A stretch of DNA of 39,297 bases from a virus. The notes below the pieces were generated by a model. It was given only the letters and a program-made list of their open reading frames with translations, searched no databases and was not told the origin of the DNA. The stretch covers positions 1 through 39,297 of IMG/VR virus record IMGVR_UViG_3300010885_005287. One strand, written 5' to 3'. Shown here in pieces: positions 1-39,297 of the stretch. The position numbers and the translations under genes were made by a program. Each line of letters begins with the position of its first letter. Positions within the stretch are counted from its first letter, which is position 1.

Positions 1-123
1 CTCGACTTTGACGTCTGAGTTTTGGTCTTCAAAGCGGTCTATGCGCACAGCTTCGTCTTTGGTCAACCCAAAAATGTGCAAGTCATCAGGACGCTCGTAC
101 AGTTTGCGCACATTCTTTTTAAG
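1..123. repeat. Terminal direct repeat, left copy (circular assembly overlap)
   Basis: Bases 1-123 are identical to 39175-39297. The repeat lies inside one coding frame and joins the two halves of a single open gene, which is what an assembler overlap of a circular or circularly permuted genome looks like. A true short terminal repeat would be possible but would not be expected to fall in the middle of a gene like this. Confidence 0.95.
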
Positions 124-390
124 TTCAGTTGTGCAACGCGCACCACCCACGCCGATCAGCCAGCCTGTCTTATCAAACACATCAAAAATGTCAGCGTACT
201 TGGCTGATTTCAATAACTTAATTTCTTTACCGATCCACTTGGCAACGTCGTTCAGAAAGCGCATATTGTCGGGGTGTTCGTAAGCCAACGTGTCGCAGTA
301 CAACACCTCGCAGTCGGGGTACTTATCGACAGCCATCTTGGCAGCTACCGCTGATGCCGCGCCGCAGCTAAACCAAACTAGTTTTCGCAT
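1..390 (-). CDS. PAPS-reductase-like (adenine nucleotide alpha-hydrolase) protein, N-terminal part, continues across the junction
   Basis: This is the first 130 codons of a 254-residue protein whose remainder is at 38800-39174 once the circle is closed. The start is ATG at 390 with GGAGAAATAA just upstream. The N-terminus MRKLVWFSCGAASAVAAK holds a variant PP-loop (S8-C-G-A-A-S13) typical of phage PAPS-reductase-family proteins, which bind ATP or adenylyl-sulfate and act on sulfur chemistry or ATP-dependent adenylation. Cys86 sits in a CTTELKK context. With Cys165, Cys168 and Cys234 from the other half it could bind an Fe-S cluster, as in DndC/TtcA-like relatives. It is the first gene of the minus-strand early block. 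The substrate is unknown: sulfate reduction, DNA or tRNA thiolation are all possible and none is shown. Confidence 0.85.
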   Translation of the reverse strand, partial: MRKLVWFSCGAASAVAAKMAVDKYPDCEVLYCDTLAYEHPDNMRFLNDVAKWIGKEIKLLKSAKYADIFDVFDKTGWLIGVGGARCTTELKKNVRKLYERPDDLHIFGLTKDEAVRIDRFEDQNSDVKVE

Positions 391-477
391 TTATTTCTCC
401 TTTGATGTAAAAAAGTATAGCACAAGCAAAAAATCGTGTACAATTAAATCTCTCTAAACTAAATTGGACTACACAAA
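391..477. promoter_or_regulatory. Divergent early control region
   Basis: The 87 bases between two divergent gene starts hold promoter-like motifs for both directions. For the minus strand, an extended -10 TGCTATACT lies at 414-422 with a weak TTGTAC at 438-443 (18-base spacer). For the plus strand, TACAAT lies at 439-444 inside the 29-base element shared with 10352-10380. The minus -35 box overlaps the plus -10 box, so the two promoters probably compete. Confidence 0.6.
437..465 (+). promoter_or_regulatory. Early promoter element, copy A
   Basis: The core TGTACAATTAAATCTCTCT is followed by A and AACTAAATT. It is 28/29 identical to the reverse complement of 10352-10380, which sits in the same place relative to another early gene start. 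TACAAT (439-444) is the probable -10 box; the -35 is weak here. Conservation runs past the expected start site into the 5' leader, so the element is probably more than a bare sigma-factor site. Confidence 0.65.
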
Positions 478-786
478 ATGAAAGTTACCATCATTGCTTG
501 GCTCACCAAGCACAGCCGCCTCTCACCAGAAGAAATAGTAAACGCCACAGGCGAACAGCTTGTTGATAGCGTATCGTTTACGAACCTTGACATGGCATCT
601 AATGGCTATACCAAGATCGGCACGGCAACGATCGAGTTTGATCTGATCAACCGCGACCAGTTGATTGACAACAAAATCGTATCGTTACGCGCAGAATTGC
701 AAGGCGTCAAAGCTGACGCGCAAGTTAAAGTGCAACGCCTTGAAGATCAATTACAAAGCCTGTTGGCTATTGAGGTGTCAAAATGA
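478..786 (+). CDS. Small coiled-coil early protein, unknown function
   Basis: A 102-residue protein, first gene of the plus-strand replication block, about 12 bases after the shared promoter element. I do not recognise a family. The N-terminal half is a mixed alpha/beta segment with a phage-like GYTKIGTATIEFDL stretch near residues 42-55. The C-terminal half (about 60-100) is charged with regular leucine/valine spacing, consistent with a coiled coil. Its stop TGA overlaps the next ATG (ATGA at 783-786), so it is probably translationally coupled to the DUF2800-like nuclease. The ribosome site is weak (GGACT region), which may fit an early leader with special regulation. Confidence 0.75.
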   Translation: MKVTIIAWLTKHSRLSPEEIVNATGEQLVDSVSFTNLDMASNGYTKIGTATIEFDLINRDQLIDNKIVSLRAELQGVKADAQVKVQRLEDQLQSLLAIEVSK

Positions 787-1865
787 ATCACTCAACTATC
801 GTCGGCGGCTCGACCGCCAAGCGCGTCATTAACTGCCCAGCCTCAATTGACTTGGTTGCCAAGATGCCCAAACTGCCGTCTAGTAAGTTTGCTGACGAAG
901 GCACGTTGCTACACGACGCCATTAGCCAAATCCTTGACTGCAAAACGACTGACGTCATTGGTATGATCCACGAAGGCATCACGCTTACTCAGGAGTTGTA
1001 CGATGATAAGATTGCTGTGGCGCTTGCGGCATTGGATGAAATTGGCCCAACCAAAGAAATGGAATTTGCTGTGGAAAGTAGCGTCAACTTTGGCGATCTG
1101 CTGCCAGGCGTGTTTGGTAGTGCTGATTTGCTTGGTCGGATTGGTAATCGAGCCATTGTCTTAGATTGGAAGTTTGGCAACGGCGTGGCTGTCGAGGCAA
1201 CTGAGAATTACCAAGGGATGTTTTACGCTGCTGCCGCCATGCGTACACCGGAAACTGCGTGGGTGTTTGATGATGTTGACGAAATTGAAATCATCATTGT
1301 CCAACCGCCGATGATTAAGCGTTGGGTAACAACGCCTAAACGCATTGCCGAGTTTGAATTTGACTTGATCGCTGCGGTTAACGGCCCACGCACTAAGATG
1401 TCAAGTGGTGAGCATTGCCGATGGTGCGCGGCCAAGCCTACTTGCCCGATGGTCACCGGTGCTGTTGATCGTGCGTTGAAAACTGCGCTTGCGCGTGTTG
1501 ATGCAACTCAATTAAGCGATTATTTGTCGCAGATTGAATTGCTTGAAGAGTGGATTGATAGTGTGCGCGTGCTCGCACATGATATGCTTGAGAAAAATGT
1601 AAAAGTGCCTGGTTGGAAGTTGGTTGCCAAGCGCGGCACCCGTCAATGGATCAAAGACGAATACGCAGTTGAATTATTGGGTGACAAGGCTTACGAAAGT
1701 AAGTTAATCTCTGTCGCTCAAGCCGAGAAGTTAATCGGCAAAAAGAAATTTCCGTCTGACCTTGCTGTATCGGTCAGTTCGGGCAGTACGTTGGCTGCGG
1801 AGTCTGATCCACGGCCAGCGCTTGTCGACCTAGGTAAGCAACTCGCTAACCTAAAACTACTCTAA
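783..1865 (+). CDS. DUF2800-like PD-(D/E)XK nuclease with putative Fe-S cluster
   Basis: A 360-residue protein resembling phage DUF2800 / RecB-Cas4-type nucleases, presumably acting on DNA ends during replication or recombination. Visible motifs are EGTLLH (39-44, with His44), GSADLL (Asp115), VLDWKFG (Asp128, Lys130) forming the PD-(D/E)XK core, and a cysteine set Cys18 plus CRWCAAKPTC (Cys212, Cys215, Cys221). One N-terminal and three C-terminal cysteines is the arrangement that holds a 4Fe-4S cluster in AddB/Cas4 nucleases; a cluster here is my inference. In many phages DUF2800 genes lie directly before a DUF2815 ssDNA-binding gene and PolA, as this one lies before two small genes and PolA. 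It starts in an ATGA overlap with the preceding gene. Confidence 0.88.
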   Translation: MNHSTIVGGSTAKRVINCPASIDLVAKMPKLPSSKFADEGTLLHDAISQILDCKTTDVIGMIHEGITLTQELYDDKIAVALAALDEIGPTKEMEFAVESSVNFGDLLPGVFGSADLLGRIGNRAIVLDWKFGNGVAVEATENYQGMFYAAAAMRTPETAWVFDDVDEIEIIIVQPPMIKRWVTTPKRIAEFEFDLIAAVNGPRTKMSSGEHCRWCAAKPTCPMVTGAVDRALKTALARVDATQLSDYLSQIELLEEWIDSVRVLAHDMLEKNVKVPGWKLVAKRGTRQWIKDEYAVELLGDKAYESKLISVAQAEKLIGKKKFPSDLAVSVSSGSTLAAESDPRPALVDLGKQLANLKLL

Positions 1866-1877
1866 AAGGTACTCTAA

Positions 1878-2516
1878 ATGTTTAACTTAGCTAATCTACC
1901 GCAAGTAAAGTCTCTCAGTACAGCTCTGCGTACTATCCAAGCCGAAGTGGGCCCGACCGGTGTTGTGATCGTCAAGATGGACAAGACCGGCCACTGGGTC
2001 TTTGGTGCTGACCAAACCGAAGTCGAAGAAGGTTCGACGTGGGCAGTCAATCCTTTCTCGTTTGTCCACGGCTATATTGCGTGGGGTGATGGGGAAGTTC
2101 TCGGCGAAAAGATGGTGAGCGTAAGCGACCCATTGCCTGAAACTGATGATGCGCCACCCCAAGCCAAGAAAGGTTGGGAAACGCAAGTCGGTATGTCTAT
2201 TAAGTGTTTGTCAGGCGAAGACAAGGGTTTGGAAGCGCGGTATACCACCACATCAGCGGGTGGTAAGCGTGGCGTACAGACCTTGGCTGTGGCCATCGCA
2301 GAGGCCGTAGACAAAGACCCGAGCAAACCTGTGCCCGTGGTGTTGCTCAAAAAGGAACACTACCAACACAAGTCTTATGGCCGTATCTTCACACCGTTGT
2401 TTGACATTCAGTCTTGGGTGTCAATGGATGGTGAGGAGGCTGAAGTTGAGCCTGACACTTCACCTGTAGCATCTGCTGTTGAGGCACCACCCGCACGTCG
2501 TCGTCGCGGCGCATAA
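1878..2516 (+). CDS. Probable ssDNA-binding-type replication protein (by position)
   Basis: A 212-residue protein I cannot assign by motif. It follows the DUF2800-like nuclease by 12 bases and lies upstream of PolA, exactly where many phages carry DUF2815 or another ssDNA-binding/annealing protein. It has a beta-rich body (about 1-170). Its C-terminus is very acidic (EEAEVEPDTS near 190) before a terminal RRRRGA. Acidic tails are common in phage single-strand binding proteins such as T7 gp2.5, but the basic last residues are atypical. The role is inferred from context and composition only. Confidence 0.75.
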   Translation: MFNLANLPQVKSLSTALRTIQAEVGPTGVVIVKMDKTGHWVFGADQTEVEEGSTWAVNPFSFVHGYIAWGDGEVLGEKMVSVSDPLPETDDAPPQAKKGWETQVGMSIKCLSGEDKGLEARYTTTSAGGKRGVQTLAVAIAEAVDKDPSKPVPVVLLKKEHYQHKSYGRIFTPLFDIQSWVSMDGEEAEVEPDTSPVASAVEAPPARRRRGA

Positions 2517-2619
2517 GGTTAGGGGGCGGTTGAGGATGCCGTAAGCGCGCGTTTTCTTTGGGCGCACAGTTAGTAACGGCCAAATCAACGCCCCCACCTA
2601 TAAACTAAGGTAGAGTCAA
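2517..2619 (+). ncRNA. Structured RNA / leader hairpin candidate between genes
   Basis: The gap of 103 bases can fold into nested stems. The outer arm GGGGGCG-g-TTGA (2522-2533) pairs with TCAACGCCCCC (2585-2595); the middle arm GCCGT (2538-2542) pairs with ACGGC (2576-2580); the inner arms are GCGC (about 2547-2550 and 2562-2565). There is no U-tract after the outer stem, so it is not a simple terminator. It is followed by ACTAAGGTAGAGTCAA and the ATG at 2620. A cis-acting leader, processing site or small RNA are all possible. Confidence 0.45.
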
Positions 2620-3402
2620 ATGGAACCATTAAATTTTTGTCGTCAGATTAAAAAATCATATGCCAAATCGTCTTGGCGCGATTACACCAAAAAAGAATTT
2701 CCTAAAATGCCTTTAGATGTGCTGCTAAAGGGTTTAAATTCAGCCGTTAAATTTACTTTACCTGTAGACGGCAAAATTATAGAAGACCCAAAATTAAAAG
2801 GACTTAATGATATTACCGAATTACATTTGCCCTATGAATCTATTGTTTTAGAATTTGCTCTTATCCACGCCCAAATAAAAAAAATGGTTGTCTATGCGGT
2901 GGAATTTGAAACAAAGTTAGTTGTATGTGTTTGGGCAGGCGTAGATGAACTTTGGATGCCTCTTGGAATTGTAACGCTACCTAAAACAAATTTTATGCGT
3001 TATGACGCGGATGGCGAGGTAAGTTTTAATTTACAACGTCTTGACGTAACGGAAGATGAACATAAAGAATTTACGGGGGTATTGTCGGGGGTCGCCGCCA
3101 GTACATTACTTAATTTTCTTAACGCGTTGGCGTGTAGCAATGTACACACCGAAAAATTACCTATTCGCAAACCTAGCAAAACGCTTGGTGCGTTACCCTT
3201 TGATGAGTACCATGTGCTGACCATTGACCGCCCAGCGGGCACCGGCAACGGCCACGCGGGAGGTAGTCACCGCAGCCCGCGCGAACACTTGCGGCGGGGT
3301 CATATAAGACGTCTGTCAACTGGCAGCAAAATATGGGTGAACGCAGCGGTCATTAACGCAGGGGCGGGTGGCAAAATCCGTAAGCAATATGCTATGGGTT
3401 GA
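2620..3402 (+). CDS. Unknown phage protein with basic C-terminal SPREHLRRGHIRRL motif
   Basis: A 260-residue protein in two visible parts. Residues 1-190 are unlike anything I can name and are coded by noticeably A/T-rich DNA with AT-ending codons, unlike the genes on both sides. Residues about 200-260 carry GGSHRSPREHLRRGHIRRL followed by IWVNAAVINAG and a basic end. I recall this short C-terminal motif at the ends of various phage and plasmid proteins without a known function; its Arg/His richness suggests nucleic-acid contact. The last 35 bases overlap the polymerase gene if that starts at its GTG. The base-composition change suggests recent acquisition or domain swapping. Confidence 0.8.
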   Translation: MEPLNFCRQIKKSYAKSSWRDYTKKEFPKMPLDVLLKGLNSAVKFTLPVDGKIIEDPKLKGLNDITELHLPYESIVLEFALIHAQIKKMVVYAVEFETKLVVCVWAGVDELWMPLGIVTLPKTNFMRYDADGEVSFNLQRLDVTEDEHKEFTGVLSGVAASTLLNFLNALACSNVHTEKLPIRKPSKTLGALPFDEYHVLTIDRPAGTGNGHAGGSHRSPREHLRRGHIRRLSTGSKIWVNAAVINAGAGGKIRKQYAMG

Positions 3403-5284
3403 CTTTGAAACGCGTAGTCATTGTGACCTAAAGAAGCATGGCGTGTACAACTACGCGCAAGACGCAACGACCGATGTCTTGTGCATGAGTTACGCCTTCG
3501 ATGATGAAGACGTACAGACTTGGGTTAACGGCCCCTTCCCCCAACGTGTACGCAACCATACCGGTCTGATCTACGCCCACAACGCAGCCTTTGAGCGCCT
3601 GATTTTTTGGTACGTCTTACAGATCAACTTTGAGCTTGAGCAGTTTTACTGCACCGCAACACAAGCCCGAGCGAACTGTGCGCCTGGTAGCCTTGAAGAC
3701 GCAGGACGCTTTGCCGGTGCCAGTATGCGTAAGGATTACCGCGGCGCGCAGTTAATTAGGGCATTGTGTGTGCCGCCCTTTAAAGATGACCCCGCATTGA
3801 TGCGTGAAATGGTGCAATACTGTGAGCAAGACGTCCGTGCAATGCGCGCCGTCAGCCAAAGCCTTAGACCTTTATCAGATGAGGAATTACATGACTACCA
3901 AATTAACGAAAGGATCAACGATCGAGGCGTCTTGGTGGACGTGCCTCTTGCCCGCGCAGCTATCCTTTACGCGGCAACGGAACTCAAGGAAATTCAGTCC
4001 ATTGTCCGAGACGTCACCAATGGCGAAATCACGTCAGTCCGCAGCCCGAAAATGCGTGAATGGGTCAAAGAACGGTTGGATTCCCAAACTTTAAAACTAA
4101 TGGAGATAGAAGATGGAAAGTATTCGATTGACAAGCGCGTTCGCGCAAACTTACTCGCGGCAGACCTACCGCCCGACGTTGAGCAGGTTATCCAATGTGC
4201 CGACGATCTATGGGCGTCGTCGGTCGCAAAGTTCTCACGTTTACGCGATCTGGCAGATATGGAGGACTTTCGAGTCCGAGGCGCGTTCGTCTTTGCGGGA
4301 GGCAGCGCAACAGGTCGCGCGTCGTCCTACGGTGCCCAAGTACACAACTTCACGCGCAAGTGCGCCAAAGCGCCCGAGTCTGTTAGAGCGAGCATGGTTC
4401 AAGGACACCCCATCGTTCCCCAGTTTGGTAAAAGGGTCACAGACGTCCTGAAAGGGATGCTCCGCCCCGCGATCATACCGGCCAAGGGCAAGTCCTTAGT
4501 CGTTGCCGATTGGAGTCAGATTGAGGCGCGTATGACCCCGTGGTTGTCAGGCCGAGGCGATGACGTGCTAGACGTGTTCCGATCGGGCCGCGACATTTAT
4601 GTGCGTGAAGCCGCTGCCATGTATAAGATACCCGAGTCGGACGTTACCCCTGATCAGCGTCAGATCGGTAAGGTCGCAATTCTTGCGTGCGGGTTTGGTG
4701 GTGGTATAGGCGCGTTTTCTGCTATGGGTCGAGCCTACGGGTTGACCATGACCGAGTCGGACGCGCAGCGCACGGTTGACGCCTGGCGCCGTGCTAACCA
4801 ATGGGCCGTCAGGTATTGGCAAGAGCTAGAAACCGGCTACATGATCGCTATGCGAAATAAGAGCAAAGAAATCGTCGCAGGGCGTGTCACCTATATGTTT
4901 GATGGTCAGCATCTATGGTACGCTTTACCCTCGGGTCGCATCCTCTGTTACCCATTCGCAAAAATAGAAGAAGATGGAATCAGTTACGCCAAAGCAGCAT
5001 GGAAACCCGCCGCTGACGCCAGAGAATGGCCACGCGCACGACTTTGGCGGGGGCTTGCGTGTGAGAACATTACCCAAGCGTGCGCCAACGACGTTTTGCG
5101 CTACGCCCTTCGCCAGTTGGATAATGTCGTCCTACACGTCCACGACGAAATTGTTATCGAAACAGATCAGCCCGAAAAGGTCGAAGATGAGTTAAGAAAA
5201 GTCATGTGTACGCCCCCGCCGTGGGCGCAGGGGCTACCCCTAGACGTTGAGATCAGCACAATGAGCAGATACGGTAAAGGCTAA
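3368..5284 (+). CDS. DNA polymerase, family A with 3'-5' exonuclease domain
   Basis: A 638-residue replicative polymerase. The N-terminal DnaQ-like proofreading domain shows WVDFETRS (Asp12, Glu14), HNAAFE (about 70) and YCEQDV (about 151-156). The polymerase domain shows motif A DWSQIEAR (381-388), motif B RQIGKVAILACGFGG (from about 431) and motif C HVHDE (590-594, Asp593). In motif B the position equivalent to E. coli PolA Phe762 / T7 Tyr526 is Leu439 and the Tyr766 equivalent is Phe443. The GTG at 3368 follows AGGGG; an internal ATG at 3389 (MLWVDFETRS) is an alternative start. It is followed at once by a strong hairpin and then the primase-helicase gene. Confidence 0.96.
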   Translation: MAKSVSNMLWVDFETRSHCDLKKHGVYNYAQDATTDVLCMSYAFDDEDVQTWVNGPFPQRVRNHTGLIYAHNAAFERLIFWYVLQINFELEQFYCTATQARANCAPGSLEDAGRFAGASMRKDYRGAQLIRALCVPPFKDDPALMREMVQYCEQDVRAMRAVSQSLRPLSDEELHDYQINERINDRGVLVDVPLARAAILYAATELKEIQSIVRDVTNGEITSVRSPKMREWVKERLDSQTLKLMEIEDGKYSIDKRVRANLLAADLPPDVEQVIQCADDLWASSVAKFSRLRDLADMEDFRVRGAFVFAGGSATGRASSYGAQVHNFTRKCAKAPESVRASMVQGHPIVPQFGKRVTDVLKGMLRPAIIPAKGKSLVVADWSQIEARMTPWLSGRGDDVLDVFRSGRDIYVREAAAMYKIPESDVTPDQRQIGKVAILACGFGGGIGAFSAMGRAYGLTMTESDAQRTVDAWRRANQWAVRYWQELETGYMIAMRNKSKEIVAGRVTYMFDGQHLWYALPSGRILCYPFAKIEEDGISYAKAAWKPAADAREWPRARLWRGLACENITQACANDVLRYALRQLDNVVLHVHDEIVIETDQPEKVEDELRKVMCTPPPWAQGLPLDVEISTMSRYGKG

Positions 5285-5313
5285 AAAAAAAGCCTCGGTG
5301 GGTGCCGAGGCTT
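5283..5313 (-). terminator. Rho-independent terminator reading on the minus strand
   Basis: A 9-bp perfect stem AAGCCTCGG / CCGAGGCTT (5290-5298, 5305-5313) with a 6-base loop is preceded on the plus strand by nine A residues. Read on the minus strand this is a stem followed by a T-run, a canonical intrinsic terminator. On the plus strand there is only TT after the stem, so polymerase-to-primase readthrough should be possible. The hairpin also abuts the primase leader. Confidence 0.6.
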
Positions 5314-5321
5314 AAACAACT

Positions 5322-5337
5322 AAGGAGTATTACATTG
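5322..5337 (+). promoter_or_regulatory. Ribosome binding site that sets a TTG start
   Basis: AAGGAG at 5322-5327 lies 7 bases before TTG at 5335. The longer frame would begin at a GTG (5302) buried in the hairpin loop and would put this Shine-Dalgarno sequence inside the gene, so TTG is the better start for the primase-helicase. Confidence 0.75.
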
Positions 5338-7635
5338 GACTTCGTCGATTTTATCAGTAAAAAAGCCCCCGAGGGTGAAACTTGTCTATTAGTTAAGCAA
5401 AAGCCTGTTGGAAATGAACAACACGCTGACGGCACGATTAAGGCGACATGGCCAGCCTTCTACCCTAATGAGTACAAAGAGGGTGGGGCGTGGTACTGCA
5501 ACACCGCCTCATTCATTACCGACAGGTTAGGCAAGCGCCCAAGCGCTAGTATTCACAACTGCACACACGTTGCGTTCTTAGTGTTAGATGACGTGGGCAC
5601 AAAATCCAAAGCGCCGCCCTTAGAGCCGACATGGAAGATCGAAACCTCCCCCGATAACTTTCAATGGGGCTACGCGTTTGCGCTTGACGATCAACCCACA
5701 CATGAGGTGTTTAGCGCAGCCATCAAGGCGATAGCCGAGGCTGGGTTCACGGACAAGGGCGCGTGTAACGCCGTACGCAACTTTAGGATACCAGGCAGCG
5801 TTAACCTCAAGCCCGAACGGGCGGGGTTTAAATCGGTGTTAACCGAGTTTTACCCAGAGCGTGAGTTTAGCTTGCCCCAGATCATGAGCGCGTTTGGGGT
5901 CAAATCCGGCCCCGTCGAGTCGGTCTACAAACCTATCCACATTGACGACGACGGCACCGATACGATTTTTGCGTGGTTGGCCGAAAATAGCCTTGTCATC
6001 TCGCGCCCCAACAGCGAGGGTTGGGCGGGCGTTGTTTGCCCCAACGCCCATGAGCATACCGATGGCAACCCCCAAGGCCGGTATAACCCCGCGATGCGGG
6101 CGTACTGCTGTTTGCATAGCCATTGCTTGCAACTGGATAGCCATATTTTTCTTGAATGGGTCGAGGGGCAGGGCGGCCCGAGTGCGGCACCAGGATTGCG
6201 CGATGAACTGCTTGCCAAGACAATGGCCAAGACCTACTCAATTATCGCACCTACCGAGGCGTACCCTGATGACGTTAAAAAGCGCCAAACCGAGATCGAG
6301 CACCGCGAGCTCGGGCGCGTACAGAAGCGCGAGTGGTTCGGGCGGTTTGCCTACATTCAATCCGATGACGCGTACTTTGACTTGCAAGATAGGCGCGAGA
6401 TCTCGCGCGGCACGTTTAACGCTTTGTACCGTCATATTACTTGTAAGTCGATCCGTACCGGTCGCCACGTCGAGGCATCAGTCAGTTTTGACGAACTACG
6501 CCAAGAGAACGGAGCCCCCGCATTGGTGGGGATAACGTATGCCGCCGGTGAAACGGTTTTAGTGTCGCGCGGTGGTGACGTATATGGCAACCGTTGGCGC
6601 GACGCGCGCCCCGTGGGCGTGGCCGGTGACGTAACCCCCTGGCTTAACCATTGCCGGCATTTGGTGCCCGAGCCCGAGGCGCTTGAGCATTGCTTTAACG
6701 TGATGGCGTACAAATTACAGTACCCCCAGCGCAAGATCAACCACGCAGTGCTACACAAAGGCCCCCAAGGGATAGGTAAAGACACAATGTGGGCCCCGTT
6801 TATTGAGGCCGTTTGCGGCCCGAACGCGGTCAACCGTGGCTTGTTAGACTCGGATACCATGAACAGCCAATTTAATTACGCGTTGGAATCTGAAATACTG
6901 ATATTGAATGAGCTCCGCGAGCCCGACGCGCGCGACCGTAGAGCTCTGGCGAACAAATTAAAGCCAATTATCGCAGCACCCCCCGAGTATCTGAGCATTA
7001 ACCGTAAGGGCCTAAAACCTTATGACATGGTCAATAGGTGCTTGGTGCTCGCGTTCAGTAACGACGCGGTCCCAATAACCTTGGATAGTCAGGACCGTCG
7101 TTGGTTTGCTCTGAGTTCGAATGTCGCCCGCATGACGCCCGAGGCGAGCTCCGAGATATGGCGATGGTTTGCCCGAGGTGGTTTAAGCGCCTGCGCGGCA
7201 TGGCTAGCCGCGCGTGATGTATCGGCCTTCAATCCGTCGGCCGCGCCCCCTGTGACTGAATTTAAACTTACCCTAGTAGAGCAAGGTATGAGTGCTAATG
7301 AATCGTACCTAGTCGACCTAATCAAGGCCCGCGTGGGCGTGTTTGCCGGTGGCGTGATAGCGAGCCCCTTTCACGTTATCTGTGACACGCTTTCGCTCAA
7401 CGCGCCAGGCACCTATAAGGTCAGCCAAGGCGCGCTATTGCACGCTTTGCTAGAGTGCCAATGGTTCGACTGTGGGCGCTTGGCCACGCGTGACTTGACC
7501 ACTAAAAAGCAAGTTTATTGTGCCCCCGAGATGGTAGGTTATAAAAAAAGCGAGCTGCGCACAATGGCGGAGGGTTTGACAGTTCGGGCCGGTACACCGC
7601 TTGCTAGTGTTACACCCATAAAAAAGCCCGCCTAA
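5335..7635 (+). CDS. Primase-helicase (AEP-type primase plus SF3/D5-like helicase)
   Basis: A 766-residue replication protein. The N-terminal third resembles RepB/AEP-type primases: a FLVLDDVGTK stretch near 82-91 (candidate metal-binding acidic pair) and RIPGSVNLKP near 150. A Cys/His-rich patch (CPNAHEH, CCLHSHC) near 235-265 may be a zinc element. The C-terminal half is a DUF5906/VapE-like SF3 helicase with Walker A GPQGIGKDT (476-484, Lys482), Walker B EILILNE (520-526) and LAFSND sensor (about 570). It presumably primes and unwinds for the PolA encoded just upstream. The last codons overlap a minus-strand terminator hairpin, so this gene ends exactly where the opposing block stops. Confidence 0.92.
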   Translation: MDFVDFISKKAPEGETCLLVKQKPVGNEQHADGTIKATWPAFYPNEYKEGGAWYCNTASFITDRLGKRPSASIHNCTHVAFLVLDDVGTKSKAPPLEPTWKIETSPDNFQWGYAFALDDQPTHEVFSAAIKAIAEAGFTDKGACNAVRNFRIPGSVNLKPERAGFKSVLTEFYPEREFSLPQIMSAFGVKSGPVESVYKPIHIDDDGTDTIFAWLAENSLVISRPNSEGWAGVVCPNAHEHTDGNPQGRYNPAMRAYCCLHSHCLQLDSHIFLEWVEGQGGPSAAPGLRDELLAKTMAKTYSIIAPTEAYPDDVKKRQTEIEHRELGRVQKREWFGRFAYIQSDDAYFDLQDRREISRGTFNALYRHITCKSIRTGRHVEASVSFDELRQENGAPALVGITYAAGETVLVSRGGDVYGNRWRDARPVGVAGDVTPWLNHCRHLVPEPEALEHCFNVMAYKLQYPQRKINHAVLHKGPQGIGKDTMWAPFIEAVCGPNAVNRGLLDSDTMNSQFNYALESEILILNELREPDARDRRALANKLKPIIAAPPEYLSINRKGLKPYDMVNRCLVLAFSNDAVPITLDSQDRRWFALSSNVARMTPEASSEIWRWFARGGLSACAAWLAARDVSAFNPSAAPPVTEFKLTLVEQGMSANESYLVDLIKARVGVFAGGVIASPFHVICDTLSLNAPGTYKVSQGALLHALLECQWFDCGRLATRDLTTKKQVYCAPEMVGYKKSELRTMAEGLTVRAGTPLASVTPIKKPA

Positions 7636-7642
7636 GCGGGCT
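7620..7642 (-). terminator. Rho-independent terminator of the second minus-strand block
   Basis: The stem AGCCCGC / GCGGGCT (7625-7631, 7636-7642) with a CTAA loop is followed on the minus strand by six T (7625-7620). It lies 20 bases after the last minus gene and overlaps the stop of the converging plus gene (TAA 7633-7635). Confidence 0.8.
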
Positions 7643-7661
7643 CTGAAGGCTTGCGTGGGGA

Positions 7662-7886
7662 TTACTTGCGTGCGTAAAATTTTGATGGGTTTTCCGAATC
7701 CCAAAGCATTAACCAAACCGGAAACCCTTCGCGCATAAACTCATTTTTTGATTTTACGTTAATCGGTTCAACTCGCCGCGCGCAGTGTAATGGATATGCT
7801 GCGCGCGCTTTTTTGTTGTCAAAAGCTAACACGGTAGCGGTTGAGTGATAATTGCCTTCCTGCCACATGATCGAATAAAAACGCAT
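7662..7886 (-). CDS. Unknown 74-residue protein, last gene of the block
   Basis: No family recognised. The sequence is MRFYSIMWQEGNYHSTATVL at the start, then a basic middle (KKARAAYPLHCARR) and an aromatic C-terminus, consistent with a small folded alpha/beta protein. It is preceded by CTCTAAAGGATTTAATC, giving AAGGA as ribosome site. It is the promoter-distal gene, directly before the terminator. Confidence 0.6.
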   Translation of the reverse strand: MRFYSIMWQEGNYHSTATVLAFDNKKARAAYPLHCARRVEPINVKSKNEFMREGFPVWLMLWDSENPSKFYARK

Positions 7887-7897
7887 GATTAAATCCT

Positions 7898-7960
7898 TTA
7901 GAGGTCGAATACCAGGATAAGTAAAATAACAAGCGCGGCCGCGATTAGTGAATAGGTCAT
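7898..7960 (-). CDS. 20-residue membrane micro-protein
   Basis: MTYSLIAAALVILLILVFDL is almost entirely one hydrophobic helix with a short polar start. The ATG overlaps the stop of the upstream gene as ATGA (7957-7960), the coupling used throughout this block, and the frame ends 11 bases before the next start. Tiny phage transmembrane proteins can alter host envelope or exclusion functions; nothing here says which. Being so short, it could also be chance. Confidence 0.45.
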   Translation of the reverse strand: MTYSLIAAALVILLILVFDL

Positions 7961-8160
7961 AGCGGCATCAATCCGGCAAATATTGGGTGTATGCGGGGGA
8001 TATAGGCCCCTATATCGGCCGGAAATACACGCTTAATATACCCACGCTCGCACATGGAGCGCAGGGTAACCGTGTCGCCTATTGAATAGACTGTATAGGC
8101 GCGGTTACGGACGTGCACAATATCGCCGTGCTCTACCGGCTGGCCATTTTTATATTTCAT
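7957..8160 (-). CDS. Unknown 67-residue protein, SH3-like beta pattern
   Basis: MKYKNGQPVEHGDIVHVRNR begins a short beta-rich protein with the look of a small SH3/KOW-like barrel (alternating V/I, G-D-x-V at 12-16). I do not recognise a family. A strong site AAGAGGT lies before the ATG, which starts 2 bases after the upstream stop. The downstream end forms ATGA with the micro-protein. Confidence 0.65.
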   Translation of the reverse strand: MKYKNGQPVEHGDIVHVRNRAYTVYSIGDTVTLRSMCERGYIKRVFPADIGAYIPRIHPIFAGLMPL

Positions 8161-8162
8161 AA

Positions 8163-8636
8163 TTAACCTCTTAAGCTGTCAAAAAGTGAACCGCTATCGT
8201 CAGGCGGCAAATAATCGCGCCGCGCGGCAAATATGCTTAAACCATGCTTGGCGCATAATTCCATCCTGTCGCGCACGCTCATACCAGTCCAGCGCTCTGA
8301 AACTTCGTCGTATTCAAGTTCACTATGGTGTTCTTCGTCGAGTACGGGATAATCCGACAACGCGCAAAGCATAGCGTCGGCCTCAATTAGCGCGGCCGTG
8401 TCGCTTTCGTGTACCGCTATCCATTCAACCCAGCCCACGGCCCAATGACGCTCATGTACCACTAACACCGTGTCGGATTCGCCGCCTAGCGCGGCCAAGC
8501 CTTGCTCAAAATTAGAACGCGCAAGCGCGTCAGAATCGCGGTGTTGGCCGAGAAAAACAAAATACTCGGGCCAATGCGCGCCGCCGTATGACTCAGGCAA
8601 TACCCACCGCTCAATTGCTTTTAGGTTTTCAATCAT
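8163..8636 (-). CDS. Unknown acidic 157-residue protein
   Basis: The start is ATG at 8636 (MIENLKAIERWVLP), with GAGGTG upstream and an ATGA overlap with the preceding gene. A longer reading to 8720 exists but would ignore both signals. The protein is acidic and rich in Trp and Glu (SELEYDEVSERW, ERHWAVGWVEWIAVHESD), alpha/beta in character, with no motif I can name. An acidic Trp-rich profile is seen in some DNA-mimic or inhibitor proteins of phages, but this is only a resemblance. Confidence 0.7.
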   Translation of the reverse strand: MIENLKAIERWVLPESYGGAHWPEYFVFLGQHRDSDALARSNFEQGLAALGGESDTVLVVHERHWAVGWVEWIAVHESDTAALIEADAMLCALSDYPVLDEEHHSELEYDEVSERWTGMSVRDRMELCAKHGLSIFAARRDYLPPDDSGSLFDSLRG

Positions 8637-8896
8637 ATCGTCACCTCTAAACCCTTGATGTATGCGTGCATCTCGTTGTAGAGCTCGCGCTTTGTGCCGT
8701 GGCCATGACCGAGCGGGCACGTCGCGCCGCCAGACTCGTTAACGTGACGCATCAAACAAACGCCGCCGTACGCGTGCGAGATATGATAATTACCCACGGC
8801 CGCGCGGCCGTTGGCCCAGGGCTCTAACGGGCTGTTTGTAATGGTGTTGAGATACTCACAAAGTGAGTTGAGTTGTTTATCTGTTATGCGTTGCAT
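8633..8896 (-). CDS. Conserved phage protein of unknown function (87 aa)
   Basis: The pattern ITDKQL, NTITNSPLEPW, GNYHISHAYGGVCL, HVNESGGATCPLGHG and KRELYNEMHAYIKGL matches a small protein I recall from many phages of Proteobacteria, always without a function. It has an AAGGTAG ribosome site. Upstream lies a GNRA-loop hairpin followed by ATAAACTTCACTAAGG, the same leader module as the clamp-like gene. It overlaps the next gene by ATGA. Confidence 0.8.
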   Translation of the reverse strand: MQRITDKQLNSLCEYLNTITNSPLEPWANGRAAVGNYHISHAYGGVCLMRHVNESGGATCPLGHGHGTKRELYNEMHAYIKGLEVTI

Positions 8897-8921
8897 TTTT
8901 TTCTACCTTAGTGAAGTTTAT

Positions 8922-8939
8922 GGCCCGCTTGCGCGGGCC
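8922..8939 (-). repeat. Intergenic GNRA hairpin (leader module)
   Basis: On the minus strand GGCCCGC-GCAA-GCGGGCC forms a 7-bp stem closed by a GCAA tetraloop, between the clamp-like gene stop (8948) and the next start (8896). No T-tract follows, so RNA processing or stability control is likelier than termination. An identical 18-mer occurs at 9950-9967. Confidence 0.7.
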
Positions 8940-8947
8940 CGTAGGGT

Positions 8948-9577
8948 TTACTTGAGAGTGTTAAAACGTGGCGACGCCACTAAACCGTTAGACTCGCCCA
9001 CGACGCGCGAATTTAGCGGCATGAGCAAACCTAAATAGCGTGGTTCGTCGCTCAAGGTTATAAGGGCCACGTCGTCGCCGTTGTGCCATATTTTGACGTC
9101 TTGCTTTTTCTTGGGCGTTAATATCTTGGCAACCTTAGCAAATTGTCCGAAATATTCGACTTGGAATTGTGCGGCCGCGCCGCTAGTCGCCGTTTTAGGT
9201 GTTACGCGCTCAAGGTCAGGAAATTTCCCGTCGATAGCGTTAAAACGCACGCTCATACCGGCGAGCACATTTAAGGTGCCGGTTTTAGTCGTCGCGTCAT
9301 ATTCGATCGTCAACGCGTCAAGTGACTTAGCAGAACTCGGTTTTAACATTTTGACTTCGTCGAGCGGCACAATAAAATCAACCAGGCCTTCAAGCTCATT
9401 ATCGCCTTCGGTTACTTCGTGCACGAAAATGCCACAATAGTGGCCATTGGTCGATTCAAGGCGCGTATGCGTTTTAGTGGCTATAACGTGTACGCCGTTT
9501 AAGTAATAACGTATATCGGCATCAGCGCTGGTGTGAATCATGGCGCGCATGGCGCTTAAGGGTAATGTAATTTTCAT
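8948..9577 (-). CDS. Short beta sliding-clamp-like protein
   Basis: A 209-residue protein with features of the central and C-terminal domains of bacterial DnaN clamps: TRLESTNGHYCGIF (38-51), DFIVPLDEVKML (67-78), AIDGKFPDLERVTP (114-127, like the clamp IDGKFPDY signature), and GLLMPLNS near 185-192, resembling the C-terminal MPM clamp end. DnaN clamps are near 370 residues and dimerise; this would need to trimerise or act as a decoy or partial clamp. It lies in the minus early block, with the hairpin/leader module upstream. It could tether the phage PolA or bind host clamp partners; both are inference. Confidence 0.72.
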   Translation of the reverse strand: MKITLPLSAMRAMIHTSADADIRYYLNGVHVIATKTHTRLESTNGHYCGIFVHEVTEGDNELEGLVDFIVPLDEVKMLKPSSAKSLDALTIEYDATTKTGTLNVLAGMSVRFNAIDGKFPDLERVTPKTATSGAAAQFQVEYFGQFAKVAKILTPKKKQDVKIWHNGDDVALITLSDEPRYLGLLMPLNSRVVGESNGLVASPRFNTLK

Positions 9578-9600
9578 TTTAAGACCTTAGTGAAGTTTAT

Positions 9601-9618
9601 CGGCCGCAAGCGCGGCCG
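9601..9618 (-). repeat. Intergenic hairpin (leader module)
   Basis: CGGCCGC-AAGC-GCGGCCG gives a 7-bp stem between the 23-residue micro-gene and the clamp-like gene. It is followed on the minus strand by ATAAACTTCACTAAGG, the same leader as after the hairpin at 8922-8939. Confidence 0.65.
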
Positions 9619-9623
9619 TGGCA

Positions 9624-9695
9624 TTACAGAAAACAGGCAACTAGCAAAGCCAGGCACATAAGTAACGCGGCAATAACGTCGTGAATTTTATTCAT
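9624..9695 (-). CDS. 23-residue membrane micro-protein
   Basis: MNKIHDVIAALLMCLALLVA followed by CFL is a short polar start then one hydrophobic helix. The ATG overlaps the end of the preceding gene by 8 bases (ATGAATAA), and the frame stops 6 bases before the next hairpin. This is the second tiny membrane gene in this block, which raises the chance that both are real. It could also be a lipoprotein-like or toxin-like peptide; no function can be read. Confidence 0.45.
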   Translation of the reverse strand: MNKIHDVIAALLMCLALLVACFL

Positions 9696-9930
9696 CGGTT
9701 AACTCGCTCGCAAAACGCATATAAGGGTTAATAGGCGTTTTGTAATCGTCGGACCAATTGTCCGCAAGTATGCCGGCGGGCTCGCCGTTATTAAGCGCGT
9801 AAAGCGCTTGCTCGAATTCGTCAAACCATGTTTTAGGTACGCCACGATAAACATAACCGAATTTAGTAGGGGTTATTTTGCGCGACGTGATAACTGCGCC
9901 GGTTTTGTAGTCAGTTAATGTGATTTTCAT
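9688..9930 (-). CDS. Unknown 80-residue protein
   Basis: MKITLTDYKTGAVITSRKIT begins a beta-hairpin-like N-terminus; the rest is acidic and helical (WFDEFEQALYALNNGEPAGI). No known family. It is preceded by AAGGTAAACAAA, the same ribosome site/leader as the 121-residue gene upstream. It overlaps the 23-residue micro-gene at its 3' end. Confidence 0.65.
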   Translation of the reverse strand: MKITLTDYKTGAVITSRKITPTKFGYVYRGVPKTWFDEFEQALYALNNGEPAGILADNWSDDYKTPINPYMRFASELTDE

Positions 9931-9949
9931 TTTGTTTACCTTGAGTTAT

Positions 9950-9967
9950 GGCCCGCTTGCGCGGGCC
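9950..9967 (-). repeat. Intergenic GNRA hairpin (leader module)
   Basis: Identical 18-base palindrome to 8922-8939 (GGCCCGC-GCAA-GCGGGCC on the minus strand), here between the stop at 9974 and the start at 9930. Confidence 0.7.
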
Positions 9968-9973
9968 GGTTGA

Positions 9974-10339
9974 TTAGTCCATTCTGCTATCGACATACGC
10001 GTCGACGCCGTTGGCGCGTAACACGTCAGCAAACGCGTGCGCGTAAACTTCCTTGCGCGTTAACGACTGATTAAAGTCGTGCACGCTAATACAATAACCA
10101 CCGCCGTAATTTTTGCGGCCGATGTTCATCTTTTTAAGGCCGTTGGCAAATTTCACGTTTTTAATGACGACACTAGCAAAGCCACAAACGCCGTCACTAA
10201 CGAAGTAAGACTGAGTTATCTCGCTATTAGCGTCGAGAGGGTTTGCGTGCGCGTTGACTATCATTGGTGTTACTTGCGCGGCCTGCGCAGCAAATAATCC
10301 AGCTGCGCGCGCCTGGTGGTATATGCTATGAATGTCCAT
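9974..10339 (-). CDS. Unknown 121-residue protein, first gene of the second minus block
   Basis: The gene starts 12 bases after the shared promoter element, with AAGGTAAACAAA upstream. The protein has an N-terminal helix (MDIHSIYHQARAAGLFAAQA), a beta region (SYFVSDGVCGFASVVIK) and a C-terminal helical part ending DVLRANGVDAYVDSRMD. The layout is that of a small compact enzyme or binding protein, but I recognise no motif. As the promoter-proximal gene it is probably made first in infection. Confidence 0.7.
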   Translation of the reverse strand: MDIHSIYHQARAAGLFAAQAAQVTPMIVNAHANPLDANSEITQSYFVSDGVCGFASVVIKNVKFANGLKKMNIGRKNYGGGYCISVHDFNQSLTRKEVYAHAFADVLRANGVDAYVDSRMD

Positions 10340-10351
10340 TTTGTTTACCTT

Positions 10352-10380
10352 AATTTAGTTGAGAGAGATTTAATTGTACA
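10352..10380 (-). promoter_or_regulatory. Early promoter element, copy B
   Basis: This is the reverse-strand copy of the 437-465 element (28/29 identical). Its -10 TACAAT is at 10373-10378. Here a good -35 TTGCAC (10396-10401) is present at a 17-base spacer, making a standard sigma-70 promoter. Expected start is near 10366, so TCTCTCT and AACTAAATT lie in the early transcript. Confidence 0.75.
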
Positions 10381-10502
10381 TGAATTTATAGCATTGTGCA
10401 AAATAAAAAGCTTTTTGCGAGGTTTTGTGAGGTTTGCTAAATGAGGGCAACGATTAGGGTATCAGTAAGGTAGTGTTTTGGGTAGTATTTTAGGGGTTAA
10501 AA

Positions 10503-10650
10503 CGCGCAAAGTGCTTACGCAAAAACCTTTTAAAATTAACATGTTAGTTAACTTGAAGGGTAATAATCAAAATATCCTAATAGCATTTAGAATTTTAAAT
10601 GTATATATATATAGGTGTATATGTGTCGCGCAAATACGCAAACGCGCAAA
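10503..10650 (+). repeat. CGCAAA octamer family flanking AT-rich DNA
   Basis: CGCGCAAA occurs at 10503-10510, 10627-10634 and 10643-10650. TACGCAAA occurs at 10516-10523 and 10635-10642. The last three octamers are head to tail without gaps. Between the two groups (10524-10626) the DNA is strongly AT-rich, including a TA run near 10600-10613 and the palindrome TAACATGTTA (10537-10546). The arrangement is that of an unwinding element bracketed by initiator sites. Confidence 0.6.
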
Positions 10651-10667
10651 CAGTAAGCTATCGACCT

Positions 10668-10689
10668 AAAAAGGCACTTTAAAAGTGCC
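10668..10689 (-). terminator. Minus-strand terminator with no gene upstream
   Basis: GGCACTT (10673-10679) and AAGTGCC (10683-10689) pair around a 3-base loop. On the minus strand they are followed by five T (10672-10668). There is no annotated minus gene upstream, so if functional it ends a noncoding transcript arriving from the iteron side or insulates the promoter at 10352-10401. Confidence 0.5.
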
Positions 10690-10727
10690 CACATTGCCTT
10701 CAAGGATAACTTAGTCTGGCTATTTCC

Positions 10728-10912
10728 CTAAGACTTAGTGAGTATTTGTCCTAAGACTTAGTGAGCCACTCACTAAATCTTAGTGGCTAAGACTTAGTGA
10801 GTATGGCTAAGACTTAGTGAGTATGGCTAAGACTTAGTGAGCTTGTAGGTTGTCCAACAACCTAAGACTTAGTGAGCCACTAAGACTTAGTGAGTGGCTA
10901 AGACTTAGTGAG
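10728..10912 (+). repeat. Iteron-like array, nine copies of CTAAGACTTAGTGAG
   Basis: Exact direct copies start at 10728, 10751, 10787, 10807, 10827, 10862, 10880 and 10898. One inverted copy with one mismatch lies at 10769-10783. Start-to-start spacings are 23, 36, 20, 20, 35, 18 and 18. Each unit holds the near-palindrome CTAAG-A-CTTAG, so a dimeric protein could bind each. A separate hairpin (TAGGTTGT / ACAACCTA, 10846-10864) sits in the array. An origin iteron set, an operator array or a partition/incompatibility site are the main options; no integrated repressor gene is seen. Confidence 0.85.
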
Positions 10913-10960
10913 CCACCGGCTTGCGACCAGGCACTCGGCCGTGTGGCATTAAGCATTCCT

Positions 10961-11003
10961 TGAGGGGGGGGTAGGGCCCTGCGGGGAGCCCTAGCTAGCG
11001 GAG
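10961..11003. other. G-rich inverted-repeat segment
   Basis: An eight-G run (10964-10971) is followed by TAGGGC (10972-10977) and GCCCTA (10988-10993) around a G-rich loop, then further GGG runs. It could fold as a hairpin or a G-quadruplex and lies just before the terminase genes, so an origin or packaging role is possible. Nothing stronger can be said. Confidence 0.35.
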
Positions 11004-11063
11004 GGTTCACACTCAAAATTTTTTTATAAAAATGTTTGCAACACGGCCACCAACATTTTTTTA

Positions 11064-11069
11064 TATAAT
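11064..11069 (+). promoter_or_regulatory. Consensus -10 box for the late block
   Basis: A perfect TATAAT lies 11 bases before the first ATG of the terminase block. The nearest TTGCAA (11036-11041) is 22 bases upstream, too far for a normal -35 box. Transcription starting about 7 bases downstream would leave almost no leader. Confidence 0.45.
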
Positions 11070-11080
11070 AAATTGCCTAC

Positions 11081-11503
11081 ATGACCTACAATTGCAAAAT
11101 GCTATCTCTACACTTCACACCTCGCGAAGTCCGCGCCACCGAGTCGCGTTTGTTGCGCGTCTATGAGGCTGCACGTTTAGGGTTGTCGCAAAACGCTTTA
11201 GCAATCCGTGCCGGCATGATGCCCGAGGAGTTTCGTAAGCTCTGCCAGCTAGACCCTGTGGTCGAGATGGCGATTGAGCAAGGCCGTGCGGATTCAGAAG
11301 CCGAGATGTCGCAAGTTGTGCGCGACGCAGCGCTTGGTGGCGACGCTAAGATGGCGCTAGAGTTCTTGCGACACAAACATGATTGGGTGGCCAAGCAACA
11401 AGTGCAAGTCGATGTGACGCAACAGATCAGTATCATTACAGCGCTTGAGCAAGCCGAACAGCGGTTAACTATAGATATGGAACCCACCAATGCCATTACT
11501 TAG
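11081..11503 (+). CDS. Terminase small subunit (probable)
   Basis: A 140-residue protein directly before the large terminase region. Residues about 20-60 form a helix-turn-helix-like segment (VYEAARLGLSQNALAIRAGM) and residues 85-105 hold AALGGDAKMALEFLRHKHDW, a pattern I associate with phage small terminase subunits that recognise the packaging site. The C-terminal helix probably oligomerises. The start is uncertain: ATG at 11081 has no ribosome site and may be leaderless; ATG at 11099 is an alternative. It overlaps the next gene by 14 bases. Confidence 0.75.
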   Translation: MTYNCKMLSLHFTPREVRATESRLLRVYEAARLGLSQNALAIRAGMMPEEFRKLCQLDPVVEMAIEQGRADSEAEMSQVVRDAALGGDAKMALEFLRHKHDWVAKQQVQVDVTQQISIITALEQAEQRLTIDMEPTNAIT

Positions 11504-11903
11504 CGCAGGTTTTCCAAACGGTGTGTACGGCATAGGCGTACGCGACCAACTATACCCTGGGGAAGATGAGTATTTCAAAGCAAACCCGCACGTTGCGGGC
11601 ATGGCGGCTGAAGACGACAAAATTATTATGAACCCGTTTAGTACGTTAACGGATAAAGAAAAGTCTGCCGTAATGATGAACGAAGCCGCGCGCGTTCATA
11701 TGCGTAACAAGTTAATTGAACCGCCTAATTATGATTTAACCCCCACGCAAGCTAAACAATTTGAGTCTTACTCTAAAGACCCAAACGATGTAAAGCAAAC
11801 TATTGCCGCGCGTATATTGTCAGGCGACCCTTCGGCGGGCGACGTTACGCCCGATCAACAAGAATATGTAACTAAGTTAAGGCAGTTTATGGGCGTTAAG
11901 TAA
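11490..11903 (+). CDS. Conserved phage protein between the terminase genes
   Basis: A 137-residue protein. GIGVRDQLYPGEDEYFKANP (15-34), GMAAEDDKIIMNPFS and NEAARVHMRNKL are patterns I recall from proteins beside TerL in other podoviruses, without a known job. Mostly helical and charged, it is probably soluble. The ATG overlaps the small terminase end and its stop overlaps the TerL start (TAATG), so translation is coupled. A packaging accessory role is inferred from position. Confidence 0.7.
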   Translation: MPLLSAGFPNGVYGIGVRDQLYPGEDEYFKANPHVAGMAAEDDKIIMNPFSTLTDKEKSAVMMNEAARVHMRNKLIEPPNYDLTPTQAKQFESYSKDPNDVKQTIAARILSGDPSAGDVTPDQQEYVTKLRQFMGVK

Positions 11904-13423
11904 TGCAAACCACCATCTACAGCGCCTCAGACGAAATGGCTCTTATGAGCAAGCTTTGGTCGCCCCGCATTGCCAATGATCCGTTGTCTTTTGTCTTACT
12001 AACATTCCCTTGGGGTCAAAAAGGTACGCCCTTGGCTGACTTCACAGGCCCACGCAAATGGCAGCGCGAAGTCCTGTCCGACCTGACCGCCCACATTAAG
12101 CAGAACGGCGGCAAGATTGATTTCGACACCTTCAGGATGGCTACCTCTTCCGGTCGCGGTATTGGCAAGTCAGCGTTAGTCAGTTGGCTAACGCTATGGA
12201 TGCTCTCCACCCGAATCGGCTCCACAACCATTATCTCTGCCAACAGCGAAAGCCAACTCCGATCGGTCACCTGGGCAGAGATTACCAAGTGGCTGGCAAT
12301 GTCTCTCAACTCACATTGGTTTGAAGTCTCAGCCACACGCCTCATGCCCGCTAAGTGGATCACAGAGTTGGTCGAGCGTGATCTAAAGAAAGGCACACGC
12401 TATTGGTCGGTGGAGGGCAGGCTGTGGTCAAGCGAGAACCCTGATGCGTACGCGGGGGTTCACAACTACGACGGCGTGATGGTGATCTTTGATGAGGCGT
12501 CCGGTATTGACGATGCCATTTGGGCGGTGACTGCGGGTTTCTTCACAGAGAACACGCCTAACCGCTTTTGGCTGGCGTTCTCTAACCCTCGGCGCAACAC
12601 CGGTTACTTCTACGAATGCCACAACTCCAAGCGTGACTTTTGGAATACCAAGATTGTGGATGCGCGCACGGTCGAGGGTACGGACAAGGCGGTGTATCAG
12701 CAAATTATTGACGAATATGGCGCCGATTCTAGCCAGGCAGCGGTTGAAGTCTACGGTGACTTTCCGTCGGCGGGTGATGATCAGTTCATATCCTCATCAA
12801 TTGTGGATGAGGCCATGAAGCGCGCCAAGTACAAAGACCTATCCGCCCCTATTATTGTAGGCGTTGACCCTGCGCGGTTCGGGTCTGACTCGACCGTGAT
12901 TGCCGTACGCCAAGGGCGTGACATTATTGGCATCAAACGGTTCAAGGGCGACGATACGATGACGGTGGTTGGGCACGTTATTGAAGCAATTGAGGAGTAT
13001 AAACCTGCTTTGGTAGTGATCGACGAAGGTGGCGTGGGCGGGGGCGTGGTAGATCGATTAAAAGAGCAACGCTACAAGATTCGGGGGGTTAATTTTGGAA
13101 ATAAGTCCAAAAACACGTTAATGTATGGTAATTTAAGGGCACAAATGTGGGGTGATATGCGACAATGGCTCAAAACCGCGTCGATTCCTAGTGACAGAGT
13201 GCTTAAAACTGATTTAATATCACCAATAATGAAGCCGGATTCAAAAGGAACTATCTTTTTGGAGTCTAAGAAAGACATGAAGGCGAGGGGGTTGGCTTCT
13301 CCGGACGCCGCAGATGCTATTTGCGTGACGTTTGCGTATCCTGTCGCGCACCGTGAGTATTCAGAAACTAAACGTCGCAATTATTCGCCGCAAGGCTTAT
13401 CTACTTCTTGGTTAGGAGCTTAA
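11903..13423 (+). CDS. Terminase large subunit (TerL)
   Basis: A 506-residue packaging motor. The ATPase part has Walker A SSGRGIGKS (82-90, Lys89) and Walker B VMVIFDEAS (192-200, Asp197-Glu198), with a coupling-motif-like AFSNPRR near 225-231. The RNase H-like nuclease part has VDPARFGSDS (Asp322), VVIDEGGVGGG (Asp374) and SPDAADAI (Asp468/471). Length and motif order are those of podovirus TerL proteins. It translocates DNA into the prohead through the portal encoded downstream and makes the packaging cut. Confidence 0.96.
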   Translation: MQTTIYSASDEMALMSKLWSPRIANDPLSFVLLTFPWGQKGTPLADFTGPRKWQREVLSDLTAHIKQNGGKIDFDTFRMATSSGRGIGKSALVSWLTLWMLSTRIGSTTIISANSESQLRSVTWAEITKWLAMSLNSHWFEVSATRLMPAKWITELVERDLKKGTRYWSVEGRLWSSENPDAYAGVHNYDGVMVIFDEASGIDDAIWAVTAGFFTENTPNRFWLAFSNPRRNTGYFYECHNSKRDFWNTKIVDARTVEGTDKAVYQQIIDEYGADSSQAAVEVYGDFPSAGDDQFISSSIVDEAMKRAKYKDLSAPIIVGVDPARFGSDSTVIAVRQGRDIIGIKRFKGDDTMTVVGHVIEAIEEYKPALVVIDEGGVGGGVVDRLKEQRYKIRGVNFGNKSKNTLMYGNLRAQMWGDMRQWLKTASIPSDRVLKTDLISPIMKPDSKGTIFLESKKDMKARGLASPDAADAICVTFAYPVAHREYSETKRRNYSPQGLSTSWLGA

Positions 13424-13424
13424 A

Positions 13425-13826
13425 ATGTCAAATACACAACCAATCGGTGTCGCTTTTGCCGATCCTGAATTTACAACTTGTTACGCAACCCAAGAGATTG
13501 GTTACTCAACTGCTGCCCAAGGCACAGTAACTCAAGCGACTGACAAATCAACTGGCGTCACGCTAAACAAGTCAATGGGTCGCATCACAATGAACGGCGC
13601 AGCACTTGCTAACGGTGTAGCAGTGTCCTTTACGCTGACTAACAATCTGTTAGGTGTTAACGACACAATGGTTGTCAACGTGTCTAGTGGTGCTACTGCG
13701 GCAGCCTACACCGCCTATGTATCAAGTTTGGCTGCGGGTTCAGCAGTCTTGACCTTGCGTAACTTGTCAGCGGGTTCGTTGTCAGAAGCCGTGGTATTGA
13801 ATTACGCAATTTTTCACGGTCAGTAA
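13425..13826 (+). CDS. Small virion-type protein sharing a domain with a tail fibre
   Basis: A 133-residue protein with a strong AGGAG site. Residues about 26-133 align over their whole length with the last ~108 residues of the 272-residue fibre-like protein at 25149: GY.T...G.VTQ.T.K.T, LNK..G.IT.N, VSFTLTN, LAGSA, AG.L.EAV. The composition (Ala, Thr, Ser, Gly, Val) suggests a beta-sandwich. A capsid decoration or tail-tip role is plausible; the location beside TerL suggests head association. Confidence 0.75.
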   Translation: MSNTQPIGVAFADPEFTTCYATQEIGYSTAAQGTVTQATDKSTGVTLNKSMGRITMNGAALANGVAVSFTLTNNLLGVNDTMVVNVSSGATAAAYTAYVSSLAAGSAVLTLRNLSAGSLSEAVVLNYAIFHGQ

Positions 13827-13828
13827 TC

Positions 13829-13960
13829 ATGCCGCTGAAAAAGTCAGCCAGTAAGGAAGCCTTCCGCGCAAACGTAAAGGCTGAAGCGCAAACCAAGCCG
13901 ATCAAGCAAGCGGTGGCGATTGCGTATTCGGTTAAACGTGCGGCGGCGAGGAAGAAATGA
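13829..13960 (+). CDS. 43-residue basic phage protein (DUF6496-like)
   Basis: MPLKKSASKEAFRANVKAEA, then QTKPIKQAVAIAYSVKRAAARKK. The KQAVAIA...K ending is a hallmark I recall of a very small phage protein family (DUF6496-like) often found near structural genes. It is highly basic and helical, possibly a DNA-binding or packaged peptide. It starts 2 bases after the preceding stop and its stop overlaps the next ATG (ATGA 13957-13960), which supports it as a real gene. Confidence 0.75.
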   Translation: MPLKKSASKEAFRANVKAEAQTKPIKQAVAIAYSVKRAAARKK

Positions 13961-14202
13961 TCAGACCCTTACACGACAACATTGCGGTACGTCCCGACCC
14001 GTTTGTGCAAAGCGGGCTAATTATTATGCCTGAAGAGGACACCCGCACAGGCGTGGTTGTGGCAACGGGGCCAGGCAAGCCCGACTCCAAGCGACCGTTG
14101 ATGGTTAAGGTTGGCGATCATGTCATGTACAGCGGCACAATTGATAAATTGCATGAGGGTCTTTTAATTATGAAAGATAAAGACATAATTGGGCTTGTAT
14201 GA
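13957..14202 (+). CDS. GroES-like co-chaperonin
   Basis: An 81-residue protein with the Cpn10 layout: IRPLHDNIAVRPD at the start, SGLIIMPEEDTRTG (roughly the mobile loop), VVVATGPGK, VKVGDHVMYSG and a C-terminal IIGLV strand. Host GroES is about 95 residues, so this is slightly short. Phage-encoded GroES-like proteins such as T4 gp31 cap host GroEL so that it can fold the coat protein; the position just before the portal and upstream of coat fits that use. It is chained by ATGA overlaps on both sides. Confidence 0.85.
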   Translation: MIRPLHDNIAVRPDPFVQSGLIIMPEEDTRTGVVVATGPGKPDSKRPLMVKVGDHVMYSGTIDKLHEGLLIMKDKDIIGLV

Positions 14203-16346
14203 GCGAAAAAGACACCCTCGAAACCGCACGTCATCGCATGACGTTAGCGATTGCGGCATATTCTGAAAGCCGCGAGGATGAACTTGATGATCTACGCTTC
14301 TTTGCCGCAAGCCCCGACAATCAGTGGCAATGGCCAGCCGACGTGTTGGCTACTCGGGGCTCAGTTCAGGGTCAGACCATCAATGCGCGCCCCTGCCTTA
14401 CCATCAACAAACTTCCCCAGCACGTCCGCCAAGTTACTAACGATCAACGCCAAAACCGACCAAGTGGAAAAGTAATCCCCGTCGATGATAAAGCGGATGT
14501 GGAAGTGGCTGAGATTTTCAACGGGCTTGTGCGCCACATTGAGTATATGTCCGATGCGGATGTCGCTTACGACACCGCTTGTGAGAACCAAGTGTCTTAC
14601 GGCGAGGGCTATATCAGGCTTTTGACCGAATACACCAACGATCAGTCGTTTGACCAAGACATTAAGATTGGGCGTATTCGTAATTCATTCTCTGTCTACA
14701 TGGATCCGACGATCCAAGACCCTTGTGGTTCGGACGCTCAGTGGTGCTTTATCACTGAAGATTTGATGAAAGATGAGTACGAGCGGATGTTTCCCGACGC
14801 TCAACCGGTCTCCTCTTTGCAACAGCAAGGCGTGGGCGATGCCTCGCTTGCCCAATGGATCAACGAAGATACGGTCAGGATTGCCGAATACTTTTACGTT
14901 GAGCATGAGAAACAGACTCTAAACCTGTACTACGGCAACGTAAGCGCCATCAAAGGCTCACCTGAAGACAAAGACATGGTCATGCGGGGCATGAAGCCCA
15001 TCAAGACACGGATTGTAGATGTGCGGCGGGTTAAATGGTGCAAAATTAACGGCTTTGAGATACTTGAAGAACGTGATTGGGCAGGTAAATGGATTCCTGT
15101 TGTGCGTGTGGTGGGCAACGAATTTGAAGTCGATGGGCGCTTGTATGTGTCGGGCATTGTGCGTAACGCCAAAGATGCCCAACGTATGTACAACTATTGG
15201 GTAAGCCAAGAGGCAGAAATGATCGCTTTGGCACCCAAAGCGCCATTTATTGGCTACGGTGGTCAGTTTGAAGGCTACGAGCAGCAATGGAAGACCGCCA
15301 ACACCACCAACTGGCCATACCTAGAGATTAATCCCGATGTAAGCGACGGTGCGGGGTCACCCTTGCCGTTGCCGACCCGAGCTCAACCGCCTATGGCGTC
15401 AAGTGGCTTACTGCAAGCCAAAGCGGGTGCTAGTGACGATATTAAGGGCACGACAGGACAATATGACTCTAGCCTTGGTGCGACCTCTAATGAGCGTTCT
15501 GGCAAGGCTATCATGGCGCGCGAGCGTCAGACTGATACTGGCACTTATCATTATGTTGATAACTTAGCCCGTGCGGTGCGCTACATTACCCGTCAGATTA
15601 TCGACTTGGCACCTAAGATTTACGACACCGAGCGGGTCGCGCGCATCGTGGGCGAAGACGGTGAAACCGATCAAGCCAAGATCAACCCCAATCAACCAAT
15701 GCCGGTCAATAAAATCGTTGACCAAAACGGTATCGCAATTGAGAAGATTTATAACTTAGGCGTGGGCACCTATGACGTGATGGTTACGACCGGCCCGAGC
15801 TACATGACCAAACGCCAAGAGGCGTTGGAGTCAATGGGGCAATTGTTGCAAGGCAATCCACAGTTGTGGGCAGTTGCGGGCGATCTGTTTATCAAGAACA
15901 TGGATTGGCCAGGCGCTCAAGAGATGGCCAAGCGTTTTGCCAAGACGATCGATCCTAAACTCTTATCCACCGATGATGTTGACCCCGCGCTCCAAGCCGC
16001 TCAACAGCAGATGCAAGCCATGGGCCAAGAAATGGAGCAGATGCATCAAATGCTGCAAAACGTGTCCAAATCAATGGAAATGAAAGACATTGAGATTAAA
16101 GAAAACGCTAACTTGATCAAAGCCTTTGATGCTGAAACCAAGCGTATTTCTGCAATCCAAGCATCTATGTCGCCCGAACAAATTCAAGACATTGTTTTGG
16201 GTACGGTGCATGGCATGATTACCTCGGGCGATCTGATTAGCGAAATGCCCATGCGTGGGCAAGCCGAAACCCAAGAAGATCAAGGTATGCAACAGCCACC
16301 TCCCGAACAGATGCAACCGCCCCCAATGATGGAGCAACCACAATGA
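14199..16346 (+). CDS. Portal protein, P22 type
   Basis: A 715-residue protein resembling the P22 gp1 portal family, which forms the dodecameric channel at the capsid vertex. Shared features are an N-terminal RFFAASPDNQWQW region (about 28-40), LTINKLPQHVRQVTNDQRQN (about 68-88), then ASDDIKGTTGQYDSSLGATSNERSGKAI near 408-435. Residues about 590-660 are Gln/Met-rich and form a long helical barrel or coiled coil, and the last 40 residues are Pro/Gln-rich. It starts in an ATGA overlap with the GroES-like gene and overlaps the next gene by 4 bases. Confidence 0.93.
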   Translation: MSEKDTLETARHRMTLAIAAYSESREDELDDLRFFAASPDNQWQWPADVLATRGSVQGQTINARPCLTINKLPQHVRQVTNDQRQNRPSGKVIPVDDKADVEVAEIFNGLVRHIEYMSDADVAYDTACENQVSYGEGYIRLLTEYTNDQSFDQDIKIGRIRNSFSVYMDPTIQDPCGSDAQWCFITEDLMKDEYERMFPDAQPVSSLQQQGVGDASLAQWINEDTVRIAEYFYVEHEKQTLNLYYGNVSAIKGSPEDKDMVMRGMKPIKTRIVDVRRVKWCKINGFEILEERDWAGKWIPVVRVVGNEFEVDGRLYVSGIVRNAKDAQRMYNYWVSQEAEMIALAPKAPFIGYGGQFEGYEQQWKTANTTNWPYLEINPDVSDGAGSPLPLPTRAQPPMASSGLLQAKAGASDDIKGTTGQYDSSLGATSNERSGKAIMARERQTDTGTYHYVDNLARAVRYITRQIIDLAPKIYDTERVARIVGEDGETDQAKINPNQPMPVNKIVDQNGIAIEKIYNLGVGTYDVMVTTGPSYMTKRQEALESMGQLLQGNPQLWAVAGDLFIKNMDWPGAQEMAKRFAKTIDPKLLSTDDVDPALQAAQQQMQAMGQEMEQMHQMLQNVSKSMEMKDIEIKENANLIKAFDAETKRISAIQASMSPEQIQDIVLGTVHGMITSGDLISEMPMRGQAETQEDQGMQQPPPEQMQPPPMMEQPQ

Positions 16347-16705
16347 AAGCCGCAGATTTCGTCGGTCAATTATTTTTAGCCCGCGACGTGGCTCATAGTG
16401 TTCACTTGAACACTCGGTCGTATGCTAAACACAAAGCACTGCAAAAATTTTACGAAAATGTTATTGATCTTGCGGATAATTTTGCCGAAGCCTATCAAGG
16501 TAAAAATGGCTTGATTGGATCGGTTACGTTGCAATCGGCTAAAAAAACGTCAAACATTACTGAATTTTTAGAAGATCAACTTAAACAAATCGAAGATGAA
16601 CGCTACGATATTTGCGAGAAATCTTATACACCTTTGCAAAATATAATTGACGAAATTATCGGGTTGTATTTGTCAACGCTGTATAAATTGAGATTTTTAT
16701 CATGA
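16343..16705 (+). CDS. Ferritin/Dps-like helical-bundle protein (possible)
   Basis: A 120-residue, all-helical protein. FVGQLFLARDVAHSVHLNTR and SYAKHKALQKFYENVIDLADNFAE resemble a small phage family (DUF5856-like, from memory) that I associate with ferritin/Dps-type four-helix bundles; His19, His35 and nearby acids could suit a metal site. It sits between portal and tail spike, chained by overlaps to both. A structural accessory rather than enzyme role is possible. I hold the family name loosely. Confidence 0.55.
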   Translation: MKAADFVGQLFLARDVAHSVHLNTRSYAKHKALQKFYENVIDLADNFAEAYQGKNGLIGSVTLQSAKKTSNITEFLEDQLKQIEDERYDICEKSYTPLQNIIDEIIGLYLSTLYKLRFLS

Positions 16706-19008
16706 CAGTTAATCTTTCATATTTTGCTGGTGCTGGTTGGCAATTCTTTGACGACAATGGCAGTCCTTTGTCGGGTGGCAAGTTATACACATACCTTGCG
16801 GGCACTACTACACCCGCCGTTACCTATACAAGCCTTTCAGGCTTAACTGCTAACGCAAACCCTATTATTTTGGACGCTGCGGGTCGCCCCGCTCAAGAAG
16901 TATGGCTAACCTCTGGCGTAAGTTATAAGTTTGTTGTTAAGACATCTACTGACGTAACGATTAGAACTTACGACAATATTTGTAGCGTCAACGACTTTTC
17001 AAGTTTTGCCAATACCACAGACCCTGCACTAGGCGATGCGCTTGTTGGGTTTAGACAATCTAATGCGTCAGGTAATTTAACTGGCGCTGTTGGCAAAACA
17101 GTACATCAAAAACTGCAAGAGTCAGTTAGCGTCAAAGATTTTGGTGCGGTAGGTGATGGCACAACAAATGACCGCAATGCGCTGCAAGCTGCCATTACTT
17201 ACGCCACTTTAAATAATGTGGCTTTGTATATCCCGACAGGTACATACTATGTACCAAACAACAGTACATCGTTATCTTTTACAGGTAACCTTACGATGTA
17301 CGGCGATGGTATGTACAACTCAGTTTTGTTTTACAACGATAGCGTAAGCGCATCAAGGCGTGATTTCTTTACGTCTACCGCTGCGGGCAATATTACTTTT
17401 GATAATTTGTGCATTAGCAGCAATTGGGGGCTTGATGCAAATTATGCAACTAATTCTCAATTAATCCAATTAGTAACAACTGCCACTACTAGCAATGCCA
17501 TAGTAACAAATTGCAGATTTACAAATAGCAGATTTTCAACTTTAATTTTACAAAATTTTAATTCTATTACGGTTAATTCTTGTGTTTTTAATGACGGTGT
17601 TGGTGATGGTTGCAGAATTATTGGTTCACAAAACGTCATAGTGACTAACAACCAATTTAACAATATTAACGATGATTCTATTTCCGTACACACACTAAAC
17701 TCTGATGGTTTTCCAGCTAAAGCTGATATAGTTATTGCAAATAACAAGATTACTAATGGCCAAGGTATTGGTGTTCTTGGTGGCAAGCACGTTTCAATCA
17801 CAGGCAACGTTTTAACTCGTGTTCAAAGCAGAGGAATTTATGTTGGCAATTCAACAATTACTGATACCGAAGGCGTAACATCTGTCGCTGCCATAACAAT
17901 TACCGGAAACGTAATAACTGATGTATTTAACGGTTCTACGTTTAGTACTGTATCAGGAAACGGTGGTGGGTACATTCAAATTGCGGGATTGCCTCTTAAT
18001 AGCAGCGGAGTTGGTTATGTTACATACGGCAATGGAAGCGGTGGCGTTGTACAACCTTATCCTTATTTGTACAACAATCCGTTAAGTGCATCTACTGAAA
18101 ATGCAGGAAATTGGTTTTTAAATATTGTTGGCAACACTTGCGCTAGAACTTTAGACCCAGTTACAAAATACTCAGATTATGGTTATGGCGTAAGGCTAGG
18201 CAGACAAGGGCCGGTTGATCCACAAATTTTGTACTCATCTTTTGATGATAACCAAATTATTGCTACAAACTATACTAATGGTTTGAACATTGCAAATAAT
18301 GTTATTTCCGGTGGAATTGTAACTGCCATTTATTTGGTAGGTAGTAACGCAGCAACTATTAATTACCGTGAAAACGTAAACATATCAAACAATAATATTA
18401 TTGATATAAGCCATGCTGCATCAAATTACGGCGTAAAAATAGATGGTCCTGGCATTGTTAGGTTGTCAGGAAACAATTTTAATATAGACCCTTATAACGT
18501 TCAGGCTCAACGATTAGCTAATGGCAAATGGTCAATTAGTGTTAACAATTGCGCTTGTATATACGTCAATGGCACAGGTAAAATTATTGCGTCAAATAAT
18601 GTGTTTAAAAATGCTGGAACAATTTATTTTGGCACAACTCCACAAGACGGAATTTGGCAAAAAAATACTTTGATATGCCAACCAACAGATGCAGGTTATA
18701 ACGCTAATAATATTGGGATTGGTAATATAAGTTGGCCAGCGCAATGGGATGCAAATTTTATTATTGAAGATGGTGACCCAAGCAGCGTAACTTTTAATAC
18801 TGTATTGAATGTTTGTCTAACTTCATCTTTTAGTATTCCCACCACAGGAACATACGTTTTAGGGCTTTTTGTGCCAAAATTAATTCCAGGTGTTAGTGGT
18901 GCTGCAGGTAGTCAATATGTTGTGCAAGGTTGGGTTAGGCTTACAACGGGATCAGCACACGTTTTAAATACCGATTGGGCTGAAGTTCGCACGTTAACCG
19001 GAACTTAA
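16702..19008 (+). CDS. Tail spike with pectate-lyase-like beta-helix
   Basis: A 768-residue receptor-binding protein. Residues 1-95 resemble the virion-attachment domain of podovirus spikes (GSPLSGGKLYTYLAGTTTPA, ILDAAGRPAQEVWL). At about 141-165 comes SVKDFGAVGDGTTNDRNALQ, the usual entry to a right-handed parallel beta-helix. Residues about 165-680 carry repeating N/G/I/V patterns (ITITGNVIT, NVNISNNNII) of helix rungs. The C-terminal ~90 residues look like a separate beta domain. It probably binds or cleaves host surface polysaccharide. No catalytic residues can be named by eye. Confidence 0.88.
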   Translation: MTVNLSYFAGAGWQFFDDNGSPLSGGKLYTYLAGTTTPAVTYTSLSGLTANANPIILDAAGRPAQEVWLTSGVSYKFVVKTSTDVTIRTYDNICSVNDFSSFANTTDPALGDALVGFRQSNASGNLTGAVGKTVHQKLQESVSVKDFGAVGDGTTNDRNALQAAITYATLNNVALYIPTGTYYVPNNSTSLSFTGNLTMYGDGMYNSVLFYNDSVSASRRDFFTSTAAGNITFDNLCISSNWGLDANYATNSQLIQLVTTATTSNAIVTNCRFTNSRFSTLILQNFNSITVNSCVFNDGVGDGCRIIGSQNVIVTNNQFNNINDDSISVHTLNSDGFPAKADIVIANNKITNGQGIGVLGGKHVSITGNVLTRVQSRGIYVGNSTITDTEGVTSVAAITITGNVITDVFNGSTFSTVSGNGGGYIQIAGLPLNSSGVGYVTYGNGSGGVVQPYPYLYNNPLSASTENAGNWFLNIVGNTCARTLDPVTKYSDYGYGVRLGRQGPVDPQILYSSFDDNQIIATNYTNGLNIANNVISGGIVTAIYLVGSNAATINYRENVNISNNNIIDISHAASNYGVKIDGPGIVRLSGNNFNIDPYNVQAQRLANGKWSISVNNCACIYVNGTGKIIASNNVFKNAGTIYFGTTPQDGIWQKNTLICQPTDAGYNANNIGIGNISWPAQWDANFIIEDGDPSSVTFNTVLNVCLTSSFSIPTTGTYVLGLFVPKLIPGVSGAAGSQYVVQGWVRLTTGSAHVLNTDWAEVRTLTGT

Positions 19009-19009
19009 T

Positions 19010-20473
19010 ATGACGCTATCAATCACCCACACTACCCCCTCTGACGGTACGTTTAGCACGACCGGTGCTACGGCATGGGACGCTACACATAGCTTAGGTG
19101 GTGCAGCAGATGTTTCCCAAGGCGGCACAGGTGCTACAACCTTAACAGGCTATGTCAAAGGCAACGGTACTGCTGCAATGACGGCTAGCGCAACTGTACC
19201 AAGCGGGGACATTACCGGCCTTGGCACAATGGCTACGCAAAACGCCAACGCTGTAGCAATTACAGGCGGTACGGTTAATGGTGCAACAGTCGGTGCTACA
19301 ACCGCAGCGGCTGGTACGTTCACAAGCATCACAGACTCTGGCTTAACGTCAGGTCGAGTGACCTATGCGGGTACTGGCGGTCTGTTGCAAGACTCTGCCA
19401 ATCTGACGTTTAACGGGACAACGCTGACCACTGCGAACGATGCAACAATTAATGGTAACAACGTAGGCAAAGGCGGCGGTGCTGTTGTATCAAATCAATC
19501 TTTTGGTGGATTAAATTTATCTAAAAACACAACGGGAAACAATAATACAGCAATCGGTTATTTTGCGTTGTATCAAAATTTAACTGGCGGCGCTAATATT
19601 GGCATTGGATTATCTGCGCTGCAAAATAACACAACGGGCGGCAATCAAACTGCGGTTGGTTTCCAAGCGTTAAATGCTGCAACGACCAACGTAGCTACGC
19701 TTGGTTCAGTCACGGCGGGTAGTGGGTACACTAACGGAACTTACACGGCAGTTGCAATGACTCCCGTTAGCGGTGCAACATTTGCTACTTACCCAACGGT
19801 CACGGTTGTGGTTGCAGGTGGTGTTGTCAGCACGGTCACGTTGGTCACAGCAGGAATTAGTGCATCATCAACAGCAGCAACCGTTTTAACAGTTGCAGCA
19901 GCCTTGATTGGTGGCACAGGTTCTGGATTTAGTATTCCGGTGGCTACGTTTAATACTGCGAATTACAATACTGCGATTGGGCATACAGCGGGGGCAGCAA
20001 TTACTACAGCTAGTTTTAATACCGCATTAGGCTATCAAGCGTTGTTGTCAGCAACAACTGGTGCATCAAACGTAGCAATAGGCTATCAAGCACTAAATAG
20101 TGTAACTTTATTTGGTTCCAATAATACCGTGGTGGGAACTAGTGCGGGAACTAACCTTGTTAGCGGTAGTAATAATTTAGTTTTAGGTGTAAGTGCTTCA
20201 GCAACTTTGTCAAATGTCAGCAACGAAATCACGCTAGGCAATTCGTCAATCACATCGTTTCGCATCCCTGGCTTAACAATTACGGCAGGTGCAAAATGGA
20301 TGAACTTTGGTTCGTCTACGGTGGCTTTATTACCCGCAGCAGCAACAGCAGGACTTGGCGCAAGTGCGTTTGTGACTGACGCATTAGCGCCTGCATTTGG
20401 ATCAACAGTTGTAGGTGGTGGGGCGGTTGCCTCACCTGTTTATAGTGATGGCACAAACTGGAAAGTAGGATAA
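19010..20473 (+). CDS. Tail fibre with YadA-head-like repeats and an inserted domain
   Basis: A 487-residue, Gly/Ala/Thr-rich fibre. The N-terminal part (1-160) has low-complexity fibre motifs (VSQGGTGATTLTGY). Residues about 180-220 and 318-390 carry repeats of the N-T-A-I-G-x-x-A-L type, as in trimeric YadA heads. Between them (about 223-315) lies a different segment with GSGYTNGTYTAVAM and GGTGSGFSIPVA, which looks like a compact beta domain inserted into the ladder. It ends with a SDGTNWKVG terminus common in phage fibres. It follows the spike by one base. Confidence 0.85.
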   Translation: MTLSITHTTPSDGTFSTTGATAWDATHSLGGAADVSQGGTGATTLTGYVKGNGTAAMTASATVPSGDITGLGTMATQNANAVAITGGTVNGATVGATTAAAGTFTSITDSGLTSGRVTYAGTGGLLQDSANLTFNGTTLTTANDATINGNNVGKGGGAVVSNQSFGGLNLSKNTTGNNNTAIGYFALYQNLTGGANIGIGLSALQNNTTGGNQTAVGFQALNAATTNVATLGSVTAGSGYTNGTYTAVAMTPVSGATFATYPTVTVVVAGGVVSTVTLVTAGISASSTAATVLTVAAALIGGTGSGFSIPVATFNTANYNTAIGHTAGAAITTASFNTALGYQALLSATTGASNVAIGYQALNSVTLFGSNNTVVGTSAGTNLVSGSNNLVLGVSASATLSNVSNEITLGNSSITSFRIPGLTITAGAKWMNFGSSTVALLPAAATAGLGASAFVTDALAPAFGSTVVGGGAVASPVYSDGTNWKVG

Positions 20474-20475
20474 AA

Positions 20476-20778
20476 ATGAAAACTTGGACAATTCAATCGT
20501 TAGAAACGCTTAACGTACCTGAAAAAGATACGGTCGTTCGATCAGCCTTTGCAATTTCAGAGAGCGGCGAGGCGGTTTATTACACCGTAAATCTGCTACC
20601 CGCAGATGCGTCAAATTTCACACTCTACGCTGACATTACTGAGGCGCAAGCAATCCAATGGACTCAAGACGCTATCGGTCAAGATGTAATTGGTCAGATG
20701 TATCAAGCGTTGGATAACTTGATTGCTCAAGCAGCGATCCCTGTGCCACAGCCTACACCGCTGCCTTGGTCTGAATAA
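20476..20778 (+). CDS. Small fibre-associated protein, unknown function
   Basis: A 100-residue protein. MKTWTIQSLETLNVPEKDTV, then a beta region (VYYTVNLLPADASNFTLYADI) and a helical part with ITEAQAIQWTQDAI, ending in a Pro-rich tail. Similar small proteins follow fibre genes in many phages and some act as fibre assembly factors; I cannot confirm that for this one. The start lies 2 bases after the fibre stop. Confidence 0.7.
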   Translation: MKTWTIQSLETLNVPEKDTVVRSAFAISESGEAVYYTVNLLPADASNFTLYADITEAQAIQWTQDAIGQDVIGQMYQALDNLIAQAAIPVPQPTPLPWSE

Positions 20779-20780
20779 AT

Positions 20781-20897
20781 ATGAATAGCTTTTTTGGCGG
20801 CTTATTTTTTGGTCAAGGATTTTTTGCTGCAATTACTAACGCTGCATTGCAAACCCTGATTAAAATACGCTCATTTACTACAACTAGGAGAATTTAA
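20781..20897 (+). CDS. 38-residue hydrophobic Phe/Gly-rich protein
   Basis: MNSFFGGLFFGQGFFAAITN, then AALQTLIKIRSFTTTRRI. The FFGG-LFFG-GFF start is a pattern I recall in tiny proteins within phage structural regions. A hydrophobic N-terminal half and basic tail suggest membrane or virion-interior contact. Its stop overlaps the next ATG (TAATG), consistent with a real coupled gene, but such a short frame might be chance. Confidence 0.5.
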   Translation: MNSFFGGLFFGQGFFAAITNAALQTLIKIRSFTTTRRI

Positions 20898-21202
20898 TGT
20901 CCGTCAATCTTAAAGCTATTACTACCCGCTTGGGTTATCAACAAATTACGTCGTTAAGTTCAGCATCCTTTTTGACTGTACCCGCAACTGACGTAAACGG
21001 TTTAAACCAACGCCCAACCATTGCGCTCATTACGCCAGAGGGTCAAGCCGTGCGTTGGCGCGACGACAGCACGGCACCTTCTGCTTCAGTCGGTATGCCT
21101 TTGGCTGTGGGTGTAACTCTTCAGTACGACGGTGACCTGACAATGATCCGGTTTATTGAGCAAGTTGCGGGTGCCAAACTTAATATTTCATACTACGCGT
21201 AA
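20897..21202 (+). CDS. Small structural-type protein, unknown function
   Basis: A 101-residue protein with one of the best ribosome sites in the block (AGGAGA, 6 bases before the ATG), suggesting high expression. It is beta-rich: PTIALITPEGQAVRWRDD, MPLAVGVTLQYDGDL, MIRFIEQVAGAKLNISYYA. The pattern is like small phage virion proteins that decorate capsids or tails. No family is recognised with confidence. Confidence 0.7.
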   Translation: MSVNLKAITTRLGYQQITSLSSASFLTVPATDVNGLNQRPTIALITPEGQAVRWRDDSTAPSASVGMPLAVGVTLQYDGDLTMIRFIEQVAGAKLNISYYA

Positions 21203-21211
21203 GGCACAAAA

Positions 21212-21700
21212 ATGAACATCTCTAACGATACCCCAGCCATGAATTATGTGGATTATTTCACCAATAAGCTGCCACTCGACTTGGCTAATATGGCAACTTT
21301 GCGTGATGAATTGGTTATTCGTCAAGGCGCGCTTTCGGCTGTGCAAGACACGCTTGATTTAAAAGTCGCTGCCGCTAAAGCGTTAAATGACGCTAAAACG
21401 CAAGCCAGTGAAATATTATCGGCTGCTCAAGCTGCTACCGCCAAAGCCACTGCCTTTAAAGCCACCCAAGACGCTCGGTCTAAGGCTTTAGATTTGGCAG
21501 AAGAGGCATTTAACATTAAATCCGTGGCATTTGATAAATCTAGCGCTTCAAGAGACGCCGCTTTGGCTACTCGTGAGGCTGCGGCCACAACCCGTGAAAA
21601 CACTTTAACTAAACAGCTTGAGGCTTTGCAAAACAGCCAAAACGCTTTAGATGATCGTGTAAAGGCTTTCCAAGCCAAAGTCGCCGCCCTAAGTGCGTAA
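21212..21700 (+). CDS. Alanine-rich coiled-coil protein
   Basis: A 162-residue protein. After a short N-terminus (MNISNDTPAMNYVDYFTNKL), residues about 30-160 are Ala/Lys/Glu/Gln-rich heptad-like helix (AAKALNDAKTQASEILSAAQ; REAAATTRENTLTKQLEALQ). It could be a chaperone-like or tape-like assembly factor or an internal virion rod. No enzymatic motif. It is the last gene before the separate scaffold/coat promoter. Confidence 0.75.
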   Translation: MNISNDTPAMNYVDYFTNKLPLDLANMATLRDELVIRQGALSAVQDTLDLKVAAAKALNDAKTQASEILSAAQAATAKATAFKATQDARSKALDLAEEAFNIKSVAFDKSSASRDAALATREAAATTRENTLTKQLEALQNSQNALDDRVKAFQAKVAALSA

Positions 21701-21705
21701 AAAGG

Positions 21706-21734
21706 TTGCAAGCTAAGATTCTAAGTAATATACT
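21706..21734 (+). promoter_or_regulatory. Sigma-70-like promoter for scaffold and coat genes
   Basis: TTGCAA (21706-21711) and TATACT (21729-21734) are separated by exactly 17 bases in the gap between the coiled-coil gene and the scaffold gene. The predicted start near 21741 coincides with the left edge of a hairpin. Confidence 0.65.
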
Positions 21735-21741
21735 CATCGTA

Positions 21742-21758
21742 CTAGTGCGAACCACTAG
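21742..21758 (+). promoter_or_regulatory. 5' leader hairpin of the capsid transcript
   Basis: CTAGTG-CGAAC-CACTAG gives a 6-bp stem at the expected transcript 5' end, upstream of AGGAAACAAA and the scaffold ATG. Such 5' hairpins often slow mRNA decay. Confidence 0.55.
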
Positions 21759-21776
21759 GGTTTCTCAGGAAACAAA

Positions 21777-22529
21777 ATGTCAGACGAAGTAAGCCAAGCG
21801 GAAGTGCCCGCGCCGGAACTGGAAGCTACGGTAGCCCCAGCATCTGAAGTACAAACGCCGGAAGTACCCGATGCAACGCCTAAGACTTTTTCACAAGAGG
21901 AACTAGACGCAGCAATCGGTAAGCGGCTCGCTAGAGAGCAGCGAAAGTGGGAAAGGGAACGAGCAGTTCAACCTGTTGTGCAACAAGCACCGGTTACGCC
22001 CGAGCAGTTTGCTACAAACGAAGATTATGTCGAAGCCTTGGCTGATCAACGTGCGGAGCAAAAACTTGCAGAGCGAGAACAGCGCAAACAACAGACTGAA
22101 ATACTCAATGCCTATCACGACAAGGAAGAAGAGGTTCGTGCAAAGTACGACGATTTTGAACAAGTCGCCTACAACCCGAATCTACCAATCACCACCGTGA
22201 TGGCCCAATCCATTCAAGCCTCGGACATTGGCCCCGAAGTGGCATATCACTTAGGCGCAAACCCCCGAGAAGCGGAACGGATTTCACGTCTTTCGCCTAT
22301 CATGCAAGCCAAAGAGATTGGAAGGATTGAGGCTCAGTTAGCCGCAAACCCTCCAGTTAAAAAAACATCAAACGCACCATCGCCTATTTCACCTGTCACT
22401 GCGCGTACAACGGGTTCACCGTCATACGACACGACCGATCCACGTTCGATTAAGACTATGTCTACTTCGGAATGGATTGAAGCCGAACGCACACGACAGA
22501 TAAAGAAGCAGGAAGCGCGCCTCCGCTAA
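21777..22529 (+). CDS. Scaffolding protein (probable)
   Basis: A 250-residue, highly charged, low-complexity protein immediately before the coat gene. It has an acidic Pro/Glu-rich N-terminus, the segment FSQEELDAAIGKRLAREQRK (residues about 39-58) and a long charged helical region (about 75-130). The C-terminus is basic and helical (EWIEAERTRQIKKQEARLR). This is the common form of phage scaffolds, whose basic C-terminal helices bind coat protein during prohead assembly. AGGAAACAAA precedes the ATG. Confidence 0.85.
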   Translation: MSDEVSQAEVPAPELEATVAPASEVQTPEVPDATPKTFSQEELDAAIGKRLAREQRKWERERAVQPVVQQAPVTPEQFATNEDYVEALADQRAEQKLAEREQRKQQTEILNAYHDKEEEVRAKYDDFEQVAYNPNLPITTVMAQSIQASDIGPEVAYHLGANPREAERISRLSPIMQAKEIGRIEAQLAANPPVKKTSNAPSPISPVTARTTGSPSYDTTDPRSIKTMSTSEWIEAERTRQIKKQEARLR

Positions 22530-22548
22530 CTTATTTTAGGAAATTATC

Positions 22549-23757
22549 ATGGCAAACAGCATTCTAACCATTGATATGATCACACGGAAAGCCCTCGAAA
22601 TCCTTGAGAACAACCTTGTGCTCGTACGCAATGTCAACCGCCAATACGACGATTCATTCGCCGTTGAAGGTGCAAAGATCGGTTCAACTCTGCGTATCCG
22701 TCTCCCAGACCGCGCACTAGTGACCGACGGTGCCGCCCTGCAAGTTCAGGACGACAACGAGCAATACACAACCTTGACCGTGTCAAGCCAACAACACATT
22801 GGTGTGAACTTCACCTCTGCCGAACTTACCATGCAATTGGATGACTTCGCAGAACGCGTTCTCAAGCCTCGCGTTAGCCAATTGGCTTCGACTGTGGATG
22901 CTAACGTAGCAACTTCGTACAAGAGCATTTACAACTCGGTAGGTACGCCTGGCACAACGCCAGCCACGTCTTTGGTTCTGCTCCAAGCTAGCCAAAAACT
23001 TAACGAGTTTGCTACTCCGATGTCACCACGCTACGCAACGGTTAACCCCGCTGCTAACGCCGGTCTAGTTGAGGGCATGAAGGGTCTCTTTAACCCCACC
23101 GGCACTATCAGCCGCCAGTTTAAAAACGGCATGATGGGCGAAGGCATTTTGGGCTTAGACGAGATCAATATGTCGCAGTCAATTTATCAGCACACCACCG
23201 GTGTCACACCAACTGCTCCTATTGTGGCGACTACTGTTGCTACTCAAGGCGCAACTTCGTTGGCCATCAGTTTTACTAGCGGGTCACCCACATTTAAAAC
23301 TGGCGACGTGTTCACAATCGGTAGCGTGTACGCTGTTAACCCACAAACCCGTCAATCGACTGGCTCGCTGCAACAGTTTGTTGTGACTGCTGACGTAACT
23401 GTTTCGTCAACAACCACTGCAACTCTGTCAATTCAGCCACCGATTTATACCCCCGCAAACGCTTTGGCTACTGTGGATTCGTTCCCATTAGCTAGCGCTG
23501 TGTTGACGTTCTTGGGTGGTTCAGCTACAGTTTACCCACAAAACTTGATCTATCACAAAGATGCGATCACGTTTGCGACTGCCGACTTGTTGTTGCCACA
23601 AGGTGTTGATATGGCTTCACGTCAAGTTCATAACGGTATTTCGATGCGTATTATTCGTCAATACGACATCAATAACGACCGACTGCCTTGCCGTATAGAC
23701 GTACTTTACGGCTATGCTGCTGTGCGTCCGGTCACCGCCGTTCGACTCTGGGGCTAA
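22549..23757 (+). CDS. Major capsid (coat) protein, P22 gp5-like
   Basis: A 402-residue protein with the opening ANSILTIDMITRKALEILEN and KIGSTLRIRLPDR typical of the P22-type coat family, and P22-like PRYATVNPAANAGLVEGMKG and GMMGEGILGLDE segments near 160-205. An extra beta region at about 215-320 (IVATTVATQGATSLAISFTS) probably is the inserted domain of this family. It has the HK97 fold by family knowledge. TTAGGAAATTATC gives a ribosome site. It is flanked by the scaffold and by a GNRA hairpin. Confidence 0.93.
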   Translation: MANSILTIDMITRKALEILENNLVLVRNVNRQYDDSFAVEGAKIGSTLRIRLPDRALVTDGAALQVQDDNEQYTTLTVSSQQHIGVNFTSAELTMQLDDFAERVLKPRVSQLASTVDANVATSYKSIYNSVGTPGTTPATSLVLLQASQKLNEFATPMSPRYATVNPAANAGLVEGMKGLFNPTGTISRQFKNGMMGEGILGLDEINMSQSIYQHTTGVTPTAPIVATTVATQGATSLAISFTSGSPTFKTGDVFTIGSVYAVNPQTRQSTGSLQQFVVTADVTVSSTTTATLSIQPPIYTPANALATVDSFPLASAVLTFLGGSATVYPQNLIYHKDAITFATADLLLPQGVDMASRQVHNGISMRIIRQYDINNDRLPCRIDVLYGYAAVRPVTAVRLWG

Positions 23758-23759
23758 AC

Positions 23760-23785
23760 AGAGTGGGGGCGAAAGCCCCCTCTTC
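23760..23785 (+). terminator. Stem-loop after the coat gene
   Basis: GGGGGC-GAAA-GCCCCC (23765-23780) forms a stable 6-bp stem with a GNRA loop, extended by further pairs after one mismatch. A pyrimidine-rich TCTTCTAAACTTTTT follows. It could partly terminate or protect the coat mRNA 3' end. Confidence 0.5.
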
Positions 23786-23809
23786 TAAACTTTTTAAAGG
23801 AATTTCATC

Positions 23810-24205
23810 ATGGCACTTCCAAATGGCGCAGGCGGCTATCAGCTTGGCGACGGTAACCTCACTGAGGTTATTCTTAGCGTTCAACCAGCACCAACAGCTA
23901 AAACAGCAGTGGCAACCCTGACCGCCGCTGAATTAGCAACCGGCATTATCACTTACACGGGCGCTGCTGTTGCCTTGACATTGCCTTTGGGCACTGATCT
24001 TGACGCAGCTTTCCCTAGCATGAAAGTCAACAGTTCGTTTGATTTTTTCATTATTAACACCGGTGCCACAAACGCCGCAACTGTCACGGCTAACACCGGC
24101 GTGACTTTGGTTGGTGTTGCTGCGGTTGCAGCAGTTTCAGCTTGTAATTGGCGCGTTCGCAAGACCGCTGACGCAACCTACGTTGCTTACCGCATCGCAG
24201 GTTAA
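23810..24205 (+). CDS. Head decoration-type protein
   Basis: A 131-residue protein directly after coat with AAAGGAATTTCATC upstream. Its composition is Ala/Thr/Val-rich: GGYQLGDGNLTEVI, TAVATLTAAELATGIITYTG, VNSSFDFFIINTGATNAATV, ending WRVRKTADATYVAYRIAG. The pattern is like small beta-sandwich proteins found beside coat genes, which often stabilise the capsid shell. A role in decoration is inferred from position and fold-like pattern. Confidence 0.7.
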   Translation: MALPNGAGGYQLGDGNLTEVILSVQPAPTAKTAVATLTAAELATGIITYTGAAVALTLPLGTDLDAAFPSMKVNSSFDFFIINTGATNAATVTANTGVTLVGVAAVAAVSACNWRVRKTADATYVAYRIAG

Positions 24206-24211
24206 TAAGTA

Positions 24212-24240
24212 GAGGGGTGTGAGTTAAACTCACTCCCCTC
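24212..24240 (+). terminator. Long hairpin between head genes
   Basis: GAGGGG-T-GTGAGT and ACTCAC-T-CCCCTC pair around a TAA loop, giving 12 pairs with one T-T mismatch. Only a short TTT follows, so partial termination or RNA processing is likelier than a full stop. Confidence 0.5.
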
Positions 24241-24255
24241 GCCTTTGAGGTAATT

Positions 24256-24420
24256 ATGCACATCTATCTCAAACATCCCAAACACGGAACTAAGGTTGCC
24301 ATTTCTGATATGGAAGCCGACGCTGATGTTAAAGAGGGTTGGACAAGGTATACTTTAGACGCACCTGCACCCGATGCAGTGCCGGTAAATGAGTTAAAAC
24401 GTCGTCGTAAAACGGAGTAA
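24256..24420 (+). CDS. 54-residue phage protein after the head genes
   Basis: MHIYLKHPKHGTKVAISDME, then acidic ADADVKEGWTRYTLDAP, and a basic KRRRKTE end. I recall similar short proteins (HPKHG.KVA..., GW.RY) lying just after coat genes in related phages, of unknown function. GAGG lies 5 bases before the ATG. The next ATG is 2 bases after the stop. Confidence 0.75.
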   Translation: MHIYLKHPKHGTKVAISDMEADADVKEGWTRYTLDAPAPDAVPVNELKRRRKTE

Positions 24421-24422
24421 GT

Positions 24423-25139
24423 ATGGCAACTTATACTGCGGGCGACCAAATCAATGGCGCGCTAAGGTTACTTGGTGTGCTTGCCGAAAGCGAAACGCCT
24501 TCAGCGGCTACTTCGCAAGATGCACTTACTGCGCTTAACCAGATGATCGACAGTTGGTCAACTGAACGCTTGTCTATTTTTACCACTCAAGAGCAAGTCT
24601 TCTTGTGGCCCCCAGGCTTTATTAGCCGAACCCTTGGCCCCTCGGGCAATTTTGTCGGCAATCGTCCTATCTTGATGGACGATGCAACCTATTTTGTTGA
24701 CCCCGCCAACGGCATTTCTTTTGGTATTAAGCTGATCAATCAGCAACAGTACGACGGTATTGCGGTTAAGACCGTGACCTCGACCTATCCACAAGTAATG
24801 TGGATCAATACGAATTACCCCGATATTGATATGCACGTTTATCCGGTGCCTACTAAGGTATTGGAATGGCACTTCATTAGCGTTGACCCGCTTGACCAAC
24901 CTGCGCTGTTGTCTACAACCATAGCCTTCCCGCCAGGCTATCTGCGAGCATTCAAATACAACTTGGCTTGTGAGATTGCGGCAGACTTTGGTGTTGAGCC
25001 TTCTCCACAAGTGTCACGCATCGCAATGGCATCTAAACGTAACCTCAAACGAATTAACAACCCCGACGACATCATGTCGCTGCCGTATTCGATTGTGGCA
25101 ACGCGTCAGCGGTATAACATTTTTGCCGGTAATTATTAA
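24423..25139 (+). CDS. Head-tail adaptor, P22 gp4-like
   Basis: A 238-residue protein with the opening ATYTAGDQINGALRLLGVLA, ALTALNQMIDSWSTERLSIF and later FPPGYLRAFKYNLACEIAAD, a pattern of the P22 gp4 tail accessory family. In P22, gp4 binds the bottom of the portal and starts tail assembly. Here it lies before the gp10-like gene, keeping the P22 order apart from an inserted fibre gene. Confidence 0.88.
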   Translation: MATYTAGDQINGALRLLGVLAESETPSAATSQDALTALNQMIDSWSTERLSIFTTQEQVFLWPPGFISRTLGPSGNFVGNRPILMDDATYFVDPANGISFGIKLINQQQYDGIAVKTVTSTYPQVMWINTNYPDIDMHVYPVPTKVLEWHFISVDPLDQPALLSTTIAFPPGYLRAFKYNLACEIAADFGVEPSPQVSRIAMASKRNLKRINNPDDIMSLPYSIVATRQRYNIFAGNY

Positions 25140-25148
25140 GGACTAACT

Positions 25149-25967
25149 ATGTCAAACGTAGCCATTACTGCGCTGCCCGTTGCCTCTTCCGCTCTTACAA
25201 CGGATGTATTGCCCATTGTGCAAGGCGGCGTTACTAAACAGGTGACCAATGCGCTGCTGTTTACTAGCGCCACGCTTGTCACGCCTGCGCTAGGAACGCC
25301 CGCCTCGGGTGTTTTAACTAACTGTACGGGCTTGCCTGTTGCTACGGGTGTATCAGGGTTAGGCGCAAACGTGGCTACTTTCCTTGCCACGCCATCAAGT
25401 GCAAACTTACGCGCTGCGTTGACAGATGAAACGGGCACAGGCTCGGCGGTGTTTGCAACCTCGCCCACCATTACCACGCCTACTTTGACAGCCCCCGTCT
25501 TGGGCACAGTTGCCTCGGGTAATATTTCGGCGTGTACCAGCACTTCTATGGTGATGGTAACGCCTGTCTTGGGCGCGGCTACTGGTACTAGCTTAATTAC
25601 AACAGGCAACCAAACCATCACCGGCGCGGGCAAACAAGGCTACGAAACTGGCTCGGGCGGTGTAGTTACTCAACTAACAAATAAAGCCACGACCGTAGTA
25701 TTGAATAAGACTAACGGTCAGATCACAACAAATAACGCCAACCTTTTAGCGGCTACAACTGTGTCGTTTACGCTGACAAATAGCACAATTGAGGCAGGCG
25801 ACATTATTGTAATGAACCACATCACAGGCGGCACGATTGGTTCTTATTTATTTCAAGCCTCAACGCTTGCAGGGTCTGCAACCATTTATGTAACCAATTG
25901 GACTGCCGGCGCACTTGCTGAAGCAGTAGGAATTCGCTTTGCTGTCATCAAGGTTGTGAGTGCTTAA
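25149..25967 (+). CDS. Fibre-like protein with a duplicated C-terminal domain
   Basis: A 272-residue protein. Residues 1-165 are low-complexity fibre sequence (TPALGTPASGVLTNCTGLPV; LRAALTDETGTGSAVFATS), a type I recognise from many phage fibres. Residues about 164-272 are a distinct beta domain, paralogous to the protein at 13425. The stop overlaps the next start (TAATG). It probably projects from the tail hub. The sharing of one domain by a gene near TerL and one in the tail set suggests duplication within the virion region. Confidence 0.8.
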   Translation: MSNVAITALPVASSALTTDVLPIVQGGVTKQVTNALLFTSATLVTPALGTPASGVLTNCTGLPVATGVSGLGANVATFLATPSSANLRAALTDETGTGSAVFATSPTITTPTLTAPVLGTVASGNISACTSTSMVMVTPVLGAATGTSLITTGNQTITGAGKQGYETGSGGVVTQLTNKATTVVLNKTNGQITTNNANLLAATTVSFTLTNSTIEAGDIIVMNHITGGTIGSYLFQASTLAGSATIYVTNWTAGALAEAVGIRFAVIKVVSA

Positions 25968-27610
25968 TGCAAACGCCCATCCTCGGCAGCGCCTATGTTG
26001 CTCGCAGCGTAAACGCAGCCGACAACCGAATGGTGAATTTGTTTCCGGAAATCATTCCGGAGGGTGGGCAGACTCCGGCGTTTTTGAACAGAGCGCCAGG
26101 GCTAAAGTTTTTGCAGACAATTGGCACAGGCCCTATCCGTGGGTTGTGGGCGCATCAAACTAATGGTTCAGACTTTTACGTTGCTTCGGGTTTGGAGTTT
26201 TACAAAGTTGAAGGTTTAACTGCTACGCCTAGACTATTGGGTGTGATTAGTGGTTCAGGTCAGGTATCGATTGCGGATAACGGCACTCAATTGTTTATTG
26301 CTTGCAATCCAAAATCGTACATCTATAACGAAACGCTAGATCAGTTTGCCGAGATTACTGACCCTGACTTTACGGGTGCGGTAACGGTAGGTTATCTTGA
26401 CGGCTATTTTGTTTACAACGAGCCAAATAGTCAAAAGGTTTGGGTAACGGCGTTGCTTGACGGCACTCAAGTTGATCCATTGGCTTTCGCAAGCGCTGAA
26501 GGCTCGCCTGACGGCTTGGTGGCAATTAGTGTAGACCACCGAGAGGCTTGGCTTTTTGGCACGGACTCAATTGAGGTTTGGTACGACGCAGGTCTGGTGG
26601 ACTTTCCGCTTACCCGCATTCAAGGTGCGTTTAACGAAATTGGTTGCGCCGCAGCATTTTCCGTTGCCAAGTTAGACAACGGGTTGTTTTGGCTTGGTCA
26701 AGATGCGCGCGGTCACGGTATCGTTTACCGCTCGCAAGGCTACACAGGCGTGCGTATCAGCACCCACGCCGTTGAGTGGCAAATCCAACAATACGGCAAT
26801 ATGTCTGACGCGGTGGGGTATACCTATCAGCAAGACGGTCACGCTTTCTATGTGTTGAATTTCCCTGTGGCTAACGCTACTTGGGTGTACGACGTTGCTA
26901 CTCAAGGTTGGCACGAACGCGCAGGGTTTGAGGACGGTTACTTTACCCGCAACCGTGGCAATTGCCAATGCAATTTTGGCGGCAACATTATTGTCGGTGA
27001 CTTTGAAAACGGCAATATTTACCAATTAGATTTGGTTCAATACACCGATTATGACCAACCCCAAAAATGGTTGCGCTCATGGCGCGCGCTGCCTACCGGT
27101 CAAAACAATCTAAAACGCACCGCGCAGCATAGTCTGCAATTAACTTGCGAAACAGGTGTTGGGTTAAACCTATACCCTGGGTATGACAGCGAAGATTTAA
27201 CCACCGAGTCGGGTGACATATTGGTAGCCGAGTTTGTACAAGGCTATCTAGTCACCCAAGCTAGCGATCAATTAACCACCGAGAGCGGCGACGGTTTTGA
27301 GCCTTTAGTTACAGTTGATGCAACAGAGCCATACCCTGACGGGTATGCGCTATGCACTACCGCGTACCCCGAGGCACCAGGCTACACCCCTCAAGTCATG
27401 CTGCGCTGGTCAGACGACGGTGGCCACACTTGGTCAAACGAGCATTGGGTGTCAATGGGTAAAATTGGTGAGTACGGCACTCGCGCCATTTGGCGTCGCC
27501 TTGGCATGACACAAAAGCTGCGCGATCGCGTGTATGAAGTGTCAGGCACGGATCCGGTTAAGATTGACATTGTGGGCGCTGAACTAATCATCAGCGGCAC
27601 TAATGCCTAA
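25967..27610 (+). CDS. Tail hub / packaged-DNA stabilisation protein, P22 gp10-like
   Basis: A 547-residue protein resembling P22 gp10: it opens with TPILGSAYVARSVNAADNRM and VNLFPEI, then repeated beta-propeller-like blades (residues about 60-360: GQVSIADNGTQLFIAC, AWLFGTDSIEVWYDAG, DNGLFWLGQDARGHGIVY). The C-terminal part has a short internal duplication (DLTTESGDILV, QLTTESGDGFEP, near 402-432). It forms the hub below the adaptor that closes the portal channel. It overlaps both neighbours. Confidence 0.9.
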   Translation: MQTPILGSAYVARSVNAADNRMVNLFPEIIPEGGQTPAFLNRAPGLKFLQTIGTGPIRGLWAHQTNGSDFYVASGLEFYKVEGLTATPRLLGVISGSGQVSIADNGTQLFIACNPKSYIYNETLDQFAEITDPDFTGAVTVGYLDGYFVYNEPNSQKVWVTALLDGTQVDPLAFASAEGSPDGLVAISVDHREAWLFGTDSIEVWYDAGLVDFPLTRIQGAFNEIGCAAAFSVAKLDNGLFWLGQDARGHGIVYRSQGYTGVRISTHAVEWQIQQYGNMSDAVGYTYQQDGHAFYVLNFPVANATWVYDVATQGWHERAGFEDGYFTRNRGNCQCNFGGNIIVGDFENGNIYQLDLVQYTDYDQPQKWLRSWRALPTGQNNLKRTAQHSLQLTCETGVGLNLYPGYDSEDLTTESGDILVAEFVQGYLVTQASDQLTTESGDGFEPLVTVDATEPYPDGYALCTTAYPEAPGYTPQVMLRWSDDGGHTWSNEHWVSMGKIGEYGTRAIWRRLGMTQKLRDRVYEVSGTDPVKIDIVGAELIISGTNA

Positions 27611-28433
27611 CATTACCCAAATCCCCGCCCCTCGGGTTCCTTTGACAGAAAGCAGCTCGGGGCTAATAACGACACAATGGTTTAGGTATTTCAACAACCT
27701 TAATACTATTCTTGGTAGCGGCACGGGTATCACTACGCCGGTGTTTGGCGGCACAGGCACAAACGTCATCCCAACAAGCGGACAACTGTTAATTGGTAAT
27801 TTTGCCGGTTCGTACACCGTTGCGTATCTAACGATGGGCTCAGGTTTATTTTCTACCGTAGGTGATGGGTCATTAGCAGTTGGTATATCCAACACCGCAG
27901 TAACTGCGGGGTCTTACGGCAACGCCGCAACAGCGACAACTTTTACAGTTAACGCACAAGGCCAACTGACTGCCGCTGGGTCAACCTCAATAGCTATCAA
28001 CGCAAGTCAAGTTACCAGCGGAACATTATTAGTCGCCCGTGGCGGCACAGGGCTTGCTACCTTGACGGTTAATCGCATCCCCTACGGCAATGGCATTAGC
28101 GCATTTCAGTCCTCTGCCAACCTGACGTACGACGGGGCAATATTTACCGTTAAAGCTAATATTGTGGTGGATAAGACGGTCACAGCGGGTGGCACAACTG
28201 GCGCTCAAACTATTAACAAAACCGCAGGGTCGGTTAACTTTGCGGCGGCTGCGGCTAGTGTGGTCGTAACAAATAGTTTGGTGGCAACATCAAGCATCAT
28301 TATGGCAACAATTGCGGCAAACGACGCAACAATGAAATCAGTGCAAGCAGTGGCTGCGGCGGGTAGTTTTACTTTGTACGCCAACGCAGCGCCCACGGCT
28401 GAAACTCGGGTTAATTTCTTGGTGTTGAATTGA
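27603..28433 (+). CDS. Tail fibre/needle-position protein
   Basis: A 276-residue protein in the place where P22 has its tail needle. The N-terminus (ITQIPAPRVPLTESSSGLIT, QWFRYFNNLN) is a widespread opening of short phage fibres that attaches to the tail. The middle is Gly/Ala/Thr-rich fibre (VARGGTGLATLTVNRIPYG). The last ~85 residues form an Ala/Val-rich beta domain. I see no long coiled coil as in gp26, so a fibre is likelier than a needle. Confidence 0.8.
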   Translation: MPNITQIPAPRVPLTESSSGLITTQWFRYFNNLNTILGSGTGITTPVFGGTGTNVIPTSGQLLIGNFAGSYTVAYLTMGSGLFSTVGDGSLAVGISNTAVTAGSYGNAATATTFTVNAQGQLTAAGSTSIAINASQVTSGTLLVARGGTGLATLTVNRIPYGNGISAFQSSANLTYDGAIFTVKANIVVDKTVTAGGTTGAQTINKTAGSVNFAAAAASVVVTNSLVATSSIIMATIAANDATMKSVQAVAAAGSFTLYANAAPTAETRVNFLVLN

Positions 28434-28874
28434 ATGAAAGTTACTTACAGTTTACCGGCATTGGGTATGCGCCAAAAAGTGCAAGCGTTGCAAGACGTTA
28501 TATCCCAATTGCCTCAATATGAACCCGAAACTAAACACACGTTTCACGCGGGGATGTATTGCCGCGAGGTGTGGCGACCAGCGGGCGTAATAGTTGTAGG
28601 TAAAATTCACAAGAAAGAACACTTTTATTTGATCGTGTCGGGAACTGTAGCCATTACCACCGACGAGGGGGTAAAATCTGTGACAGGCCCCACCTTGTTG
28701 TGCAGTAAGCCTGGTACGAAGCGAGCGGTATACGCCGAAACTGATGCGTTATGTATGACTTTTCATGTAGTTGACGCTAAGACAATTGAAGAAGCTGAAC
28801 ACGAACTAGTGGAAGATGACAACAAAAGTATGTTTGCCTTCGGAAACCAAATTAAACAAGAGGTATTATCATGA
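28434..28874 (+). CDS. Cupin-like protein
   Basis: A 146-residue protein. AGMYCREVWRPAGVIVVGKI, HKKEHFYLIVSGTVAITTDE and GPTLLCSKPGTKRAVYAETD follow the strand order of a single-domain cupin barrel. The first motif lacks the usual full HxH..E set, so metal catalysis is doubtful. Such cupins occur in virion gene blocks of related phages with unknown role. The gene starts directly after the preceding stop and overlaps the next gene by 4 bases. Confidence 0.72.
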   Translation: MKVTYSLPALGMRQKVQALQDVISQLPQYEPETKHTFHAGMYCREVWRPAGVIVVGKIHKKEHFYLIVSGTVAITTDEGVKSVTGPTLLCSKPGTKRAVYAETDALCMTFHVVDAKTIEEAEHELVEDDNKSMFAFGNQIKQEVLS

Positions 28875-30013
28875 CATTTTGGGCTGCGGGAACAATGGCG
28901 GTTGCGAGTGTAGCTGGAAGCGTTATGTCTTCTAACGCAGCTAAATCTGCTGCCAAAACACAAGCCAACGCATCTAGTGAAGCTATTGCACAGCAATATG
29001 CCGCTGCTCAAGAATCCATTCAAAATCAAAAAGGTGTTCTTGAAGCGCAACTTGCCAGTGCAACCGGTGTTAGACAAGAACAAATTCAAGCGCAATACGC
29101 AGCTTTAAATAACCAACTTCGTACCGCCGCCGAAACGCGCGACGCTCAATTGGCGGTTGCAGCGCAGACGCGCGACGCACAACTTGGCGTATCCAAAGAA
29201 GTATTAGGTAAACAAGAAGGGGCGTACAACCCGTACCAAGAAGCAGGGCTAGAAGGGCAAAATAAATTGCGTGAGTTCTTAGGGCTTGGCCCTAACACGG
29301 GCACCGCAAATTATGGTAAGTATTCTAGCGCAGAATTTACACCCGAAGCGTTTGCTGCTAATCAAGACCCTGGTTACGCTTTTCGCATAAAAGAAGGTTT
29401 AAAAGCCCTTGATGCTCAATCTGCCGCCCGTGGTGGTTTAATCTCTGGCGCTGCGCTTAAAGCAACTACACGCTTTGGGCAAGACGCGGCGTCACAAGAA
29501 TATACAAACGCTTTTAATCGTTTTCAAACAATGCGCCAAGCTACACTTTCGCCTTATCAACAATTGCAAGGCGTGGGTATGGGCGCGGCTGGCGGTTTAT
29601 CAAACGCTGCGGGTAACTACGGCACAAACGCTATGGGTGCATTGGGTGGCTACGGCACGGCAGCGGGCAATGCTTATGGTTTGTACGGTAATACAGCGGG
29701 CGGTGCTTACGGCGCGTTAGGCAGCGGTCTGTATAACGCTACCGGCGGCGCGGGCAATTTGATCAATAGTGCGTATACCGGATACGGAAATAACGTAACT
29801 GGCGCTCTAACGGGCTTTGGTAACAACCAAGCCAACTTGACAACCGGTGCGGCTAATGCCACGGCTGCGGGTAATGTGGGCTCCGCTAACGCTTTGAATC
29901 AAGGTATTAGCGGTGCGTCTAACGCGTATTATCAGAATCAGATGTTGAAATTGTTTGCCGATAAAAACGCTGCACAAACACCTTATTACAGCGATCTTGA
30001 ACGCAATGCGTAA
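28871..30013 (+). CDS. Ejection-type protein 1 (P22 gp7 position)
   Basis: A 380-residue protein. It has a hydrophobic N-terminus (WAAGTMAVASVAGSVMSS), a coiled-coil region (about 25-120), then DPGYAFRIKEGLKALDAQSA (around 174-193), a motif often seen in phage DNA-transfer/injection proteins. The C-terminal ~150 residues are Gly/Ala/Asn/Tyr-rich repeats (GNYGTNAMGALGGYGTAAG). In P22-like phages, three such proteins are packed in the head and ejected to form a conduit into the cell. Confidence 0.78.
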   Translation: MTFWAAGTMAVASVAGSVMSSNAAKSAAKTQANASSEAIAQQYAAAQESIQNQKGVLEAQLASATGVRQEQIQAQYAALNNQLRTAAETRDAQLAVAAQTRDAQLGVSKEVLGKQEGAYNPYQEAGLEGQNKLREFLGLGPNTGTANYGKYSSAEFTPEAFAANQDPGYAFRIKEGLKALDAQSAARGGLISGAALKATTRFGQDAASQEYTNAFNRFQTMRQATLSPYQQLQGVGMGAAGGLSNAAGNYGTNAMGALGGYGTAAGNAYGLYGNTAGGAYGALGSGLYNATGGAGNLINSAYTGYGNNVTGALTGFGNNQANLTTGAANATAAGNVGSANALNQGISGASNAYYQNQMLKLFADKNAAQTPYYSDLERNA

Positions 30014-30030
30014 TAAATAGGAATTAAGTC

Positions 30031-31608
30031 ATGCCAATTGATCCAAGTATCGCTTTAGGCGTACGCCCTATAGAGCAACCCAATATGCTTGCCCAAATGG
30101 GGCAGATGATGGCTTTACGCCAAGCCCAGCAAGGGTATGAAAGCGAAAATGCTTTGCGTGACTTTTACTCGCAAGGCGGCGATACAACTACCGCTGAAGG
30201 GCGGCGCAAACTAATGTCTACGGTAGGCTTAAAAGGCGCTGACATTCTAAAAAAAGAAGCGGAAACCGAAAACACTCGCGCTACAACGTCTAAAACTAAA
30301 GCTGACAATATTAAAGTTAATGTTGCCAATTCGGTTGCAGCATTGGCGGGGGTTAACGATTTGCCTTCCTATATGGCATGGCATGAGGCTAACCATGACG
30401 CTAAAATAAACCCTGCTATGGCAGATTATTTTAAGACAATGGGCATTGATCCTAATCAATCAAAAGCGCATATTGCCGAAGTTGTAGCAAAGCTAGGCCC
30501 TGTTGCGGGTTTAGAGCAACTTAAAAAAGAATCAATGGGTGCTGTGCCGGAGTTGTTTAAACACATCACGCAATCTGAAGATAACAGACAAACCAATATT
30601 CAGTCGAATACTAATAACATTCGTACGACGGGCGCGGCGATGGCGGGCCATAATGTGTCAGCAGCTAATAGCCAGCGTACTGACACACGCGAACGTGAAA
30701 AACTTCATTTTGTAACGGGCGATACTGGTTTTTATGGGCTTAACCAATACAACGCTACAGCAACTCCTGTAGGTATGGCACCACCCACTCCGGCGGCTCA
30801 ACCTTCGGTTACTAACGCCTTGGCTAATCCCGCCACAGCAAGCACTATTATTAACGCACCAGTAAATTCATTGTTGCCAACCGTGCAGTCGCAACCTGGT
30901 GCGCCGACTGTAAATAACGCGGCTGCATTGAGCTCAACTTTGCGCCCACCACCACGGGCGGGGTATGAGTATGACACGCAAGGCAAACAAGTTCCTTTGT
31001 TTGACCCAAGAAAAGTTGCGCGCGAAACTACCAATTCAGCGGGTGATGTTACGCAATACAACGAACGGGGCGGGATTATTGGTGTTGTGCCTAAAGCAGG
31101 TAAACCTAGCGCGGCGCATGAGAAAGAATTAGTAACCGAAGCTAAAAAAGCTGAAGGCCAACAAACTGTTCAAACTTTAGTGGCTTCGCTTGCGGAGCAA
31201 TACAAAGGTTTATTGCAAGAAGGCGGTATTACAAGCACCGCAAAAGGCGCTATGAGTAACATTGGTGCGCGTTCTGGTTCGTCAACCGTTGGCCAATTTG
31301 TTGCGGGTTTTGTTGGCACTAAAGCGCAAGAATTGCGCGATAGCATTGCACAAACACGACCCTTAATTATTAACGCAATTAAAGATTCTACGGGTATGTC
31401 TGCCCAGCAATTAAACTCTAACGTCGAGTTACAAAACTTCTTAAAAGCCGCAACAGACACATCATTGTCTATTGAGGCCAACCTTAAAGCGCTTAATAAT
31501 TTAAGCAAACTTTACGGTTTAGGCAAAGAATTGACAATGGACGATATGAGAGGCACCAAAGCCACGCCAACAGGCAATGTAGATAGCAACAATAAATTTT
31601 TAAAATAA
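30031..31608 (+). CDS. Ejection-type protein 2 (P22 gp20 position)
   Basis: A 525-residue protein with AGGAATTAAGTC upstream. The N-terminal region is Gln-rich and helical (MLAQMGQMMALRQAQQG), with a following Lys/Thr-rich helix. Residues about 250-320 are Pro/Ala-rich linker. The C-terminal ~150 residues are helical (YKGLLQEGGITSTAKGAMSN; IEANLKALNNLSKLYGLGKE). There is no enzyme motif. The place between two similar large helical proteins suggests an internal virion protein delivered with the DNA. Confidence 0.72.
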   Translation: MPIDPSIALGVRPIEQPNMLAQMGQMMALRQAQQGYESENALRDFYSQGGDTTTAEGRRKLMSTVGLKGADILKKEAETENTRATTSKTKADNIKVNVANSVAALAGVNDLPSYMAWHEANHDAKINPAMADYFKTMGIDPNQSKAHIAEVVAKLGPVAGLEQLKKESMGAVPELFKHITQSEDNRQTNIQSNTNNIRTTGAAMAGHNVSAANSQRTDTREREKLHFVTGDTGFYGLNQYNATATPVGMAPPTPAAQPSVTNALANPATASTIINAPVNSLLPTVQSQPGAPTVNNAAALSSTLRPPPRAGYEYDTQGKQVPLFDPRKVARETTNSAGDVTQYNERGGIIGVVPKAGKPSAAHEKELVTEAKKAEGQQTVQTLVASLAEQYKGLLQEGGITSTAKGAMSNIGARSGSSTVGQFVAGFVGTKAQELRDSIAQTRPLIINAIKDSTGMSAQQLNSNVELQNFLKAATDTSLSIEANLKALNNLSKLYGLGKELTMDDMRGTKATPTGNVDSNNKFLK

Positions 31609-31617
31609 GGATTTAAC

Positions 31618-34164
31618 GTGGCTGACGCATCTGAAATCCTTAAAGACCCCGCGTATATAAACGCAAATGAAGCTACTAAACAAGCTATCTTTGATAAACA
31701 TATTGCGTCTGATCCTGCTTACGCAGAAGCCAACGAACCTACCCGTTTAGCTATTCAACAAAAATTTGGTTTAGCTTCGGGGGAAGGTATGCCTAAGACG
31801 CGTACTGCCGCGCAAGACATGGCAGAAGAAATGAAAAACGCCAAAACAGCGCGTGAAGCGTTTGACATTTCACAAGAAAATTTAAAAGGTAACCTTAGCG
31901 CAGCAAGCAACGCTGCGCTGGCGCAATCAATCAATACTGGCTATAACGTAATGGGGTATCTTGGTAAAGGTATTGAGGCTGTTGGCGGGGAGCGTGTAGG
32001 TAAAGCAATACAATACGCAAGTAAAGAAATACAAAAACGCGCTGAAGAGCACCTTGTTGGTGCAGATCGCGAACGCTACCCCGCCGCAGTTGGTATGGGT
32101 GGCTTGGCTAGTGATGTAGCTGTAACAATGCCTGTAGGAGGCTTAGTAGGTAAAGTGCTTGCAAAAGGGGCGTCTTACATTCCTGCGTTAGCGCCATACC
32201 TTAACCCCGTCGCTACCTCTGCTGCGTCAGGCGGTTTTAAAACAGGTCTTGGGCCAACAGGGCCTATTAAACCTATTACTGGTTTGCCAAGTTACACAGC
32301 TAAAGATATAGCCGCTGAAGGCGTTGCGCGCGCGGCGGGTGGGGCATTAACCTCCGGCATAAGCACGGCGATTACCCATCCTGAAGATACTGCTATGGGT
32401 ACGGCGGCGGGGGCAATAATACCAACTGTGGCAGCGCCTTTGGTTAAAGGTGCTGTAACCGGTGCAGGGCGTGTAATTGATATGCTTTCCGGTCGTGCGG
32501 GCGACATTAAAGCTGCACGGATTGCCAAGACTGCGTTGGGCGACCAACTAATACCCGCAACGCTCGCGTTGCAACAGGCTCGACCAGGCATTACCGCTAT
32601 CCAAGCGTTGCAAGAAGCGGGCATTGATGCTGCGCCTTTTATGTCGCTTGGTGTTCTTACTGAGCAAAGCAGCATGGGTGAAGCATACCGTCGGTTGGCT
32701 GCCGCACAAACGCAAGAGCAAAAGAATATGTTGATTGCTATGGCGGGCGGGGGCAGTCAGACCGCCGCGCGTGAAGCGCAAGCAGGGTCTAAACAAGCGT
32801 TGAACGCGTTAACTACACCTATGCGCGAAACTGAATTGCAAGCTGCTAACCAAGCTGGTCAAACCATTTCGCAATTAGGCCCTCTTGCAGCGCAAAGAGA
32901 AGCGTCAATGGTCAGCGCATTGCAAGGTCAAGGTCAAGCGGCAACCAACGTAGCGCAGCAAACTAATCTATCGCGCGGTGGTGTATTGCCCGCAACTATG
33001 GGCACTCCTAATTACCCAAATCAATTTCCTTCGCCAATAGGCGGCACAGGCATTCCACAGCCAATGGCTGTAGCTACGCAAGCCGGTTTACCCCGAATTT
33101 CACCAAGCGCTACGTTAAACGCTGAACGCGCTGCTGAATCAGGTGTTGTATCAACTGAAATGGGCGCGCTTAAAGTGCAACGCCAAGCCGAACGTGATTT
33201 TTTACAAAACCAAATTGGTAGCCTTGAAGCGCATGGGCTTAAACCGCTTGACGTCAATCCAATTCTTAGTTCAATTGATGGCAAATTAGCCAATCCAAAC
33301 TTGTACGGGCAGACGCAATTGCTTAATGTGTTGCAAGGGTTACGCGATGATTTTGCGGGTGCAGTAGCAGCTAACGGCGGTGTGGCAGACGCGCGCGCTT
33401 TGTACAGTATCCGAAAAGCCGGTATTAGCCAAAAGATTGATGATATGTATGGCGGACTTGACCCGTCGGCTAAACAAAAATTGACTGCTGACGTGTTGGC
33501 ATCAGTTAAAGCGCCAATTGACAAAGCGATTATGGACGCGGGCGGCACAGGTTGGAATCGTTATTTGCAAACTTTTGAAACCGGTATGCACGAAATTGGT
33601 CAACAAAAGTTAGCCGCGCTTGCACTTGATCGTTTTGGTGGCAACAAAGAAGGGTTTCTTAAACTTGCGCGCGGCAACGATCCTAAAGCCGTTGAGGACA
33701 TCTTTGGCCCAGGCAGTTTTAATATTTTTAAAGAAATGGGGCGCAAATCCGGTCAGTTAGAAAGTATCGCTAGCCAACTTGAGCGCGACGTTGCGGTTAA
33801 AGAAACCGCCGATAGCGCCACGCAAGGTTTGGCGCGCATCATGGGCATGGCCGAATCTAAGGTTACAGGCGTACCGGCTTTCTTTAGCAAAACCGCCACA
33901 GCGGTCAACATGGCTGCTAGAATACTTCGAGGGCAAGTTAACGAAAAAACTTTTGCAGCGTTTGAAAAGGGTATGATCTCAGGCAAGACCGCAGCCGAAA
34001 TGTTGGGTGAATTGCCAATGAGCGAACGCAACAAAGTGTTTAGGCTTTTAAAAAACAGCAGCGAATGGAACCCTGCCGTATCTAACGTGGGAATTCAATC
34101 ATCAGTAGATCGTACTAATAAACTTGCGCCGTTGTCAGAAAACCGCAACAATTTAAGGCAATAA
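31618..34164 (+). CDS. Ejection-type protein 3 (P22 gp16 position)
   Basis: An 848-residue protein, the largest in the genome. The GTG start at 31618 follows TAAGGA. Near the N-terminus two short repeats occur in tandem (DPAYINANEATKQAIFDKHI; DPAYAEANEPTRLAIQQKFG, within residues 10-52). Gly/Ala-rich hydrophobic stretches (about 150-290) could enter membranes; the rest is helical. I see no lysozyme motif. It is probably ejected from the virion and forms part of the trans-envelope channel. Confidence 0.75.
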   Translation: MADASEILKDPAYINANEATKQAIFDKHIASDPAYAEANEPTRLAIQQKFGLASGEGMPKTRTAAQDMAEEMKNAKTAREAFDISQENLKGNLSAASNAALAQSINTGYNVMGYLGKGIEAVGGERVGKAIQYASKEIQKRAEEHLVGADRERYPAAVGMGGLASDVAVTMPVGGLVGKVLAKGASYIPALAPYLNPVATSAASGGFKTGLGPTGPIKPITGLPSYTAKDIAAEGVARAAGGALTSGISTAITHPEDTAMGTAAGAIIPTVAAPLVKGAVTGAGRVIDMLSGRAGDIKAARIAKTALGDQLIPATLALQQARPGITAIQALQEAGIDAAPFMSLGVLTEQSSMGEAYRRLAAAQTQEQKNMLIAMAGGGSQTAAREAQAGSKQALNALTTPMRETELQAANQAGQTISQLGPLAAQREASMVSALQGQGQAATNVAQQTNLSRGGVLPATMGTPNYPNQFPSPIGGTGIPQPMAVATQAGLPRISPSATLNAERAAESGVVSTEMGALKVQRQAERDFLQNQIGSLEAHGLKPLDVNPILSSIDGKLANPNLYGQTQLLNVLQGLRDDFAGAVAANGGVADARALYSIRKAGISQKIDDMYGGLDPSAKQKLTADVLASVKAPIDKAIMDAGGTGWNRYLQTFETGMHEIGQQKLAALALDRFGGNKEGFLKLARGNDPKAVEDIFGPGSFNIFKEMGRKSGQLESIASQLERDVAVKETADSATQGLARIMGMAESKVTGVPAFFSKTATAVNMAARILRGQVNEKTFAAFEKGMISGKTAAEMLGELPMSERNKVFRLLKNSSEWNPAVSNVGIQSSVDRTNKLAPLSENRNNLRQ

Positions 34165-34165
34165 C

Positions 34166-34420
34166 ATGGACTGGCAGAACCTAATCAATTTCGGCGCGGG
34201 TGCTTTGCTCGCAATAGGCGGATGGTTTTGCCGCCAGTTATGGGATTCGGTCAAAGAACTCAAGACCGACATTTCTGATCTTAAATTGCACGTCAGCGAT
34301 TCGTATGTCAAAAAGTCTGAGATCGACACAATTAAAGGCGATATGGATAAGCGTTTTGACCGTATTGAAATGCTGCTTGACCGTCTGTTTGACAAACTTG
34401 AATCGAAGGTAGACAAATAA
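34166..34420 (+). CDS. Membrane-anchored coiled-coil protein, lysis-region
   Basis: An 84-residue protein with one N-terminal transmembrane helix (LINFGAGALLAIGGWFCRQL) followed by a coiled coil (about 28-84, KKSEIDTIKGDMDKRFDRIE). It starts 1 base after the preceding stop and overlaps the holin start by one base. Such proteins in lysis cassettes may be spanin-like, holin partners or antiholins. No lipobox or Rz1-like gene is nested within it that I can see. Confidence 0.7.
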   Translation: MDWQNLINFGAGALLAIGGWFCRQLWDSVKELKTDISDLKLHVSDSYVKKSEIDTIKGDMDKRFDRIEMLLDRLFDKLESKVDK

Positions 34421-34794
34421 TGGATCCGATTACCCTACTCGCAGCCCTTGGCCCGTTGGCCGTCGATCTTGGCAAGTCCTTAATCGGGCGTTTTATTCAG
34501 ACAGACGTATACAAACCAACCAATATCGCCGAGTATACGCAGATGCGTCAGACCGACTTAGCCATGTTCCAAGCGATGAACAACGCAGGGGCGGGCGGCA
34601 GCACTTACCCTTGGGTCGAGGCAATCGTGCGCCTCATGCGCCCTGCGGTGGGTGCCATTGTGTTGGGTACATGGAGCTTTATGATGCTCACAGGTCAAGA
34701 CAACCCAGCGGTTAACAATTTTGCTAGCGCCGTGGGTTTCTACCTGTTCGGCGACCGCACTTTGTTCTATTCACAGAAAACAAATGCAAAGTAA
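34420..34794 (+). CDS. Holin, GTA 3-TM type
   Basis: A 124-residue protein of the 3-TM holin superfamily. There are hydrophobic stretches at about 4-24, 70-92 and 99-112. The pattern YPWVEAIVRLMRPAVGAIVL and AVGFYLFGDRTLFYSQK (GDRTL hallmark) is typical. It would open the inner membrane at the end of infection so the adjacent endolysin can reach peptidoglycan. It overlaps the endolysin start by 11 bases. Confidence 0.85.
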   Translation: MDPITLLAALGPLAVDLGKSLIGRFIQTDVYKPTNIAEYTQMRQTDLAMFQAMNNAGAGGSTYPWVEAIVRLMRPAVGAIVLGTWSFMMLTGQDNPAVNNFASAVGFYLFGDRTLFYSQKTNAK

Positions 34795-35317
34795 CTTTGC
34801 CAAAGCCTTTAGCCTTATGCTGCAAAGCGAAGGTGGCTTTTCCGATAACCCCGCCGACACCGGCAACCACCTACCCGATGGCCGCATGGGCTGCACCAAC
34901 CTTGGTGTCACGCAAACCGCATGGGAAGAGTATGTCGGGCACAAGGTCAGCACGCAAGATATGCGTAACCTGACACCCGCCACGGTCATGGATTTTTATA
35001 AGCGCCGCTACTGGGACACGGTTAAGGGCGACTCCCTACCCAATGCGTTGGACTACCTCGCCTTCGATATGGCGGTCAACTCGGGCGTGGGGCGCTCGAT
35101 CAAATTGATGCAACGTGCCGTGGGTGCCACAGAAGATGGTGCGCTTGGCCCCTTGACCATCGAAGCAATTAGCAGTTGGTCAATACGTCAATTGATTGAA
35201 AAGTTCAGCAACGCCAAAGCAGATTTTTACAAGTCTTTGAATAACGCTACCTTTCAAAAAGGATGGCTAAACAGGGTCGAGCACACTAAAGCCAACGCAC
35301 TGGAGATGTTAACGTGA
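34784..35317 (+). CDS. Endolysin, glycoside hydrolase family 108 (muramidase)
   Basis: A 177-residue protein. The start is chosen as ATG 34784, giving MQSNFAKAFSLMLQSEGGFS with the family's catalytic Glu16 in the EGG motif close to the start, as is usual. A longer frame reaches 34721 but lies within the holin. TNLGVTQTAW (about 38-47), YKRRYWD, and DMAVNSGVGRSIKLMQRAVG (peptidoglycan-binding type 3 region) follow. No signal peptide, so release depends on the holin. It is coupled to the next gene through a GTGA overlap. Confidence 0.92.
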   Translation: MQSNFAKAFSLMLQSEGGFSDNPADTGNHLPDGRMGCTNLGVTQTAWEEYVGHKVSTQDMRNLTPATVMDFYKRRYWDTVKGDSLPNALDYLAFDMAVNSGVGRSIKLMQRAVGATEDGALGPLTIEAISSWSIRQLIEKFSNAKADFYKSLNNATFQKGWLNRVEHTKANALEMLT

Positions 35318-35847
35318 AATTTTTAATTTTATTTTTGCTAACCTTTAGCGCACAAGCGCAGACCATCGCAGTCTGCAAGGGCGAGTACGCGCTTTGCGCT
35401 GCGTCACCTACCACGCTCACCGGCAAGACCATCAGCGTACAGGGCAAGACTTTTAAAGAAGGCGTGGCAGTCTGCCCCGTGCTGACCGGCATGGCGGTCG
35501 CCAACATGGATTTGATGCAAGGCTCTTGCGACGCGCCCAAGGGTAAGGTATGGTCGCTCTTCGGTGTGCCGCCACAGACTGCATATCCCCAGGCACCCGA
35601 TTGGTCGGTACAACCCGCCGTGTTTAGGTCATTCAAAGTGGGTGACACGCCCACGACCGGAATGTCCAATATGTGGTCGTTCTTATGCACCAAGCAAACC
35701 AAGCAAGTTGCGGGCGTAACGCTCGCCTCTTGCTACGGGCCGGTGATGGAAAGCCCGTGGACTGGGCACCATGTGGTGCCTGGGGAAACAGCGTTCACCC
35801 AAGCACCTGCCGGTTCAACTTACCCTGTTGGCGGTAACATACCCTAA
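35314..35847 (+). CDS. Exported cysteine-rich protein, lysis-region
   Basis: A 177-residue protein with a GTG start overlapping the endolysin stop. Residues 1-15 (MKFLILFLLTFSAQA) are a clear signal peptide with an A-Q-A cleavage site, so the protein is probably periplasmic. About seven cysteines in the mature part (such as VCKGEYALCAA, EGVAVCP, QGSCDAP, FLCTK, ASCYGP) suggest disulfides. No lipobox. I know no function: a lysis aid, superinfection exclusion or envelope-targeted factor is possible. Confidence 0.75.
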   Translation: MKFLILFLLTFSAQAQTIAVCKGEYALCAASPTTLTGKTISVQGKTFKEGVAVCPVLTGMAVANMDLMQGSCDAPKGKVWSLFGVPPQTAYPQAPDWSVQPAVFRSFKVGDTPTTGMSNMWSFLCTKQTKQVAGVTLASCYGPVMESPWTGHHVVPGETAFTQAPAGSTYPVGGNIP

Positions 35848-35944
35848 TACCCTGCGCCATAGCGGGATGTAAGGGCAGACGTAGTTGTAGCGAGGGAGCG
35901 CACGGGTCGTGCGCCCTGTCCAGTTGGCGCTGCCGTAGTTGGTG
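35848..35944. other. Convergent intergenic region with a strong stem-loop
   Basis: GCGCAC-GGGTC-GTGCGC (35898-35914), extended by GG/CC pairs around a bulge, lies between the last late gene and the last gene of the opposing minus block. There is no T-tract on either strand, so it may stop ribosomes or stabilise 3' ends rather than end transcription alone. The short direct repeat CGTAGTTG also occurs twice (near 35880 and 35932). Confidence 0.5.
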
Positions 35945-36139
35945 TTATTTGGCCAGTTTTTTGACGCAGTATTCACAATACCCTCCTAAAAGATCACTAC
36001 ACACTTGACCACACCCATCGCAGATCAACTCGGGCGGGAATGTTGGCAGGGGCTTTGGTCTTGCCCACCGCATAAAAAGCAAGACGGCAATCATCAACGC
36101 AATTGATGCGTAAACCCACATCATGATTTCGGTAAGCAT
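35945..36139 (-). CDS. Membrane-anchored zinc-ribbon-like protein (64 aa)
   Basis: An N-terminal transmembrane helix (VYASIALMIAVLLFMRW, about 9-25) is followed by a proline linker. Then CDGCGQVCSDLLGGYCEYC (Cys40, 43, 47, 55, 58) has two C-x2-C pairs, a zinc-ribbon pattern. GGAGAAGCG precedes the ATG, and the gene overlaps the upstream gene. It is last in the long minus block. The cytosolic zinc module could bind a host membrane or nucleic acid target. No family known to me. Confidence 0.75.
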   Translation of the reverse strand: MLTEIMMWVYASIALMIAVLLFMRWARPKPLPTFPPELICDGCGQVCSDLLGGYCEYCVKKLAK

Positions 36140-36384
36140 CGCTTCTCCAATAACATCTGAATGTCCACCCGCAGCATAAGGTGCTGTTGACGTAGCCGTG
36201 CAATGTCATCGTCGATCTCGGCAAGCCGCTCAACAATCTGTTTGTACAATTGGCTATTAGCCAAGGGTTGTGTGACGTCTGCTTTTAACTCACGGGCGGC
36301 AAACAAGGCTTCGTCTCTTCTTGCAGACCACACAGACGGCGGTGTTACCAGTAACGCGTCAATGATCAAATCAATTTTGCTCAT
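36121..36384 (-). CDS. Unknown 87-residue helical protein
   Basis: MSKIDLIIDALLVTPPSVWS begins an all-helical protein. The second half (about 45-87: YKQIVERLAEIDDDIARLRQ, then MLRVDIQMLLEK) is a probable coiled coil. No family recognised. It starts by ATGA overlap with the gene before and itself overlaps the next start by 19 bases. Confidence 0.7.
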   Translation of the reverse strand: MSKIDLIIDALLVTPPSVWSARRDEALFAARELKADVTQPLANSQLYKQIVERLAEIDDDIARLRQQHLMLRVDIQMLLEKRCLPKS

Positions 36385-36539
36385 GGCCTCAACCCCTCTT
36401 TAAGCAATTCAATACGCTCACGCGCAACACGCAAAGAGTTCGCCCGCTGATGCAAGCGCAACAACATCTTCACCCTTCGTTCATGGGTGCGTTCATACTC
36501 AAGCATACCCATGATCTCGTCTTCCGTAAGCGAGGCCAT
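36381..36539 (-). CDS. Unknown 52-residue helical protein
   Basis: The start is taken as ATG 36539 (MASLTEDEIMGMLEYERTHE), four bases after the preceding stop; a longer TTG-start frame to 36572 would overlap the previous gene. The rest is strongly basic and helical (RRVKMLLRLHQRANSLRVAR). Possibly nucleic-acid binding. It ends in an ATGA overlap. Confidence 0.65.
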   Translation of the reverse strand: MASLTEDEIMGMLEYERTHERRVKMLLRLHQRANSLRVARERIELLKEGLRP

Positions 36540-36543
36540 GTTC

Positions 36544-36705
36544 TCATTTAACTTTCGCCATGTGATCTGCAATTTTTAACTCCAGTTGAATTACGGTTTT
36601 AAATACACGGTTGTACGCGCGTGTTGCGGCGTTCATCATCTTCTGGCGATGCCGTAAAGCTGACTTAGCCGCTGCCAGTTGCGCTTGGCATAGTTCAAGT
36701 TTCAT
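36544..36705 (-). CDS. Unknown 53-residue basic helical protein
   Basis: MKLELCQAQLAAAKSALRHR, then QKMMNAATRAYNRVFKTVIQ and LELKIADHMAKVK. It is continuous helix with a basic middle, and could be a small coiled coil. The start overlaps the upstream gene by 11 bases and the stop is 4 bases before the next ATG, fitting the tight chain of this region. No family recognised. Confidence 0.6.
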   Translation of the reverse strand: MKLELCQAQLAAAKSALRHRQKMMNAATRAYNRVFKTVIQLELKIADHMAKVK

Positions 36706-36880
36706 TTTCTAGCCTATAAAGTGGTATGTAACCCTCTTGAGGGTACGTTGAGGTTTGCAGCAGGTTTGGGTGAAAATAAAGATAGGGCGTTACAGCCTTA
36801 CGCAATAAGTAAATTGCGTGCATAGTTGCAATCGTGCTTGGGTTTGTCAGGGCTTCTAGCCCCATCTCTAAAGCGTTCAT
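36695..36880 (-). CDS. Unknown 61-residue protein
   Basis: MNALEMGLEALTNPSTIATM, then HAIYLLRKAVTPYLYFHPNL and a polar tail. The opening (ALE.ALEAL....A...LR.A) resembles a frequent type of small phage protein with unknown function. It starts in an ATGA overlap with the previous gene. Confidence 0.65.
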   Translation of the reverse strand: MNALEMGLEALTNPSTIATMHAIYLLRKAVTPYLYFHPNLLQTSTYPQEGYIPLYRLENET

Positions 36881-37053
36881 TCCAATCCCCTCAATATTTG
36901 AATCGCAGCGACTACGTCGATGTCGTGACCTGTTTGTAAGGCAGCCAAAGCCCCACGCATCTTGTTTTGCATAAAATCAATCTTAGCGTCTTGAATTTTG
37001 ATGTAGCTGTTAAGTTGCTCAATCAACGTCTGGAGTTCTCGGGCTTCTTTCAT
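36877..37053 (-). CDS. Unknown 58-residue coiled-coil protein
   Basis: MKEARELQTLIEQLNSYIKI, then QDAKIDFMQNKMRGALAALQ and TGHDIDVVAAIQILRGLE. Regular hydrophobic spacing suggests a coiled-coil dimer. ATGA overlaps occur at both ends (37050-37053 and 36877-36880), strong support that the frame is translated. Confidence 0.7.
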   Translation of the reverse strand: MKEARELQTLIEQLNSYIKIQDAKIDFMQNKMRGALAALQTGHDIDVVAAIQILRGLE

Positions 37054-37250
37054 TTCTGCACCCTCGCTCTAATGTTCTCCGCAGCCACTTCAAGCACCGC
37101 GCGGCGAATGTCTTCTGTTCTAGCGGCCATCTCTTCTACCAACCGCGCACAAGCCTCGCGCTCCATCAGAATGGCTTCCTCAATAGCAGGAACCATTGCT
37201 TTTTTAACTTGCGCTTTACAATCTTGAAAACCTTTTTGATATTGATTCAT
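37050..37250 (-). CDS. Unknown 66-residue helical protein
   Basis: MNQYQKGFQDCKAQVKKAMV, then an acidic helix IEEAILMEREACARLVEEMA and a basic end (AENIRARVQK). The EREACA segment is common in small phage proteins of unknown function. It overlaps the helicase stop by ATGA and heads the chain of five small genes. Confidence 0.7.
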   Translation of the reverse strand: MNQYQKGFQDCKAQVKKAMVPAIEEAILMEREACARLVEEMAARTEDIRRAVLEVAAENIRARVQK

Positions 37251-38563
37251 TTCAACGCCTCCAAGGCTATGTCAGACAACGCACGCTTGTCGTGCAACGC
37301 TGACCAAATTTTCTCATCGACGGTATCGTCGGTGAGTAGTACATAGACCCACACGTCGTGCTGTTGCCCCGAGCGGTGGATACGCCCTACGGTCTGTTCG
37401 TAGAGTTCAAGACTCCAAGGCAATGACAAAAAGACCATCCGGCAACCGCCGTGTTGCAAGTTAAGCCCGTGGCCTGCTGACTTGGGGTGGACAAGTAGCA
37501 ACTCCACTTTTCCCGCATTCCAGCGCTCAATTGCGTTTGCGTCGTCAAGGGTGATGGCGTGGGGGTATCTGCGCTTGAGTTCAGCAAGTTCTTCTTTGTA
37601 GGTGTAGGCAATGATGGTGTTGGCACGTTGGTTCTCCTCTAGTAAATCATCTAACAAATCAAACTTGTGGTGGCTCATCCAGATGCCGGTGGACGTGGTG
37701 ATAAAACTCTTCTCACCCGCCCATGTGTCGGTGTGATAGATAAAGCCTGACGCCATCTGTTGCAGTTTGCCTGTCACGACACCTGCGTTAATTGCGGCGA
37801 TCTGTACATCACCAAAGCGCAGCACAAACTCTTTCTTCATTTCCTTGTACTGCGTCATGTCCATGTCACAGCGCATCTCAACGGTGTGGCAGGGCGGCAA
37901 CTTGTCAGCGTACTCACCTGCCTCAAGCAAGTAAGTCGCCGGTTTGATACGCTCCATCACATTGCGTAGCGCGTGTGGCCTTGGCATCCACTCGCCGTAC
38001 TCGGGGTTTATCAGCACAAAGTAGGTCTGCATAAAGGCACCCTTGCTACGCCCGAGCAGCGATTGGTCAACGATCTTGCATTGCCCAAATACGTCTTCTA
38101 AGCCGTTAGAGGTAAACGATCCGGTCAGGCCCCACCGCACAGTCATGGGCTCAATAACTTTAAGCAGCGCCTTGAACCGTGCGCCCGAGGGGTTCTTTAG
38201 CCGTGTCAGTTCGTCAAACACAATCCCGTCAAAGTCTAAATACTCTTGAGCCAGCCATTGCAGATTGTCGTAATTGGTTACCACAACGCGCGCGTCAGAA
38301 TTAAGCGCCAGTAAGCGTTGCATAGGCGTACCCACGCACACGGCTATGTCAAGGTCGGGTGCCCACTTACGCGCCTCGGCTGGCCATACGCTTGTGGCGA
38401 CCCGCTTGGGCGCTAGTACAAGCCAACGGCGCACGGGTGAGGCTTGCATAGCGGTCAATGTAATCGCCGTCTTACCCGCGCCCACAGGCGCTAATACCAT
38501 AGCGCGGTCGTGTGTGCCGAGGAAGGCTGCTGCCTCAGTCTGATAAGGTCGTAATGTAAGCAT
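37247..38563 (-). CDS. SNF2-type superfamily 2 helicase
   Basis: A 438-residue protein with all main SF2 motifs: Q-like LRPYQTEAA (4-12), Walker A APVGAGKTA (25-33, Lys31), motif II VFDELTRLKN (115-124, Asp117-Glu118), motif III GLTGS (145-149), motif V HPKSAGHGLNLQ (359-370) and motif VI EQTVGRIHRSGQ (389-400). Phage members of this family lie beside VRR-NUC and PolA and are thought to help replication or fork processing as DNA translocases. It overlaps the VRR-NUC gene by 29 bases. Confidence 0.94.
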   Translation of the reverse strand: MLTLRPYQTEAAAFLGTHDRAMVLAPVGAGKTAITLTAMQASPVRRWLVLAPKRVATSVWPAEARKWAPDLDIAVCVGTPMQRLLALNSDARVVVTNYDNLQWLAQEYLDFDGIVFDELTRLKNPSGARFKALLKVIEPMTVRWGLTGSFTSNGLEDVFGQCKIVDQSLLGRSKGAFMQTYFVLINPEYGEWMPRPHALRNVMERIKPATYLLEAGEYADKLPPCHTVEMRCDMDMTQYKEMKKEFVLRFGDVQIAAINAGVVTGKLQQMASGFIYHTDTWAGEKSFITTSTGIWMSHHKFDLLDDLLEENQRANTIIAYTYKEELAELKRRYPHAITLDDANAIERWNAGKVELLLVHPKSAGHGLNLQHGGCRMVFLSLPWSLELYEQTVGRIHRSGQQHDVWVYVLLTDDTVDEKIWSALHDKRALSDIALEALK

Positions 38564-38813
38564 CTACTTGTTCCTTAGTCCATAGTGTTGTGTAGTTTTG
38601 ATTTAATTTAGCCATGTCGGCGGCAAAAATTTTTTGTAATTCTGACAATCGACCCCCCTTGGTTTTTAACTCTACAAACCATGTCGCCCCATTGGGCAAA
38701 CACGCTATACGATCAGCTACGCCTCGGTGGCTTGGCGACGTAAACTTGTACGTCTTGCCCCCTGCGCGTTCGACCGCCCATTTAAAATAATGCTCAACCT
38801 CAGATTCCTTCAT
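38535..38813 (-). CDS. VRR-NUC domain nuclease
   Basis: A 92-residue single-domain nuclease. The start is taken as ATG 38813 (MKESEVEHYFKWAVERAGGK), giving the normal length and N-terminal helix; a longer frame lies within the upstream gene. Core residues are Glu5, Asp34 in HRGVADRI, and Glu48/Lys50 in FVELKTKGGRLS, the VRR-NUC form of PD-(D/E)XK. Related proteins cut branched DNA, some as Holliday-junction nucleases. It is paired with the SNF2 helicase in the order seen in many phages. Confidence 0.92.
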   Translation of the reverse strand: MKESEVEHYFKWAVERAGGKTYKFTSPSHRGVADRIACLPNGATWFVELKTKGGRLSELQKIFAADMAKLNQNYTTLWTKEQVDAYITTLSD

Positions 38814-39297
38814 AGCGCGACACCGTCTCAAACTTCTGCTCAGGCGTAATGCAAATAGCACCGCACTCAATGTCTGGCAATGGCACATCACGCCCCGCTT
38901 TGGGGTCTAGTTCGTCTAAGAACACACGTTTGCGTTTCTTGTCACCGGCGTATGACTTGTTAATCGCCACGCCCATCTTGCGTTCTTGCTTGGCCATGCG
39001 GTCAAACGCCTCTGGAAAGTCCACACGAATCTTGTTCCAGTAACCCGCTTGACCTTTGACGCAGCCAATGCAATTGTTGTTGTTGTATCCCAACTTGTAC
39101 ATCGTAGGCAGTTCAATACCGGCCTCTTGAATGATGCGGTAACAATCTTTCTTAGTGGTGTCGTTCAATATCCACTCGACTTTGACGTCTGAGTTTTGGT
39201 CTTCAAAGCGGTCTATGCGCACAGCTTCGTCTTTGGTCAACCCAAAAATGTGCAAGTCATCAGGACGCTCGTACAGTTTGCGCACATTCTTTTTAAG
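38800..39297 (-). CDS. PAPS-reductase-like protein, C-terminal part (runs off the end)
   Basis: Continuation of the protein that begins at 390; after removing the duplicated 123 bases, 38800-39174 codes for its residues 131-254. It includes NNNCIGCVKGQAGYW (Cys165, Cys168; about 162-175) and DIECGAIC (Cys234, Cys238), common near the end of phage PAPS-reductase-like proteins and perhaps Fe-S or zinc ligands. The 3' end overlaps the VRR-NUC gene by 14 bases. Confidence 0.85.
   Translation of the reverse strand, partial: LKKNVRKLYERPDDLHIFGLTKDEAVRIDRFEDQNSDVKVEWILNDTTKKDCYRIIQEAGIELPTMYKLGYNNNNCIGCVKGQAGYWNKIRVDFPEAFDRMAKQERKMGVAINKSYAGDKKRKRVFLDELDPKAGRDVPLPDIECGAICITPEQKFETVSRYEGI
39175..39297. 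repeat. Terminal direct repeat, right copy
   Basis: Exact copy of bases 1-123; see the left copy. Counting it once gives a 39,174-bp circle. Confidence 0.95.

Follow-up and report, generated by a model that had tools for sequence, protein, structure and literature searches.

The lysis gene cluster and the CYS protein

The DNA analyzed here, called the window, is the whole stretch of 39,297 bases of the IMG/VR record IMGVR_UViG_3300010885_005287, and it belongs to a phage whose coat protein is P22-like. Judged by the capsid, its closest relatives with a name are MW202483 (77%) and DSL-LC05 (OR003940, 70%). In one related locus, L001, a match of window positions 38535-38891 is directly followed by a match of positions 478-786, so that the ends of the window adjoin as in a circularly permuted genome; thus, the window is probably a near-complete phage genome.

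The late operon ends with the plus-strand genes of an 84-aa protein, a holin candidate, an endolysin, and a secreted (as predicted) six-cysteine protein named CYS here, and opposite-strand genes lie thereafter. The 84-aa protein (34166-34420) has an N-terminal hydrophobic stretch and a coiled coil; it is termed XhlA-like by resemblance alone, and its best PHROG is 7885, of unknown function. The holin candidate (34420-34794) is 124 aa long with hydrophobic segments and forms a family of its own, weakly similar to PF11351 (hhalign probability of 44 against the PF11351-type set, covering 43 columns). Nothing was above cut-off for it in Pfam, including PF11351 (GTA_holin_3TM), or in PHROGs, and above-cut-off matches to PF11351 do occur for the holin candidates of other loci. 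The endolysin (34784-35317, where 34784 is the chosen start and 34721 is also open) matches GH108 (PF05838, 83.1 bits against a cut-off of 21.2) and PG_binding_3 (PF09374, 27.7 bits against 24.6), as well as PHROG 315 (endolysin). On the minus strand, a 64-aa ORF (35945-36139) carries a hydrophobic segment at its N-terminus and a zinc-ribbon-like CxxC...CxxC tail, and it has blastp matches near CYS in 12 of the 32 loci compared.

CYS (35314-35847, plus strand) is 177 aa long, and its GTG start overlaps the TGA of the endolysin (35315-35317) as GTGA. The N-terminus MKFLILFLLTFSAQA (35314-35358) combines a basic residue and a hydrophobic core with a final A-x-A, here A-Q-A followed by QT, and A15 is nearly invariant among 23 aligned sequences; on these features the protein is presumably exported and its signal peptide cleaved. 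The mature domain (35359-35844) would comprise 162 aa and contains all six cysteines, found at precursor positions 21, 28, 54, 72, 125, and 140. Exactly six cysteines occur in 109 of 110 distinct non-bacterial cores of the family, a count that excludes 13 ORFs missed by the search pattern. CYS is under purifying selection similar to that of the adjoining endolysin, with dN/dS of 0.08-0.10 against three relatives for the former and 0.07-0.11 for the latter, values to be read with synonymous sites saturated in 6 of 11 mature-only comparisons and near saturation in most others. The relatives of the ORF and a dN/dS of about 0.1 mark it as a conserved coding gene. The cysteine-rich protein, the signal-like start, and the GTGA coupling described by the first-pass annotation all stand, with export and cleavage as predictions.

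The mature part carries a charge of +1.9 at pH 7 (pI 8.3), its best 19-residue hydropathy is 1.47 (at mature residue 35), with no clear membrane segment, and its C-terminus (...YPVGGNIP) is polar. A first AlphaFold model, built with 23 sequences, reached a pLDDT of 77, and a second one, built from the mature part and 70 sequences, a pLDDT of 96.2 and a pTM of 0.89; the latter is all beta, with no helices of four or more residues and no coiled coil. Fold searches of the PDB with both models gave no match at E ≤ 0.001, and VIA-align gave Z 2.1 at best for the first model and none at Z ≥ 2 among 999 chains for the second. In BFVD, the weaker first model found one clear relative, A0A6J5QU59 from an uncultured phage, and a Marseillevirus LCMAC101 protein at E 0.034. 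The fold is therefore confidently predicted and without a PDB match, which does not prove it to be new. No catalytic motif was recognized in CYS, nor did any fold match point to an activity.

Relatives of CYS and their genomic context

Searches of IMG/VR returned 35 relatives of CYS with the single sequence and 457 with a profile, and a more distant profile returned 347; the loci studied were the best 80 of 457, the best 80 of 347, and, from a further search, the best 80 of 295, with a bias toward relatives of the query. The family is unnamed, as it has no curated Pfam, PHROGs, or NCBIfam match, the window protein having nothing above cut-off in any of the three. Among INPHARED phages, neither the window protein (at E 0.01) nor two distant members found a match. 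Two weak resemblances were put down to chance, namely TrbC_Ftype (PF09673), matched by 10 of 23 members with a best E of 0.009 and by the window protein with 13.8 bits (E 0.06) against a cut-off of 24.2, and oxytocin receptor matches at E 0.05-0.1. No paper was found on lysis or holins of Polynucleobacter phages, and the portions of the literature covered on morons, lysis cassettes, and cysteine-rich proteins of freshwater phages held nothing recognized as this family.

Bacterial relatives are sparse. GTDB contigs gave 11 loci with the profile and none with the single sequence. Three of them (L037-L039) have phage-type lysis neighbors, and the other eight are titled Methylococcus/Methylococcaceae, Deltaproteobacteria, beta proteobacterium, Burkholderiaceae, or Polynucleobacter; the non-phage loci that were viewed lie among bacterial genes. 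The family was found in 6 of 151 genomes of the genus of G001, with up to five copies, 2 of 299 of its family, 1 of 274 of the class of G005, 1 of 250 of the order of G006, and 11 of 145 of the class of G003, tallies that include the central genome each time, come from overlapping samples, and rest on loose first-look filters that may miss members. Twelve cysteines are present in 13 of 20 bacterial cores. A bacterial query retrieved four viral loci (L135-L138), of which both that were viewed encode the longer type, and plasmids searched with one bacterial relative at E 1e-3 gave no match.

The genomic context was sampled with one plus-strand locus per distinct sequence of the last 140 aa of CYS (117 loci). 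The tallies cover the 77 of these, window included, whose flanks reach 2 kb or more upstream and 1.2 kb or more downstream; related sequences are counted repeatedly, and only the top-scoring entries of longer lists are represented. An endolysin and/or a holin-like gene lies near CYS in 61 of these 77 loci, which upholds the lysis-operon location first assigned from the window. Both genes without Rz are present in 44 loci (the XhlA-like gene being the sole holin-like gene in nine), both together with Rz and Rz1 in 12, and a holin-like gene only in five. In these tallies, PF11351 holins were assigned by Pfam where tested, window-type holins are a separate, unassigned family, and XhlA-like is again a label by resemblance; Rz was assigned by architecture, as a membrane anchor with an overlapping lipobox ORF, since one Rz gene tested had no Pfam match and two others had weak PHROG matches.

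The cassettes show 22 gene contents or orders, as detected. When only lysin, holin-family, and Rz genes are counted, the 61 cassettes divide into 35 with CYS downstream of these genes, 18 with CYS upstream of them, and eight with CYS in their midst; with the XhlA-like gene counted as well, the figures are 35, 5, and 21. CYS is therefore not a mere passenger at the operon end. The lysins beside it are of the GH108, M15-type, GH19, and GH24-like kinds, and on a quick CYS tree of 89 rows, with weak support for 29 of its 86 inner branches, the lysin type changes at least 15 times, the holin-family/Rz label 6 times, and the cassette/elsewhere label 7 times. Even CYS proteins 85-90% identical to that of the window adjoin GH108, M15, or GH19 lysins and co-occur with the window-type holin or with Rz/Rz1, which makes a single phage protein an unlikely target.

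The remaining 16 of the 77 loci have none of these lysis genes nearby. Several of them look like large phages, in which lysis genes may be scattered, as they are in T4-like phages (PMC6139136). In one viral contig (L075:2793-5598), CYS lies in a row with a porin (PF13609) and a gene that reads as rubredoxin-like on one side and a PstS-like binding protein (PF12849) on the other. In another locus (L166:4858-6545), it stands between an SNase-like ORF, so called by reading as it has no Pfam match, and an Endonuclease_NS protein (PF01223, 131.6 bits), both with a signal-like start. The neighbors in these two loci point to other envelope roles for CYS. Around CYS in L089 and L092 there are stretches without sizeable ORFs on its strand, with short frames bearing FEPT/VRTVSNRLP-like strings, which might be tRNA clusters.

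Spanins and the companion holins

No Rz/Rz1 pair had been recognized in the window at first reading, and this holds: none of three Rz profiles matched it, and no credible lipobox ORF was found on either strand, the two antisense matches comparing with 0-3 in five mononucleotide shuffles. A similar scan beside Rz genes found Rz1 at 17 of 18 Rz loci. The first-pass annotation had gone on to place CYS where a spanin would be expected, as a replacement, and to name the 84-residue membrane coiled-coil protein as another candidate for outer-membrane disruption. Neither proposal is supported by the comparison of cassettes. A role of CYS as spanin substitute was rejected because a complete Rz/Rz1 pair stands beside it in 12 of the 77 loci and because 52 of 75 sibling cassettes have neither CYS nor Rz; in L010, the CYS of a cassette with complete Rz/Rz1 is 86% identical to that of the window. 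The 84-residue protein is indeed present, but its membrane segment is weak, since no run of 19 residues exceeds a KD of 1.3, and its family occurs in cassettes both with and without Rz/Rz1, a pattern not expected of a spanin substitute.

The siblings came from a search with the window holin candidate; of its 80 loci, 75 extend 1.5 kb or more downstream. CYS is present in 23 of these 75 cassettes, the 23 partly repeating contigs of the first set, and is found on neither strand of the examined stretch in the other 52; an Rz match occurs in none of the 75. Thus, the absence of a spanin is independent of CYS. Of the 52 siblings without CYS, 14 have a plus-strand ORF of 100 aa that begins no more than 300 bases from the lysin end, and 38 have none. 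A plus-strand lipobox scan of the 80 loci with a window-type holin gave 16 with any match and five with a proline-containing one, and none of these five was judged an o-spanin. The record of the relative DSL-LC05 is circular and complete and includes a PF11351 holin; neither CYS nor an Rz match was found in it, nor any lipobox ORF judged credible. MW202483 has a plausible o-spanin-like ORF on the minus strand, and the capsid lineage as a whole is therefore not spanin-free.

The pattern instead follows the holin. Among the 56 CYS loci with a lysin, 13 have a window-type holin, 22 a PF11351-type one, 12 Rz, and nine neither, and in none of the 35 loci with either holin type is Rz present (Fisher p 5e-7, for loci that are not independent). 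The lack of a spanin therefore goes with the holin family and not with CYS, which suggests that window-type and PF11351-type holins go with spanin-less lysis.

The properties of CYS also differ from those of the known agents of outer-membrane disruption. Like the two-component spanins Rz/Rz1, which are surveyed in PMC6139136, it would be an exported product of the lysis cassette, and its gene overlaps the end of Rz in L059, L061, L065, and L070; unlike them, the window CYS has no lipobox, no coiled coil in its model, and no anchor in its mature part. An o-spanin of the Rz1 type would have a lipobox with an acylated cysteine, and a lipobox-like MAGC was seen only in the CYS of L072 and L076 among 33 loci scanned. 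Compared with an i-spanin of the Rz type, the hydrophobic stretch of CYS is short and ends in A-Q-A, no helices are modeled, and no Rz profile matches; compared with a unimolecular spanin, CYS lacks the lipobox and ends in a polar C-terminus. The disruptin, a small cationic peptide of phiKT, is short, strongly cationic, and amphipathic, and by this definition a mature domain of 162 aa with a charge of +1.9 is not one.

Directly upstream of Rz in L010 (4199-4393), and also in L011, L019, L020, and L125, all of them Rz/Rz1 cassettes, lies the gene of a 65-aa protein with hydrophobic segments (listed as 73 aa in L019). The L010 copy matched nothing in Pfam or PHROGs at E 0.01, and the protein looks like an undescribed small holin.

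Possible roles of CYS

The explanation tentatively favored is that CYS is an optional lysis-module accessory, exported by Sec and directed at the host envelope, with its site of action in the periplasm or on the outer membrane. Its synthesis would be late and coupled to that of the endolysin; after Sec export, it would fold with disulfides as a compact all-beta domain and become free in the periplasm, or possibly beyond it, where it would act on a component of the host envelope and help or tune the final lysis of particular hosts, independently of any one phage holin or endolysin and without replacing a spanin. The clustering with lysis genes in changing order points to a role at lysis, the exchange of lysin, holin, and spanin partners to the host as the partner, the optional presence to a help needed only in some hosts, and the signal-like N-terminus with the cysteines to the oxidizing periplasm or the outside; we infer on this basis the disulfides, the host-envelope target, and the effect on lysis. 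The main difficulty lies in the 16 of 77 loci where CYS stands away from lysis genes. The explanation is weakened further by the bacterial arrays beside a secretin, which have no lysis link, by the absence of CYS from 52 of 75 sibling cassettes, by the fall of the between-lysis-genes count from 21 to 8 of 61 without the XhlA-like protein, and by the lack of a catalytic motif or fold match hinting at an activity. A more specific version, in which CYS is a soluble, disulfide-locked periplasmic domain that loosens the outer membrane or wall links beside any set of holin, endolysin, and spanin, is rather unlikely; if true, this relative of secreted bacterial proteins would represent a lysis accessory of a new type and, in cassettes without spanins, one of several ways to complete lysis.

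CYS might instead be an envelope moron for superinfection exclusion, which after late export would remain in the periplasm or at the surface, mask or alter a receptor or a DNA-entry step, and thereby keep other phages from infecting the dying cell, with the cassette as no more than a convenient late transcript. This is unlikely, yet a real possibility, as the gene is optional, its bacterial relatives are sparse, 16 of 77 loci lie outside lysis cassettes, 35 of 61 cassettes have it after the lysis genes, and in L166 it adjoins the Endonuclease_NS protein with a signal-like start; a precedent is given by the Cor/Llp outer-membrane lipoproteins, which block FhuA (PMC13164509). The window CYS has no lipobox, a point that lowers its membership in the Cor/Llp group but not an exclusion role as such. 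Its position before or between the lysis genes in 26 of 61 cassettes also speaks against this role, and the cassette preference, kept across at least 15 lysin changes, exceeds what such a moron would need. Antiholins are normally holin-specific, and the pairing of CYS proteins at least 85% identical with different holin candidates therefore counts against a periplasmic lysis regulator that, like the T4 antiholin RI, would bind the lysis machinery and delay or stabilize lysis. This role is improbable also because bacterial relatives exist outside phages, although the signal-like N-terminus, the cassette linkage, and the optional occurrence are in its favor, and the PF11351 holin TeaA of ICP1 has a non-essential antiholin (PMC7182436). 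PMC12642591 describes T4 rI as an antiholin that is soluble and periplasmic, and CYS as pictured here would share these traits and the connection with lysis. Unlike RI, CYS goes with several holin candidates; an RI-type antiholin would bind the periplasmic domain of its cognate holin, and the holin-family/Rz label changes at least six times on the CYS tree.

The place of CYS in L075, between the porin with the rubredoxin-like gene and the PstS-like binding protein, and its several copies in some bacterial genomes would fit an auxiliary metabolic gene, i.e., a host-derived secreted protein that aids nutrient uptake or binding. Only one such locus was noticed, however, and the lysis cassettes that hold CYS in 61 of 77 loci are a poor site for a function needed during infection, which makes this quite improbable. 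That CYS itself disrupts the outer membrane in the stead of Rz/Rz1 is very improbable: its signal-like N-terminus, its coupling to the endolysin, and the lack of a detected spanin in the window agree with such a function, but CYS co-exists with Rz and Rz1, sibling cassettes and the complete relative DSL-LC05 do without either, and the mature protein has no membrane anchor and only a small positive charge.

The accessory role favored here bears on how the outer membrane is opened by phages without a recognizable spanin, which make up about 13% of the phage genomes surveyed in PMC6139136. For this purpose, the cassettes with CYS and Rz/Rz1, those with CYS and no Rz, and those with neither form a comparative set. 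Environmental viruses hold a large CYS family, at 457 loci, for which no match was found in INPHARED and whose confidently predicted fold lacks a PDB match.

The nearest parallel to CYS found in the portions of published work covered is the stand-alone SH3-domain protein that 188 of 522 Drexlerviridae phages carry in their lysis module and that is proposed as a lysis auxiliary, a putative function (PMC13164509). Both are small beta proteins that are optional and linked to lysis modules. CYS, however, matches no SH3 model, also occurs outside cassettes and in bacteria, and has a signal-like N-terminus and six cysteines.

Closer in sequence are the tandem cysteine-rich proteins of Polynucleobacter (L046) and a relative (L044), which are homologous to CYS (tblastn identity of 39-40%, E 8e-20 for L044 and 4e-19 for L046) and share the motif C-x-G-E-F-A-L-C. 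They differ from it by an N-terminal linker and by their chromosomal, tandem setting, in which no lysis genes were seen. In both loci (L044:4674-9453 and L046:5456-10345), the gene of a TPR-secretin lipoprotein is followed by three family members in head-to-tail order, and a DsbA-like gene flanks them at the far end; in L046, where both neighbors were tested, the secretin matches PF00263 with 94 bits. These arrays are possibly an orphan-secretin export system with cysteine-rich substrates.
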